DNA of 49,865 nt from Nitrospirota bacterium (GCA_011088105.1 JAALKI010000020.1:1-49865); one strand, 5' to 3'. Shown: positions 1 to 49,865, counted from the first letter of the stretch. Numbers and translations are program-made. The notes: generated by a model from the letters alone, not told the origin.

Positions 1-156
1 CTGAATCGACTCGTTCTGCCAGAAAGCTCTACATTGCGCCTGTCCGTGGTTGGGGAAGCTTACAAAACCAGCTTGCATTCGTCTCTAGTTGCTACAATTC
101 TGGCTATTAGTGTCGCTGGAAAATCTAATAAAACTAGACTTGACCTCTTATTCTAA
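1..156 (+). CDS. 3' end of an unidentified ORF (partial)
   Basis: Frame 1 is open from the first base of the window to a TAA at 154-156, giving 51 codons with no start visible, so the gene would begin outside the window. The end contains a moderately hydrophobic stretch (residues about 28-40) followed by a basic tail. I do not recognise a family. The open run is short enough to be chance, and nothing else supports it. Confidence 0.22.
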   Translation: MNRLVLPESSTLRLSVVGEAYKTSLHSSLVATILAISVAGKSNKTRLDLLF

Positions 157-173
157 TGGATACAAATTGTAGG

Positions 174-368
174 TCAAATGTTCAGTGACGATCTAACCTC
201 GGAAAGGGGCAGCTCTGGGTCATCTTTTAATTCAGACTTTGTTCGCTGCAGTTCCATGAGATCTTCATAGTCGGTAATCGTTTCTTGCATCTGAATAAAT
301 TCCTCATACGGCAAGACGACGAATTCCTTGTTTCCGTTTTTTTCTAATATTTGTGGATGAATTCTCAT
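174..368 (-). CDS. Phd/YefM-like type II antitoxin (apparently orphan)
   Basis: 64 aa. The N-terminal part (MRIHPQILEKNG..EFVVLPYEEF) matches the small prevent-host-death-type antitoxin family, which normally represses its own operon and neutralises a RelE/ParE-type toxin. The C-terminal half is charged (DYEDLMELQRTK...), as expected of a flexible toxin-binding tail. The ATG is preceded by AAGGAAG with good spacing. The toxin gene would be expected immediately downstream on the minus strand, but all three frames of 1-173 close within a few codons, so the toxin is missing, outside the usual position or lost. The family call comes from pattern recognition of a short protein and is moderate. Confidence 0.6.
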   Translation of the reverse strand: MRIHPQILEKNGNKEFVVLPYEEFIQMQETITDYEDLMELQRTKSELKDDPELPLSEVRSSLNI

Positions 369-398
369 CGATACGCTTCCTTACTTCCGTCTTGTGGT

Positions 399-433
399 AT
401 GATAGAAAAAACCAATTTGAATCGAAGATTGGT
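399..433 (-). promoter_or_regulatory. Candidate promoter/operator of the antitoxin gene
   Basis: On the minus strand a TATCAT (-10-like, 399-404) lies about 30 bases upstream of the antitoxin ATG. Just upstream of it are the inverted arms ACCAAT/ATTGGT (411-416 and 428-433), which would overlap the -35 region. Such a position fits the autoregulation known for antitoxins of this class. The arms are only 6 bp, so this is tentative. Confidence 0.25.
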
Positions 434-611
434 TTGCCGGTTAGTCAAACAAGAAATCAGAAATTATTGCAGGTCGAGCTGAGATAGGTCAGGAGCTGAC
501 CCTCAGACCAACTAACAACTGATTAGTGCAAAGGAAATTACGATTGCACTGGCTGCACATCTGGCATTACGATCTGGCAATCCGACGCTGACGGCAGATA
601 CGTTTACCCGA

Positions 612-1298
612 ATGCCTAGAGCTTTCAGTGAAGACGCGATGACGATCAATGGGACCGTCAATAAGACAGGCTTAGCTCTGTTGATTCTCATCGCTGCCGC
701 CAGCTGGACTTGGAATATGGGGCTTGCAGGCGAAGTGCCCTGGGGCCTCATTATGGTGGGAGGAATTGGTGGTCTTATCGTGGCCCTAGTGACTGTGTTC
801 AAACACACATGGGCACCCTACACCACACCTGTCTATGCGGCATTGAAGGGAATTGCCCTTGGCGGAATTTCCAGTGTCTTCGAACTTCAATATCCTGGCA
901 TTGTGAGTCAGGCAGTCTTTTTGACCTTTGGGACTCTTGGTGCCTTGTTGTTTGCCTATCGTTCGGGAATCATCAAGGCCACCGAAAATTTTAAACTTGG
1001 AGTCGTGGCCGCAACCGGCGGGATTTTTCTGGTCTACATGCTCGGTTTTATCTTAAGCTTCTTTGGCACCTCTGTGCCCTTGATACATTCTTCCGGAACA
1101 TTTGGAATTCTTTTCAGTCTCTTCGTTGTTGTCATTGCGGCATTGAACTTGGTTCTCGACTTTGATTTCATTGAAGAAGGGGCGGAACGCGGAGCGCCAA
1201 AATATATGGAGTGGTACGGAGCGTTTGGTTTGCTGGTCACGTTGGTATGGCTCTATTTGGAAATTCTGCACCTCCTTGCAAAGTTGAAAGAACGGTGA
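612..1298 (+). CDS. Bax inhibitor-1/YccA family membrane protein
   Basis: 228 aa from the first ATG. Seven hydrophobic segments cover most of the protein, and the signature MTINGTVNKT near residue 10 is typical of the bacterial Bax1-I/YccA group, inner-membrane proteins whose bacterial role is poorly defined. The reading frame stays open upstream of this ATG to a TAA at 513-515. That upstream part encodes RSGNPTLTADTF, which looks like the conserved N-terminus of the group, so the true start is probably earlier. No ATG, GTG or TTG exists in that stretch; the candidates are ATT at 543 (AAGGAA at 531-536, spacing 6) or CTG at 549 or 561. No operon partner is evident. Confidence 0.85.
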   Translation: MPRAFSEDAMTINGTVNKTGLALLILIAAASWTWNMGLAGEVPWGLIMVGGIGGLIVALVTVFKHTWAPYTTPVYAALKGIALGGISSVFELQYPGIVSQAVFLTFGTLGALLFAYRSGIIKATENFKLGVVAATGGIFLVYMLGFILSFFGTSVPLIHSSGTFGILFSLFVVVIAALNLVLDFDFIEEGAERGAPKYMEWYGAFGLLVTLVWLYLEILHLLAKLKER

Positions 1299-1511
1299 CC
1301 TGATCGGAGTGGGTTGTCTTTACATAAAAAAGACGGGTGTTCGCTTCTTGTTCGACAAAACTTTCTCCCTACCAATTAAGATCCTATCTTTGTTTCTTTC
1401 TGATACACCAAATATTTCTCCATCACTCCATTTCTAGACAAGTATGTCTGCAGATAGTACGATTGGAAGTCGTTTGAGCTTTTTAATGATCAATTGCAAA
1501 AGGAGGATCCT

Positions 1512-1718
1512 ATGCCAAGCAATGCTGCAATGAAAGCTGCCAAACTCATTCACCAGGACCGACGTGGCGCCGACTATTACGGGCATAGTTCCAAGTTAAT
1601 GGCGCAGGTGATTGACAACCAGTTTGCGCCTGTCATGAAAGAAGTCGTAAAGGAACTGACGGTAATGGCCAAGCAGATCGATAAACTCAAGAAGAAACTT
1701 GCTCCTAAAAAAGAATGA
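1512..1718 (+). CDS. Small conserved-looking protein with C-terminal coiled coil
   Basis: 68 aa, MPSNAAMKAAKLIHQDRRG... The ATG at 1512 is chosen because a perfect AAAAGGAGG lies 5 bases upstream; an in-frame TTG at 1494 would place that ribosome site inside the gene. The C-terminal half (about residues 38-68) is an amphipathic, Lys-rich helix ending KKKLAPKKE. No cysteines, no signal peptide. Family not recognised. It lies alone between convergent or unrelated genes. Confidence 0.7.
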   Translation: MPSNAAMKAAKLIHQDRRGADYYGHSSKLMAQVIDNQFAPVMKEVVKELTVMAKQIDKLKKKLAPKKE

Positions 1719-1819
1719 TAGAGGGTTTAATATCTAAAGCTGCTAGGCAGACCATGTCCCCACACCGTGTTTGTGTATGCCTGGTGCATGAGGAATGAGA
1801 ATAGAGATATGGTCTTTGC

Positions 1820-1909
1820 TTAGCGAATTTCTTGAAAAAAAGCACGAGAAAGCGTTGGAAGACCGTATTCCACATGAAGAATAATCAAAAGAACTCGTAC
1901 AAAACTTCG
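1820..1909 (-). pseudogene. Detached C-terminal tail of the glycosyltransferase
   Basis: Immediately past the TAG at 1910-1912, the same frame reads RSFVRVLLIILHVEYGLPTL and then nine more residues to a TAA at 1820-1822. With the stop read as an amino acid, the protein is 231 aa, the normal family length, and the tail is the hydrophobic/basic helix expected there. The interrupted position corresponds to a Trp in relatives (TGG versus TAG, one base). Either a recent nonsense mutation or readthrough would explain this. Confidence 0.65.
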
Positions 1910-2515
1910 CTAGATGCCCATTTGGATGAATTTTCGTGAATCGGTAATGACGGGAGGAGCAAGGAGCGTGGGAGTTGTATGCCGGATGAGCGTTTGGCAG
2001 AAGGCGACGTCTTCTAGGATCGATTGATCAGGAAACCCGTTTATTTGTTCAAAGAGTCGAGGTCTGACAAACATCGCCTGATCACCGTAAATAATTTTGC
2101 TCTGGCGACAGCGGATATTATCGAGCCAAGAGATGAATCGCAGCCGCCAATCGTGACCAGAAAATTGGTGATAAAACCCTCCAGCTTGAATTGAAGAATC
2201 CTCTTCCAGTTGGTTGAGTCGGGTGAGTGCTCCGTGGGGAAGTGTCGTGTCAGCATGTAAAAAAAGTAGCCAGTCATGAATGGAGGGATGGTGATTCCTG
2301 ACATAACTGGCCCCTCTATTCATTTGTGATGCCCGACCTTTTGGAGCAGTCAGGAGAGTGAGTTGTGGATTCGCTTTTACTATAGTCGGTGTCTGATCGG
2401 TGCTGCCGCCATCGACGATGATGACATGATACTGTCCTGCCTGCTGGCCAAGGCTCTGAAGTGTTGTGGGTAGGGCCTTTGCTTCATTATACGTTGGGAT
2501 AATGACCCAAATCAT
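1910..2515 (-). CDS. Family 2 glycosyltransferase (TIGR04283-like), cut by an in-frame TAG
   Basis: 201 aa before the stop. GT-A fold signatures: IIPTYNEAKALP at residues 5-16, VDGGSTDQT at 34-42 (nucleotide-sugar binding), FLHADTTLP around 89-97 (the DXD-like metal site) and GDQAMFVR later. This matches the short GT2 group TIGR04283, usually about 230 aa. The reading frame ends at TAG (1910-1912) right after DSRKFIQMGI, where relatives continue with a Trp-Arg and a terminal helix. The frame resumes directly past this codon for 29 more codons (see 1820-1909). It lies 44 bases downstream of the ferritin-like gene and is probably co-transcribed with it. The sugar acceptor is unknown. Confidence 0.82.
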   Translation of the reverse strand: MIWVIIPTYNEAKALPTTLQSLGQQAGQYHVIIVDGGSTDQTPTIVKANPQLTLLTAPKGRASQMNRGASYVRNHHPSIHDWLLFLHADTTLPHGALTRLNQLEEDSSIQAGGFYHQFSGHDWRLRFISWLDNIRCRQSKIIYGDQAMFVRPRLFEQINGFPDQSILEDVAFCQTLIRHTTPTLLAPPVITDSRKFIQMGI

Positions 2516-2559
2516 TGATTAATGTGTTCCTACAATTTCAAGAAGAATAAGATTCCGAA

Positions 2560-3207
2560 TCAGGAGATTGACTGAGAGTATATCCAGTTCGGCAAGCTCC
2601 GGTGAAAATCGGTAAGATACCCCACTGGATTTTCATCAATGGTCATAAGCTGATCCGAGATCGTATTCAGCATAGATTCAGCAAGATAAAGATAATCCTT
2701 CGCTCGTTCCTGAAGAAAAGATTCCGTTGTGTGTTCTTGGGCAAGAAGACGGGTAAGAAGCCGATCTCCGAATGCATGATGGGCGATTTCCTGATTGACC
2801 AGAAGACGAGCGAATTGGCGAAAAGGGGAATGCTGTTTGACTAATCCGGTCTCAATTTTTTTTAAAATCACTTCGCCCAAGCCTTCAAGAATAATCTGTT
2901 CCGCAAGAATGGTTTCAGCGAACTCTTTTCGTTGGACCGCAACCATTAACCGGCGCCGATACTCTTTCAATGGTTGAAAAAATGTGGCAGATGGGCTGGA
3001 ACGAGGGGCCAGCCAGGCAACGACAGCCTTAAACGTGATCGCATGAAATGCCTCTTGAGCTGCTTGCTGGTGGAGGAAATATTGAATTCTAGGATCGCAA
3101 GTCAGTGTCTTTTGAAAAGTCGCACATTCGTGAGCCAGTTGTTCTCCTTGTTTCAAAAATTCTAAAAGATGACTGAGGGGTAGACGATCCTTTGTTTTGA
3201 CCAACAT
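2560..3207 (-). CDS. Ferritin-like diiron protein
   Basis: 215 aa, almost entirely helical. Metal-ligand pattern of a four-helix ferritin-like bundle: Glu22 on helix 1, Glu52-x-x-His55 (QEAFHA) on helix 2, Glu103/Glu108 (AEQIILEGLGE) on helix 3 and Glu140-x-x-His143 (QEIAHHAF) on helix 4. This ExxH pair arrangement binds two irons in oxygenases and oxidases of the superfamily; the substrate cannot be told. No signal peptide, so cytoplasmic. The following glycosyltransferase starts 44 bases downstream, suggesting a two-gene unit. Not ferritin or bacterioferritin proper, as their ferroxidase spacing is different. Confidence 0.75.
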   Translation of the reverse strand: MLVKTKDRLPLSHLLEFLKQGEQLAHECATFQKTLTCDPRIQYFLHQQAAQEAFHAITFKAVVAWLAPRSSPSATFFQPLKEYRRRLMVAVQRKEFAETILAEQIILEGLGEVILKKIETGLVKQHSPFRQFARLLVNQEIAHHAFGDRLLTRLLAQEHTTESFLQERAKDYLYLAESMLNTISDQLMTIDENPVGYLTDFHRSLPNWIYSQSIS

Positions 3208-3265
3208 TATGATGCTCCATGAAGAGTCAGCATGTTGTCCTTGTCTAGAAAGAACGCATTATTTC

Positions 3266-4111
3266 TTAACCATCAAACCCTTGGATTTCTGGTATTGGAT
3301 CAATCCCGTTTAAGTTCCAATCATACTCCAAAAATTCCACTGCATAGGATCCATTGGTTAATTCTCTGGCTAGAATAGGGGCATTGACATACCGGGCAAT
3401 GTAGTTCGTGAGAGAACCGGAGTGATCCTTAAAGTCTTGAATGAACCATTCGAAAATTTTTGATAGGTATGCCGTGCGTGTAGCTGGATCGAACCGGTTA
3501 CGTGCTGAATCGTTGATGAACCGCCTGGCGCTTTCCTCCAGTTGTTGATCGAGTTGAACTGGATCATAGGCCTCAGCATGCAGGGAGGGACAGGATTTGG
3601 ATGCGCACACGATGGCAAAGTGAATACGCGGCTCAAGAAAATCTTTGATCAACATTTCCTGTTCGAGATCATACAAACTGATAAACGATCCGCCAATAGG
3701 ATATTGGTGTTTCCAGAAATATTGATATTTCCCCAGTGTCGTGACGGGCGATAATCCATCTAGAATACCCTTGATCGCGAATGCATTATAGGCATTGATC
3801 CAAAAGGCCAATCGGTGATTGGGAGTGGGAAGCCTGTTTGGGGCAACCCGCTTCAATTGTTCAAGATAAAGTGCGAAATTGGGATCGTTTGCGATATTGG
3901 GGTAATCAACAACCCCTTCCCGTACATGAATCTGGAGCACCTCATCGAAAGCTTTATGTGAAAAGGCCCGTGGAGGGAAGGGGTGATCTGGGGTAAATAT
4001 TCGTGAAATTGAGGAACACCCTGGCAAAAGGAGGAAAGTCATACACACAATCAACCATCGTTTCATAGAGTGGCTCAAAAACATGTTAAACGGTTGAAGG
4101 CTTGTTCGCAT
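3266..4111 (-). CDS. DUF547 domain lipoprotein
   Basis: 281 aa from the first start. The motif LLLPGCSS is a lipobox, so the mature protein is probably anchored through this Cys; the more likely start is the internal Met at residue 16 (MKRWLIVCMTF), which gives a normal lipoprotein signal peptide. The rest matches DUF547: HRLAFWINAYNAFAIKGIL in the centre, then SLYDLEQEML and the paired Cys motif CASKSCPSL. DUF547 resembles papain-like folds, but its activity is not established. Stand-alone gene on the minus strand. Confidence 0.85.
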   Translation of the reverse strand: MRTSLQPFNMFLSHSMKRWLIVCMTFLLLPGCSSISRIFTPDHPFPPRAFSHKAFDEVLQIHVREGVVDYPNIANDPNFALYLEQLKRVAPNRLPTPNHRLAFWINAYNAFAIKGILDGLSPVTTLGKYQYFWKHQYPIGGSFISLYDLEQEMLIKDFLEPRIHFAIVCASKSCPSLHAEAYDPVQLDQQLEESARRFINDSARNRFDPATRTAYLSKIFEWFIQDFKDHSGSLTNYIARYVNAPILARELTNGSYAVEFLEYDWNLNGIDPIPEIQGFDG

Positions 4112-4275
4112 CTTGTTATTGCCAATCGTAACCTCTTGATCAGCTTTCGTTCTGAGGAAGTTTCTTGATCACGTTGTAATGCTAAAAAACCAATATCATG
4201 AAGCTGGATTTTTGAATATATGTCTCATATGTTGATCTGACGTTACAGATTTCTCATGAAAAATAATGATTTCCT

Positions 4276-4608
4276 TTGAGTGAATTCCTCGAATATGTGA
4301 AAGAAGTGTTTGAACAGTTTGGTTCAATTCAGACCAGGAAAATGTTTGGGGGATATGGTATCTATCACAAAGGCGTGATGTTTGGGCTGGTGGCAGATGA
4401 GACCCTGTATTTGAAAGCCGATATGGAAACGGTCAAGTTTTTTGAAGCAAGAGAACTAGAGCCGTTTGAATATAATAAAGGAGGAAAGGTCATCAAGACG
4501 TCTTATTCCATGGCTCCTACTGAAATCCTTGATGATCCCGATGAGGCTGTCGTATGGGCTCAACGTTCGCATGAGGCAGCGCTTCGATCAAAATCTGTAG
4601 CTAAGTGA
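4276..4608 (+). CDS. TfoX N-terminal domain protein
   Basis: 110 aa from a TTG start. KMFGGYGIYHKGVMFGLVAD near residues 22-41 is the hallmark of the TfoX N-terminal domain. The C-terminal TfoX domain of the gamma-proteobacterial competence regulators is absent, so a competence role should not be assumed; single-domain versions are widespread and uncharacterised. An ATG at 4266 is in a different frame, and no in-frame ATG precedes the conserved region, hence TTG. Confidence 0.85.
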   Translation: MSEFLEYVKEVFEQFGSIQTRKMFGGYGIYHKGVMFGLVADETLYLKADMETVKFFEARELEPFEYNKGGKVIKTSYSMAPTEILDDPDEAVVWAQRSHEAALRSKSVAK

Positions 4609-4647
4609 AAAAGAACATAACAAACTTCAAATTGTTTCCTGCCTAGG

Positions 4648-5604
4648 TCAGGTCATCGTCAGCATAACTTTTAACGTTCCTTTGGTGCCTGCGGAGTCAA
4701 GAGCGGTTAAAGCGTCATCGATTGGGTAATGTGCATGGATTAATGGAGTGACATCAACGAGTTGTTGCTCAAGAAGACGGATGGCCGGCTCAAACGGGCC
4801 ACAACGTGAACCGATGAGCGTGACTTCGTTGATGACAAGGGATGTCATATTTACGGTTACGTCACCATGATAGGTTGATTTTAATACGATAGTCCCACGG
4901 GGGCGAACCAGTTGTGCGGCGGTTGTCAAGCCATGTGGCGTGCCGGTTGCTTCAATGATGATATCTGCACCTGGGGTAATATGCTCGAGTGACGTTGCGA
5001 TTCGAATGCCCCGCTTGGCTAGAATGTTGAGTTTTTCAGCATGGTGGCCCAAGACTTCTAGCTGACAGCCAGTGAGTTGTAATACTTGTGCGCAAAGGAG
5101 TCCCAGCTTGCCGTCACCAAGTACAACGATGCGATCGGTCGGCTTAATGACCACTTGTTGAAGGATTTCGCATGCTGCCGCAAGCGGCTCAACAAAAACA
5201 GCCTGATCGTCTGTGATGGATTTTGGGAGGATATGGACATTCTCATATGGTAAGCAGAGGTAATCGGCGAAGGCGCCATTTCGGTGATCAATGCCGAGGA
5301 CTGTACGGTGAGGGCAATGGGTAAGTCGTCCGGCTCGACAGGTTTCACAGCTTCGGCATGCGGCATTAATTTCACCAGCGACCCGGCGTCCTATGAGTTG
5401 AGGCTGTCCTGCTGCCTGCTCGATAACGCCAACAAATTCGTGGCCTAGCGTGCCCTGAAAACCCATGTAGCCTTTCACGAGTTCGAGGTCGGTTGCACAG
5501 ATACCGGCTTGGTGCACTCGGATCAGTGCTTCTCCTACCACAATGTCTGGGTTTGAGTGTTCAGTCTCTAGCTGGAGTGTGTCATTCAATACTAATGCGC
5601 GCAA
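4648..5604 (-). CDS. Zinc-dependent alcohol dehydrogenase (MDR superfamily)
   Basis: 318 aa. Medium-chain dehydrogenase: catalytic-zinc ligands Cys36 (GICATDLEL) and His55-Glu56 (GHEF), four structural-zinc cysteines at 83, 86, 89 and 97, and the nucleotide-binding turn VVLGDGKLGLL. The protein is shorter than the 340-380 aa usual for the family but complete at both ends. It resembles threonine/sorbitol-dehydrogenase-type members, yet the substrate cannot be read from the sequence. Cytoplasmic, apparently monocistronic. Confidence 0.85.
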   Translation of the reverse strand: MRALVLNDTLQLETEHSNPDIVVGEALIRVHQAGICATDLELVKGYMGFQGTLGHEFVGVIEQAAGQPQLIGRRVAGEINAACRSCETCRAGRLTHCPHRTVLGIDHRNGAFADYLCLPYENVHILPKSITDDQAVFVEPLAAACEILQQVVIKPTDRIVVLGDGKLGLLCAQVLQLTGCQLEVLGHHAEKLNILAKRGIRIATSLEHITPGADIIIEATGTPHGLTTAAQLVRPRGTIVLKSTYHGDVTVNMTSLVINEVTLIGSRCGPFEPAIRLLEQQLVDVTPLIHAHYPIDDALTALDSAGTKGTLKVMLTMT

Positions 5605-5900
5605 AATGGCCTCCGTTGTTTAACCGAGAAACAAGAGTTGGATCACAAAGAATAACGAAATTTTCTGACGTTTTCGAGTCGGTGACTCGTTTAACAACTC
5701 TTATTTGACTGATGATTTGGTGTTCTTGCCTTCTGTGCCTGTGATATCGGTAAGATTCATGAAGAATGAGATGACAGGCTCTTAGGCTGGTATGGAATGT
5801 TGACCATTCCACCGTAGGATGCTACCGTTTTGCGAGCCTATGATTATTCCCACCAGTACCGTCTTCACCACGCACAATATTTACCAGGGGCAGATCTCCT
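5605..5900. other. Divergent intergenic region
   Basis: About 300 bases between the minus-strand alcohol dehydrogenase and the plus-strand gene at 5901. It must hold both promoters, but I see no hexamer pair good enough to name. Open frames crossing it are chance overlaps. No RNA gene or repeat recognised. Confidence 0.4.
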
Positions 5901-6965
5901 ATGCGTGAACAACGATGGGAGTCGAGGGACGCTATTCTTTTTGACGACCTCTCGCCCATATTGTCCACACTGGCACGTTTAGGCCTCCCTGTTGTGGAAC
6001 CCTCGCGAGAGGGCATCTTTTATGTCGAGGACTTTGCAGTTGATGATCTTCGTGATATTAATCAACTCGACGAGTGGCCAATTGAAGATCTGACCTTAAT
6101 CCATGTCTTAGAGAAATGGCAGGGTGACTTCTTTCTTCTCGTTGGTCGGTATCATTCTCTCTACCAGAAGTATCAATCGATTAACACCTATTGTTCGTTG
6201 AGTCACCCTTGGCGACTTTCCGGTCATTATGCGACCCTCCATCCTCAAGCAATGGTCTGGACGGGTTTTCGGCATACGCATTCGTTTGTTCGTGTTCGAC
6301 TACATACGACTGATGTGGTGACTCCTGGTGAAACGTGGGCCGATCAGCAGCACGTGATATGGACTGATGAGCGAAGCCAAGCTTTTCAATCTGCGATTGA
6401 TGTGTTGGATCTTCCTATTGATATCACTCGAAAAGAAGGGAAGGTTCAACTCCACACGCGTGGGCGAGAAACGCCATTTTTCTGCTCGTGGCCAGATGCC
6501 TTTGGTCCGTGTCAGTTTGAGTTTAATTCTTCAGATCCTTTTGAGTTTTTGGTCCCTGCTACACAGCTGACCGCGACGCTTGGTTCTGTTCCCGTTACGA
6601 GCCGTGTCTATTTGACAGGATTTTCTTCTCAAATCTTAGAAGAATTTGGGAAGATTGAGTCTTTGTCCCGAAAGGTCTATCGGTGTTCCCTTCATACCGC
6701 GTTGAATGATTTGCCTCATATCCTCGGGGTGTTGAATAAGAATGGCGGGCGGCTCTACGGCAGTTTGTGTGAATTTCAGACAAAGCAGTTGTTGCCAGAG
6801 AGTCCAGATGCTGCGGCGATCATTGGTATTATGGGTACTCAGGGAGCGTTTAAACTTGAGGTGCGATGTAATGTCATGCCGCTTGAACAGCCACACATGG
6901 TTGCGTGGTTAGAAGATCTTCTTGGCTTGCCTATGACGTATGCGCCTCTTTCACCTTTTCCTTAA
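5901..6965 (+). CDS. Protein of unknown function, 354 aa
   Basis: Soluble protein without signal peptide or membrane segment, rich in aromatic residues (several Trp, Tyr and Phe). Begins MREQRWESRDAILFDDLSPI. The long mixed alpha/beta composition and a C-terminal stretch (AIIGIMGTQGAFKLEVRCNV) look like a folded domain, but I recognise no family. It is followed directly by the palindromic element at 6967-7110. The frame is clean for over 1 kb and has the codon use of neighbouring genes, so it is very probably real. Confidence 0.7.
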   Translation: MREQRWESRDAILFDDLSPILSTLARLGLPVVEPSREGIFYVEDFAVDDLRDINQLDEWPIEDLTLIHVLEKWQGDFFLLVGRYHSLYQKYQSINTYCSLSHPWRLSGHYATLHPQAMVWTGFRHTHSFVRVRLHTTDVVTPGETWADQQHVIWTDERSQAFQSAIDVLDLPIDITRKEGKVQLHTRGRETPFFCSWPDAFGPCQFEFNSSDPFEFLVPATQLTATLGSVPVTSRVYLTGFSSQILEEFGKIESLSRKVYRCSLHTALNDLPHILGVLNKNGGRLYGSLCEFQTKQLLPESPDAAAIIGIMGTQGAFKLEVRCNVMPLEQPHMVAWLEDLLGLPMTYAPLSPFP

Positions 6966-6966
6966 C

Positions 6967-7110
6967 GAGGCTGTTGAAAAAAGCCGCAGCCTTCCAGACG
7001 CTTCGGCTGGCAGGGTAGGGGTGTTCCATTGCTTAGAGGGCTCAACGTACTAACCTGTACAACTCGCCTTCCTTGCGGCCTTGCTGGACAGCTTTTTTGT
7101 ACAGCCTTGG
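6967..7110. repeat. Palindromic intergenic element with 17-bp inverted ends
   Basis: AGGCTGTTGAAAAAAGC (6968-6984) and GCTTTTTTGTACAGCCT (7091-7107) are inverted copies with 2 mismatches in 17. Inside are GCTCAACGTAC (7040-7050) and GCGGCCTTGCTGGAC further on. The pattern matches, from memory, a short dispersed palindromic element common between genes of Nitrospira and related genomes. No coding capacity; it could fold into a long hairpin and act as a transcript end for the gene at 5901. The remaining bases to 7286 hold only the ribosome site of the next gene (AGGGAGG, 7275-7281). Confidence 0.6.
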
Positions 7111-7286
7111 TTTCTGCTGGTGTTTGAGAGCATTTGGTACTGGCAGTCTGTCATTAGAAAGATTTTTGAATGATTCAACATCTTTCTTAGCACTTATTTT
7201 TGTGGGTGATTTTCTGCTTTTGGATTTGACGTCAATGGTCTTTGTGCGTGAAAAATAGTAAACCTTAATACAAAGGGAGGGTACCC

Positions 7287-8180
7287 ATGGGGGACCAATC
7301 ATACGCGGCCGGCCGATTTGCATTTGGTATCGATGGACAGTCCGCAGGTTTCATCAAAAAATTCTCAGGGGGGGTGATTAAGGGAGAAGTCGTTACTCAT
7401 GATCTAGGGACCTCGCCTATTCAACGCAAACATCTTGCGACGATTAGCCATGAACCATTGACTCTTGATGTTACGATGGGGATGGGGAAAGGGCTTTGGG
7501 ATTGGATTCAAGCGTCTTGGGATAAAGGCTTCATCCAGAAGAATTGTGAGCTTCAAGCCTGTGACTTTAATCATAAGGTTAAAGCTGTTCGCGTCTTTCA
7601 AGATGCGTATATCAAGAAGGTGGTCGTTCCCACGATGGATTCCTCGAGTAAAGATGCCGGTTACTTCACAATTGAACTTGATCCGCGCATTATCCGTTAT
7701 GAGAAAGGCACTGGTGAAACGATTAAAGGCAATGAGGATATTGGCGCCAAGAAATGGTTGTGTTCTAACTTTAGATTTGAGCTTGGTGGGTTGCCGACCG
7801 ATCGTGTTGCGAAAATTGATTCTTTTTCCTGGGGGCAGAAGGTTGTCAAAGACGAAATTGGCAGTTTCCGTGAGCCCATCAAAGAGACGTCGAGTCTGAT
7901 GGTCACGTCCAACCTCAAGTTGTCTATTTCAATAGCAGATTACTGGCCGTGGTTTGAGTGGTTTAAGAGTTTCGTTATTGATGGCAAATACACGGATGGG
8001 GATGAAAAACAAGGTTCACTTACGTTCCTTGCCCCCGATCTTAAAGAAGAACTTGGCTCAATTTCGTTTGAGCACGTGGGCATCATCTCGTTGGAAGAAG
8101 AAGCTGTCGAAGCCAACACGGAAAGTGTGGCATGCTTTGTAGTAGAACTGTACTGTGAATCAATGGCCTTCAACAGGTAG
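7287..8180 (+). CDS. Orphan phage tail-tube-like protein, tandem domains
   Basis: 297 aa with a strong ribosome site. Two tandem copies of a T4 gp19/prophage tail-protein-like domain: residues about 8-140 (GRFAFGIDGQSAGFIKKFSGG) and about 158-297 (NFRFELGGLPTDRVAKIDSF), each running through a W-x-W segment to an acidic C-terminal strand. Landmarks such as RKHLATISHEPL, GMGKGLWDWIQAS and SKDAGYFTIELDP match a family often annotated simply as phage tail protein. No other phage genes (sheath, baseplate, terminase, integrase) are near, so it is not part of a recognisable prophage or contractile injection system. Cytoplasmic; role unknown. Confidence 0.75.
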   Translation: MGDQSYAAGRFAFGIDGQSAGFIKKFSGGVIKGEVVTHDLGTSPIQRKHLATISHEPLTLDVTMGMGKGLWDWIQASWDKGFIQKNCELQACDFNHKVKAVRVFQDAYIKKVVVPTMDSSSKDAGYFTIELDPRIIRYEKGTGETIKGNEDIGAKKWLCSNFRFELGGLPTDRVAKIDSFSWGQKVVKDEIGSFREPIKETSSLMVTSNLKLSISIADYWPWFEWFKSFVIDGKYTDGDEKQGSLTFLAPDLKEELGSISFEHVGIISLEEEAVEANTESVACFVVELYCESMAFNR

Positions 8181-8296
8181 ATTTCTTCCCACAATGGGGT
8201 GATGAATTCTGGGATTAGGGGAGACAGAACCAACGGTATGTTCTGCTTCTATGCTAAGGGGCCTCCATATGGATTTTAACTCAAAGGAGCTTCACA

Positions 8297-8641
8297 ATGC
8301 GTCACATTTTATTGACAGGTCTCATCATTGGATTCGTTGGATGGAGTAGTCTCGGATGGTCTGCGGGTAAGCAACTTGATGTCCATGATGGTTCGGCTGT
8401 TAGCATTACTTCTCCATACAATGGAGAGACAGTCGAAAGTTCATTCCCTTTGGCGTATAGCCTTCGAAAAGGACTTAAAGCTGATCATGTCCACGTTTAT
8501 GTAGATGGGAAATATCAAAAGGGTTTTAAAGGGATCGTACACGACGTTTCTTCTGGGTCTCATACTATTACAGTGAAGGTTGCGACGCATGACCATAACC
8601 TGGTGGCTGTCTCTGATTCAGTGAATGTCATGGTGAAATAG
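8297..8641 (+). CDS. Small secreted Ig-like/DUF4399-like protein
   Basis: 114 aa. Signal peptide MRHILLTGLIIGFVGWSSLG ending near SAGKQ. The mature part is all-beta: VSITSPYNGETVESSFPL, then DHVHVYVDGKYQKGFKG, then SGSHTITVKVATHDH, resembling a DUF4399/bacterial Ig-like domain. The His-rich HVHVYVDG and ATHDHN segments could bind a metal, but this is inference. AAAGGAGC precedes the ATG. It follows the tail-like gene by 116 bases. Confidence 0.75.
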   Translation: MRHILLTGLIIGFVGWSSLGWSAGKQLDVHDGSAVSITSPYNGETVESSFPLAYSLRKGLKADHVHVYVDGKYQKGFKGIVHDVSSGSHTITVKVATHDHNLVAVSDSVNVMVK

Positions 8642-8671
8642 CCGTTAAGTCATTTCAATGTGTGTGAGCTA

Positions 8672-9193
8672 TCAGGTCATGTGCCATACTTGTTTGAGAA
8701 CCCAGACTATGGTGAAGGTTATGCCTAGCACGAAGAGGATAATGCAGAGGAGAAGGCCAATCACAAAGATCCAGTCGGACATGGTAGAACGAGTCGTATT
8801 GGCTCGAGCGTATGTTCTCAAAAGGTTGGCATTGTAGAGATTGCTTTTAAACCAAAAAGAAAAGAAATCGCCAATACCTGGAATGGCGCCTAGAAAGGTA
8901 TTGATCAGGATATTCAGTGACATCCGGGCGAGGACGATTTTCGGTACGTGAAGCTGGACGGCGAGAAAAAGGATCATGGACCCGATGGCATTCGCGATGA
9001 GATCGCCAATGATGGGGATCATGCCCAATAGTGGGTCGAGACCAATCCGAATCGTTGTGCCTGGAATGAGGATCGATGCGTCAAGCAATTTTGCAATGCC
9101 GTCCGCATAGGCGCTCAGCTGTTCTTGCTCGGCCTTTTTCTGATCGAACTCTACGGAGTGCGGAGTTTCCCAGGTGCCATCATCTTGGATCAT
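8672..9193 (-). CDS. DUF4112 membrane protein
   Basis: 173 aa. ASILIPGTTIRIGLDPLLGM, IPIIGDLIANAIG and AIPGIGDFFSFWFKSN are the hallmark of DUF4112: membrane-associated helices with repeated P-x-x-GD motifs. A further transmembrane segment lies at the C-terminus (WIFVIGLLLCIILFVLG). Function unknown in the whole family. It converges on the preceding small secreted gene, 30 bases apart. Confidence 0.85.
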   Translation of the reverse strand: MIQDDGTWETPHSVEFDQKKAEQEQLSAYADGIAKLLDASILIPGTTIRIGLDPLLGMIPIIGDLIANAIGSMILFLAVQLHVPKIVLARMSLNILINTFLGAIPGIGDFFSFWFKSNLYNANLLRTYARANTTRSTMSDWIFVIGLLLCIILFVLGITFTIVWVLKQVWHMT

Positions 9194-9265
9194 GATTTGT
9201 TCCTTTTACAATGCAGGTGCATTGTAGCAGGTTTTTGTGGCATATGATGAATAGGCGCATGTACT

Positions 9266-10786
9266 GTGCACGATTGTAACCTTTCACCTTTCTTTCCAAC
9301 TTCACCGCACCCACGGCTTTCAAAATCCCGCTATCTTGCGGGTCTCCAATGTCACAAACGAGTGTTTCTGGACATGTATCATCCTGAGCTTGCCGGGAAG
9401 GTTGATGCGCAGAGGCAAGCGATCATGAATATGGGCAAGGATATTGAAGCGGAAGCCCGTAGGTGTTTTCCCGGTGGGCATCTTGTGACCGCAACCTATC
9501 GACAGTCCACTCTCGCGTTGGAACAGACCGCTACGCTGCTCATGGATCCAACGGTTCCAGCCATTTTCGAAGGAGCCTTTCAATTTCAGGGCACGTTTGT
9601 CCGAGTGGATGTGCTCGAGAGAATGGACGATCATACTTGGCGGCTTATTGAAATTAAAGCGTCTTCACGGGCTAAAGCGGTTCATCTTGACGATTTGACG
9701 CTTCAAACGTATGTGCTGCTTAGTGCAGGGTTGACCTTATCAGCTTCATGCCTCATGCATGTCAATCGCCAATATCTCTTCAAGGGCGACGTGCCAGATG
9801 TCCAGCAATTATTTGCTATTCAGGATTTCATGGAGACGGTGCAAGAACGTCTTCCTGCCGTTCCAGGACAATTAGCCGCGATGAGAGCTGTTTTAACCGA
9901 GGCGGCTCCGCCTGTGATTGCTCCTGGTCCTCGTTGTCATACGCCTCATTCTTGTCCATTTTGGGAGTATTGTACTGAGACAAAGCCTGCCCGATGGATT
10001 TATCATTTGCCTGGCAAAAAAGAAACGTTTTACAAATTGACCAAACGTGGCATTGTCACAATCGATGACATCCCTTCTGATTTTTCCTTAACAGACATCC
10101 AGCGACGGATGAAAGAGAATGTCGAGTGGATTTCCCCTCAGTTGCTCTCTCGTCTTCGCACCATTTCCTATCCCCTCCATCATTTGGATTTTGAAACCTT
10201 GATGCCGGGAATCCCTTTGTATGAAGGGACACGGCCATACCAGCCTTTGCCTGTGCAATGGTCAAATCATATTGAGTGTCAAGACCACAGACTTCACCAC
10301 GATGCATTTTTGAGTCGTACCCAGCAAGATCCACGCGAAGAATTCGTTGTAACCCTTCTGGCTTCTTTGGGCACAGAAGGGAATATTTGTGTCTATTCAG
10401 AGTATGAACAGTATGTGTTGTTAGCATTAGCTGAGGCTATCCCTCAATATAAGCGGGAGCTGCTTCAGGTTGTTGGGCGGCTTTGGGATCTTCTATCCGT
10501 TATTCAATCTTTCTACTATCATCCTGGGTTTTCAGGTTCATTCTCGATCAAGTCAGTCTTGCCGGCGTTGATTCCTTCACTGAGTTACCATGGTTTAGAT
10601 ATTCAAGATGGGGTTCAAGCCACGGCTGCGCATTATCGAATGGTGTTTCTAGAAACCGATTGGGTCGAACGGGAACGTTTAGCCACAGCGCTCTTGGAAT
10701 ATTGTGCTCGCGACACCCTGGCGATGGTTGAACTTCGCAAAATCTTGCTCGACAAAGCCGAACATGCAATTGACCCATCCTTATGA
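9266..10786 (+). CDS. DUF2779 protein: Cas4/RecB-like nuclease fused to DEDD exonuclease
   Basis: 506 aa. N-terminal half is a PD-(D/E)XK nuclease of Cas4/RecB type: LSKSRYLAGLQC, then FVRVDVLERM (Asp), LIEIKASS (Glu-x-Lys) and LTLQTYVLLSAG (Gln-x-x-Tyr helix). The Cys of GLQC plus three in CHTPHSCPFWEYC would bind an Fe-S cluster as in Cas4 and AddB. C-terminal half has a DEDD-type exonuclease: LDFETL (motif I), LWDLLSVIQ (motif II) and YCARDTLAMV (motif III), with GSFSIKSVLPAL typical of DUF2779. No CRISPR array or cas gene is near. GTG at 9266 is the only plausible start ahead of the conserved N-terminus; three ATGs just upstream are out of frame. Confidence 0.8.
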   Translation: MHDCNLSPFFPTSPHPRLSKSRYLAGLQCHKRVFLDMYHPELAGKVDAQRQAIMNMGKDIEAEARRCFPGGHLVTATYRQSTLALEQTATLLMDPTVPAIFEGAFQFQGTFVRVDVLERMDDHTWRLIEIKASSRAKAVHLDDLTLQTYVLLSAGLTLSASCLMHVNRQYLFKGDVPDVQQLFAIQDFMETVQERLPAVPGQLAAMRAVLTEAAPPVIAPGPRCHTPHSCPFWEYCTETKPARWIYHLPGKKETFYKLTKRGIVTIDDIPSDFSLTDIQRRMKENVEWISPQLLSRLRTISYPLHHLDFETLMPGIPLYEGTRPYQPLPVQWSNHIECQDHRLHHDAFLSRTQQDPREEFVVTLLASLGTEGNICVYSEYEQYVLLALAEAIPQYKRELLQVVGRLWDLLSVIQSFYYHPGFSGSFSIKSVLPALIPSLSYHGLDIQDGVQATAAHYRMVFLETDWVERERLATALLEYCARDTLAMVELRKILLDKAEHAIDPSL

Positions 10787-10888
10787 CCTTGTTAGAATCC
10801 ACTCTACAACTGTCTAGGGGGACGATGCGTAAGCCCTGGTTCCCTGTATGAGCATAACTTCCGGTTTTTCCTAGTCATTCATTGCCAT

Positions 10889-11338
10889 ATGTTTCATATA
10901 CTTGTTCTCCATGGCCCCAATTTGAACCTCCTTGGGGTACGAGAGCCAGACGTGTATGGTTCCTGTACGTTGGCGTCGATTAATGCCGCGATGGAAAAAC
11001 TTGCCCAAGAACTTACGGTACAAGTTGAAAGTAAACAATCGAATCTAGAAGGGGAGCTGGTCACATGGATCCAAGAGGCACGGGGACGGTTTGATGGCCT
11101 GGTGATTAACCCTGCAGCCTATACCCATACGAGCATCGCGATTCGTGATGCTATCTCGGCCGTGGCCCTTCCCACCGTTGAGGTTCATCTCTCCAATGTG
11201 TACGGTCGGGAGACCTTTCGACAGCAGTCGTTTATTGCAGGCGTGGCTTTAGGGCAAATTGCTGGATTCGGTGTGAACAGTTATGTCTTGGCAATCAGAG
11301 CCTTAATCGAACATTTGCAGACATCGATGCATTCATAA
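10889..11338 (+). CDS. aroQ: Type II 3-dehydroquinate dehydratase
   Basis: 149 aa, the usual length. Third step of the shikimate pathway (3-dehydroquinate to 3-dehydroshikimate) in the cytoplasm, as a dodecamer. [16 protein letters not shown] contains the lid residues and catalytic Tyr23; [10 protein letters not shown] holds the conserved Asn and His; VEVHLSN contains the catalytic His100, followed by RETFRQQS. It starts a cluster aroQ-efp-accB-accC on the plus strand, an arrangement also seen in Firmicutes and other phyla. Confidence 0.95.
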
Positions 11339-11397
11339 GGCATCATCCCCATAGACTTGTGGGGAAAATCATCTTCATTCTGAAAGGATACAGGCGC

Positions 11398-11958
11398 GTG
11401 GTTTCAACATCAGAGTTTCGTAGTGGGACACGATTAGAAATTGATGGTACTCCGTTTATTATTGTGGAGTCGCAACATGTCAAACCAGGCAAAGGGGGCG
11501 CATTTGTCCGAACGAAGTTGCGAAATCTTAAAACAGGGAGTGTGCTCGATCGGACATTCCGTTCAGGGGAAAAATTTGATGAACCAGACCTTGAGGAATG
11601 CGAGCTGCAGTTTTTATATGTTGTGGGAGAGACCCTGACGTTTATGGATACGACCTCTTACGAACAATTTTCCTATGAAAAAAGCCAGCTTGGGGACAAT
11701 GTGGATCTTTTAAAAGAAGAGACGGCTGTCAAGATCGTGCTCTATCACGGAGCGCCAATTTCTGTTGAATTGCCAAACTTTATGAATTTAAAAGTTGTGG
11801 AAACCGACCCAGGGTTTCGTGGCGATACGGCTACAGGTGGCACTAAACCAGCGGTGCTGGAAACGGGGGCGAGTATCAAAGTTCCTCTGTATTTAGAGTC
11901 TGGGGAAACTATTCGTATTGATACACGGACACGGGAATATGTCGAACGAGTTCGGTAA
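11398..11958 (+). CDS. efp: Translation elongation factor P
   Basis: 186 aa from GTG at 11398, chosen because it gives the standard N-terminus MVSTSEFRSG with AAAGGA ten bases upstream; the frame also extends back to 11359. Domains: KOW-like N-terminal domain with loop HVKPGKGGAF (tip Lys32, the residue modified in EF-Ps that carry lysyl modifications), an OB domain, and C-terminal OB domain with VVETDPGFRGDT. EF-P relieves ribosomes stalled on polyproline; the DegP in this window has PPG runs that would need it. Second gene of the aroQ-efp-accBC cluster. Confidence 0.95.
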   Translation: MVSTSEFRSGTRLEIDGTPFIIVESQHVKPGKGGAFVRTKLRNLKTGSVLDRTFRSGEKFDEPDLEECELQFLYVVGETLTFMDTTSYEQFSYEKSQLGDNVDLLKEETAVKIVLYHGAPISVELPNFMNLKVVETDPGFRGDTATGGTKPAVLETGASIKVPLYLESGETIRIDTRTREYVERVR

Positions 11959-11985
11959 ACGGGCATTGCACCATCTTGGATTTTC

Positions 11986-12453
11986 ATGAAAAGCGATCAA
12001 TTTCGAGAAATTAAAGAATTAGTTGAGATTTTAGACGAGTCTCATCTCACAGAACTGGAAGTCGAGAGAAAAGACTTCCGGGTACGAATCAAGCGAGATG
12101 TGGTTGTGAGTCAAGGGCCGCCACTCCCAACAGTGACTGCAAGAGACGAATCCGTTCTTTCCAAGGAGACGGCTGCGTCAGCCGCACCTGAATCTTCTCA
12201 GTTTGTGACGGTGACGTCACCTATTGTTGGAACGTTTTATGGGTCGCCTTCTCCAGAGACCGATTCCTATGTGGAAGAAGGGGATTTTGTTAAAAAGGGG
12301 CAAGTCATTTGTATTGTCGAAGCCATGAAGTTAATGAATGAAATTGAGTCGGAAACAGATGGGCGGATCGTGAAAATTCTTGTTGAAAATGCGACATCCA
12401 TAGAATATGGGCAACCATTGTTTTTGATTGATCCTGTTGCTATCCCGGCATAG
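11986..12453 (+). CDS. accB: Biotin carboxyl carrier protein of acetyl-CoA carboxylase
   Basis: 155 aa. N-terminal helical part (KSDQFREIKELVEILDESHL), a flexible Ala/Pro/Ser linker about residues 41-72, then the biotinyl domain with VEAMKLMNEIE; Lys115 is the biotinylated residue. It carries CO2 between AccC and the carboxyltransferase in fatty-acid synthesis. It stands 27 bases after efp and 24 before accC, clearly one operon. The bioD nearby supplies the cofactor pathway, though on the other strand. Confidence 0.96.
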   Translation: MKSDQFREIKELVEILDESHLTELEVERKDFRVRIKRDVVVSQGPPLPTVTARDESVLSKETAASAAPESSQFVTVTSPIVGTFYGSPSPETDSYVEEGDFVKKGQVICIVEAMKLMNEIESETDGRIVKILVENATSIEYGQPLFLIDPVAIPA

Positions 12454-12477
12454 TGCCTGCCTTCCAGTGGTGATGGT

Positions 12478-13821
12478 GTGTTCAAAAAAATTCTAATCGC
12501 TAATCGTGGAGAAATTGCTCTCCGTATTATTCGTGCTTGCCGTGAACTTGGGATTCGGTCGGTTGCCGTCTTTTCTGAGCCTGATGCCAAGTCCTTGCCA
12601 GTTCAGTTAGCTGATGAGCAAGTGTGTATTGGTCCTGCTGATGGTGCGCTCAGCTATAGAAACATTCCCAATGTTCTCAGCGCGGCCGAGATGACTGGCG
12701 CTGATGCCATTCATCCGGGGTATGGGTTTCTTTCAGAAAATGCCCATTTTGCTGAAGTGTGTGAATCGGTCGGCATGACCTTTATTGGCCCGACATCTGA
12801 GCAGATTGCGCTTCTCGGAGACAAATCTAAGGCACGAGAAGTGATGCTCAAGCATGGGATCCCAGTCCTTCCGGGCAGCCAAGGGGAAATTCAAACCGAG
12901 GCGGATGCTCTTGCTGTCGCTCGACAAGTCGGATTTCCGGTCATTGTGAAGGCCTCTGCGGGTGGTGGAGGGCGAGGCATGCGGGTCGTTGGGAAAGAAG
13001 CTGATTTGCTAAGGGCGGTCCAAGCCGCTCAGGCTGAAGCGAGATCTTCGTTTGGACATGATGGTGTGTACATTGAACGCTATTTTATCGACCCAAGGCA
13101 TATTGAGTTTCAAATTTTGGCGGATGTGCATGGTCATGTGGTTCATCTAGGGGAGCGAGATTGCTCAATTCAACGCCGCTATCAAAAATTGCTTGAAGAA
13201 AGTCCTTCTCCTGCCATCGATGATGACTTGCGTAAGGAAATGGGAAAGATTGCTGTCAAGGTTGCTCGCTCTGTCCGGTATCGAAATGTTGGAACAGTGG
13301 AATTCTTACTTGATCAGCATCGGCAATTTTATGTAATGGAAGTCAATACCCGGATACAAGTTGAACACCCCATCACAGAAATGGTGACGGGCATTGATTT
13401 AATTAAGGAGCAGATTCGACTGGCGGCAGGGCAGCCTTTGGGTATTCAACAACGGGATGTCACACTCACCGGTCATGCGGTTGAATGCCGAATTAATGCG
13501 GAATGCCCAGAAACGTTTACCCCTTCCCCTGGCTCTGTCAGCAAATTTCGCCCTCCTGGCGGGTTCGGCATTCGTGTTGATTCTGCCATGGAGTCTTCTG
13601 GCCGAGTTCACCCTCACTATGATTCAATGATTGCCAAACTGATTGGCTATGGGCGAGATCGTGAGGAGGCCTTGGCCCGTATCTATCGAGGGCTTGATGA
13701 GTTTGTCATTGAGGGAGTTAAGACAACAATTCCCTTACATCAGCGTATTCTTTCTGATCCAGACTTTCAAAAAGGTCATGTCTCCACGGGGTTTTTGGAT
13801 CGGTTGTTTGCCAATCGTTAG
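12478..13821 (+). CDS. accC: Biotin carboxylase subunit of acetyl-CoA carboxylase
   Basis: 447 aa from GTG, the normal length. MFKKILIANRGEIALRIIRA is the standard N-terminus. The ATP-grasp glycine loop is KASAGGGGRGMRVV, and the catalytic region includes EVNTRIQVEHPITEMVTGID with the conserved Glu, Asn and Arg. It carboxylates biotin on AccB using ATP and bicarbonate. Carboxyltransferase genes (accA, accD) are not in the window. Confidence 0.97.
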   Translation: MFKKILIANRGEIALRIIRACRELGIRSVAVFSEPDAKSLPVQLADEQVCIGPADGALSYRNIPNVLSAAEMTGADAIHPGYGFLSENAHFAEVCESVGMTFIGPTSEQIALLGDKSKAREVMLKHGIPVLPGSQGEIQTEADALAVARQVGFPVIVKASAGGGGRGMRVVGKEADLLRAVQAAQAEARSSFGHDGVYIERYFIDPRHIEFQILADVHGHVVHLGERDCSIQRRYQKLLEESPSPAIDDDLRKEMGKIAVKVARSVRYRNVGTVEFLLDQHRQFYVMEVNTRIQVEHPITEMVTGIDLIKEQIRLAAGQPLGIQQRDVTLTGHAVECRINAECPETFTPSPGSVSKFRPPGGFGIRVDSAMESSGRVHPHYDSMIAKLIGYGRDREEALARIYRGLDEFVIEGVKTTIPLHQRILSDPDFQKGHVSTGFLDRLFANR

Positions 13822-13866
13822 CATGATCTTTTTGCCTATCGTTCTTCTCCCATCTTGGGCGCTTCC

Positions 13867-14517
13867 ATGAGTCGTTCTTCTTCCAATCTCTCGCAGCGGC
13901 TTTATGGGTTGTATCTCATTCTGGACGAGCGTTGGGATTCTCAACGACCGCTTGACGCTGTTCTGAAGATCGCGGCGACACAGGGTGTTCGGCTGTTTCA
14001 ATATCGAAATAAGGCTGGCTCAGCGCAAGAGGTCTATGAGAAAGCGCTTCGTCTTTGTCAGCTAGCCCATGATGCGCATGCATTATTTCTACTTAATGAT
14101 CGCTGTGACATTGCCTTGGCTATTGATGCCGATGGTGTTCACTTGGGGCAAGAAGACTTACCGCTCGATCTTGCACGAAAATTGATGGGACAAAAAATTA
14201 TTGGTATTTCAACGCATGCGCCTCATGAGGTACAGGGAGCTACAGAAGGTGGTGCAGATTATCTCGGGTTTGGTCCCGTATTTTCCACGGCCACGAAACG
14301 TGATCATGAACCGATTGTGGGGTTGGCTGGGCTCACAACCGTTCGAGCATTGACCTCACTGCCTATTTTTGCCATTGGGGGTATAACCGAACATTCAATA
14401 GAGCAGGTACAATTGGCCGGAGCTAACGGCGCTGCCGTGGCATCAGCTGTGCTTGACGCGTTTGATCTTGAGTCAGCCATAAGGCCCTTCATGACATGCG
14501 TGTGGCCAACCTCGTGA
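13867..14517 (+). CDS. thiE: Thiamine-phosphate synthase
   Basis: 216 aa from ATG at 13867 (an in-frame TTG 12 bases earlier is possible). TIM barrel joining HMP-PP and thiazole phosphate. Seen: FQYRNK near residue 45, LLNDRCDIALAIDADGVHLG with the diphosphate/Mg ligands, GISTHAPHEV, GADYLGFGPVFSTATKRD and IFAIGGI. It follows accC by 45 bases. Its 3' end overlaps the convergent bioD by 29 bases. No thiamine riboswitch is visible upstream, as expected for an internal operon gene. Confidence 0.93.
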   Translation: MSRSSSNLSQRLYGLYLILDERWDSQRPLDAVLKIAATQGVRLFQYRNKAGSAQEVYEKALRLCQLAHDAHALFLLNDRCDIALAIDADGVHLGQEDLPLDLARKLMGQKIIGISTHAPHEVQGATEGGADYLGFGPVFSTATKRDHEPIVGLAGLTTVRALTSLPIFAIGGITEHSIEQVQLAGANGAAVASAVLDAFDLESAIRPFMTCVWPTS

Positions 14518-15271
14518 CAAGCTGATTAACGATAGAAGTCTGACTTAAGGCATGAATGCCTTCCTTCCATTGCTTCTCAAGGCCTTCCTGGAATAACACA
14601 GGGCCAAACACAGGGGCATCAGCGAATTCCTTGACTTGCTCAACGGTTGATGTGATGGCTTGATGTGTCTCAGGATGTTTTTCATATTTGCTGGGGCAAT
14701 TCAATACAATGGCGGTGATCGGAATGTTCCGTGTTTCAAGCGCCTGGATGGTCAGGAGAACATGATTAACTGCTCCAAGAGTGGCATGACTCACAATCAC
14801 ACAAGGAAGATTTAATGCGGCCATTAGATCACGAAAATCTTGTGTCGGAGTGAGAGGTACCATCACACCGCCAATGCCTTCAACCAAGAGGCAATCGCAT
14901 TGGGCTCGGAGTGTATGAAACGCTGACACAATGGTGTCTATTTCGATTGAGCGCTTTGCTAATCGTGCCGCTGCTAACGGACTGAGTGCATGTTGGAATC
15001 GATAGGGCGCTAAAAGAGACAATGGCTCTTGGGGCATGCAAAGGGCCTGTAAGCGTTGAGTATCTGAGCCGACATCCTCTCCATCTTTTACGCCTGTTTC
15101 AATGGGTTTCATGACACCCGTTCGAATTCCCCTTCTTTGAAGCCCACAGGCGAGTGTTCCTGTGATAACCGTTTTTCCGACGCCCGTGTCGGTCCCCACA
15201 ATGATAAATCCACACCCGGAAAAACTTGAAGGTAAAGAAGAACCTGAGTTCATATGCGATAAAGAAATCAT
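14489..15271 (-). CDS. bioD: Dethiobiotin synthetase
   Basis: 260 aa from the first ATG; a Met at residue 7 is an alternative, and either leaves a slightly long N-terminus. P-loop GTDTGVGKT at 26-34, MKPIETGV with the DAPA-carbamate Lys, VEGIGGVMVPL and LNCPS near the nucleotide base site. It forms dethiobiotin from DAPA, CO2 and ATP. The SDR gene lies 80 bases upstream on the same strand. Other biotin genes (bioA, bioB, bioF) are outside the window. Confidence 0.93.
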   Translation of the reverse strand: MISLSHMNSGSSLPSSFSGCGFIIVGTDTGVGKTVITGTLACGLQRRGIRTGVMKPIETGVKDGEDVGSDTQRLQALCMPQEPLSLLAPYRFQHALSPLAAARLAKRSIEIDTIVSAFHTLRAQCDCLLVEGIGGVMVPLTPTQDFRDLMAALNLPCVIVSHATLGAVNHVLLTIQALETRNIPITAIVLNCPSKYEKHPETHQAITSTVEQVKEFADAPVFGPVLFQEGLEKQWKEGIHALSQTSIVNQLVTRLATRMS

Positions 15272-15351
15272 GAAAAAGGTTTTCTCTTGCTCGGTTTCTG
15301 TCGGAATGGTTAAGAAAATGTGTTCTTTTCGGTACGCATGCTTATCAATGA

Positions 15352-16083
15352 TCAGGAAATTCGACTATCTAGATTAAAGATTTGTCCTGAGGTATCTGAA
15401 AGGTTTGCAATGTGATAGGCCATTTCCGCAACTTTGGAAAGATTTGGTGTGCGATGGAGAACATGATTTTGCAGTTCTTCAGAGTTTGGGAACGTCTCTT
15501 CCGATAAACGCGACTGATGCCAGCCGGGAAACAGTGCATTGATGCAAATGTTTTCTCTTCCCCACTCTTTTGCGGCTGTTTTGAGTAATCCAAGTAGCCC
15601 CGCTTTTGAGGCGGCATAGGCGCTTTGCCCAGGTTGGCCATTGACGCTAGATAATGACCCGACAATGAGCACAGCCCCAGTTTTTTGAGCACACAGGATA
15701 GGTCCAGCGGCTTTGAGACAGAAAAATACTCCCGTGAGGTTTGTGTCTAACACATCGCGCCATGTTTGCGGAGATGTTCGTAAGACGAGTTGATTTGCTG
15801 TCGTTCCAACTGCATAAATAAGGACATCGATTCGACCACAGTCGGCATGGAACGTTCGAATGCTATGGTGCACTTGCTGAAAATCTCGAATGTCTGCTTG
15901 ATAGAGACTTCCTGTTCCACCTGCCTGTTCCACATGTTGGCGAATCTCCTGTGCTTGCGCTTTCCGTTTTCGATAATGGATGCCAATGTGCCAGCCTTCA
16001 CGCGCGAACTGGTGGCAAATGGCTTCTCCGATTGTGCCGGAGCCTCCAATGATTAAAGCCGTTGGGGTTGGTATTTGTTCCAT
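15352..16083 (-). CDS. SDR family oxidoreductase (FabG-like)
   Basis: 243 aa from the Met at 16083, preferred because it puts the Rossmann motif IGGSGTIGEA about 12 residues from the start, as usual; the frame runs back to 16143. Further SDR landmarks: NAG-equivalent YAVGTT, catalytic Ser in VGSLSSVNG, YAASKAGLLGL (Tyr-x-x-x-Lys) and a C-terminal NLDSRIS. Closest in form to 3-oxoacyl-ACP reductase. Lying upstream of bioD, it could serve pimeloyl-ACP synthesis, but that is only positional inference. Confidence 0.85.
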   Translation of the reverse strand: MEQIPTPTALIIGGSGTIGEAICHQFAREGWHIGIHYRKRKAQAQEIRQHVEQAGGTGSLYQADIRDFQQVHHSIRTFHADCGRIDVLIYAVGTTANQLVLRTSPQTWRDVLDTNLTGVFFCLKAAGPILCAQKTGAVLIVGSLSSVNGQPGQSAYAASKAGLLGLLKTAAKEWGRENICINALFPGWHQSRLSEETFPNSEELQNHVLHRTPNLSKVAEMAYHIANLSDTSGQIFNLDSRIS

Positions 16084-16260
16084 AGTTGAGGGCTTGGCTG
16101 TTAGGATACAATGTTCATCGATGGTATCGGTGATTATTGACAAACTTTTCAGCCAAAGGCAATGCTGAAGATCCCTGTGCGCTGTGCACCTTGCTGGGCC
16201 GAGAAAACCTATGCTATGAAAGGGCTATCAATGAAAGCTGTGTTACGAAAGGAACCATGC

Positions 16261-17079
16261 ATGGGTTTTCCGTATTCACTTCGTCGAATTCTCTTGAGCG
16301 TTATGATCTTGGCCAGTGCCAGTTTGGCTTGTCTCCTGGTATGGGGTGTGGCTTCGGGTAAAGAGATCATCGTCCAAACCGAAGAATTTTTTCCTGATCA
16401 TATTGGCAATACATGGCGTTACAAAGGACACATGATTGAGGGGATGGTAAGCCAAATTGCGAATACGTCATTTGTGAATGTCTCAACGGTGAAAAGGGAA
16501 GAAATCGTTGATGGTGTGGACTTACTGGTCTTTCATGATACCAACCCTGGCAATCAAGGGCCTTCTGATAGTTACTACCGACGTGATGTTGCTGGCATTC
16601 AGTATTATGGCTCTAAACCGGGAACTGTATTAGAGCGTCAGCTTGTTCCTTACCAGGTGCTCCGGTTTCCTATTGAGATCCAAAGTACGTTTCAACAACT
16701 TGACCGTCAACACCTCGATTTAGGACTGGATTTGGATCGTGATGGAAAAAATGAACAGGTTGATGTGCGGGTTGCGGTCACCGTGTTGACCCGGGAGTCG
16801 GTTACGGTGCCGTTTGGCCAATTTCCTCATGCAATTCGGATGGAAGCTCGAATGAATATGGTTATTCATTTATCTGGCACGGGAAACACCGTGAATGGTT
16901 CGGATACAATGACCACGTGGTTTGCCAAAGGTGTCGGCTTGGTCAAATATATAGAGCGTCAAAGGATTCCGATGGTCGGATCTGAAAAGAAGAGAACCAT
17001 AGAGGTGATTGAAGAACTTGAAGAGGCGATGATTACTTCTGATACAGCATCACTCCAAGGGAGCAAACCCACGACGTAA
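16261..17079 (+). CDS. Secreted protein of unknown function
   Basis: 272 aa from ATG at 16261 (AAAGGA seven bases upstream); longer in-frame starts to 16162 have no ribosome site and would bury the signal peptide. Signal: LRRILLSVMILASASLACLLV, ending near SGKE. Mature part begins EEFFPDHIGNTWRYKGH, a layout seen in periplasmic beta-rich proteins of unknown role, and has a Ca-binding-like DLDRDGKNEQVD loop at about residues 191-202 and WFAKGVGLVKYIE near the end. Its 3' end overlaps the convergent putA by 30 bases. Confidence 0.72.
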   Translation: MGFPYSLRRILLSVMILASASLACLLVWGVASGKEIIVQTEEFFPDHIGNTWRYKGHMIEGMVSQIANTSFVNVSTVKREEIVDGVDLLVFHDTNPGNQGPSDSYYRRDVAGIQYYGSKPGTVLERQLVPYQVLRFPIEIQSTFQQLDRQHLDLGLDLDRDGKNEQVDVRVAVTVLTRESVTVPFGQFPHAIRMEARMNMVIHLSGTGNTVNGSDTMTTWFAKGVGLVKYIERQRIPMVGSEKKRTIEVIEELEEAMITSDTASLQGSKPTT

Positions 17080-19896
17080 GGTGTTTTCACAAATGATACG
17101 TTGTGTTGTGAATTGTTCCAGGTAATATTCCCCACCTGCTTTCATCCCTACCCCCGATAATCGATGGCCTCCAAACGGTTGTCGGCCAACTAATGATCCA
17201 GTAATTGAACGATTAATATAGAGATTGCCTACATCAAAGGATGCTCGAGCGCGTTGGATGTTGACGGGGCTGCGGGAATAGATACCCCCGGTCAATGCAT
17301 AGGCCGACTGATTGGCGATGTCCAGAGCTTCATTGAAATCTCGATATTTCATAATAGCCAAGACTGGTCCAAAAATTTCCTCTTGGGCTAATCGGTGTGA
17401 GGGACAAATGTCCGTAAATATCACAGGCCCCTGAAACCACCCCTCTCCTTCTTGCCGGCCATCTAAAAGTAAACGGCCTTCCTGGTTGCCAATTTCGACG
17501 TAATGACGAACCTTTCCTAGCGCGTGTTCATCAATGAGCGGTCCTAGGTGATTGGCGGGATTTTCCGGAGGCCCTATGTGCAGATCTTTAGCCGCTTCCG
17601 TGAGTCGTTCAATCAATTCTTTATAGATTGCCGTATGCACGATGGCGCGTGAACATGCTGAGCATTTTTGTCCTTGATATCCTGTAAAGGACTTGAGTAG
17701 ACCAGATACCGCTTCATCGAGGTCAGCCGTTTCGTCTACGATAATTGCATTTTTACCGCTCATTTCTGCAATCACATGCTTGATATGTGATTGAGTCGAT
17801 GGTGGGTTGTTGGCTTCCGCTAATATCCGGAGTCCTACATCTTTTGATCCGGTAAACGCAATCATGTGGATGTCCGGATGAGAGACAAGAGCTTGTCCTA
17901 TTGCAGGTCCGCCAGGCAGAAAATGAAGGACATCTTTCGGAATGCCGGCTTCTTGGAAGATTTGAAAGAGCTGGTATCCCATGTGAAGAGATCGTTCTGA
18001 AGGTTTAAAGAGGACGACATTCCCTGTCACGAGCGCAGCCGAGACCATTCCGGTTGGGATGGCCAGAGAAAAGTTCCAAGGTGAAATAGTAGCAACGAGG
18101 CCTCGTGGGGAGTGAGTAAGGTGATTGAGTTCTCCCGGGTCTGTGCCCAATCGTTTCAGTTTTCCAAGGTATTGAATGTCATGTGCATAGAACTCAAGAA
18201 AATCGATAGCTTCAGCAACATCGGCATCTGCCTCACGCCACGGCTTCCCCGTTTCAAAAATCTCCCATGCCGCCAGCTCAAAACGGCGGGTTCGCATCGC
18301 AGCCGCCGCTTTCCGTAATAAAGAGGTCCGATATTCATATGGTGTGTTTCGCCATTCTGGAAATGCGGATTGGGCTGCTTGGATGAACGTATTGAGACAC
18401 CGTGGGTTCAAGGCCGGAAAAGATGCAATGATCTCTTGAGGACGACTGGGGTTACGTGACGTCAAGGTTTCCTTGGAATAAACCCTGCTAGCAGGAACAA
18501 CGTATTCGACTGGTTGCCCTAAGTGCGATTGAACAGTTCGGATGGCATTTTCCATATCCATTCGGGCAGATTCTATTGAGAAATCTGTATGTGGTTCGTT
18601 CTGAAACTGATAGTCTTTTGATTCATGAAAAAAACGGGAGGAGATTAGGTTCTGTCCATCACCTCCATTAGATGTGTGAGGTTGGGCCAACAGTACTTCA
18701 AGTGGAAGAGAAGAATCATGTTGCTTTCTCAAAAAGGATTCATTAGAGGTGTTTTCCAGAAGTCGTCGAACTAAATAGGCCATTCCAGGAATAAGGTCTC
18801 CAATTGGTGTATAAATGCGGACTCTTCTCCCGTAGTCAACAACTGCGTTCTGAAGTGATTCAGCCATGCCATAGAGCATCTGATATTCATAGCTCTCAGG
18901 GGGGCGATGGGTTGCTTGGGCATAAGCTTCTGCATGAGCTAGACTTCGAAGATTGTGTGAGCCAAAAGCCGGACGAATATGCTGGGTATGGGCAAGAAGC
19001 GTTTGGCTCAAATTTTCAAAGTTGGCGTCAGTTTCTTCTTTGGTTTGCAAGACAGGAATGGTCCAGCCTCGTTGCAAATTTTTGATGATTTCCGAGTCCC
19101 AATAAGCCCCTTTGACCAATCGTATTGTGATTGGAGCAGGATGGGTGTGAAGCCAGTTAAGCAGTTGAGTTAATAGACCTTTCGCATCTTTTCCATACGC
19201 TTGAAGTGCGATTCCCGCATAGGGGAACGAACGGTAGATGGGTTCTGACAGAATACGCATAAACAGATTGATAGTTAGCTCTCTCAGTTCAGCATGTTCC
19301 ATATCAAATGTGATAGACGCTGGCAGTTTCTTCGCCATATCTAAAATGGGGCGAAGCCGTTTTGCCACGTGTTCGAACGAATCATCCGGGGCTATAGGAT
19401 CTAATGAGGCGTACAAGGCCGAGAGCTTGATGGAAAGATTGGCTCGTGGAATAAGGCCAAGATGATCGGAGTCTAGGAGAGGATTAGGTGGCCAATGGCT
19501 GGCCTGTTGATGAAAAGACTCCAGAGCTTCCAAGCATCGATCCTGATACCGATCGGCTTCACATTCATTAACTGTAGCTTCGCCGAGAAGATCTATCGAT
19601 GCACATTTCCCCGTTTTCCAAAGATGTCCTAAGCCGAAGGAAGCTTCACTGATTGACCTTCCAGCCATGAAGGTCTGAGCCATGTTGAAAAATTGGCGAC
19701 GCAGGATGAGAGCACCAAAATGTGACCCGAGCCACGTTGTCGTGGTGCGTTGCCATGCCCATTGCAGTGGTTTAGGAAGAAAAGGATGATGTCCGAAATA
19801 TTCGGTGAAAATCCGAATAAACTGCGCATGTGTTCGTAATGTGGGAAGAACATCAACAAATCGGAAAAGCTGAATCTTAAATTCCTCATCCCGCAT
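17050..19896 (-). CDS. putA: Bifunctional proline dehydrogenase / P5C dehydrogenase (PutA), 5' end detached
   Basis: 948 aa from the Met at 19896. Oxidises proline to glutamate in two steps. PRODH barrel: SIKLSALYASLDP, RLVKGAYWDSE, FGSHNLRSLAHAEAY and YEYQMLYGMAE. The aldehyde dehydrogenase half: ISPWNFSLAIPTGM, FTGSKDVG, and catalytic Cys in YQGQKCSACSR, ending LSGVGMKAGG. It lacks the DNA-binding domain of E. coli PutA. The conserved reading frame continues upstream to a well-placed start at 20025 but is interrupted by TAG at 19921-19923, eight codons before this Met (see 19897-20025). Restart at this Met could still give a nearly full enzyme. Confidence 0.93.
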   Translation of the reverse strand: MRDEEFKIQLFRFVDVLPTLRTHAQFIRIFTEYFGHHPFLPKPLQWAWQRTTTTWLGSHFGALILRRQFFNMAQTFMAGRSISEASFGLGHLWKTGKCASIDLLGEATVNECEADRYQDRCLEALESFHQQASHWPPNPLLDSDHLGLIPRANLSIKLSALYASLDPIAPDDSFEHVAKRLRPILDMAKKLPASITFDMEHAELRELTINLFMRILSEPIYRSFPYAGIALQAYGKDAKGLLTQLLNWLHTHPAPITIRLVKGAYWDSEIIKNLQRGWTIPVLQTKEETDANFENLSQTLLAHTQHIRPAFGSHNLRSLAHAEAYAQATHRPPESYEYQMLYGMAESLQNAVVDYGRRVRIYTPIGDLIPGMAYLVRRLLENTSNESFLRKQHDSSLPLEVLLAQPHTSNGGDGQNLISSRFFHESKDYQFQNEPHTDFSIESARMDMENAIRTVQSHLGQPVEYVVPASRVYSKETLTSRNPSRPQEIIASFPALNPRCLNTFIQAAQSAFPEWRNTPYEYRTSLLRKAAAAMRTRRFELAAWEIFETGKPWREADADVAEAIDFLEFYAHDIQYLGKLKRLGTDPGELNHLTHSPRGLVATISPWNFSLAIPTGMVSAALVTGNVVLFKPSERSLHMGYQLFQIFQEAGIPKDVLHFLPGGPAIGQALVSHPDIHMIAFTGSKDVGLRILAEANNPPSTQSHIKHVIAEMSGKNAIIVDETADLDEAVSGLLKSFTGYQGQKCSACSRAIVHTAIYKELIERLTEAAKDLHIGPPENPANHLGPLIDEHALGKVRHYVEIGNQEGRLLLDGRQEGEGWFQGPVIFTDICPSHRLAQEEIFGPVLAIMKYRDFNEALDIANQSAYALTGGIYSRSPVNIQRARASFDVGNLYINRSITGSLVGRQPFGGHRLSGVGMKAGGEYYLEQFTTQRIICENTLRRGFAPLE

Positions 19897-20025
19897 CCCC
19901 CAGTCAAGGAGAATATCGTTCTACCATTGACGACGAAAGATCTTCTGGGGGGTAGCGGTGGAATGATCAAGCAAACCCTTCCCGATTTGTCGAATGGAAG
20001 GCTCAAGCAAGTCTTCGACACGCAT
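19897..20025 (-). pseudogene. putA: Detached N-terminus of putA with in-frame TAG
   Basis: AGGAGG (20033-20038) sits 7 bases before ATG 20025. The frame reads MRVEDLLEPSIRQIGKG... to FRRQW, then TAG (codon 35, 19921-19923), then NDILLDWG and into MRDEEFK of the main ORF without any frameshift. In relatives this place is a Trp-Trp pair shortly before the conserved MRDExFK, so TGG to TAG is the simplest reading. With the codon read through, PutA would be 991 aa, the usual size for this two-domain class. Confidence 0.7.
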
Positions 20026-20090
20026 GCCATAACCTCCTCATTTCTATTATACCGTGTTTAGCATACTAGACAGAAGGAACAGTCGTGAAA

Positions 20091-21224
20091 TTATTTTTTG
20101 CAGCGTGCGATGCGTCTGCCGGTAATATTGCCGTTAGGGCCTGCGGAATTATAGAAGGTGCCTTCCAAGCGCTTGTCTTGTCCACTAAATAATAAGCTGT
20201 TTTCTTGAAAGCCTCGTGGAAAATCCCATTGTAAGTAGACCGTGTCTCCCAACACGGTAATATTTGAGAGTGGAGGATTCATAGTGTGGATCTGGGTGGG
20301 ATGTGGAAAGATCATCGTCATTTTGTGATCTTGATGGTTTTGGTGGTTATGGACAGTCCATTGCCACGTTCCACATAGTCGTAATAGCCCTTCATGCTTC
20401 AATCGTGTTTGGTTCCATTGTTTCAAGTTGTTCCAGGATCGTTGCGCGTTGTCGTAGGCCTTCATGCGCAATGTCGTCAATTCAGACATGACATGAATCT
20501 GGATAATGGGAAGCACTCGAATGTGAAGGTATCGGTTGACTTCCGCTTTTCTTTCTTCTGGGCGAATGTGCATTGGAATAGGGGGCTGTTGCTGATCAAG
20601 ATTGTCCCATAAGTGATTAAGACGTGAAAGAATTCCTGCGAGTCCTTCTTGTTGAATAAGGCCGATGATCTGAGCATGTTCCGGTCCTTGCCAGTCAGGG
20701 TAGGTTTGCTCAACGGATTGGGCAAAGGTTTCGTAATGAGTGGGGTGGAGAAGACGGAGAGGTTTTCTACTCATCAAGTCATGGAGCGCATTCCACCACA
20801 TGGCCATCGTGCGTCCTTGTGACAAGGCAAGCGTGTGTTCAATCCATGTCAGATGGTCAGAAGATTGTTTTGCTGAGATGCTGGCTTTGTCCCAATCTTG
20901 AGACATTAGCATGTTGATCAGAGTTGTTGAATACTGTAACGCAGCAACTTCAGCGATAAACGCTACGGCCGATTTTGAGGGGTTCTGAGAACGTGTTGCG
21001 GAGCGATGCCGTTTTCCTTGGTTCATACCGAGGGGAGCGACAAACTCTTTTGAAAATAACGCCAGTGCGGCTTTATCAGAAGTCACCTGGGCGATCTGAG
21101 ACGATTGCCGATGGATCAATTCATTGAATGGAACGTCAAGGGCTGTGGCCGGTAGAACGGGACCAATGATGCTAACAAGACAGAAAAGGGAAACCCAATG
21201 AATCGTTTTCACTGGACTGGTCAA
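20091..21224 (-). CDS. Secreted protein of unknown function
   Basis: 377 aa from TTG, or a few residues less from GTG (residue 5). Signal peptide HWVSLFCLVSIIGPVLPATA. The mature protein is helical, His- and Gln-rich (about residues 35-280), with a C-terminal beta-rich part about 290-377 containing LCGTWQWTVHNHQNHQDHKM and GRRIARCKK. Not recognised. It lies 65 bases upstream of putA on the same strand. Confidence 0.65.
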   Translation of the reverse strand: MTSPVKTIHWVSLFCLVSIIGPVLPATALDVPFNELIHRQSSQIAQVTSDKAALALFSKEFVAPLGMNQGKRHRSATRSQNPSKSAVAFIAEVAALQYSTTLINMLMSQDWDKASISAKQSSDHLTWIEHTLALSQGRTMAMWWNALHDLMSRKPLRLLHPTHYETFAQSVEQTYPDWQGPEHAQIIGLIQQEGLAGILSRLNHLWDNLDQQQPPIPMHIRPEERKAEVNRYLHIRVLPIIQIHVMSELTTLRMKAYDNAQRSWNNLKQWNQTRLKHEGLLRLCGTWQWTVHNHQNHQDHKMTMIFPHPTQIHTMNPPLSNITVLGDTVYLQWDFPRGFQENSLLFSGQDKRLEGTFYNSAGPNGNITGRRIARCKK

Positions 21225-21246
21225 GCCATGAGTGATGATGTGGGAG

Positions 21247-22062
21247 TCAGTGGGCTAACTGTGTTTTTAAAAACGAGAGGGTTGCTTTCCAAGCCTGCTG
21301 TGCTGCCGCTGCATTGTAATCATCCAGATGACTTTCATCATGAAAGCCGTGACAGGTTTTTGGGTATGTTTGAATATCAATGGTTTTATTGTACTCATTT
21401 GCTATTTGTATCATTTGACCTTGTACTTCAGGTGTCACGCAATTCTCTTGTTCTGCTGCATGATAGAGAATTGGACACTGAAGTTCTTGTAACATCTCAA
21501 GCTGTACAGGTAGGTGGCTGTAAAAGGCAACGGCGGCACGTAAGCGTTTCCGTTTGCACGCGAATTGTAGGGCCAGGGAGCCACCAAGTCCAAATCCAAC
21601 AACGGCATGGGTATTGCGTTTTGTATATTCTAATTCTGTGTCTTCCGAAAGATTGGCATTGAGGAATTCACAGCATGCCCGAATATCTTGAAGGGCGTCG
21701 ACGACATGAAGCCGTTCAGCAAGAGCATTTGCAACTTCGGCATTTGCCGTGACCATGCCACCCAGTCGCCCATAGAGGTTAGGGATAAGGACGACATACC
21801 CCTCGCAGGCCAATTGTTTACCCAAATCTTTTATTTGTGATGTTAAGCCCCACCGGTCATGAAGGAGGATGACACACGGGAATCGGCCTTTGGATTGTGG
21901 CCAGTATTGCAGACATTCAACTTGAGCTTCTTTTGGTTGTAGCGTGGCCGCGTAAGGATTGACCATTTGATCTTTATGGGTGTCAAAGACACCTGAACTG
22001 GAAAACCTGGCGGTCCCAGTTCCAATCTGGTCAATTGTGAAGGGCGAAAGTTGTTCAATCAT
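21247..22062 (-). CDS. Dienelactone-hydrolase-family protein lacking the nucleophile
   Basis: 271 aa alpha/beta-hydrolase of DLH type: CVILLHDRWGLTSQIKDLG (oxyanion strand), VVLIPNLYGRLGG, and the conserved His in KTCHGFHDE. The nucleophile elbow reads VVGFGLGGSLAL: where the family has G-x-C/S-x-G-G this protein has Gly. The acid region reads AAEQENCVTPE instead of a GEKD-like motif. Either it is a non-catalytic relative or uses another residue. It has an N-terminal extension of about 50 aa before the core. Confidence 0.8.
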   Translation of the reverse strand: MIEQLSPFTIDQIGTGTARFSSSGVFDTHKDQMVNPYAATLQPKEAQVECLQYWPQSKGRFPCVILLHDRWGLTSQIKDLGKQLACEGYVVLIPNLYGRLGGMVTANAEVANALAERLHVVDALQDIRACCEFLNANLSEDTELEYTKRNTHAVVGFGLGGSLALQFACKRKRLRAAVAFYSHLPVQLEMLQELQCPILYHAAEQENCVTPEVQGQMIQIANEYNKTIDIQTYPKTCHGFHDESHLDDYNAAAAQQAWKATLSFLKTQLAH

Positions 22063-22185
22063 TGTGTCAAAATCTCAAAGAAGGACTTTGTGTTATTCAA
22101 CGATGTTGTTCTGCAGAAGGGAGACGCACTATATCGGTCGGGTTAAATACTTGTCAATGAATAAACACTTCCATGGCGTTTGTCT

Positions 22186-22752
22186 TTATCCAATTCCTGG
22201 GGCGGTCTCCTCATCCCGACGCTCTTTCTCCTCTTGGCGTCGGGCCTCCTCATCTGCATCCCAGTCGGCATCGGTTGGTGTGTGAAGAATATACAGGTCT
22301 TTTGAATTTAAATACTTTATGGCGGTTCCCGACAAGACCTTCTGCTGAATGGTGCCCTTTAATTGAATGTCAACAATAGCATCCGCCCCGATGTTTTTGG
22401 CTTGTGCAACTAATGCAAAATGTAATTCAGCCCAATTTGCCTTCGTTTGGCTCGGGTCTTGACATGCTTCGAGTTGTGAAATTTCGTGATAGGGGCATTC
22501 AGGAAATGTATCCAACACATCAATCGTTTTGTCAGCAATGGATGGTTGCGTCAGGCTTTCATCCTTTCTACTCTCTTTCTCTTCAGTCTTCTCAGTCTCT
22601 TCAGTCTGGGCTCCTTGCCGTTTTGAAGCCCTGGCTGCGTCAATATCAAAGTGTTGCAGCCGATCGGCGGCAAGGGCGGCTTCATGAGGGTTACTGCTTT
22701 CCGCGAGTCGTTTCAGCTTCTCGACCCGGTCATAGGCTTCTTGCAAGCTCAT
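22186..22752 (-). CDS. DUF2786-like N-terminus with YbjQ-like C-terminal segment
   Basis: 188 aa from ATG 22752, preferred because AAGGAG lies 5 bases before it (the frame goes back to 22788). N-terminal AYDRVEKLKRLAESSNPHEA resembles DUF2786. A charged, low-complexity linker (about residues 48-75, Glu/Lys/Thr) follows. The C-terminal part ALVAQAKNIGADAIVDIQLK is reminiscent of YbjQ-like assembly domains; the end is again highly charged. Function unknown. Last gene of the run downstream of the proteasome locus. Confidence 0.65.
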   Translation of the reverse strand: MSLQEAYDRVEKLKRLAESSNPHEAALAADRLQHFDIDAARASKRQGAQTEETEKTEEKESRKDESLTQPSIADKTIDVLDTFPECPYHEISQLEACQDPSQTKANWAELHFALVAQAKNIGADAIVDIQLKGTIQQKVLSGTAIKYLNSKDLYILHTPTDADWDADEEARRQEEKERRDEETAPGIG

Positions 22753-22802
22753 TTTGGCTCCTTGCTTGCGAAGGACGTTCGTGGGCATGCCAGTGCTTTC
22801 TC

Positions 22803-23990
22803 TTAGCCTTTGCGTTTATCGTCTTGTTCGCCCATCAATGCATTCAAGACACCCAAAGAGACTTCATTGAGTTCCAGGGGCTGCTCTTCCGACTCAGGAG
22901 CTGGCAGCGCATCAGCAAGGGATTTGGGGGTCGAAAGCGCCAGCAATTTTTGTTGAATGTCTTCCGACGTCAGATCCAGGTCGGCTTGAATCGCGGAAAG
23001 GCGTTGGAGAGCAAAGATAGAACGGGAGTAGTTGGACCAGGTTCCTCCATGTTCGGTATCATTTAGTCGGGTAATGGCCTGCCAAAAATTCGCTTCAATG
23101 TCTTCGGAGAGGTCTCCTTGCGCAAAAGCCTCAAGCTTTTCCATTAAGGCCTCTTCGGAGCGTTCTAGGCCTCCATAGCTGACGACGGATCGTTCAACCT
23201 GACGATTTGATAAGACAAAAAAGGTTTCTTTCCATAAGTCACGTGTTTGTAGCAAAGATGATGCGGTGTCTGATGCAGGTGGTGAGGAGGTGTCCTGAGC
23301 CAACTTTTGTAGATCGGTCAGAAATTGTTGGAGCGCCTTGACCTTTCTCGAGGCAAGACTACTCAGCGGGATCCCCCAAATATGAGCAATTTCATGGTCT
23401 TGTAATGGGTTGCTTCCAGATGACTGGAACTCTCGTTTGGTTGATATCAGTTGTCGCCGTTGCCGTTCTGCTCGACGAAGCAGTGATTGTAATTCGATGA
23501 GGAGTCGTTTGGTGCGATACACTTCTTCTGTGAGGTCTCCTTGGTCCCAGGCTTGTTCGAGTTGCCGGATTTCCGGTTTTGGGAGAGCCGAGAGCGCTTG
23601 TTGTTTATTGGACTCCACAACCGATGATTCCACCCCAAATCGTGTCGTGAGCAGCTCTTCCGCTACTGCAGCGGTTTGTATTGTCACCGCCATTTGTTTT
23701 TCTAAGCATTTCACTTGCAACCAAGGCTTTTCTCGTTTTTCCCGAAAATATAATCGGTATTGATTTGCGCGTGCCGTAATATCACCGGTCCCCTCTAAAG
23801 ATGCAATCTTTTGAGCAGGTTGGCCGCCGGAGAGAAATCGGGAGTCCGGTTGGTCTTCAGCCATATATTCAACGTCTTGTTGGGAAATATCGAGATATTG
23901 AAGCAGCAAGAGACGGATCATAATGCGATGTTGGGTTGGGAGATTCTCGATCACCGTTTTGATATGTTCAGCCGTGAGTGACGTATTCAT
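22803..23990 (-). CDS. Protein of unknown function downstream of the proteasome locus
   Basis: 395 aa from ATG 23990, or 400 aa from TTG 24005; neither has a clear ribosome site. N-terminus EHIKTVIENLPTQHRIMIRL is a helical segment, with a middle coiled-coil/basic part (LLRRAERQRRQLISTKRE) and an acidic C-terminus. Mostly helical, no signal, no membrane segment. No family recognised. The gap to the next gene is 50 bases, and to the preceding one 34, so these genes are probably co-transcribed. Confidence 0.65.
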   Translation of the reverse strand: MNTSLTAEHIKTVIENLPTQHRIMIRLLLLQYLDISQQDVEYMAEDQPDSRFLSGGQPAQKIASLEGTGDITARANQYRLYFREKREKPWLQVKCLEKQMAVTIQTAAVAEELLTTRFGVESSVVESNKQQALSALPKPEIRQLEQAWDQGDLTEEVYRTKRLLIELQSLLRRAERQRRQLISTKREFQSSGSNPLQDHEIAHIWGIPLSSLASRKVKALQQFLTDLQKLAQDTSSPPASDTASSLLQTRDLWKETFFVLSNRQVERSVVSYGGLERSEEALMEKLEAFAQGDLSEDIEANFWQAITRLNDTEHGGTWSNYSRSIFALQRLSAIQADLDLTSEDIQQKLLALSTPKSLADALPAPESEEQPLELNEVSLGVLNALMGEQDDKRKG

Positions 23991-24024
23991 AAGGGGGGTA
24001 TCCAAAAAAAGCGTTGATGAATAA

Positions 24025-24234
24025 TTATTCTGGCGATTCGTTGGTATCTAAATACGACGCGACATATTCCCGAAGTTCTTGCACAGTTCCTTTAGTATAT
24101 AAATCTCTGGGAATTTCTACGACATGGAGTTGTGCGGGGTCCACTCCTCGTTCAATGGCCCAGTCTTCGTCAATATAGAGGCTGACGGCGCCATCTTTAT
24201 GACGAAAAACATAGAGAATATCTTTTTCTTCCAT
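24025..24234 (-). CDS. Small acidic protein of unknown function
   Basis: 69 aa: MEEKDILYVFRHKDGAVSLY then IDEDWAIERGVDPAQLHVVE. Acidic with a likely beta-rich N-terminal half and a helical C-terminus. Not recognised. It stands between the Cld-family gene (146 bases upstream) and the 395-aa gene (34 bases downstream) on the same strand. Confidence 0.6.
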   Translation of the reverse strand: MEEKDILYVFRHKDGAVSLYIDEDWAIERGVDPAQLHVVEIPRDLYTKGTVQELREYVASYLDTNESPE

Positions 24235-24380
24235 AAGAATTTCTCACCTAATGTGTGTCGTTGTGGGATAGTCTGCCTATTCATCGGTTGGGTGATAAAG
24301 GATGTCGATGAACGAGGCGCGCGTATCTCGAAGGCACCTGGAGAAATATGTTGAATCGCGTGTTGTGCAGGAGAGGCGGG

Positions 24381-25088
24381 TTAGCCCCCTAAGGTATCAA
24401 GCGTTTCCTTCAAGCTTTTCATAATACACGTGAAAATAGGGATATCCCGCTTTGTATAGCGACTTCCTTCAGCCTCACGTAGGTGCATGACGAGATCAAG
24501 AAAGTCCTGAGGGGAGTCGGTTTCAAACGCCACAACAAATTCTTGGTCATCCAAGCCAAATGAATAGGTCGTATTGAGTTTTACGGAAGGATAACGATGG
24601 CCGATTTCAATATGTTCATCCATCATCCCCTGTCGAGCGGCCTTGGTTAAGAGGTACCATTCTCGTGTTTTTTCAAAAGGGTACACAAAAATGTATTTTG
24701 CTCGTCCAGGCTTGATGGTGAGGCGTCGACTTTCTTGGTCTTCGTGCACATGATGGTCAACATACACTGAGCGTTTTGTCATAGAAAGATAGGAATAGGG
24801 AGTCGTGAGGTATTTGCCGAGTCCTGTCGCAAGAAGCTTTGACATCATTTCTTGAAAGAGCTCAAGCTCATAAGAAATCCTCCAGAGCAAAAAATCACAG
24901 TCTCCTCGAATCCCTATCGTGGTATAAGGAATCAGAATGACTTTCCCGGCATATTCTTCGACGACGTGAAGAAATTCCTGTTTGCCTGCTTGACGTTCGT
25001 CATGGGGAAGCCGACGCCAAGCGGGATCGACCTTATGAAAGCTAAAATTCACAAACTGACGTTTGGCGGGCGCTTCTCCTCCGCTCAT
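24381..25088 (-). CDS. Chlorite-dismutase-family heme protein, coproheme decarboxylase (ChdC/HemQ) type
   Basis: 235 aa with a strong GGAGG 6 bases upstream. Family fold: proximal heme ligand His159 (MMDEHIEIGHRYP), Tyr136 in FVYPFEK, the position of the catalytic Tyr of coproheme decarboxylases, and SFGLDDQEFVVAFETD. True chlorite dismutases such as that of Nitrospira defluvii have a catalytic Arg just before this strand; aligned on V-K the residue here is Leu171, so chlorite dismutation is unlikely. It probably finishes coproporphyrin-dependent heme synthesis. It sits 186 bases after pafA, close enough to share transcripts with the proteasome locus but with room for its own promoter. Confidence 0.85.
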   Translation of the reverse strand: MSGGEAPAKRQFVNFSFHKVDPAWRRLPHDERQAGKQEFLHVVEEYAGKVILIPYTTIGIRGDCDFLLWRISYELELFQEMMSKLLATGLGKYLTTPYSYLSMTKRSVYVDHHVHEDQESRRLTIKPGRAKYIFVYPFEKTREWYLLTKAARQGMMDEHIEIGHRYPSVKLNTTYSFGLDDQEFVVAFETDSPQDFLDLVMHLREAEGSRYTKRDIPIFTCIMKSLKETLDTLGG

Positions 25089-25274
25089 GATTTCCTCCCT
25101 AGAACCTAGCTAATTATGAAACTAAAACAACCTGCTATACCTACCATTTCACCATAAATTTGTCAATGAATTAGCGGGTTTCCTGCTTCTGCCGTCCTGA
25201 AAAATGAGGATAGTTCTTCTTTGTTTCACAGATGTAAGGAATGAGGACGTTTTCGCCAGTCTGTAGGAATTTTG

Positions 25275-26762
25275 CTAGCCTGAGACATCTGTTGGGCAGT
25301 CTGATAGATGCTCTCGAACTGCCTGGGTATAAGTCTTAAAGGGATTTGGCATTCGGAACGGGGGATGTCCACGTACCTGAAATGCCGACCAATGAATCAC
25401 GTAATCGAGGTCTCGTGTGGAGGAGGTAGAATGGAGTGGGCGATCATGCGATGACTGATTCACAAGATGTCGCACGAGTTCGCCACGACCAAATGCCCGA
25501 GTGTTCCTCGGTGGGTGGTGCATGGCAATGTCTACGGCGGGGTCAGTGACCATCCGTATGGCTTGTCCTTCGTCTTCTAATCCAAAGTACAGGCCTTTGT
25601 CTCGGTAGATATTGTGATATTCCAGATCCAGACTTTTTAGCCATGGATCATCCCAGCCAACTTGTTCTTCTTTTCGAAAAGAATCAAGAAGCCAAAGTTT
25701 AGAAGCCCAGTCAACTCGTCCGACAAGGCGGGTATACTCTCCGCGTAAATCTGTGAGTACGCCTTCCCATTGTTCAAGGACCCAGTCGGTTTCCTCGTCT
25801 TGTCCACGACAATATTTTTGGGCAGCCTGTAAATATTGCTCTTGTATATCAACAGCAGACATCGTTTTGCCCGAGGCAAGTGTGACAACCCAAGCACGCT
25901 CTGGGTCACAAGAAATGTCTCGTAAGATTTGGACAGGTTCGTCGATATCTAAGCCTTCTGGGATATGCTGGTCTTCAATCAATTGAAGCATGAGCCCTGT
26001 GGTGCCGAATTTGAGTGCAGTGGCAATTTCCGACATATTTGAATCACCAAGGAGAAGGTGAATCCGACGGAACTGGTTGGGGTCGGCCAGTGGCTCATCT
26101 CTTGTATTAATAATGGCGCGGCTATGTTGGATCCATTCAAAGAAGTCAGTCACGATGTGATCAGCCCGCTGAGAAATTTGAAAGGGGATGAGGGGGCGTG
26201 CTGCCGCTGTTATATGGGGATGCAGGCTGTCAATGGGGATCCAGCCATCGATTGATTGGGCCCTGCCAATTCGTCCGGCTCCTGTAAAAATCTGCCGTGT
26301 AACTAAAAATGGGATGAGTTTCGTCAGGCCTTCCAAGTTGAAGGGAAAATTCCTGGTGACCAAATAGTTTTCATGTGATCCAAATGTGGCGTTCGTTTCA
26401 TGGTCGATGTTGTTTTTAATAAAAGAGACGTGATCCTCAAGGCCCAGTTCTTGAAGCGCCGTTTGGAGAATTTGGTCTCCAGCTCTAGAAAATGCCACGA
26501 GGTCAGAGAGCGTATGGCATTCAGGTGTTGCAAATTCGAGATGTCCCATGTCGACATACAATCGGCCTGCGTTGGTGAGAAATCCTCCGTTTCCAGGAGG
26601 TTCATCATGTCCTCGATAGTGAAGATCAATGATCCCATTGCGGGTTGTATGAAACACATGGTCGATCAGATGTCGTGTCAGCCATGAAGGTGAACGAATC
26701 GTCGCATCCTCATGAATGAGAAGGCCATATTCTGTTTCAAGGCCAAAGATGCGATTGCGCAT
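25275..26762 (-). CDS. pafA: PafA-type ligase for the ubiquitin-like tag
   Basis: 495 aa of the Dop/PafA carboxylate-amine ligase family. IFGLETEYGLL at the N-terminus supplies the Mg/ATP glutamates; RLYVDMGHLEFATPEC carries the catalytic Asp; INTRDEPLAD and LLLGDSNMSE follow, then SLDLEYHNIYRDKG. It lacks the loop insertion seen after residue 30 in the second family member at 28584, so this one is assigned as the ligase that joins the C-terminal Glu of UBact to substrate lysines. It is the last gene of the core locus, 29 bases after prcA. Confidence 0.9.
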   Translation of the reverse strand: MRNRIFGLETEYGLLIHEDATIRSPSWLTRHLIDHVFHTTRNGIIDLHYRGHDEPPGNGGFLTNAGRLYVDMGHLEFATPECHTLSDLVAFSRAGDQILQTALQELGLEDHVSFIKNNIDHETNATFGSHENYLVTRNFPFNLEGLTKLIPFLVTRQIFTGAGRIGRAQSIDGWIPIDSLHPHITAAARPLIPFQISQRADHIVTDFFEWIQHSRAIINTRDEPLADPNQFRRIHLLLGDSNMSEIATALKFGTTGLMLQLIEDQHIPEGLDIDEPVQILRDISCDPERAWVVTLASGKTMSAVDIQEQYLQAAQKYCRGQDEETDWVLEQWEGVLTDLRGEYTRLVGRVDWASKLWLLDSFRKEEQVGWDDPWLKSLDLEYHNIYRDKGLYFGLEDEGQAIRMVTDPAVDIAMHHPPRNTRAFGRGELVRHLVNQSSHDRPLHSTSSTRDLDYVIHWSAFQVRGHPPFRMPNPFKTYTQAVREHLSDCPTDVSG

Positions 26763-26791
26763 GATAAGCGAGGTGTCAGGTCAATCCTTTG

Positions 26792-27610
26792 CTATGGGCG
26801 ATGGTCAAGCATGGAAGCTAGGCGCTGCGTTCCTTCTGTTTGAGAGATGGTTCGATAGGTGGATGGGGTCGATGTTTGCCGATCAAGTACCACACATTCC
26901 AGGTCTTTATTTGTCTGGATGTCACGGAGATGTTGCAATATCTGGTTTTTATCAGGCGTCAAGGGGACAGTTGGATCGTCTGATGGAGGATGGGGGTCTT
27001 TCACGCTGTCATGGTCTTGCTGTTGTTGCCACGATGCCATGCCCCAGGCATAGAGTGCTGTCTCAAAGGCTTCATCAAGAGACGGTCGGGGATACTTACC
27101 ATGGGCTTTGAGGTAGGCCGTGATGTGTTCATGCGCGTCAGCGCTGGAAGCCAGAACCCCAAATCCTGTTGATTCTTCAAATGTTCCATCATAGTCGCAG
27201 GTGAGAAATGTGTCGTGTTCAGGGCGGAGTCCTAAGTCAGCCAAGAGAAGTTTTGTAATAAAAGGGGCCTTGAAAATTTCTTCATAGGCCTGTTTGAGGG
27301 TTGGGGCTAATCCATACTTCATGAGCCGAGACCCAGTGACATCAGAAGGGGACCGTTGGAAGCCTTCCAAGTGGGCCATATCCAAGATTTGCCCACGGAG
27401 TGTCTCAAGATCTGCTGGATGTCCTATCCCTCCTAATGCAAGACGATCGTACACCTCATATAATTTAGGCGTTTTCTGGTTGAAGGTGGCCAAGACAATG
27501 CCTTCATGAAATGAAATGGCAACGATTGGACTTCCATGGCGAAGCTGTTCGTCTAGGTACTGGCGACGGTTGCTGACGGCCTCAACCCACCGATAGGGTT
27601 CTTCATACAT
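26792..27610 (-). CDS. prcA: Proteasome alpha subunit
   Basis: 272 aa from ATG 27610, which overlaps the end of prcB by 8 bases; the frame extends back to 27631 but that lies deep inside prcB. Conserved alpha features: MYEEPYRWVEAVSNRR, then SPIVAISFHEGIVLATF and LALGGIGHPADLETLR. Forms the outer rings and gate of the 20S core that dock the ATPase. The C-terminal 70 residues (Pro/Asp-rich, then LECVVLDRQTS) are longer than the barrel requires. Catalytic Thr absent, as normal for alpha subunits. Confidence 0.9.
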   Translation of the reverse strand: MYEEPYRWVEAVSNRRQYLDEQLRHGSPIVAISFHEGIVLATFNQKTPKLYEVYDRLALGGIGHPADLETLRGQILDMAHLEGFQRSPSDVTGSRLMKYGLAPTLKQAYEEIFKAPFITKLLLADLGLRPEHDTFLTCDYDGTFEESTGFGVLASSADAHEHITAYLKAHGKYPRPSLDEAFETALYAWGMASWQQQQDHDSVKDPHPPSDDPTVPLTPDKNQILQHLRDIQTNKDLECVVLDRQTSTPSTYRTISQTEGTQRLASMLDHRP

Positions 27611-28391
27611 GATGGGCCACCTGAGCATCAAATAACATTCGTAATCGGTCGGATGGTACGGTGACGATGCCTTGTTCCGTAATGCATTTCATGGTTGGAA
27701 AAAGATGAGCTTCTCGATTGATCCCGCCGGTGGCCGAATCAAATTCTGCTGCACTGACGAGCAGCTTGAGAATAAGCACAATGGCCTGTTCTTCATCATA
27801 GTGACTGAGTGGCTGTTCGCTCCACCGGTTGAGGTAATGCAGAATTCCACGAATTGTGGGAGAGCCTGATCCTGAAATCGCATGGTCGACTCCCTCAAAT
27901 TCAGCTCCTAAAATATCATAGAAAAATATTTTGCTTGTCTGTTGCTGAGAATCATAGCCTGCAAAGATGGGAGCGACCGCGCCCGTTCCTGCAAGTGCGG
28001 CTGGACTGTTATCTTTTAGCAGTTTTGTTAACGCCCGCAACTTTCCTTCAAAAGACAAATCTTGAAGCTGACTTCGCCGATAATATTTGAACGAATGTTC
28101 TAAAACTCTGGCCATCTCAAAGGCTGTGGCTGGTGCGCCTGCAATGGCTATCACAGAGGAGCGATCAAGTTCTAACACCTTCTCTGTTCTATCATACATC
28201 ACGATATTTCCTGCCGTTGCTCGTCGATCTCCTGCGACGAGGACACCATCCTGGTATTTCACGGCCAAGACTGTGGTCCCTTGGGTCATAGCAGGTGACA
28301 AGGTCTCAGTGGGGACATGTGGCATCGGAGAGGGTTGAAACTGATAGCCTTCTTCACGAAGAAGCCGAACAAAATCACCTTGTTGGTTCAT
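27603..28391 (-). CDS. prcB: Proteasome beta subunit
   Basis: 262 aa from ATG 28391, 4 bases after the UBact stop; a longer frame to 28442 lies inside UBact. A 38-residue propeptide precedes Gly38, after which autocatalysis would expose Thr39 as Thr1 in GTTVLAVKY. Counting from Thr1, Asp17 (AGDRRAT) and Lys33 (TEKV) are both present, so it should be active. Later motifs: GSGSPTIRGILHY and SAAEFDSATGG. GGAGAA inside the last UBact codons is its ribosome site, implying coupled translation. Confidence 0.95.
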   Translation of the reverse strand: MNQQGDFVRLLREEGYQFQPSPMPHVPTETLSPAMTQGTTVLAVKYQDGVLVAGDRRATAGNIVMYDRTEKVLELDRSSVIAIAGAPATAFEMARVLEHSFKYYRRSQLQDLSFEGKLRALTKLLKDNSPAALAGTGAVAPIFAGYDSQQQTSKIFFYDILGAEFEGVDHAISGSGSPTIRGILHYLNRWSEQPLSHYDEEQAIVLILKLLVSAAEFDSATGGINREAHLFPTMKCITEQGIVTVPSDRLRMLFDAQVAHHV

Positions 28392-28395
28392 GAGT

Positions 28396-28572
28396 TTATT
28401 CTCCCGTACGTTGGCGATAGCGTTCGGCCTGTTTCGGGTCAACCTTTTTCATACGTTGAAGCAGCCTCTCTCGCATCGGAGCTTGAGAGTCGAGCCGTTT
28501 AGGGCCGCTGGTTTCTTCAGTTGGCCCAGAAGGTTTGGGCTGTGGGTCTAGGGGGGATTCTCGTCTTTCCAT
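28396..28572 (-). CDS. ubact: UBact, ubiquitin-like protein modifier
   Basis: 58 aa: MERRESPLDPQPKPSG start, an Arg/Gln-rich central helix MRERLLQRMKKVDPKQAERY and the C-terminus RQRTGE. This matches UBact, the Pup-like tag described in Nitrospirae and other Gram-negative phyla, which ends R-T/S-G-E/Q. The terminal residue is already Glu, so no deamidation is needed before ligation. ATG 28572 is chosen as it gives the standard length and has GGAG 7 bases upstream; the frame continues to 28587. Natively disordered composition. It lies between dop and prcB, 11 and 4 bases away. Confidence 0.92.
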   Translation of the reverse strand: MERRESPLDPQPKPSGPTEETSGPKRLDSQAPMRERLLQRMKKVDPKQAERYRQRTGE

Positions 28573-28583
28573 CACAACTCCTA

Positions 28584-30095
28584 TCATGTGCCTGCCAATA
28601 ATTGAGTAAAATCAGCAGGGCATTGGGCTTGTTGAAGTGTTTGTTTGACGTGTTGCACGTCCTCGGGTTCTAAGACATGAGAGAGATCTAAGACTACGGA
28701 TGAGCCGCGATCTTTAAAGTGAATGTGTTCCCATTGGATTGCAGTGATCTGTGGGCCAAACCGTTGGACACACCATCCCCGAATGCCTCCACGGGTATCT
28801 GATGGTCCTGTGTGCATGGCAGCCTCAACGAGATTGTTAGGGCAGAGTCGATAGGTTTTTCCTTCGGCTTCAAGGCCTCGAAAGAGCCCTCGGTCGGGAT
28901 GGAGATTATGGTATTCAAGGTCGAGACTGGCTAACCAGGGGGCTGTCCATGGGAGATTTTCTTCTTCTCTAAATGTCTCAAGTAACCACTGTTTGGTAAT
29001 CCAATCAACGTAACCAATGAGCGCCAGTCGGTCTCGTTGGAGACAATCTAATACATGAGCCCATTCTTGTAATATCCAATCTGTTTCCTCATCGACCCCA
29101 GCGAACATGCGTTGGGCTACGGAAAGATATGCGGATTGTAAATCAAGCCCTGAGATCGTCCCATTACGGTTTCTGCCAACAACGGCTTTCAGCTGTGTGT
29201 CTTGAGAGAATATTTTTATCGCCTCGACGGGGTTATCTAATTTCAATTCCGGAGCAGCACCCTGTTTAATCATGTCTAGCACAAGCTGTGTCGTTCCTAC
29301 CTTTAACGCCGTCGCATATTCACACATGTTGGCATCCCCGACAATAAGGTGCAGTCGACGATAGCGTGTTCTGTCTGCATGAGGTTCATCTCGGGTATTG
29401 ACGATAGGTCGATTATGCATGGTATCGACGCTTAATGTTGTTTCGATAAAGTCCGCGCGTTGTGAGAGTTGAAAGGGGCCTTGTTGATACGGAATATCTT
29501 GTCCTTCACGTCCAACCTTTCCTGCGCCGGAAAATAATTGACGGCTGACTAAAAAAGGCAGGAGGCCTTCCGCTAATTGTTCAAAGGAAAGGCTTCGCGG
29601 AAGAAGATAATTGTCATGACATCCATAGCTGTGACCGTGGAAGTCCGTATTGTTTTTGTACAGTTGTAAGGGTGCTCCGGAAATGGTCTGGTTCCGTTTG
29701 TCAGCAGCCTGTTGAACGATCCATTCACCAGCTCGATCATGGGCAACGATATCAATCAGACTGCGACACTCAGGGGTGGAGTATTCAGGATGCGTGTGAT
29801 CATTATAAAAACGAGCTCCATTGGAGAGCACCAGATCACTTTTTGTTTCTTGAAAGGAATGCCCTCGATGGGCATCTTGTTCAGCATATTGTGTTTCTTC
29901 ATGATCCTGTTGAAGGCTGGGCACACAAAATCCACGAAGGTCCTTATGTGGGTTTTCATGTTGATAATCCCATGTTGGGAGAAAGGGGCTTTCGCTATAC
30001 GCGCGGACCAGTGCCATGGACTCATTCACGGCGTCCATATCAGGTACATCTTCACGGATAATGCCGTATTCTGTTTCAATACCTAATAATTGCAT
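28584..30095 (-). CDS. dop: Dop-type depupylase homologue (deamidase/deconjugase)
   Basis: 503 aa. LGIETEYGIIRED with catalytic Glu; an insertion of about 40 residues, PFLPTWDYQHENPHKDLRGF to HRGHSFQETKSD, the Dop loop; then NDHTHPEYSTPECRS with the conserved Asp, LYKNNTDFHGHSYGCHDNYL, INTRDEPHAD and LIVGDANMCEY. These match actinobacterial Dop rather than PafA. With a tag that ends in Glu, deamidation is unnecessary, so its main job is probably removing UBact from substrates. Directly upstream of UBact. Confidence 0.92.
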   Translation of the reverse strand: MQLLGIETEYGIIREDVPDMDAVNESMALVRAYSESPFLPTWDYQHENPHKDLRGFCVPSLQQDHEETQYAEQDAHRGHSFQETKSDLVLSNGARFYNDHTHPEYSTPECRSLIDIVAHDRAGEWIVQQAADKRNQTISGAPLQLYKNNTDFHGHSYGCHDNYLLPRSLSFEQLAEGLLPFLVSRQLFSGAGKVGREGQDIPYQQGPFQLSQRADFIETTLSVDTMHNRPIVNTRDEPHADRTRYRRLHLIVGDANMCEYATALKVGTTQLVLDMIKQGAAPELKLDNPVEAIKIFSQDTQLKAVVGRNRNGTISGLDLQSAYLSVAQRMFAGVDEETDWILQEWAHVLDCLQRDRLALIGYVDWITKQWLLETFREEENLPWTAPWLASLDLEYHNLHPDRGLFRGLEAEGKTYRLCPNNLVEAAMHTGPSDTRGGIRGWCVQRFGPQITAIQWEHIHFKDRGSSVVLDLSHVLEPEDVQHVKQTLQQAQCPADFTQLLAGT

Positions 30096-30113
30096 CAGTA
30101 ATGGAGCCAGTGG

Positions 30114-31940
30114 TCAAATAATCTTCCGAATACGCTGTTCTTTTTTCACTCGGCCTTTCCGAATGGAAGAAATGCCAACGACTTGTTCAGGATGATGATC
30201 GAGCAATTTCAACCATTCTTCGGCTGAATCATCCGGCGGAAGAATTTCTCCCTCATGATATTCATCTGAAATAGATGTTAGAAAGTCGTCCACTGTCACC
30301 CCATGGGAGTCTCCTTGAATCGTCCGTTCAATGGCCCGTTCTTTCCCACGACGGACAATCGAGGCCAAAATGGCTCCACTGACCAAATCACGGTAGTAGA
30401 GTGTGTCACGGCTCCCGTTTCGCAAGCGAATCGATAATACGCGCGTTTCATCGGACTGTTGAAAGATTGCGTTGACGATTTGGTCCACAAGATCAGCCCA
30501 TGCCGCTGCATGATCGCCCTTATGCGCAGCCACGAGCGTAGCATCTAAGGGAATATCATGGGATAGATGAATGTTGATGATCGCCGTAGCTTCTTCTGGA
30601 TTAGGCCGAATGACTCGAATTTTCCGATCAATGCGGCCTGGTCGTAGGACCGCTGGATCTATCAAGTCCGGGCGGTTCGAGGCTAAGATGACGATCACGT
30701 CTAAGAGTGAATCAATGCCGTCCAACTCGCTACAAAACATGGGAACAAGAGTGTTGGAGAGATTATAAGCGCGTAGCGCTCGACGTGTCCCAAGGATAGA
30801 TTCGGCTTCATCGATAAAAATAACGGGAAGAAACCCTGCCTTTCGCCGTTCTCGTGCTTGGGTAAAGAGGTCGCGGATCATCCGTTCGGATTCACCAACC
30901 CACATGTTTAAAATTTCAGGGCCTTTGATATGAAAGAATATTCCTCCGGTAATCGGCGAGGCTTGTGAGGACGAAGTCTGATGGGCATCTTCCTCAGATA
31001 AGGAAGATGGGGCTGTTTCTGGTTCTTTCATTAACTGTCCAAGGCTGGCAGCTGTGGCCTGTCCGATCAAGGTTTTGCCACATCCAGGAGGGCCATGGAG
31101 AAGAAAGCCTTTGGGGCGAATAAACTGGTACTGATCAAACGTCTGTGCATGGAGGAGGGGGTATTCAATCGCACGTCGAATGGATTCAATCGCAGTATGT
31201 TGTCCGCCAATATGTTTCCACGTGATAGAAGGGGCTTCTTCCAGGATATGTGACTGTGACTGTGGTTGTTCAATGCGTTCGATCGCGAGTCGATGGCTTC
31301 CATCCAGACGAATTTCATCTCCTGGTTTCAACTCGAGGTCTTGTATGGCTGTCCCTCGGTTGACAATGACATGCTGTCGGCCGGTCTCGTGGTCGACTCG
31401 AATTCGACCATCGACCAGCGTATCTTTCACTTTGACAATGGGGCCGCTTTGGTCATACCCAATCACTCCAATGAGCGCATAGGCCTCATTCACCAAAATT
31501 TGTATACCTAATTGTAGTGTGGCAGGATCGATACGTGGGTCAATGTTGGTGTAAAACTCTCCTCCACCGACCAGAACATGTGCCATCCCAGATGGAGTCA
31601 GTCCCAACAGCGTGCCAATTCGTTGGGCTGGAGCTGTTAACTGCTCGACAACGGTGGTGATTTTTTTGAATTCGGCTTCACGATGTTGCTGGGCAGCTCC
31701 ATCTTGCAGTAATAGATGACGAAGACGATACAGGCGTTCTTGTTGAGAGAGGTTATCTGGGGTATTCGCAAGGCATTCATCCACTATGACCAATGGATCA
31801 GCAGTTTGCATTGTGGAAGAATCGTTCATGGATGATGAGGATTCATTGTGAGGGTGTTCAGGTGCTTGATTACTCATATGTTTAATGTGTAGAGAAGGTT
31901 GTTCGATGGCCGAAGATGTGTCTGACTGTCCTAATGGCAC
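30114..31940 (-). CDS. Proteasome-associated AAA ATPase (ARC/Mpa)
   Basis: 608 aa from GTG 31940; ATG 31877 (residue 22) is an alternative. Coiled coil about residues 64-110, OB-like domains with VGGGEFYTNIDP and LKPGDEIRLDG, then one AAA+ module: GPPGCGKTLIG (Walker A), VIFIDEAESI (Walker B), ASNRPDLIDPAVLRPGRID (sensor/Arg fingers). A Ser/Glu/Thr-rich insert of about 30 residues follows Walker A, longer than in mycobacterial Mpa. The protein ends RIRKII, without the Gln-Tyr-Leu tail by which Mpa opens the proteasome. First gene of the UBact locus, 18 bases before dop. Confidence 0.93.
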   Translation of the reverse strand: MPLGQSDTSSAIEQPSLHIKHMSNQAPEHPHNESSSSMNDSSTMQTADPLVIVDECLANTPDNLSQQERLYRLRHLLLQDGAAQQHREAEFKKITTVVEQLTAPAQRIGTLLGLTPSGMAHVLVGGGEFYTNIDPRIDPATLQLGIQILVNEAYALIGVIGYDQSGPIVKVKDTLVDGRIRVDHETGRQHVIVNRGTAIQDLELKPGDEIRLDGSHRLAIERIEQPQSQSHILEEAPSITWKHIGGQHTAIESIRRAIEYPLLHAQTFDQYQFIRPKGFLLHGPPGCGKTLIGQATAASLGQLMKEPETAPSSLSEEDAHQTSSSQASPITGGIFFHIKGPEILNMWVGESERMIRDLFTQARERRKAGFLPVIFIDEAESILGTRRALRAYNLSNTLVPMFCSELDGIDSLLDVIVILASNRPDLIDPAVLRPGRIDRKIRVIRPNPEEATAIINIHLSHDIPLDATLVAAHKGDHAAAWADLVDQIVNAIFQQSDETRVLSIRLRNGSRDTLYYRDLVSGAILASIVRRGKERAIERTIQGDSHGVTVDDFLTSISDEYHEGEILPPDDSAEEWLKLLDHHPEQVVGISSIRKGRVKKEQRIRKII

Positions 31941-32357
31941 ATTATCAAAGGATCATGTGATGATATTCAAGCTGAAGATGAGTTTTAGGCACAAACAGGT
32001 CACTATACCATGTTTTGGGGGCAAGGCACATAGGAATAGTCTGGTACGGCAGCGAGGTTCTTCATTCGATGTCAGCATCCCATAAATACTTTCATCATCA
32101 GAAGTCGTCTTTTCGCTATACTGGGTAGTGTTCTCCATCGCGATGTGTATGCTTTGAAGGTCGAGAGGAGATTAGTGTAGAATCTTAAAAGTGTGAATGT
32201 TTTTTGTTGATTTATCCTGCCGAGCAGGGCTCGTTGCCACCAGAAATCCTTGCAATGATTATCGATGCATAGAGGCAAAGGAAATACGAATCGTTTCAAT
32301 GTGAAGGAATCATAAACAATAGACACACGTGTTTTACAAGAAGGAAGTGAGAAGATT
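31941..32357. other. Divergent control region between the ATPase gene and degP
   Basis: 417 bases between divergent operons. Candidate minus-strand extended -10 TGGTATAGT (TATAGT at 32002-32007) would start the proteasome transcript about 55 bases before GTG 31940; no good -35. Candidate plus-strand pair TTGAAG (32155-32160) and TAGAAT (32179-32184), 18 bases apart, for degP, giving a long leader. GAAGGAAGTGAG before ATG 32358 is the degP ribosome site. Short frames inside look like noise. Confidence 0.35.
32002..32007 (-). promoter_or_regulatory. Candidate extended -10 of the proteasome operon
   Basis: Minus strand reads TGGTATAGT, an extended -10 form, 60 bases upstream of the ATPase start. 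No clear -35 hexamer, which extended -10 promoters can do without. Weak, based on sequence alone. Confidence 0.28.
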
Positions 32358-33803
32358 ATGACACATCATGTATTAACGAAGGGGATGGGGGTATGGTCAC
32401 TGGCGATAGTTGGGAGTATGGCCCTTTGGGGGAGTGGATTCATTGCTCCAGTCCATGCTCAAGGCAATTCGGCTAATCCCTTTATTCAAGGTTTTTCTGA
32501 CATTGTCGAGAAAGTTCAACCTACGGTGGTGAATGTTGCCGTGAAAGGACGACAGATGAGCCGCGGTCCACAAGAATTACCGCCAGGTCCGTTTGGTGGC
32601 CCTCCGGGGCGACGTCCGCCAGGTCCTCCAGGAATGAGTGCTGGGTCTGGGGTGATTGTGAATGCTGATGGGTATATCGTGACGAATAATCATGTTGTCG
32701 AAGATGCTGAGGACATTACGGTCACAACCAGTGAAGGTAAAGAATTCTCGGCGCGCATCATTGGGACCGACCCTAAAACAGATCTTGCTGTGATCAAGGT
32801 GGATGGCGCAAACCTTCCTTCACTATCATGGGGAAAGTCTGAAACTCTTCGGGCGGGAGATGTCGTATTGGCTATCGGCAGTCCGTTTGGTCTGAAGTCT
32901 TCGGTGACTATGGGTATTATTAGTGCGTTGGGACGAGGAAATGTGGGGATTACAGAATATGAGGATTTCATTCAAACCGATGCGCCCATTAATCCTGGAA
33001 ACTCTGGTGGTCCATTGGTGAACATGAATGGAGAAATTATCGGCATTAATACAGCGATATTTTCAAGGACGGGTGGATCACAAGGCATTGGATTCGCTAT
33101 TCCTGTCACGATTGCGAAAAACATCGCAGATAGCTTGATTCAATCTGGTCGAGTCGTTCGTGGATGGATGGGCGTAGCAATCCAAGAATTAACGCCAGCG
33201 CTTGCGCAATCCTTTCAATTGCCTGATGGTCATGAAGGTGGTGTGTTGATTAGTGAGGTCCATGAAAATGGACCGTCCGCACAAGGAGGCCTTCGGCAGG
33301 GGGATGTGTTGTTAGAATACCATGGAGAGAGACTCAAAGACGTGAATCACCTGCGACACATTGTCGCGCGTACGAAGGTTGGTGATTCGGTCATGGTCAA
33401 GGTTTTGAGGAATGGAAAAGAGGAAGCTCTCACGATCACCGTTGGTGAGCGACCCTCAGATGATATGTTGGCACAAAAAGGGGACACAGAAATGCCGCAA
33501 CCCCTCGAACCTCTTGATAACGTTCTTGCGGGGCTTTCTGTAGAACCGTTGAATGCTGAACGAAAACAACAATTGAATGTCTCTGGAGATATCGCCGGTG
33601 TGGTTGTGAGTTCGGTGAAAGAAGGCAGTGCCGCTCAAGGCGCTGGCATCCAGCAAGGTGATATTATTCAAGAAGTGAACCGGCAAGCCGTTCAAACTCT
33701 CAGTGATTATCAAACGATTGTATCAAAGGTGACAAAAGACGAACTCGTCGTGTTGCTCATTAACCGGCGTGGCAATAATCTTTTTGTCGCGGTGAATCCT
33801 TAG
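32358..33803 (+). CDS. degP: DegP/DegQ-type periplasmic serine protease
   Basis: 481 aa with signal peptide ending PVHAQG. Trypsin-like domain with triad His112 (TNNHVVEDAE), Asp142 (DPKTDLAVIKVD) and Ser216 (NPGNSGGPL); two PDZ domains (about 270-370 and 385-478). A Pro/Gly-rich LA-loop region, GPQELPPGPFGGPPGRRPPG, contains several PPG runs. Removes misfolded periplasmic proteins. It opens a plus-strand operon with tatC 13 bases downstream, which suits quality control of Tat-exported enzymes. Confidence 0.95.
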   Translation: MTHHVLTKGMGVWSLAIVGSMALWGSGFIAPVHAQGNSANPFIQGFSDIVEKVQPTVVNVAVKGRQMSRGPQELPPGPFGGPPGRRPPGPPGMSAGSGVIVNADGYIVTNNHVVEDAEDITVTTSEGKEFSARIIGTDPKTDLAVIKVDGANLPSLSWGKSETLRAGDVVLAIGSPFGLKSSVTMGIISALGRGNVGITEYEDFIQTDAPINPGNSGGPLVNMNGEIIGINTAIFSRTGGSQGIGFAIPVTIAKNIADSLIQSGRVVRGWMGVAIQELTPALAQSFQLPDGHEGGVLISEVHENGPSAQGGLRQGDVLLEYHGERLKDVNHLRHIVARTKVGDSVMVKVLRNGKEEALTITVGERPSDDMLAQKGDTEMPQPLEPLDNVLAGLSVEPLNAERKQQLNVSGDIAGVVVSSVKEGSAAQGAGIQQGDIIQEVNRQAVQTLSDYQTIVSKVTKDELVVLLINRRGNNLFVAVNP

Positions 33804-33816
33804 TAAATGTTGATGT

Positions 33817-34758
33817 ATGGCTGAATTTTCTCACATAAAAACGTGGTTTCAAGACTCTGTCTTTAAACCACTCGAAGACAAAAAAATGCCGATCATGGAA
33901 CATCTGCATGAGTTCCAGGCTCGGTTGACCAAAGTGGTCATTGTCGTAGCCTTGTTTTTTGTGGGCACATTCTTTTATGCGGATACGCTTGTCCAATGGC
34001 TCCGTGTGCCACTACAAAATATGTTTGTTCCTGGCACGTTGGAGTGGGTACCCACTGATCTCCCCAAAGTGCCGTTTGTGTTTTTATCACCGGCCGAAGC
34101 GCTTTGGCAGAATCTGAAAGTTGCGGCGCTGTTTGCGATTGTCTTGTCGACTCCCTATATCCTTTGGGAGGTGTGGAACTTCGTTGTTCCTGGGCTTCAT
34201 ACACAAGAACGGCGGTTTGTCGCTCCATTCGTTGGCATCAGCGCCATAGCCTTTTATCTTGGCTTGAGTTTTTCATTCTTCTTTATTCTCCCGTTTGCCC
34301 TGAACTTTTTAATTTCTTATGGGGTGCAAGCCGGCTTTATTCCCCAAATATCCATTGCAAGCTATGTGGGCTTTGCGCTCTGGTTTCTGTTGGTATTTGG
34401 CTTAATTTTTGAAGTGCCGTTAGCGTTGACGTTAATGGCAAAACTAGGGTGGGTTGATGCGCCGTTTTTAAAACAATACCGGAAGTGGGCATTTTTAGGG
34501 GCGTTTCTCTTTGCGGCTTTGCTCACGCCGACACCAGATCCCTTTAATCAATGTTTGATGGCGCTCCCCATGTACTTCTTTTATGAGGTGGGGATTATTA
34601 GTGCGGGATTCTTTAAAAAGAAAGAAGAACCTGGTGCTGAGGATGAGGAGTCAACCACACAAGACTCATCCTCAGGTGGATTGCGCACAAAACCAGCTGG
34701 TGCTGAAGGAACAGCAGATGATGATTATGTGAGTGTTCCAGATTCAGGGATTCGGTGA
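33817..34758 (+). CDS. tatC: Sec-independent translocase TatC
   Basis: 313 aa. MPIMEHLHEFQARL is the conserved E-L-R-like N-terminus (here with EFQARL); six membrane segments follow, with PYILWEVWNFVVPGLHTQER as the family signature. TatC recognises twin-arginine signal peptides. An acidic tail of about 50 residues (KKKEEPGAEDEE... to DSGIR) is longer than in typical TatC. It lies between degP and mogA with very short gaps (13 and 6 bases). tatA/B are not in the window. Confidence 0.94.
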   Translation: MAEFSHIKTWFQDSVFKPLEDKKMPIMEHLHEFQARLTKVVIVVALFFVGTFFYADTLVQWLRVPLQNMFVPGTLEWVPTDLPKVPFVFLSPAEALWQNLKVAALFAIVLSTPYILWEVWNFVVPGLHTQERRFVAPFVGISAIAFYLGLSFSFFFILPFALNFLISYGVQAGFIPQISIASYVGFALWFLLVFGLIFEVPLALTLMAKLGWVDAPFLKQYRKWAFLGAFLFAALLTPTPDPFNQCLMALPMYFFYEVGIISAGFFKKKEEPGAEDEESTTQDSSSGGLRTKPAGAEGTADDDYVSVPDSGIR

Positions 34759-34764
34759 CGGATC

Positions 34765-35247
34765 ATGAATGTCGCGGTCATGGTTATTAGCAGTAAAATT
34801 ATTGATAGAGTTTCTTCGGATACTGTTCGGGAAGGCTTGACACGGTTTCTGGATGAGCAGGCATTGAGGCTTGTTGCCTACGACGTGGTTCGGGATGACC
34901 GAGATGATATCCGCGAAGGATTAATTCGACTGTCTGATACCGTGGCGCCTCAGGTCATCTTGACCGTTGGGGGAACTGGTGTGCGACCAACAGATTGGTG
35001 CCCAGAAGCCACAGGGGATGTCATTGATAAAGAAATTCCTGGCGTGGGTGAGGCCATGAGATCTGAAAGCCTCAAGAAGGTCCAAACGGCAATGTTGTCC
35101 CGAGGCATTGCTGGTATTCGAGGGGCGACCTTGATTGTCAATCTCCCGGGTAGCCCCAAAGGGGCACGAGAAAATTTAGCTGTTATTCTTCCTATTTTAG
35201 AACATACCGTTCAGAAAATTTCCCGTACGTCAAACGTGGTTGTGTAA
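34765..35247 (+). CDS. mogA: Molybdopterin adenylyltransferase/MoaB-type protein
   Basis: 160 aa MogA/MoaB fold: VMVISSKIIDRVSSD, TVGGTGVRPTDWCPEAT and NLPGSPKGARENL, the molybdopterin-binding signatures. It activates molybdopterin with AMP before Mo insertion by MoeA, located further along this operon. MogA and MoaB are not separable by eye; mogA is chosen from the context. ATG 34765 follows tatC by 6 bases. Confidence 0.88.
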   Translation: MNVAVMVISSKIIDRVSSDTVREGLTRFLDEQALRLVAYDVVRDDRDDIREGLIRLSDTVAPQVILTVGGTGVRPTDWCPEATGDVIDKEIPGVGEAMRSESLKKVQTAMLSRGIAGIRGATLIVNLPGSPKGARENLAVILPILEHTVQKISRTSNVVV

Positions 35248-35288
35248 GATTGTGAAAGATCATTCATTATAAAGATGTGGAGGGGTTC

Positions 35289-36254
35289 ATGGCTGGTGAA
35301 TTAAAAATGGTTCAGCCTTCAAATGCAGGAGATTCTTGTACCTACATGTGGGCATGTGCCATTTGTGATGAAAATGAGACATGTCAAAAAGATAAAGAAG
35401 GCCATAGTCGGTGGCTTGTCGGAAAACGCATGGAACGTATCGACTATAAAGTGTTGGTGATGAGCAATAAGGGCGGCGTTGGAAAAAGTACCGTCACTAC
35501 TAATTTAGCGATAAGTCTGGCGCTGAAAGGGTATGAAGTCGGGGTTTGTGATTTGGATATTCACGGCCCAAACATTCCGAAAATGGTGGGGGCCGAAGGC
35601 GAAAAGCTGAAAATTAGCACTGATGGAGGAATCATTCCCCATCAAGCCTACAACCTGAAAATTGCCTCGATGTCTTTCCTGCTTCAAAACTCTGACGATC
35701 CGATTATATGGCGGGATGCATACAAATATGAATTTATCAATCAACTCCTGGGCGGAGTCGAGTGGCAAGACTTGAATTTCCTCTTAATCGATTTGCCGCC
35801 AGGAACAGGCAATGAGTCCGTAACGACGATTGATCTAGTTGGTGATGTCACAGGAGCGGTGATTGTTTCCACTCCACAAGAGGTTGCGTTATTGGATGCC
35901 AGAAAATCTGTGACTTTTGCGAAGGATAGTGAGCTTCCTATTATTGGCATTGTCGAAAATATGAGTGGACTAGATTGTCCACATTGTCATGAGCATATCG
36001 AAGTTTTTCGAAAAGGGGGAGGGGAAGCTTCGGCGGCTGATATGGGTGTCTCATTTCTTGGCCGAATTCCCATGGATCCTGAAGTGGTCATGCAATGTGA
36101 TTTTGGTGAACCCTATGCCTTATTTCATTCTGATCTTCCCACGGCTGATGCTTTTCATGGTATTGCCAATAAAGTGGATGATTTTTGTAAAAAGAAGGGC
36201 TCTCTTGTCAAAATTGCTTCTAAAAGTCCACCATTGAGTCCATTCAAAAAATAG
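35289..36254 (+). CDS. Mrp/NBP35-type Fe-S carrier P-loop ATPase
   Basis: 321 aa from ATG 35289, chosen for GGAGG immediately upstream (35279-35283); an in-frame GTG lies at 35277. N-terminal cysteines at 17, 23, 26 and 32 (C-x5-C-x2-C-x5-C) resemble the N-terminal cluster site of NBP35, absent from most bacterial Mrp/ApbC. P-loop KGGVGKST at 61-68, DLDIHGPNIPKM, then DLPPGTGNE. A second Cys pair CPHCHEH is the dimer-bridging Fe-S site. Sits between mogA and moeA, so it may load clusters for Moco enzymes or MoaA. Confidence 0.88.
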   Translation: MAGELKMVQPSNAGDSCTYMWACAICDENETCQKDKEGHSRWLVGKRMERIDYKVLVMSNKGGVGKSTVTTNLAISLALKGYEVGVCDLDIHGPNIPKMVGAEGEKLKISTDGGIIPHQAYNLKIASMSFLLQNSDDPIIWRDAYKYEFINQLLGGVEWQDLNFLLIDLPPGTGNESVTTIDLVGDVTGAVIVSTPQEVALLDARKSVTFAKDSELPIIGIVENMSGLDCPHCHEHIEVFRKGGGEASAADMGVSFLGRIPMDPEVVMQCDFGEPYALFHSDLPTADAFHGIANKVDDFCKKKGSLVKIASKSPPLSPFKK

Positions 36255-36307
36255 ATAATTATAGATAAAGGCTGGTCGAAAAATTTTAGCGAATAGATGG
36301 AATACAC

Positions 36308-37537
36308 ATGGATGGATTAACACGACTCGAGGATGCACAACAGACTGTGCTGGATGTGACAGAGCCACTGGGCTGTGAAAAAGTCGGGCTACTTGATGCT
36401 CTGGGAAGAGTTTTAGGAGAAGACATTATTGCTCCACGAGCCAATCCTCCCTGGAATAATTCAGCGATGGATGGATTTGCAGTCCGGTGGGAGGACATCA
36501 AAAAAGAACATGAAATTACTACCCCACCAGTTTTGAACATCATCGAGGATGTTCCAGCTGGAAAAGTAGCGATGAAAGCTGTGGGGCCTCGAGAGGCCAT
36601 CCGTATTATGACAGGAGCTCCGGTTCCTAATGGGGCCGATACGGTCGTTCGGGTAGAGTTTACGGAGCCTGCTGCTGATTCCGTGCGAATCATGCAACAA
36701 GAACCTCAAGGAGCCAATATCCGAGCGAAAGGCGAGGATGTACAAGAAGGTGAATGTATTATGGCAAAGGGCGTACCCTTGCGTCCTGCCGAAGTGGGAA
36801 TGTTAGCGATCCTGGCAAAGTCGTTTATCTTTGTCCATCACCGACCTCGCGTCGCAATCTTGGCTACGGGTGATGAACTGGCTGATTTAGATGAACGATT
36901 TGATGAGCATAAAATTGTCAATTCCAATAGTTATGGTATTGCGGCTGCGGTTGAAGAAGCTGGGGGAATTCCTGTTTTATTGGGAATTGCAAAGGATGAC
37001 CCCAGTTCGCTCAAGGAAAAAATTGCCCATGGTTTAAAATGTGACATCCTGGTGTTATCAGGCGGGGTGTCTATGGGAGACTACGATTTTACAAAAGTCG
37101 TATTTGCTGAATTAGGGGCAGATATGCATTTTTGGAAACTAGCGATTCGTCCTGGACAGCCAGTGGCATTTGGCACCATTCAGGGCACCTTGGCGTTTGG
37201 ACTGCCAGGAAACCCTGTTTCATCCATGATGACGTTTGAACAATTGGTTCGTCTGGCTCTTTTAAAAATGGGTGGACATCGATTATTGAAGCGTCCTACC
37301 GTTCAAGCGAGATTCCAAGAATCTTTTTCAAAACAGCCAGATCGTCGACATTTTCTCCGAGGGATCATTGAACGAAATAATGGAGAACTCACGGTGAGGA
37401 CGACTGGCAAGCAGGGTTCGGGAATTTTGACTTCTATGGTCAAGGCGAATGGGCTCATTGATATCCCGGAAGAAATTGAACAGATTCATGCCGGTGATAT
37501 GGTCACGGTTCAGGTTTTGAGTCAAAATTTTCAATGA
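36308..37537 (+). CDS. moeA: Molybdopterin molybdotransferase MoeA
   Basis: 409 aa. PPWNNSAMDGFAVRWED near residues 43-58 is the MoeA hallmark; IMTGAPVPNGADTVVRVE, ATGDEL and LSGGVSMGDYD follow, with GLPGNPVSSMMTFE in the third domain. It inserts molybdate (or tungstate) into adenylylated molybdopterin made by MogA two genes upstream. Cytoplasmic dimer. Confidence 0.95.
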   Translation: MDGLTRLEDAQQTVLDVTEPLGCEKVGLLDALGRVLGEDIIAPRANPPWNNSAMDGFAVRWEDIKKEHEITTPPVLNIIEDVPAGKVAMKAVGPREAIRIMTGAPVPNGADTVVRVEFTEPAADSVRIMQQEPQGANIRAKGEDVQEGECIMAKGVPLRPAEVGMLAILAKSFIFVHHRPRVAILATGDELADLDERFDEHKIVNSNSYGIAAAVEEAGGIPVLLGIAKDDPSSLKEKIAHGLKCDILVLSGGVSMGDYDFTKVVFAELGADMHFWKLAIRPGQPVAFGTIQGTLAFGLPGNPVSSMMTFEQLVRLALLKMGGHRLLKRPTVQARFQESFSKQPDRRHFLRGIIERNNGELTVRTTGKQGSGILTSMVKANGLIDIPEEIEQIHAGDMVTVQVLSQNFQ

Positions 37538-37631
37538 AATAGTTTGCTATTGGTTGATCTGAATTTCTCGTAGTATCGAGGGAAATTATTTCTTCACGGT
37601 CTATTGTGTATCTCTTGACGAGAATCTCTTT

Positions 37632-38135
37632 ATGTCATTACCTGTTTTGTGTTTCGTTGGTCGGTCAAATAGTGGGAAGACCACGCTTATCGAACGGTTA
37701 ATTCCCGAGCTTGTCCGTGTTGGGTATCGTATTGCAACAGTCAAACATGCTGGGCATGGGTTCGAATTAGATACGGAAGGCAAAGATAGTTGGCGGCACA
37801 AGCAAGCGGGAGCTAGCACGGTTATTGTCCTTTCGAAGGGAAGTATGGCCATGTTTGCGGATGTTCCTGAAGAGATTGGGATTGAGGAAGTCCGTGATCA
37901 ATTTTTGCATCATCACATCGATTTAATCATTGCCGAAGGATGGAAAAGCGAGGGCTACCCCAAAATTGCCGTGGTACGAGAGCAGCTTGATGAATTAGGT
38001 CTTTCTCCGGAAGGACTGCTGGCCATTGTTTCCATGAAGCCTATTGAATCGTCTGTGCCCTGTATCAACCGTGATGATATCCAGGCTCTGGCAAAATTGG
38101 TCATTCGGCATTATCCCAAACCCCAGTTAGGATGA
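37632..38135 (+). CDS. mobB: Molybdopterin-guanine dinucleotide biosynthesis accessory protein MobB
   Basis: 167 aa. P-loop GRSNSGKTTLIERL near residues 10-23, VKHAGHGFELDTEGKDS and IIAEGWKSEGYPKI are MobB signatures. GTP-binding partner of MobA in forming the bis-MGD cofactor. Its stop codon overlaps the next gene's start in ATGA (38132-38135), showing translational coupling with the cytochrome. mobA is not in the window. Confidence 0.92.
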   Translation: MSLPVLCFVGRSNSGKTTLIERLIPELVRVGYRIATVKHAGHGFELDTEGKDSWRHKQAGASTVIVLSKGSMAMFADVPEEIGIEEVRDQFLHHHIDLIIAEGWKSEGYPKIAVVREQLDELGLSPEGLLAIVSMKPIESSVPCINRDDIQALAKLVIRHYPKPQLG

Positions 38136-38839
38136 CGGTCTCCCCTAAGGTTTTAGCAATCCTGGCATGTGTCGCTGGCGTGCTGGTTGTCGCTGGAGCC
38201 ATTGCCATCCCTCTCACCAATCACCCTAATTTTTGTGCGACGTGTCATACGATTCGTCCCTCTGTCGACAGTTGGGCGGCTTCCTCACATAAAGAGGTGG
38301 CATGTGTCGACTGTCATGTCCGACCTGGCTTCAAGGGATTTGTGCAGGACAAAATTTGGGCAGGGATTAAGGATGTGGCAATCACATTCTTTGGTACCCC
38401 CACTGAACCGCATAATTTAGAGGCACATGTGGGGTCAGCCGTCTGTCTAGGCTGTCACCGGGCGATTCTCCGTATCTCTGAAGTTGCTGTGCAAGATCTC
38501 CCAGCTCCCGTGAATAACCTGGGGCTCGTCATGAGCCATCGTCAGCATATGGAGGCTTTTGCCGATCGGAGAAAGGATGAAGGGTGTACCACGTGTCATG
38601 CCAGAGTGGTGCATGGATCACTGATCAAAGGCTATCCTATTGTTTTGCCACGTGGGCATGTTCAATTGGACACGCAACCCTATCCGCCAACGGCTCCCGA
38701 GGGCTCAAAGTTGTGGGACGCGGCCATGGCGGACTGTCTGAGCTGTCATGATGGAAAATCGATGCACAAGGGCACTGTGCTCAGTGATAAGTGCGAAACC
38801 TGTCATCTTCCTGAAAAAGTTGGCGACTTTCTCTTCTAA
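38132..38839 (+). CDS. NapC/NirT-like membrane-anchored six-haem cytochrome c
   Basis: 235 aa with an N-terminal uncleaved anchor (ACVAGVLVVAGAIAIPL). Six CxxCH sites: CATCH, CVDCH, CLGCH, CTTCH, CLSCH and CETCH. The first two lie in the NapC/NirT arrangement; classic NapC has four and NrfH four, so two extra sites make it unusual. It would pass electrons between the quinone pool and periplasmic enzymes. Located downstream of the Moco genes, which suggests a molybdoenzyme partner outside the window. Confidence 0.88.
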   Translation: MTVSPKVLAILACVAGVLVVAGAIAIPLTNHPNFCATCHTIRPSVDSWAASSHKEVACVDCHVRPGFKGFVQDKIWAGIKDVAITFFGTPTEPHNLEAHVGSAVCLGCHRAILRISEVAVQDLPAPVNNLGLVMSHRQHMEAFADRRKDEGCTTCHARVVHGSLIKGYPIVLPRGHVQLDTQPYPPTAPEGSKLWDAAMADCLSCHDGKSMHKGTVLSDKCETCHLPEKVGDFLF

Positions 38840-38857
38840 CCTGGCTTCATGTGCGTC

Positions 38858-39586
38858 ATGTCAAATCCTATTGTCGAGGTTAAGAATCTTACCAAACGCT
38901 TTGGCGACTTTACCGCCGTCGATAATATTTCCTTTGAGATCCAGGAAGGTGAAACCCTTGGGCTTTTGGGGCCTAATGGTGCAGGAAAAACCACAACCAT
39001 TCACATGTTGTTAGGCTTGATTACACCAACAAATGGCACCATTCGCCTGTTTGGATTAGATCTTGAACAACATCGTGAAACGATCCTCCGTCAGATCAAT
39101 TTTTCTTCTACCTATATTTCCATGCCGTTTTCGCTCACCGTGGAGGAAAATCTCCGTGTCATGGCTAAATTGTACGGCTTGTCTGATGTTTCCCAACGTA
39201 TTGACGAAGTCATCAAAACGTTTGAGATGCACGATATTCGAAAAAAACTCACGAGAAAACTCTCAACGGGGCAGATGACCAGGCTGACATTAGCTAAGGC
39301 CGTGATGACAGAACCACGGGTATTGTTTTTGGATGAACCCACAGCAAGTTTAGATCCTGATATTGCCTACAAAATCAAGGCATTTTTAAAAGAATATCGC
39401 AACACGTCTGGACTGAGCATGATGTACACTTCTCACAACATGCAAGAAATGGAGGAAATGTCGGATCGTATTATTTTCCTGCAACGTGGAAAAATTGTGG
39501 CGGTTGGGACCGTCGAAGAAATTGTCGAGCGATTTGGGCAACGTACTCTTGAAGACGTGTTTCTGAAATTAGCAAGAGAAGAGTGA
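38858..39586 (+). CDS. ABC transporter ATP-binding protein
   Basis: 242 aa from ATG 38858; another ATG lies at 38849. Walker A GPNGAGKTTTIHM, signature KLSTGQMTRL (an LSTGQ variant), Walker B VLFLDEPTASLDPD and H-loop TSHNMQEME. Type typical of ABC-2 exporters. Follows the cytochrome gene by 18 bases; its permease is the next gene. Substrate not deducible. Confidence 0.93.
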   Translation: MSNPIVEVKNLTKRFGDFTAVDNISFEIQEGETLGLLGPNGAGKTTTIHMLLGLITPTNGTIRLFGLDLEQHRETILRQINFSSTYISMPFSLTVEENLRVMAKLYGLSDVSQRIDEVIKTFEMHDIRKKLTRKLSTGQMTRLTLAKAVMTEPRVLFLDEPTASLDPDIAYKIKAFLKEYRNTSGLSMMYTSHNMQEMEEMSDRIIFLQRGKIVAVGTVEEIVERFGQRTLEDVFLKLAREE

Positions 39587-39711
39587 ATGTGTAAACAGTC
39601 ATGGATAATGAGTGAAGAAACGATGATAGTGAGCATTTCTCGTTCCCTATCTTTTATCTCCTACTCATCACGCATTGCAGCGCCCTCTGTTCTAAATAGG
39701 AAACCAATAGC

Positions 39712-40503
39712 ATGAACATTGGAAGAATCTGGGCGCTGATTACACGCCACCTCTATCTCTATCAGCGAAGTTTTGCTCGCATGCTGGAAGTTTTTTATTG
39801 GCCGCTGGTGGATTTAGTGGTATGGGGATTTATCACCATCTATCTTGCTCGGGAGGGAAATAGTCTGCATGGGGCCGTGGTGTTTTTTCTCGGCGCGCTT
39901 ATTCTTTGGGATGTGTTATTCAGAGCGCAACAGGGCATTGCCATTTCATTTCTCGAAGAAATGTGGGCGCGTAATCTTATGAACTTATTTGCTAGTCCAT
40001 TGACGGTTGGTGAATATCTCGTGGCTTCTATGACGATGAGTATTCTGAAAGTCTTGGTTGTCTCAGCAGTCATGGTGAGCATGGCCTGGTTGTTCTATGC
40101 ATATGATATATTTTTATTGGGTGTTTCCTTGATTCCCTTTATGGTGAATCTTGTCATGGTCGGCTGGACCATCGGGATTTTGACAACGTCCATTATTATG
40201 CGGTTTGGTCAACAGGCGGAAGTCTTGGCCTGGGGAATGGTCTTCTTATTTCAGCCAATTTCATGTGTCTTTTATCCAATGGAAGTATTGCCTGGCTGGC
40301 TCCAGACTATTGCCTGGGCGAATCCAGCGACGCATGTGTTTGAAGGCATGCGGACCATTTTGCTGCAAGGCACGGTTCCTTGGAACAACCTTCTCTGGAG
40401 CTGTTTGCTAAACATTGGATACTTACTCGTCATGATTGCTTGGTTCCATCACACATTCAACGTGTGCAAAGACCGTGGGTTATTAGTCCGCGTTGGGGAG
40501 TGA
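39712..40503 (+). CDS. ABC-2 type transporter permease
   Basis: 263 aa with six hydrophobic segments, beginning MNIGRIWALITRHLYLYQRS, and PLVDLVVWGFITIYL. NPATHVFEGMR near residue 205 is a typical ABC-2 motif. Partner of the ATP-binding protein 125 bases upstream. The gap between the two holds no terminator or clear promoter that I can see. Confidence 0.88.
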   Translation: MNIGRIWALITRHLYLYQRSFARMLEVFYWPLVDLVVWGFITIYLAREGNSLHGAVVFFLGALILWDVLFRAQQGIAISFLEEMWARNLMNLFASPLTVGEYLVASMTMSILKVLVVSAVMVSMAWLFYAYDIFLLGVSLIPFMVNLVMVGWTIGILTTSIIMRFGQQAEVLAWGMVFLFQPISCVFYPMEVLPGWLQTIAWANPATHVFEGMRTILLQGTVPWNNLLWSCLLNIGYLLVMIAWFHHTFNVCKDRGLLVRVGE

Positions 40504-40594
40504 GCCAATACTACTGAACCCGTGGGAGTTTGTTTCTATTCTTTTGAAACATGCCAGGTAGATCGGGCACGGTGGCTAGAAGCAAGATGGGCAG

Positions 40595-40888
40595 TCAGGA
40601 AAGGAGTGTGATAATAGAGGAGCAGAGATGTTTTTCTTGATTATCTTCTGGGGTTCTTACGTGATGCACAAAATAATCGATGATAATCAAGGAAGGTGGC
40701 TCAGTTGGAATCTGCTTCAAGACGGATAATACCCACCTGAGCTTCTCACATTCTTTCCAGACAGCAATCATGTCTCTGTCGTGCTTGTACTCATGTTCTA
40801 CTTGTTGAATTGTATTGGGATGATGCGTTAGGACGTTGGCTTGCTGGTTTTCAGCCGCGATAATCGAGCCGGCTCCAAGTGAATCCAT
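40595..40888 (-). CDS. Possible receiver-domain fragment
   Basis: 97 aa frame starting inside the 3' end of the RqcH gene (61-base overlap). The part IPTEPPSLIIIDYF is reminiscent of the phosphorylation strand of response-regulator receiver domains, and the preceding helix (KECEKLRWVLSVLKQ) could fit, but the acidic pair at the front is missing and the frame ends soon after. It may be a chance frame or a decayed gene. It is the only content I can suggest for 40504-40827. Confidence 0.22.
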   Translation of the reverse strand: MDSLGAGSIIAAENQQANVLTHHPNTIQQVEHEYKHDRDMIAVWKECEKLRWVLSVLKQIPTEPPSLIIIDYFVHHVRTPEDNQEKHLCSSIITLLS

Positions 40889-42279
40889 ACCGATTGGTCT
40901 TGGGTGACGATGACAGCCCCTTTTTTCTGCCCTTTTACTCGCTTGACAAATTTTTTGGGTGTATACATTACCTCTCCCTTACCACTTTTTTTCAGATCAC
41001 TATACCAAAGCGCTAGGGTCGCGGCATCATGTATGGATTCACGGGGAGGAATTGTGCCCTTGTCGCATTTGAGCACCACGTGTGATCCGGGAGTGCCTCG
41101 TGCATGAAACCACCAATCGTGGCTTCGCGCTTCTTTGAACGTGAGTTCTTCATTCTGGTTCGCATGTTTTCCTACTAAAATAATGAACCCATCCTGTGAG
41201 ACAAATTGCCGATAGGGGCTTGCTGGAGAAGCGAGAGAGGCAGAGGTGGGCACGCGCGTCTTCGAGATGCGTGGGATTATTGGTGGATAAAGGCAGGACG
41301 GGTCTGCTCCACCTTGTTCCATCTGGTTAAGTCGTTTTTCTAGTGTCGTCAATGTTTCTCGAGCCTCTTCCAATCGAGGCCGGAGCTCACGCTCTGCTCC
41401 CACGTATTTCCGATATTTCCGAAAATAATCATCCATGTTGTGTTTAAAATCTTTAGCGGGATCCAGTGGTAATGTCAGGTCAGGTAACTGGTCGTCAAAA
41501 TAGTCTGTGACAGTAATAGAGGATTGTCCTTTGTGAATTGTCCCAACCGATCCTTTTAGCAGTTCGCCATATCGTTTGTATTCCTGGTATTGAGCCATTT
41601 TTTCTAGGTCTTTAACATGAGCCTCAATCCGACGGCGTAGTTTTTTTATATCTTTTCGAATTGCTCCAGTCTGGGCCTGTTGGGTCTGGTCGTCACTGTG
41701 TTGATCTTCCAGATGCGTATAGTGAGCTTCAATGGCTTGAGAAATGGGAAAACTTGTTTCTTCTTGTCCATGTAAGATGGGAGGTTTTAAAGGCTGTTCT
41801 TTGAGGATGGCCTTGGATAGCGGGGGGAGAGTGGGAGGGCAATAGCGTTGACCAGCCGTACTCAAGGCAGGATGTACACTAGAAAGGATAATTTCGTTGG
41901 AATTGAGGATGAGAAGGTTGGCATGCCGTCCAGTGAGGGCGACAACCAGGATGTATTGGTCTTGAGGCGTTTGTAACTGAATCAAGACGATTCTATCGTT
42001 TCGCACCTGCTCAAAATGTGTAATGGTTGCTCCCTGAATATGCGCACGCAGGAATTGACAGAATGGTGGCGGGGCTGGTGGATTCGGAAGTCGACGGTGA
42101 AGAAGATGAACCCGTGCTGCCCGAGGATTTGCTGACAAGAGAAGTGACAGGGTTTTTCCGGGAACTCGTATTTCTAATGTCAGTGCATGTTCAGAAGGCT
42201 GGTGGATTTTTTGAATCCATCCGCCAATTAATAGGGGAGCGATTTCACCAAGAACCGCTGAAAGCTCTGTGATCGTCAT
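40828..42279 (-). CDS. rqcH: NFACT family protein RqcH (ribosome quality control)
   Basis: 483 aa. NFACT-N domain with NDRIVLIQ (Asp95-Arg96, the tRNA-contact pair of RqcH), a coiled-coil middle (about 210-330), and NFACT-R domain with DWWFHARGTPGSHVVLK. In Bacillus RqcH adds C-terminal alanine tails to peptides stalled on 50S subunits. It is shorter than the usual 560-580 aa, mainly through a small helix-hairpin-helix region. It is the second protein-degradation tagging function in this window besides UBact. Confidence 0.9.
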   Translation of the reverse strand: MTITELSAVLGEIAPLLIGGWIQKIHQPSEHALTLEIRVPGKTLSLLLSANPRAARVHLLHRRLPNPPAPPPFCQFLRAHIQGATITHFEQVRNDRIVLIQLQTPQDQYILVVALTGRHANLLILNSNEIILSSVHPALSTAGQRYCPPTLPPLSKAILKEQPLKPPILHGQEETSFPISQAIEAHYTHLEDQHSDDQTQQAQTGAIRKDIKKLRRRIEAHVKDLEKMAQYQEYKRYGELLKGSVGTIHKGQSSITVTDYFDDQLPDLTLPLDPAKDFKHNMDDYFRKYRKYVGAERELRPRLEEARETLTTLEKRLNQMEQGGADPSCLYPPIIPRISKTRVPTSASLASPASPYRQFVSQDGFIILVGKHANQNEELTFKEARSHDWWFHARGTPGSHVVLKCDKGTIPPRESIHDAATLALWYSDLKKSGKGEVMYTPKKFVKRVKGQKKGAVIVTQDQSVWIHLEPARLSRLKTSKPTS

Positions 42280-42384
42280 AGGCGTACAGACTCAATACGG
42301 TTACCCCTTCATATTGTAAAGGGAAGAGAATGGTTGGAGCCACTGGAGGTCATGATCCCTGTCATACATGGTCGTCGGGCACTG

Positions 42385-43947
42385 CTAGCACTCCAGAGAA
42401 TAGACGGGCAGGCAAACATGAAAGGTGGCTCCTTTACCTGGTTCACTCTCAACACGGATCGTGCCTTCGTGATCGGAAATAATCCCGTGTACAACAGTGA
42501 GGCCTAGGCCGGTGTTATCGCCGACATCTTTTGTTGTGAAAAATGGGGTGAAGAGTTTAGGCACGTTCTCAGGGGGGATGCCAATGCCAGTGTCCAAAAC
42601 AGACAAAATGACTTGGTCTTGTTCTTTAACGAGCTTGATGCCAAGCGTTCCGCCATGTGGCATAGCCTGCATGGCATTCATCAGAAGGTTTAACAGCACC
42701 TGTTCTATCTGATCTCGATCTGCCAGAACTTGAGAAACGTTTGCGTTCAAGTCAAGTGTGGGGTGGATATCATATTTATGGAGTCGTTCTTTGATTACAT
42801 CAAGCATGTCAAGGATGATAGGGCTCAGGTCGAGGGGGCGGCGTTCCATGGGGCGCCGCCGAGCAAAACTTAAGAGTTGGTTCATAATCTTGGTAATACG
42901 TTCGACTTGAGTAATGATTGTTCCCAATCCCTTTTTTGTTGTTTCTTCCTCTGACTTGCGCATGATGAATTCTGCGCGTCCGAGAATGACATTCATGGGA
43001 GTGCCAATTTCATGAGCCATACCTGATGCTAAGGTGCCAAGTTCTGCAAGCCGTTCAGTTTGCCGAAGTTGTTCTTGTATCTGTTTCACCTCGGTGCTAT
43101 CGATGCCTGTAGCAATGATATATTCCACCGATCCCTGATTATCGACGAGCGTGGTATTGGTCCAGGTAATCAGCCGTCGAGAGCCTGACTTGGTAACCCA
43201 GTAGTGATCGTAGGCGGATGTGCGATGGCCATCGCGAAGTTGTTGGAAAATTTTTTGAGCTGAAGACACTTCCTCTGGGATCAAAAAGAGATCAAAGAGA
43301 CATTGGCCTTTCACTTCATCGAATGTATATTCACTGGTTTCTTCACAAGCCCGATTAAAGTGGAGGATGTGCCCATCGGTATCCAAGACAAGAACCAAGG
43401 CTCCAGCAGTTTCGAGGACTGCAGAGATAAAGTCACGCTCTCGTTGTAAGGCTTCTTCCGCATGTTTTCGTTCACTAATATCCCGCAGAATAACGGTGTG
43501 CAATGTTTGAGAGGCAACCTTGACTTGTGAGATAGAGGCTTCAATCGGAAATTCTTCTCCGGTCACGCGAAGCCCAGAAATAGATCCAAGTCTGCCCATT
43601 CGACGATTGGTGACTTGGGTCTCACGAAAGGATTGAATGTGATAGTGGTGGACGGCTCGAAACCGTTCGGGCAGAAAGCGATCAATTGGGTCCCCGATAC
43701 ACTCATGCGCAGAACAGCCAAACATCGTTTCTGCGGCAGCATTGAACAGCACAATGTGCTGTTGCTCATCGATTGTAATGATGGCATCCATCGCACAATG
43801 GATGATGCTAGCTAACTGTAATTCAATTGCCTGTAATCCTTCTTGGGCTTGTCGATGGATGCGTTCGATCGCACGTAATTCCGTGACTTCACTTTTCAGC
43901 ATCGTGAGCTCTTGAAGAAGTTGCTCGTGTGTCTGTTCTTGAGCCAT
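42385..43947 (-). CDS. PAS-domain sensor histidine kinase
   Basis: 520 aa, soluble. Short N-terminal coiled coil (to about 40), PAS 1 (45-165), PAS 2 (170-290), HisKA with the phosphorylated His312 in ASGMAHEIGTPMN, then HATPase: LLNLLMNAMQAM, LDTGIGIPPE and GLGLTVVHGI. Lacking membrane segments, it senses a cytoplasmic signal. It follows the sigma-54 regulator gene by 21 bases; the pair forms one two-component system. The TAG stop here is a normal end just after the G2 region. Confidence 0.93.
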   Translation of the reverse strand: MAQEQTHEQLLQELTMLKSEVTELRAIERIHRQAQEGLQAIELQLASIIHCAMDAIITIDEQQHIVLFNAAAETMFGCSAHECIGDPIDRFLPERFRAVHHYHIQSFRETQVTNRRMGRLGSISGLRVTGEEFPIEASISQVKVASQTLHTVILRDISERKHAEEALQRERDFISAVLETAGALVLVLDTDGHILHFNRACEETSEYTFDEVKGQCLFDLFLIPEEVSSAQKIFQQLRDGHRTSAYDHYWVTKSGSRRLITWTNTTLVDNQGSVEYIIATGIDSTEVKQIQEQLRQTERLAELGTLASGMAHEIGTPMNVILGRAEFIMRKSEEETTKKGLGTIITQVERITKIMNQLLSFARRRPMERRPLDLSPIILDMLDVIKERLHKYDIHPTLDLNANVSQVLADRDQIEQVLLNLLMNAMQAMPHGGTLGIKLVKEQDQVILSVLDTGIGIPPENVPKLFTPFFTTKDVGDNTGLGLTVVHGIISDHEGTIRVESEPGKGATFHVCLPVYSLEC

Positions 43948-43968
43948 CGTCGTTGTGGTGAAGGGGAG

Positions 43969-45351
43969 TTAGTTTTTTTGTGTATTTTTCAATTCACTTA
44001 ATTTGCGGTACAGCGTTTTTCGGTCAATGCCAAGAATACGAGCTGCCTGATATTTGTTGCCTTCGGTCTTTTCTAGGATTCTAGCAATATAGCGTTGTTC
44101 TAATTTTTCCAAAGGGAGAAAGTGTTCGGCCCCACTCTCGATCGTTTGGCGCTCTCCGCCCATTTCTCGAATGGTGTGAGGCAAATCCTCTACGGTGATT
44201 TGAGTGCCTTGCGTTAATGTGGCTGCTCGTTCAATCACATTTTCCAACTCACGAACATTACCTGGCCATTGGTAGTCCATCAAGAGTCCCAATGCTGTGG
44301 GGCTGATCTCTTTTTCCTTATATCGTTTGAGCAAAGCATCTGCTAATAAAGGAATGTCTTCTTTTCGTTCTCGCAATGGAGGGAGTTGAATCTCAATGAC
44401 ATTCAGTCGGTAGTAGAGATCTTCTCGAAACCGTTTTGCCTTCACTTCTTCAGAGAGATTGACGTTTGTGGCTGCAATCAGGCGGGTGTCTATTGATACC
44501 GCGCGTGTACTTCCGACTCTTCGTATCTCGTGTTCTTGAACGGCTCTGAGCAGTTTTGCTTGAAGCATCATTGGGAGTTCGCTAATTTCATCTAGAAGCA
44601 ATGTGCCTGTTTGAGATTCTTCGAATAATCCCCGTTTGTCTACTTTGGCATCAGTGAAGGCCCCTTTGACATGGCCAAATAATTCGCTTTCTAAGAGCAA
44701 CTCGGGAATAGCTGCACAATTTACTGGAACAAAGGGGTTCTGCCGACGCTCGCTGTTATAATGAATGGCTCTTGCGACGAGTTCTTTGCCGGTGCCACTT
44801 TCTCCGGTGATAAGAATATTACTTTTCGTATTCGCCACACGGCGGATGAGATCAAAAACTTCGCGCATCGGTTTGCTTTTTCCGATGATTTGAGAAAAGG
44901 CAAATTCCCGGGTGACTTGTCGTCGTAAGTCTGCAACCTCACGACGCAACGAGGCCTCTTTCATGGCTTTGTCGACTGTGACCAAAAGCTCATCGGTTTT
45001 GATGGGTTTCGTCAGATAATCGTATGCCCCATGTTTCATGGCTTCAACTGCTGATTCGACGGTGCCAAATGCTGTCATGATAATGACATTGGATTGAGGA
45101 AACTCTTTGACTGCCTGGTTTAAGAGTTCCAAGCCTGCCATCCCTTTCATACGAAGATCTGTGAGGATGACGGAACAGGGTTCATTGGCCAGATGATTCA
45201 ACCCCTCTTGCCCTTCTTGAGCAAGGAGAACCCGATACTGATGGTCCTCTAGGATATCCTGTAATAACGTACGCATGTCAGGATCATCATCGACAATTAA
45301 AACGGGAACATTGTGGTATGGCATGACAAGCCTTGTATGCTGGAAGAACAT
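43969..45351 (-). CDS. Sigma-54-dependent response regulator (NtrC family)
   Basis: 460 aa, or 451 from the Met at residue 10, which better fits the family. Receiver domain with VDDDPD and phospho-Asp65 (ILTDLRM); AAA+ domain with GESGTGKELVARA (Walker A), GAFTDA (sigma-54 contact loop, a common GAFTGA variant) and LLLDEISELP; C-terminal Fis-type helix-turn-helix (NKYQAARILGIDRKTLYRKL). It activates sigma-54 promoters when phosphorylated by the kinase encoded directly downstream. Targets unknown. Confidence 0.94.
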   Translation of the reverse strand: MFFQHTRLVMPYHNVPVLIVDDDPDMRTLLQDILEDHQYRVLLAQEGQEGLNHLANEPCSVILTDLRMKGMAGLELLNQAVKEFPQSNVIIMTAFGTVESAVEAMKHGAYDYLTKPIKTDELLVTVDKAMKEASLRREVADLRRQVTREFAFSQIIGKSKPMREVFDLIRRVANTKSNILITGESGTGKELVARAIHYNSERRQNPFVPVNCAAIPELLLESELFGHVKGAFTDAKVDKRGLFEESQTGTLLLDEISELPMMLQAKLLRAVQEHEIRRVGSTRAVSIDTRLIAATNVNLSEEVKAKRFREDLYYRLNVIEIQLPPLRERKEDIPLLADALLKRYKEKEISPTALGLLMDYQWPGNVRELENVIERAATLTQGTQITVEDLPHTIREMGGERQTIESGAEHFLPLEKLEQRYIARILEKTEGNKYQAARILGIDRKTLYRKLSELKNTQKN

Positions 45352-45656
45352 ATGCTGTCGTGAATTGTCGCTTTTTTGGACAAACCAATTCTAAAAGAGT
45401 GTAGCAAAATGTCTACATGGCATCTACGGGCATAAAAACAGAGGGCAATGGATAGAGAACACATTGCCTAATTTCTCTAAATGGCTTCTTACGATGAGAG
45501 AGGGTATGACTTTTGCTTATCAGTTAGGAAGAGATTGTGTCAGGGAAAAGCTCTCGACGTATAGGCAGAGGAGATAGTCACATGCGCATAGGATAGGAAC
45601 TCTTGGCGCAGATCGCTTCCCAAATTTCTTATGACTCAGCCATTTCGGGGGATTGA
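45352..45656. other. Intergenic region upstream of the regulator gene
   Basis: About 300 bases between the regulator gene and the stress-protein relic. Only short frames, no clear RNA gene or terminator. It should hold the promoter of the two-component operon, but I could not identify hexamers. Confidence 0.35.
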
Positions 45657-45821
45657 AGGCATTACGGTCTAGTCACAGCCTCAGCTGCCTTGGCCTGTGA
45701 TATTGATGTTATGATAATGGGGTTACATGGCCCAAAAGGCGTGATGCGGTTTCTTCTTGAAATGTCTCCCACACAGTTCTACATCAAGCCCCATACGCCG
45801 TGGGTCTTATTCGGTAGTTGA
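45657..45821 (+). pseudogene. C-terminal remnant of a universal stress protein (UspA family)
   Basis: A 54-codon open stretch ends at TGA 45819-45821 and begins just after TGA 45654-45656. It encodes DIDVMIMGLHGPKGVMRFLL followed by ...PHTPWVLFGS, which follows the UspA C-terminal pattern (DxIVMGxHGxxGxxRxLLGS...PVLVV), including the ATP-binding glycines in part. No start codon with a ribosome site and no N-terminal two thirds of the family are present upstream. A decayed gene is the best reading. Confidence 0.45.
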
Positions 45822-45839
45822 TGCTTGCTGATGCCTTGA

Positions 45840-46247
45840 TCAATGAGCAGGGGATGAGGAAAAGGGATACTCTCTCATATTCATTTCTTCATCAATATTG
45901 TGAATGTGTAGGGCTCTTCCCTGGCTATCAAGGTGGGCGCGAATCCAATCTCCCTTATGGGCCGGGCGATCAATAGTCGTATTTTGATCGAACGGAATGC
46001 GATGCTCCGTATTTGTCATATCCTTGATGACATAGGCCGCACCTTCCAAGCGCGTGACCTGACCAGAGATGTGTGGCTTCTCGTCTGGTTTTTGAGAGAG
46101 CGTTTCCTGATAGCCAAGTGTTCCCAAGACGATACCGAGGCCAATGTCCCCTTGTTGGGAATATGAACGGTCAGTGTGTATGACACACCCTGGAAGACTC
46201 AAAGAGAACAAGCCCACTATGCCAACAGCTAACGTGAAAGATTTCAT
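45840..46247 (-). CDS. Lipoprotein of unknown function
   Basis: 135 aa from ATG 46247 (AAGGAG 9 bases upstream), giving a signal MKSFTLAVGIVGLFSLSLPG with Cys21 as the lipid-modified residue; the open frame extends to 46382 but without signal logic. The mature part has a small beta domain: HISGQVTRLEGAAYVIKD, then HRIPFDQNTTIDRP and DWIRAHLDSQGRALHI, resembling OB-like cell-envelope domains seen in other small Nitrospira lipoproteins. Role unknown. Confidence 0.7.
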   Translation of the reverse strand: MKSFTLAVGIVGLFSLSLPGCVIHTDRSYSQQGDIGLGIVLGTLGYQETLSQKPDEKPHISGQVTRLEGAAYVIKDMTNTEHRIPFDQNTTIDRPAHKGDWIRAHLDSQGRALHIHNIDEEMNMREYPFSSSPAH

Positions 46248-46387
46248 GAGGAAACACTCCTTGAGGGTAGGGGGATGATGTTGTGCATTGAAAGATTGCC
46301 AAGAAGCTAGAAAAATCCTATGAGGTTTTCGTATCATCAAATTTCTTCTATTTTGAATGAATACAAGAAAGTAAAGGAACAATGGTT

Positions 46388-47305
46388 ATGAAACAATGGT
46401 TGGTGCTTGTTTGTTTTGTCAATGTGGTCTTGTTCGCTCCCCTAGTTTGGTCGTATGTTGAAGAACCTGTTAAGGATGGAGGCCATATTACAGGACATGT
46501 CAGTTTAATGGGGAATAAACCTATTCCGAAAGCCTTTAATATTGTCACGTTTCCAGATTCCGAATATTGTGGCCGAATTTCGACTGGGACCGGCTGGCGC
46601 TTGTTGGATGAATTTCACGTTGCCCCTGCTGGAGGGTTGCAAGGTGTGGTGGTGATGCTGGAAGGCATTGAAAAAGGAAAGCCGTTTCATGTGCCTGTTC
46701 CAACAATTGAAGCAAAAGATTGCATGTACTCTCCGAATGTGCTGGTTATTCGGGATTTACAGCCGATTCAGGTCGTGAATATGGATCCCATTGTGCATGA
46801 TGTCCAAATCTATGAAATGGCTCCATTTGGTGCGGAGATCATGTTTCATCGACCGCTTCGGATGAATCCGTATCATCAAGTTAAGACCCAATCGCATGAG
46901 CATCGCCCTGGGGAGCCTCTGGTGGACATGATTCATTTCTCAAAAGGCCGCCGTATTTTTTTTCTAGAATGCGGATTCCATGGGTACATGCAAAGCCAGG
47001 GGGTTGCAGTCACAAATCCATATTTTGCCATTACGGATGAGCAAGGAAACTTTACGATTTCTGATATCCCAGAAGGTGTCTATACGCTGGTGGCCTGGCA
47101 CCCTGGAATGGGGGGGATTCTGGATATGCAGGTGGTCGTGCTGGCCGATGAGACCATAACCACAGGGTTTGAGTATCAAGCTTCTGACGTTCGTCAAAGT
47201 CCACATACCACGATGGTCGAAAACCCACATTTTGGACCTGAAGTCCTGGGGATGCTAGGAAAAATTGTCAATATTGTCCCGACACATGAAGTACAGGTTC
47301 CATAA
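46388..47305 (+). CDS. Secreted protein with cupredoxin-like and carboxypeptidase-regulatory-like domains
   Basis: 305 aa from ATG 46388 (AAAGGA 9 bases upstream; the ATG 6 bases earlier is too close). Signal peptide MKQWLVLVCFVNVVLFAPLV. Residues about 30-200 look like a cupredoxin-type fold (NMDPIVHDVQIYEMAP, FFLECGFHGYMQSQG) with His and Cys in copper-site-like places; the C-terminal part, FAITDEQGNFTISDIPEGVY, is a carboxypeptidase regulatory-like beta sandwich. Probably periplasmic; perhaps electron transfer or cell-surface binding. Confidence 0.75.
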   Translation: MKQWLVLVCFVNVVLFAPLVWSYVEEPVKDGGHITGHVSLMGNKPIPKAFNIVTFPDSEYCGRISTGTGWRLLDEFHVAPAGGLQGVVVMLEGIEKGKPFHVPVPTIEAKDCMYSPNVLVIRDLQPIQVVNMDPIVHDVQIYEMAPFGAEIMFHRPLRMNPYHQVKTQSHEHRPGEPLVDMIHFSKGRRIFFLECGFHGYMQSQGVAVTNPYFAITDEQGNFTISDIPEGVYTLVAWHPGMGGILDMQVVVLADETITTGFEYQASDVRQSPHTTMVENPHFGPEVLGMLGKIVNIVPTHEVQVP

Positions 47306-47327
47306 CGGGGTATGAATGAGGGGCGGT

Positions 47328-47909
47328 TTACGCCTTGGGGTTGACGGCCAGGTAGTCATAGATGAATTCAAAAATGAGTTCATCTAATTGATCCAAGATG
47401 GTGTTCGCGCCTCCAACAGTGATGACGCCGTCGTCCCAGGTGACGGCATGGCATTGACTTGAGTCTTGAAGCAATGTCACCAGTTGATGAACCTCAATAT
47501 CCATTCGGCATGCATACCGTTTGCTACCAATAGGAACAGCTGCAATGTTGACATACAAGTAAGGCTCACAGGCCATTTTCGCGGCCTCTTTTTCCTTCAA
47601 TGGTTTGATGCCGGCCATACACAACCGTGACTCAACTCTGGTTTGTAATTCCTTTCGCGTGACAAGCCCCTTCATCTCAGGCCCTAAGTCCTCAATGACG
47701 ACATAAATGCCATGCAGTCTTTTAAGTGAGGTTTTTTTCTCATATGAGGGATGCGTGTGTGAAAAGTTATGTGGGAATGCGAGCCTTCCAGCGACCTCAC
47801 AAATCAGAAAAAAATTGGCAGTAGTGGAGGTTTTCGAACTCCCGGCCTGTGGCTTATGAGAACGAGTTGACATGTAAACTACAGTCAACGATATGAAAAA
47901 CCGTACCAC
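47328..47909 (-). CDS. Conserved secreted-type protein, abnormal 5' end
   Basis: 193 aa open frame. From about residue 66 it matches a widespread uncharacterised family: LHGIYVVIEDLGPEMKGLVT, ELQTRVESRLCMAGIKPL, EPYLYVNIAAVPIG and an end IYDYLAVNPKA. Members normally have a short signal peptide just before LxGVxVxVEDL; here that place is taken by 65 residues of unlike sequence, part of which overlaps a tRNA-like stretch (47819-47880). The 5' end has probably been replaced and the gene may not be functional. The start given is only the limit of the frame. Confidence 0.6.
   Translation of the reverse strand: MVRFFISLTVVYMSTRSHKPQAGSSKTSTTANFFLICEVAGRLAFPHNFSHTHPSYEKKTSLKRLHGIYVVIEDLGPEMKGLVTRKELQTRVESRLCMAGIKPLKEKEAAKMACEPYLYVNIAAVPIGSKRYACRMDIEVHQLVTLLQDSSQCHAVTWDDGVITVGGANTILDQLDELIFEFIYDYLAVNPKA
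47819..47880 (-). other. tRNA-like relic (CAT anticodon-like arm and T-arm)
   Basis: On the minus strand the sequence contains CTCATAAG, then ACAGGCCGGGAGTTCGA, and ends ACTACTGCCA, in the order and spacing of the anticodon loop, T-arm and acceptor 3' end of a tRNA. The T-stem has mismatches, the D-arm is not recognisable and the 5' acceptor strand fits poorly, so it is at best a decayed or partial tRNA gene, such as is left at integration junctions. It overlaps the odd 5' end of the gene at 47328. Confidence 0.25.
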
Positions 47910-48056
47910 ACAAACAACTTGTCATTCAAGGAGATTCGTCGTTTCTCATTGTGTGGTGTTGCATGAGGAGAGGCTGTCAAATCATAACCGTAAAAACCCT
48001 ATTCGTATTTAAAAAAGCAATGTAAATATTAAATTCAGATCGAGTTTGCACAGGTG

Positions 48057-48085
48057 TTGACACTTCTTCATAGGTTATCCATAGT
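48057..48085 (+). promoter_or_regulatory. Candidate sigma-70 promoter of the 5'-nucleotidase gene
   Basis: A perfect TTGACA (48057-48062), 17 bases, then CATAGT (48080-48085), four of six matching the -10 consensus. It lies about 75 bases before the gene start at 48164. Inferred from sequence only. Confidence 0.4.
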
Positions 48086-48163
48086 CATAGAAATGATACC
48101 GATTATTCCAAACATTGATAGAGAGAGAAACAGATCATTGTTTCTTCGTGGTGGACACAAGTG

Positions 48164-49696
48164 ATGCGCATCGTAAAAAGAACCTTCATATGGGCGGCAA
48201 TAACCATTCTAACGGTGGGTTGCAGTGGTGTCCTGAAGAGTGGGCAGGGGAGTGCGGCCGATTCGGTCGTGACATTTACCATTCTTCACCTCAATGACAT
48301 TTATGAAATCGCTCCAGTTGAAAGTGGACAACGCGGCGGGCTTGCTCGAGTTGCCACGATCCTTCATGGTCTCGAAAACGAAAATCCCAACACCGTAGCC
48401 ATTCTGGCTGGCGATTTATTGAGTCCCTCAGCAATTGGGGCGACAAAAATACACGGCAAGCCTATAGCGGGTGCGCATATGGTGGAGGTGCTGAACACAC
48501 TCGGACTCGACTATGTCACATTAGGGAACCACGAGTTTGATGTCGGTGAGGCGGTGCTGGAGCAGCGGATTACCGATAGCCAATTCAAGTGGCTGACCGA
48601 CAATGCGTTTGATGCCCAAGGCAAGCGGTTTTCAGGGACGATGGAGCACGATGTGGTTACCTTCCGCAATCGCCATGGAGCAGCAGTACGAGTGGGGTTG
48701 ATCGGGGTCTGTCTCGACGCGGCCAAGAAGAAATGGGTCAGCTACACCTCTCCGCTCGAGGCGGCGCAGAGGCAGGTCACGAAGCTGAAAGATGACGCGG
48801 ATCTGATTGTCGCCATGACCCATCTGAAAATGAGCCAAGACAAAGAACTCGCTGCGACAGTCCCAGAGCTGGAAATTCTGATGGGTGGACATGAGCATGA
48901 ACATGCCAACGCGGTTTCTGGTAATGATCACACGCCGATTTACAAAGCCGATGCCAATGCCAAGACTGTCTATGTGCATCGATTTCGATATGATACCCAC
49001 GAGCAAACATTGTTGGGAGTCGATTCAAAACTCGTCGTCGTGGATGACTCAATCCCTGAGGATCCAGAGGTTGCCCGGCTGGTCAAGGGTTGGATCGATC
49101 GTGTCTATGCTGCCCTGCGAGCCAAGTCTTTTGAGCCGGAAGAGGTCATCGGCATAGCCAAGGAGACGCTCGATGGTCAAGAGTCGTCAGTTCGCAACCA
49201 TCCAACCAACTTGACAAAGCTCATCGCAGCGTCGTTTGCCGACGCCGCACCGAAAGCCGATGCGGTTATCTATGGATCTGGTTCGATCCGAATTGATGAT
49301 CGAATTATGCCTGGAAACGTGCCGGCCTTTGACGTCCTGCGGATCTTCCCGTTCGGAGGGTATCTGATCCTCGCTGAAATGACGGGCGATCTACCGCAAG
49401 ATACTCTGGAACAAGGGGATAAAAAGGTGGGGTCGGGCGGCTACTTGTTGTATGGGGCCGTGAGCCGTGATGCAACTGGTGCCTGGCTTGTTAAAGGCCA
49501 ACCTCTTATCCGTGAAAAAATCTACAAGGTGTTGTTCGATGACTTCGTGTTCATGGGGGTAAAAAAACGGGTTACCTCTCTTAACCTGAGCACCCAAAGG
49601 GGAATGCTCAAACAGATTCGTCAAACTGCACCGATGCAGGATCTGTTCATTGCCCGTCTTAAACACGACATGAATACCAAAGGCGGTAGTCCTTGA
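48164..49696 (+). CDS. 5'-nucleotidase/metallophosphatase lipoprotein
   Basis: 510 aa from ATG 48164 (GTG one codon earlier possible). Lipobox LTVGCSG. Metallophosphatase domain: HLNDIYEIAP, AGDLLSPSA, TLGNHEFDVGE, AMTHLKMSQD and MGGHEHEH, giving the two-metal site; the C-terminal 5'-nucleotidase domain contains IYGSGSIRIDD and FPFGGYLILAEMTG. Hydrolyses nucleotides or related phosphates in the periplasm. The coding sequence looks GC-richer than its neighbours and stands beside a tRNA-like relic, so transfer is possible. Confidence 0.9.
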   Translation: MRIVKRTFIWAAITILTVGCSGVLKSGQGSAADSVVTFTILHLNDIYEIAPVESGQRGGLARVATILHGLENENPNTVAILAGDLLSPSAIGATKIHGKPIAGAHMVEVLNTLGLDYVTLGNHEFDVGEAVLEQRITDSQFKWLTDNAFDAQGKRFSGTMEHDVVTFRNRHGAAVRVGLIGVCLDAAKKKWVSYTSPLEAAQRQVTKLKDDADLIVAMTHLKMSQDKELAATVPELEILMGGHEHEHANAVSGNDHTPIYKADANAKTVYVHRFRYDTHEQTLLGVDSKLVVVDDSIPEDPEVARLVKGWIDRVYAALRAKSFEPEEVIGIAKETLDGQESSVRNHPTNLTKLIAASFADAAPKADAVIYGSGSIRIDDRIMPGNVPAFDVLRIFPFGGYLILAEMTGDLPQDTLEQGDKKVGSGGYLLYGAVSRDATGAWLVKGQPLIREKIYKVLFDDFVFMGVKKRVTSLNLSTQRGMLKQIRQTAPMQDLFIARLKHDMNTKGGSP

Positions 49697-49865
49697 GAGT
49701 ACTCAGCCTGTGCGAACGCTAGTAGCTTTCAGCTACCGTACAAGAAAGTCGGGAATCGGTATGGTTCTGATCGCTACACATTCATGAATGCTATCTAAAG
49801 TCAATATAGAAAAAGGGGCTATCCTAGATAACTATTTCATATAAGGCTTAACCCACTGTTTTAAT
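49697..49865. other. Non-coding end of the window
   Basis: No gene seen. A small hairpin GTAGCT/AGCTAC (49722-49736, 3-base loop) lies 25 bases after the nucleotidase stop, but without a T-run to make a convincing terminator. Confidence 0.4.

What the first reader, a model, noticed from the sequence alone, without database searches (positions are those of the whole stretch)
25275..31940. Complete UBact-proteasome locus outside the actinobacteria
Seen: ATPase-Dop-UBact-PrcB-PrcA-PafA in one transcription direction, with gaps of 18, 11 and 4 bases, an 8-base overlap and then 29 bases. Known: UBact (C-terminus RTGE) is the Pup-like tag proposed for Nitrospirae and other phyla and is much less studied than Pup. 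Everything needed for tagging, removal and degradation is present, and PrcB keeps Thr1, Asp17 and Lys33.
Basis: partly seen in the sequence, partly recalled or inferred. Interest (0 to 1): 0.75.

Follow-up and report, generated by a model that had tools for sequence, protein, structure and literature searches.

The report
Second tag-and-shred system beside Pup
The locus is a complete copy of a known but little-studied bacterial counterpart of the ubiquitin-proteasome system (UBact), and the same genome also carries a complete second system of the better-known Pup type, so one cell may tag proteins for destruction with two different, oppositely charged tags.

Summary
Six genes (ATPase, Dop, UBact, PrcB, PrcA, PafA) lie on the minus strand at 25275-31940 with exactly the stated spacings, and PrcB keeps Thr1, Asp17 and Lys33. 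The ATPase start should move to 31877. UBact systems are already known: UBact has Pfam and NCBIfam models.

Of 30 UBact-bearing Nitrospirota genomes tested, 29 also carry Pup.

The two sets differ consistently. UBact's C-terminal end is basic, Pup's acidic. In Nitrospirota the UBact PafA and Dop are 14-20 charges more negative than their Pup counterparts, while PrcB is not. UBact ATPases lack the HbYX docking tail and end in two aliphatic residues.

Best reading: a genuine UBact conjugation-proteasome system, probably working beside and insulated from a Pup system. A double system was noted for Leptospirillum ferrooxidans in 2012, so this is a new member of a known kind. Conjugation, docking and orthogonality were not tested. 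Whether the UBact ligase arose independently of the Pup ligase is unresolved.

The parts
30114..31877 (-). UBact-type proteasomal AAA+ ATPase (Mpa/ARC-like). Tandem OB domains, Walker A GPPGCGKT, pore loop MWVG.
   Evidence: TIGR03689 428 bits, below its 504.75 cut-off; M22 invariant in 26 orthologues; N-terminal helix 64-102, then OB strands; low-confidence model
30117..30122 (-). C-terminal Ile-Ile of the ATPase in place of an HbYX tail
   Evidence: 31/31 Nitrospirota UBact ATPases end in I-[IV] and 24/24 Pup-type ATPases end in GHY[FL]; Latescibacterota, Poribacteria, Nitrospinota and Armatimonadota all end in [VI]-[IV]
28584..30095 (-). Dop (depupylase-type enzyme, expected to remove the tag)
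   Evidence: (PF03136 530 bits; TIGR03688 447 bits, better than the PafA model at 361)
29832..29972 (-). Dop-loop (WDYQHENPHKDLRGF... up to the LSNGARFY strand), the hallmark insertion of Dop
   Evidence: alignment with A. cellulolyticus and M. tuberculosis Dop
28396..28572 (-). UBact tag, 58 aa; basic C-terminal half, ends YRQRTGE
   Evidence: PF20513, NF033388 over cut-off; only copy in the genome; net charge +5 in the last 30 residues
27603..28391 (-). PrcB, catalytic 20S beta subunit: 38-residue propeptide, then Thr1, with Asp17 and Lys33
26792..27610 (-). PrcA, 20S alpha subunit, with a conserved Lys49 at the ATPase-tail pocket position (aligned with the lysine of KVSELYDR in solved bacterial alpha subunits; its role in the pocket is from general knowledge) and a longer, partly disordered C-terminal half
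   Evidence: (K49 invariant in 28 orthologues)
25275..26762 (-). PafA-type UBact ligase: catalytic Asp71, Arg137/215/221/232, no Dop-loop
26118..26159 (-). Alpha-loop of the UBact ligase (HIVTDFFEWIQHSR), unlike both the Pup-PafA and the Dop versions
   Evidence: compared with the diagnostic table of PMC7947786

Best explanation
The locus encodes a UBact conjugation-proteasome system in a Nitrospirota bacterium of the order that includes Nitrospira. Likely working: PafA uses ATP to activate the C-terminal glutamate of UBact and joins it to lysines of target proteins; Dop removes it. The ATPase hexamer captures the basic helical half of UBact through its N-terminal helical region, threads the disordered N-terminus and feeds the substrate into a 20S core of PrcA and PrcB. 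It stands beside a complete Pup-type system in the same genome, and the two are probably insulated: the tags have opposite charge, the PafA and Dop of the UBact set carry a matching extra negative charge, and each set has its own ATPase with its own tail type. Shown here: gene content, gene order, catalytic residues, coexistence, charge difference and absence of HbYX. Inferred: conjugation, recognition through charge, docking through the aliphatic tail, and insulation.
For: Gene content and families. Catalytic residues shared by all four enzyme groups, including E9/E11 and D71 of PafA. PrcB Thr1/Asp17/Lys33; the same motif in relatives. PrcA fold. Conserved operon: 35 related Nitrospirota loci, some truncated by contig ends, and loci from Nitrospinota, Latescibacterota, Poribacteria and Armatimonadota. 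Second set in the same genome. Pup. Coexistence. Charge: UBact's last 30 residues +3 to +5, against -5 to -9 for Pup; median PafA -27 (UBact) against -7 (Pup), Dop -24 against -10, PrcB -4 against -5; repeated in other phyla. ATPase tails.
Against: No conjugate, expression or binding data exist for this organism. The ATPase has no HbYX, so docking to this 20S is not implied by precedent. Whole-protein charge is a coarse measure, the sequences are related (non-independent), and the extra negative charge was not placed on the tag-binding groove; PrcA is also more acidic in the UBact set, and Armatimonadota show a weaker shift. UBact and Pup end alike (YxQ[KR]xG[EQ]), so some cross-recognition is possible. 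The genome is a draft of 70 contigs.
Confidence: 0.75

Rival explanations
1. The UBact set is a conjugation system that is not, or only loosely, coupled to its own 20S core: UBact marks proteins for another purpose, or its substrates are degraded by the Pup-type Mpa-20S, and the local ATPase acts as a free unfoldase.
For: UBact ATPases lack HbYX in every phylum sampled. The UBact PrcA has diverged strongly (27% identity to the Pup-type PrcA of the same genome).
Against: prcB and prcA stay inside the operon in nearly all loci. PrcB keeps its catalytic residues. The alpha-ring pocket lysine is invariant in the Nitrospirota set. The ATPase tail is itself conserved as [IV]-[IV], which suggests that it is functional.
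Confidence: 0.15
2. The two systems are partly redundant copies that share tags and enzymes rather than two insulated pathways.
For: The tags share YxQ[KR]xG[EQ] and similarly placed hydrophobic residues. The catalytic residues and the substrate-facing site-2 arginines are the same. UBact sets are absent from many Pup-bearing relatives, as for a dispensable copy.
Against: Opposite tag charge and matching enzyme charge, 27-40% identity between partners, different ATPase tails, and strict conservation of each set over the phylum.
Confidence: 0.2
3. The second, Pup-type set is contamination of the draft genome and the organism has only UBact.
For: The sets lie on different contigs of a 70-contig draft.
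Against: Single-contig relatives carry both (for example G054, G183, G187, G245). Contamination is estimated at 0.34%. G+C is similar: window 47.1%, C39 stretch 47.0%. The Pup gene lies beside the same proton-pyrophosphatase gene as in 18 of 30 relatives.
Confidence: 0.03

Closest known systems
UBact-proteasome systems (Lehmann et al. 2017, BBRC 483:946, cited in PMC5751360; not readable here)
   Same: Tag family (PF20513, NF033388), RTGE end and an operon with proteasome genes; presence in Nitrospirae is from general knowledge and the curated models
   Different: No difference found in the locus itself. I could not check whether that paper reports coexistence with Pup, the charge inversion or the missing HbYX.
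Pup-proteasome system of Actinobacteria (Pup, PafA, Dop, Mpa/ARC, PrcBA)
   Same: Same enzyme families, same catalytic residues, similar gene order
   Different: Basic instead of acidic tag; no HbYX/GQYL tail; different alpha-loop in the ligase; all window proteins score below the Pup-type NCBIfam equivalog cut-offs
Double pupylation loci L1 and L2 of Leptospirillum ferrooxidans (PMC3511204, Fig. 2 legend)
   Same: Two complete systems in one Nitrospirota genome, very different in sequence; the L2 tag lacks the terminal GGE, as UBact does
   Different: There both loci are described as identical in genetic context. In Nitrospirales, wherever Pup and its operon were both located, the Pup gene lies away from its operon. 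The 2012 note predates the name UBact, and that L2 is UBact-type is my inference.
Gram-negative bacterial alpha/beta subcluster (PMC5666114, 2017)
   Same: PrcA and PrcB of Nitrospirae, Armatimonadetes and Verrucomicrobia form a separate cluster from the actinobacterial ones
   Different: The passages read do not discuss tags or two cores in one genome

Membership tests
UBact-proteasome system | Tag gene matching the curated UBact model over its cut-off | tested here: met
   NF033388 69 bits (cut-off 35), PF20513 62.6 bits (cut-off 27.8)
UBact-proteasome system | C-terminus R[TS]G[EQ] | tested here: met
   RTGE in the window; in 72 tags RTGE 58, RTGQ 8, RSGE 5, RSGQ 1
UBact-proteasome system | Operon ATPase-Dop-UBact-PrcB-PrcA-PafA | tested here: met
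   Nitrospinota show one rearrangement
UBact-proteasome system | Catalytic residues of ligase, Dop and PrcB intact | tested here: met
UBact-proteasome system | UBact-lysine conjugates formed and degraded | not testable with these tools
   needs proteomics and reconstitution
Pup-proteasome system (as in Actinobacteria) | Tag matching the Pup family (PF05639) | tested here: not met
   The whole-genome search finds only the C70 gene, not the window tag, at E up to 10
Pup-proteasome system (as in Actinobacteria) | Enzymes over the Pup equivalog cut-offs (TIGR03686, 03688, 03689, 03690, 03691) | tested here: not met
   325/551, 447/492, 428/505, 162/192 and 56/139 bits for the window set. All five C39 proteins pass their cut-offs.
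Pup-proteasome system (as in Actinobacteria) | ATPase C-terminal HbYX/GQYL docking motif | tested here: not met
   Window ATPase ends RKII; 0 of 31 relatives have it
PafA (Pup ligase) by residue signature | No Dop-loop; PafA-type alpha-loop and flanking residues of PMC7947786 Table 1 | tested here: inconclusive
   No Dop-loop; F61, A78, H202 and S214 are PafA-like; most alpha-loop positions are neither PafA- nor Dop-like; P80 is Dop-like, as in Nitrospirota Pup-PafA

The most novel reading that the evidence does not exclude
The UBact ligase did not descend from the Pup ligase: a ligase evolved from a Dop-like hydrolase twice, once in the Pup lineage and once in the UBact lineage. Nitrospirota now run both as insulated systems whose tags have opposite charge and whose ATPases dock by different tails.
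Probability: 0.22. Interest if true: 0.75.

Novelty: new member of a known kind. Interest (0 to 1): 0.5.

Why it matters
Most bacteria have no proteasome; these carry two complete tag-and-degrade gene sets side by side, across an order of bacteria that includes the nitrifier Nitrospira. That is a natural test of how a tag, its ligase and its unfoldase stay specific. The opposite charge of the two tags gives a simple prediction that can be tested with a few purified proteins. A proteasomal ATPase family with a conserved non-HbYX tail also asks how else an ATPase can open a 20S gate.

Tried and rejected
That the tagless second operon on C39 borrows UBact: rejected, since a Pup gene lies elsewhere in the genome, as in 57 of 60 relatives, and outside Nitrospirales Pup sits in the operon.

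Contamination as the source of the second set: rejected.

HslV as the extra PF00227 match on C12: it lies beside an HslU gene, an ordinary HslVU pair.

Two origins of the ligase: the best tree pairs the UBact PafA with the UBact Dop (SH-aLRT 98, 89), but a tree uniting both PafA groups is not rejected (lnL 8.1 lower, p-AU 0.305), so it is left open.

UBact-Pup homology by profile comparison: the same register as by eye, but not significant (E 0.06, probability 0.9%).

The ATPase model was poor (pLDDT 67.5, pTM 0.47), so only its helix outline is used. The weak second UBact match in G183 did not resolve into a credible tag gene.

Literature: the original UBact paper is not in the library, so whether it reports coexistence with Pup is unknown to me.

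Full report
1. The observation. On the minus strand the window holds, in order of transcription, a proteasomal ATPase (stop at 30114), Dop (30095-28584), UBact (28572-28396), PrcB (28391-27603), PrcA (27610-26792) and PafA (26762-25275). The spacings of 18, 11 and 4 bases, the 8-base overlap and the 29-base gap are exactly as reported. Family models confirm each protein: UBact is over the cut-off of both its curated models, Dop and PafA are strong PF03136 members, PrcB and PrcA are PF00227 members, and the ATPase has AAA and tandem OB domains. Two remarks apply. The ATPase most likely starts at ATG 31877, because that methionine is invariant in 26 orthologues. PrcA is so divergent that sequence alone gives only 26.5 bits; a model built on 28 orthologues (pLDDT 82.5) matches the M. 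tuberculosis alpha subunit with a target TM-score of 0.83, which supports its fold.

2. Catalysis. The mature PrcB begins at residue 39 (aligned to residue 1 of solved beta chains) and keeps Thr1, Asp17 and Lys33. Sixty-four positions are invariant (at least 95%) across UBact-type and Pup-type PafA and Dop of Nitrospirota, including the GxExE motif. The catalytic Asp, the Arg that contacts the Pup C-terminus in C. glutamicum PafA (R201, PMC8599861) and the site-2 arginines that read substrates (PMC10465538) are all kept in the window ligase. The UBact-type Dops carry the Dop-loop, and the window PafA does not.

3. The surprise: a second system. A whole-genome search found four Pup-ligase family genes and two alpha/beta pairs. 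The second set lies on contig C39: ATPase, Dop, PrcB, PrcA, PafA (L006 6998-13245), all five over the Pup-type NCBIfam cut-offs, with an Mpa-like tail GHYF. Only 30 bases separate its Dop and PrcB, so its tag is not there. A clear Pup gene (72 bits, ending GGQ) lies on contig C70. Partners of the two sets share only 27-40% identity.

4. How general. Of 60 genomes of the same order, UBact was found in 36 (35 over the cut-off) and Pup in 57. In 296 genomes of the phylum UBact was found in 104. Of 30 UBact genomes tested, 29 also carry Pup and 28 have at least four ligase-family matches; the exceptions are G320 with three, and G076, a single-contig genome with a full UBact operon and no Pup. In the genomes outside the order Nitrospirales that were checked, Pup lies between Dop and PrcB as in Actinobacteria (for example G165; L241 and L242). 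Inside the order it has moved tens of kilobases or more away, or to another contig, in 19 of 31 tag loci next to a proton-pyrophosphatase gene. Named relatives of the UBact operon include Nitrospira, Nitrospinota, Latescibacterota, Poribacteria and Armatimonadota.

5. What separates the two sets. (a) Tag charge: the last 30 residues of UBact carry +3 to +5 in Nitrospirota and up to +7 elsewhere; those of Pup carry -5 to -9. (b) Enzyme charge: in Nitrospirota the median net charge is -27 for UBact PafA against -7 for Pup PafA, and -24 against -10 for Dop. PrcB (-4 against -5) shows no such shift. The shift recurs in Latescibacterota, Poribacteria and Nitrospinota and is weaker in Armatimonadota. 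PrcA is also more acidic, and UBact ATPases are strongly acidic in Latescibacterota and Poribacteria, so the shift is not confined to the two tag enzymes everywhere. (c) Six alignment columns change in the same way in both PafA and Dop between the systems (at a 70% majority threshold), four of them between window PafA residues 362 and 384, including Lys to Glu at 366; I could not verify whether these line the tag groove. (d) ATPase tails: all 31 Nitrospirota UBact ATPases end in I-[IV] and all others sampled end in [VI]-[IV]; all 24 Pup-type ATPases end in GHY[FL]. The pocket lysine of PrcA is invariant, so docking by the C-terminal carboxylate remains possible. (e) The ligase alpha-loop of the UBact type is conserved but unlike that of Pup-PafA or Dop.

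6. Working model. PafA activates the UBact glutamate with ATP and joins it to lysines; Dop removes it; the ATPase captures the basic helical part, unfolds the substrate and passes it to the PrcA-PrcB core. The charge pattern suggests that the two systems ignore each other's tags. Only gene content, residues, coexistence, charge and tail type are shown; the rest is inference from the Pup system.

7. Evolution. Trees place UBact PafA with UBact Dop and Pup PafA with Pup Dop (SH-aLRT 98 and 89), which, with the root between the two systems, would mean that a ligase arose twice. The opposite grouping of both PafAs is not rejected (p-AU 0.305), long branches are involved, and enzymes that bind the same tag may be drawn together by shared selection. 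I leave this open as the most novel reading.

8. Known or new. UBact systems are known: Pfam and NCBIfam hold them, and Lehmann et al. 2017 is cited in PMC5751360. A double pupylation system in Leptospirillum ferrooxidans, one tag lacking GGE, was noted in PMC3511204. A separate gram-negative proteasome cluster was noted in PMC5666114. The order-wide coexistence, the exile of Pup from its operon, the charge inversion and the missing HbYX were not found in the papers I could search, but the key UBact paper was not available. I therefore file the locus as a new member of a known kind, with a moderate interest score.

Noticed in passing
L042 1495-1698 (contig C70) and loci L073-L102: In Nitrospirales the Pup gene lies far from its operon, in 19 of 31 loci next to a proton-pyrophosphatase gene; outside the order it is still between Dop and PrcB.
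   Followed up: partly
L201, L203, L204, L218 (Nitrospinota): The UBact operon is rearranged: PrcA lies between Dop and UBact, giving Dop-PrcA-UBact-PrcB-PafA.
   Followed up: no
L174, L193, L194, L196, L244: Some UBact tags end in RTGQ instead of RTGE, so a deamidation step by Dop may be needed there.
   Followed up: no
L244 4371-10912 (G076): One single-contig genome carries only the UBact system and no Pup, against 29 of 30 with both.
   Followed up: partly
genus g3 and family f2: Many relatives keep the Pup system but have no UBact set, which points to repeated loss of UBact.
   Followed up: no
24381-25088: A chlorite dismutase/HemQ-family gene lies just downstream of PafA; it was not found next to the UBact operon in 35 related loci.
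   Followed up: partly
32358-33803: A Do/HtrA-family serine protease is divergently transcribed from the operon; a homologue lies near it in 9 of 35 related loci.
   Followed up: partly
L137 6920-10422 (G009): A UBact locus with PrcB, PrcA and PafA but no detectable Dop or ATPase upstream; a run of unknown bases lies in the tag gene.
   Followed up: no
26583-26633 (PafA residues 44-60): A UBact-ligase-specific insertion around RGHDEPPGNGGF is largely invariant in Nitrospirota and partly kept in other phyla, at the place where Dop has the Dop-loop.
   Followed up: partly
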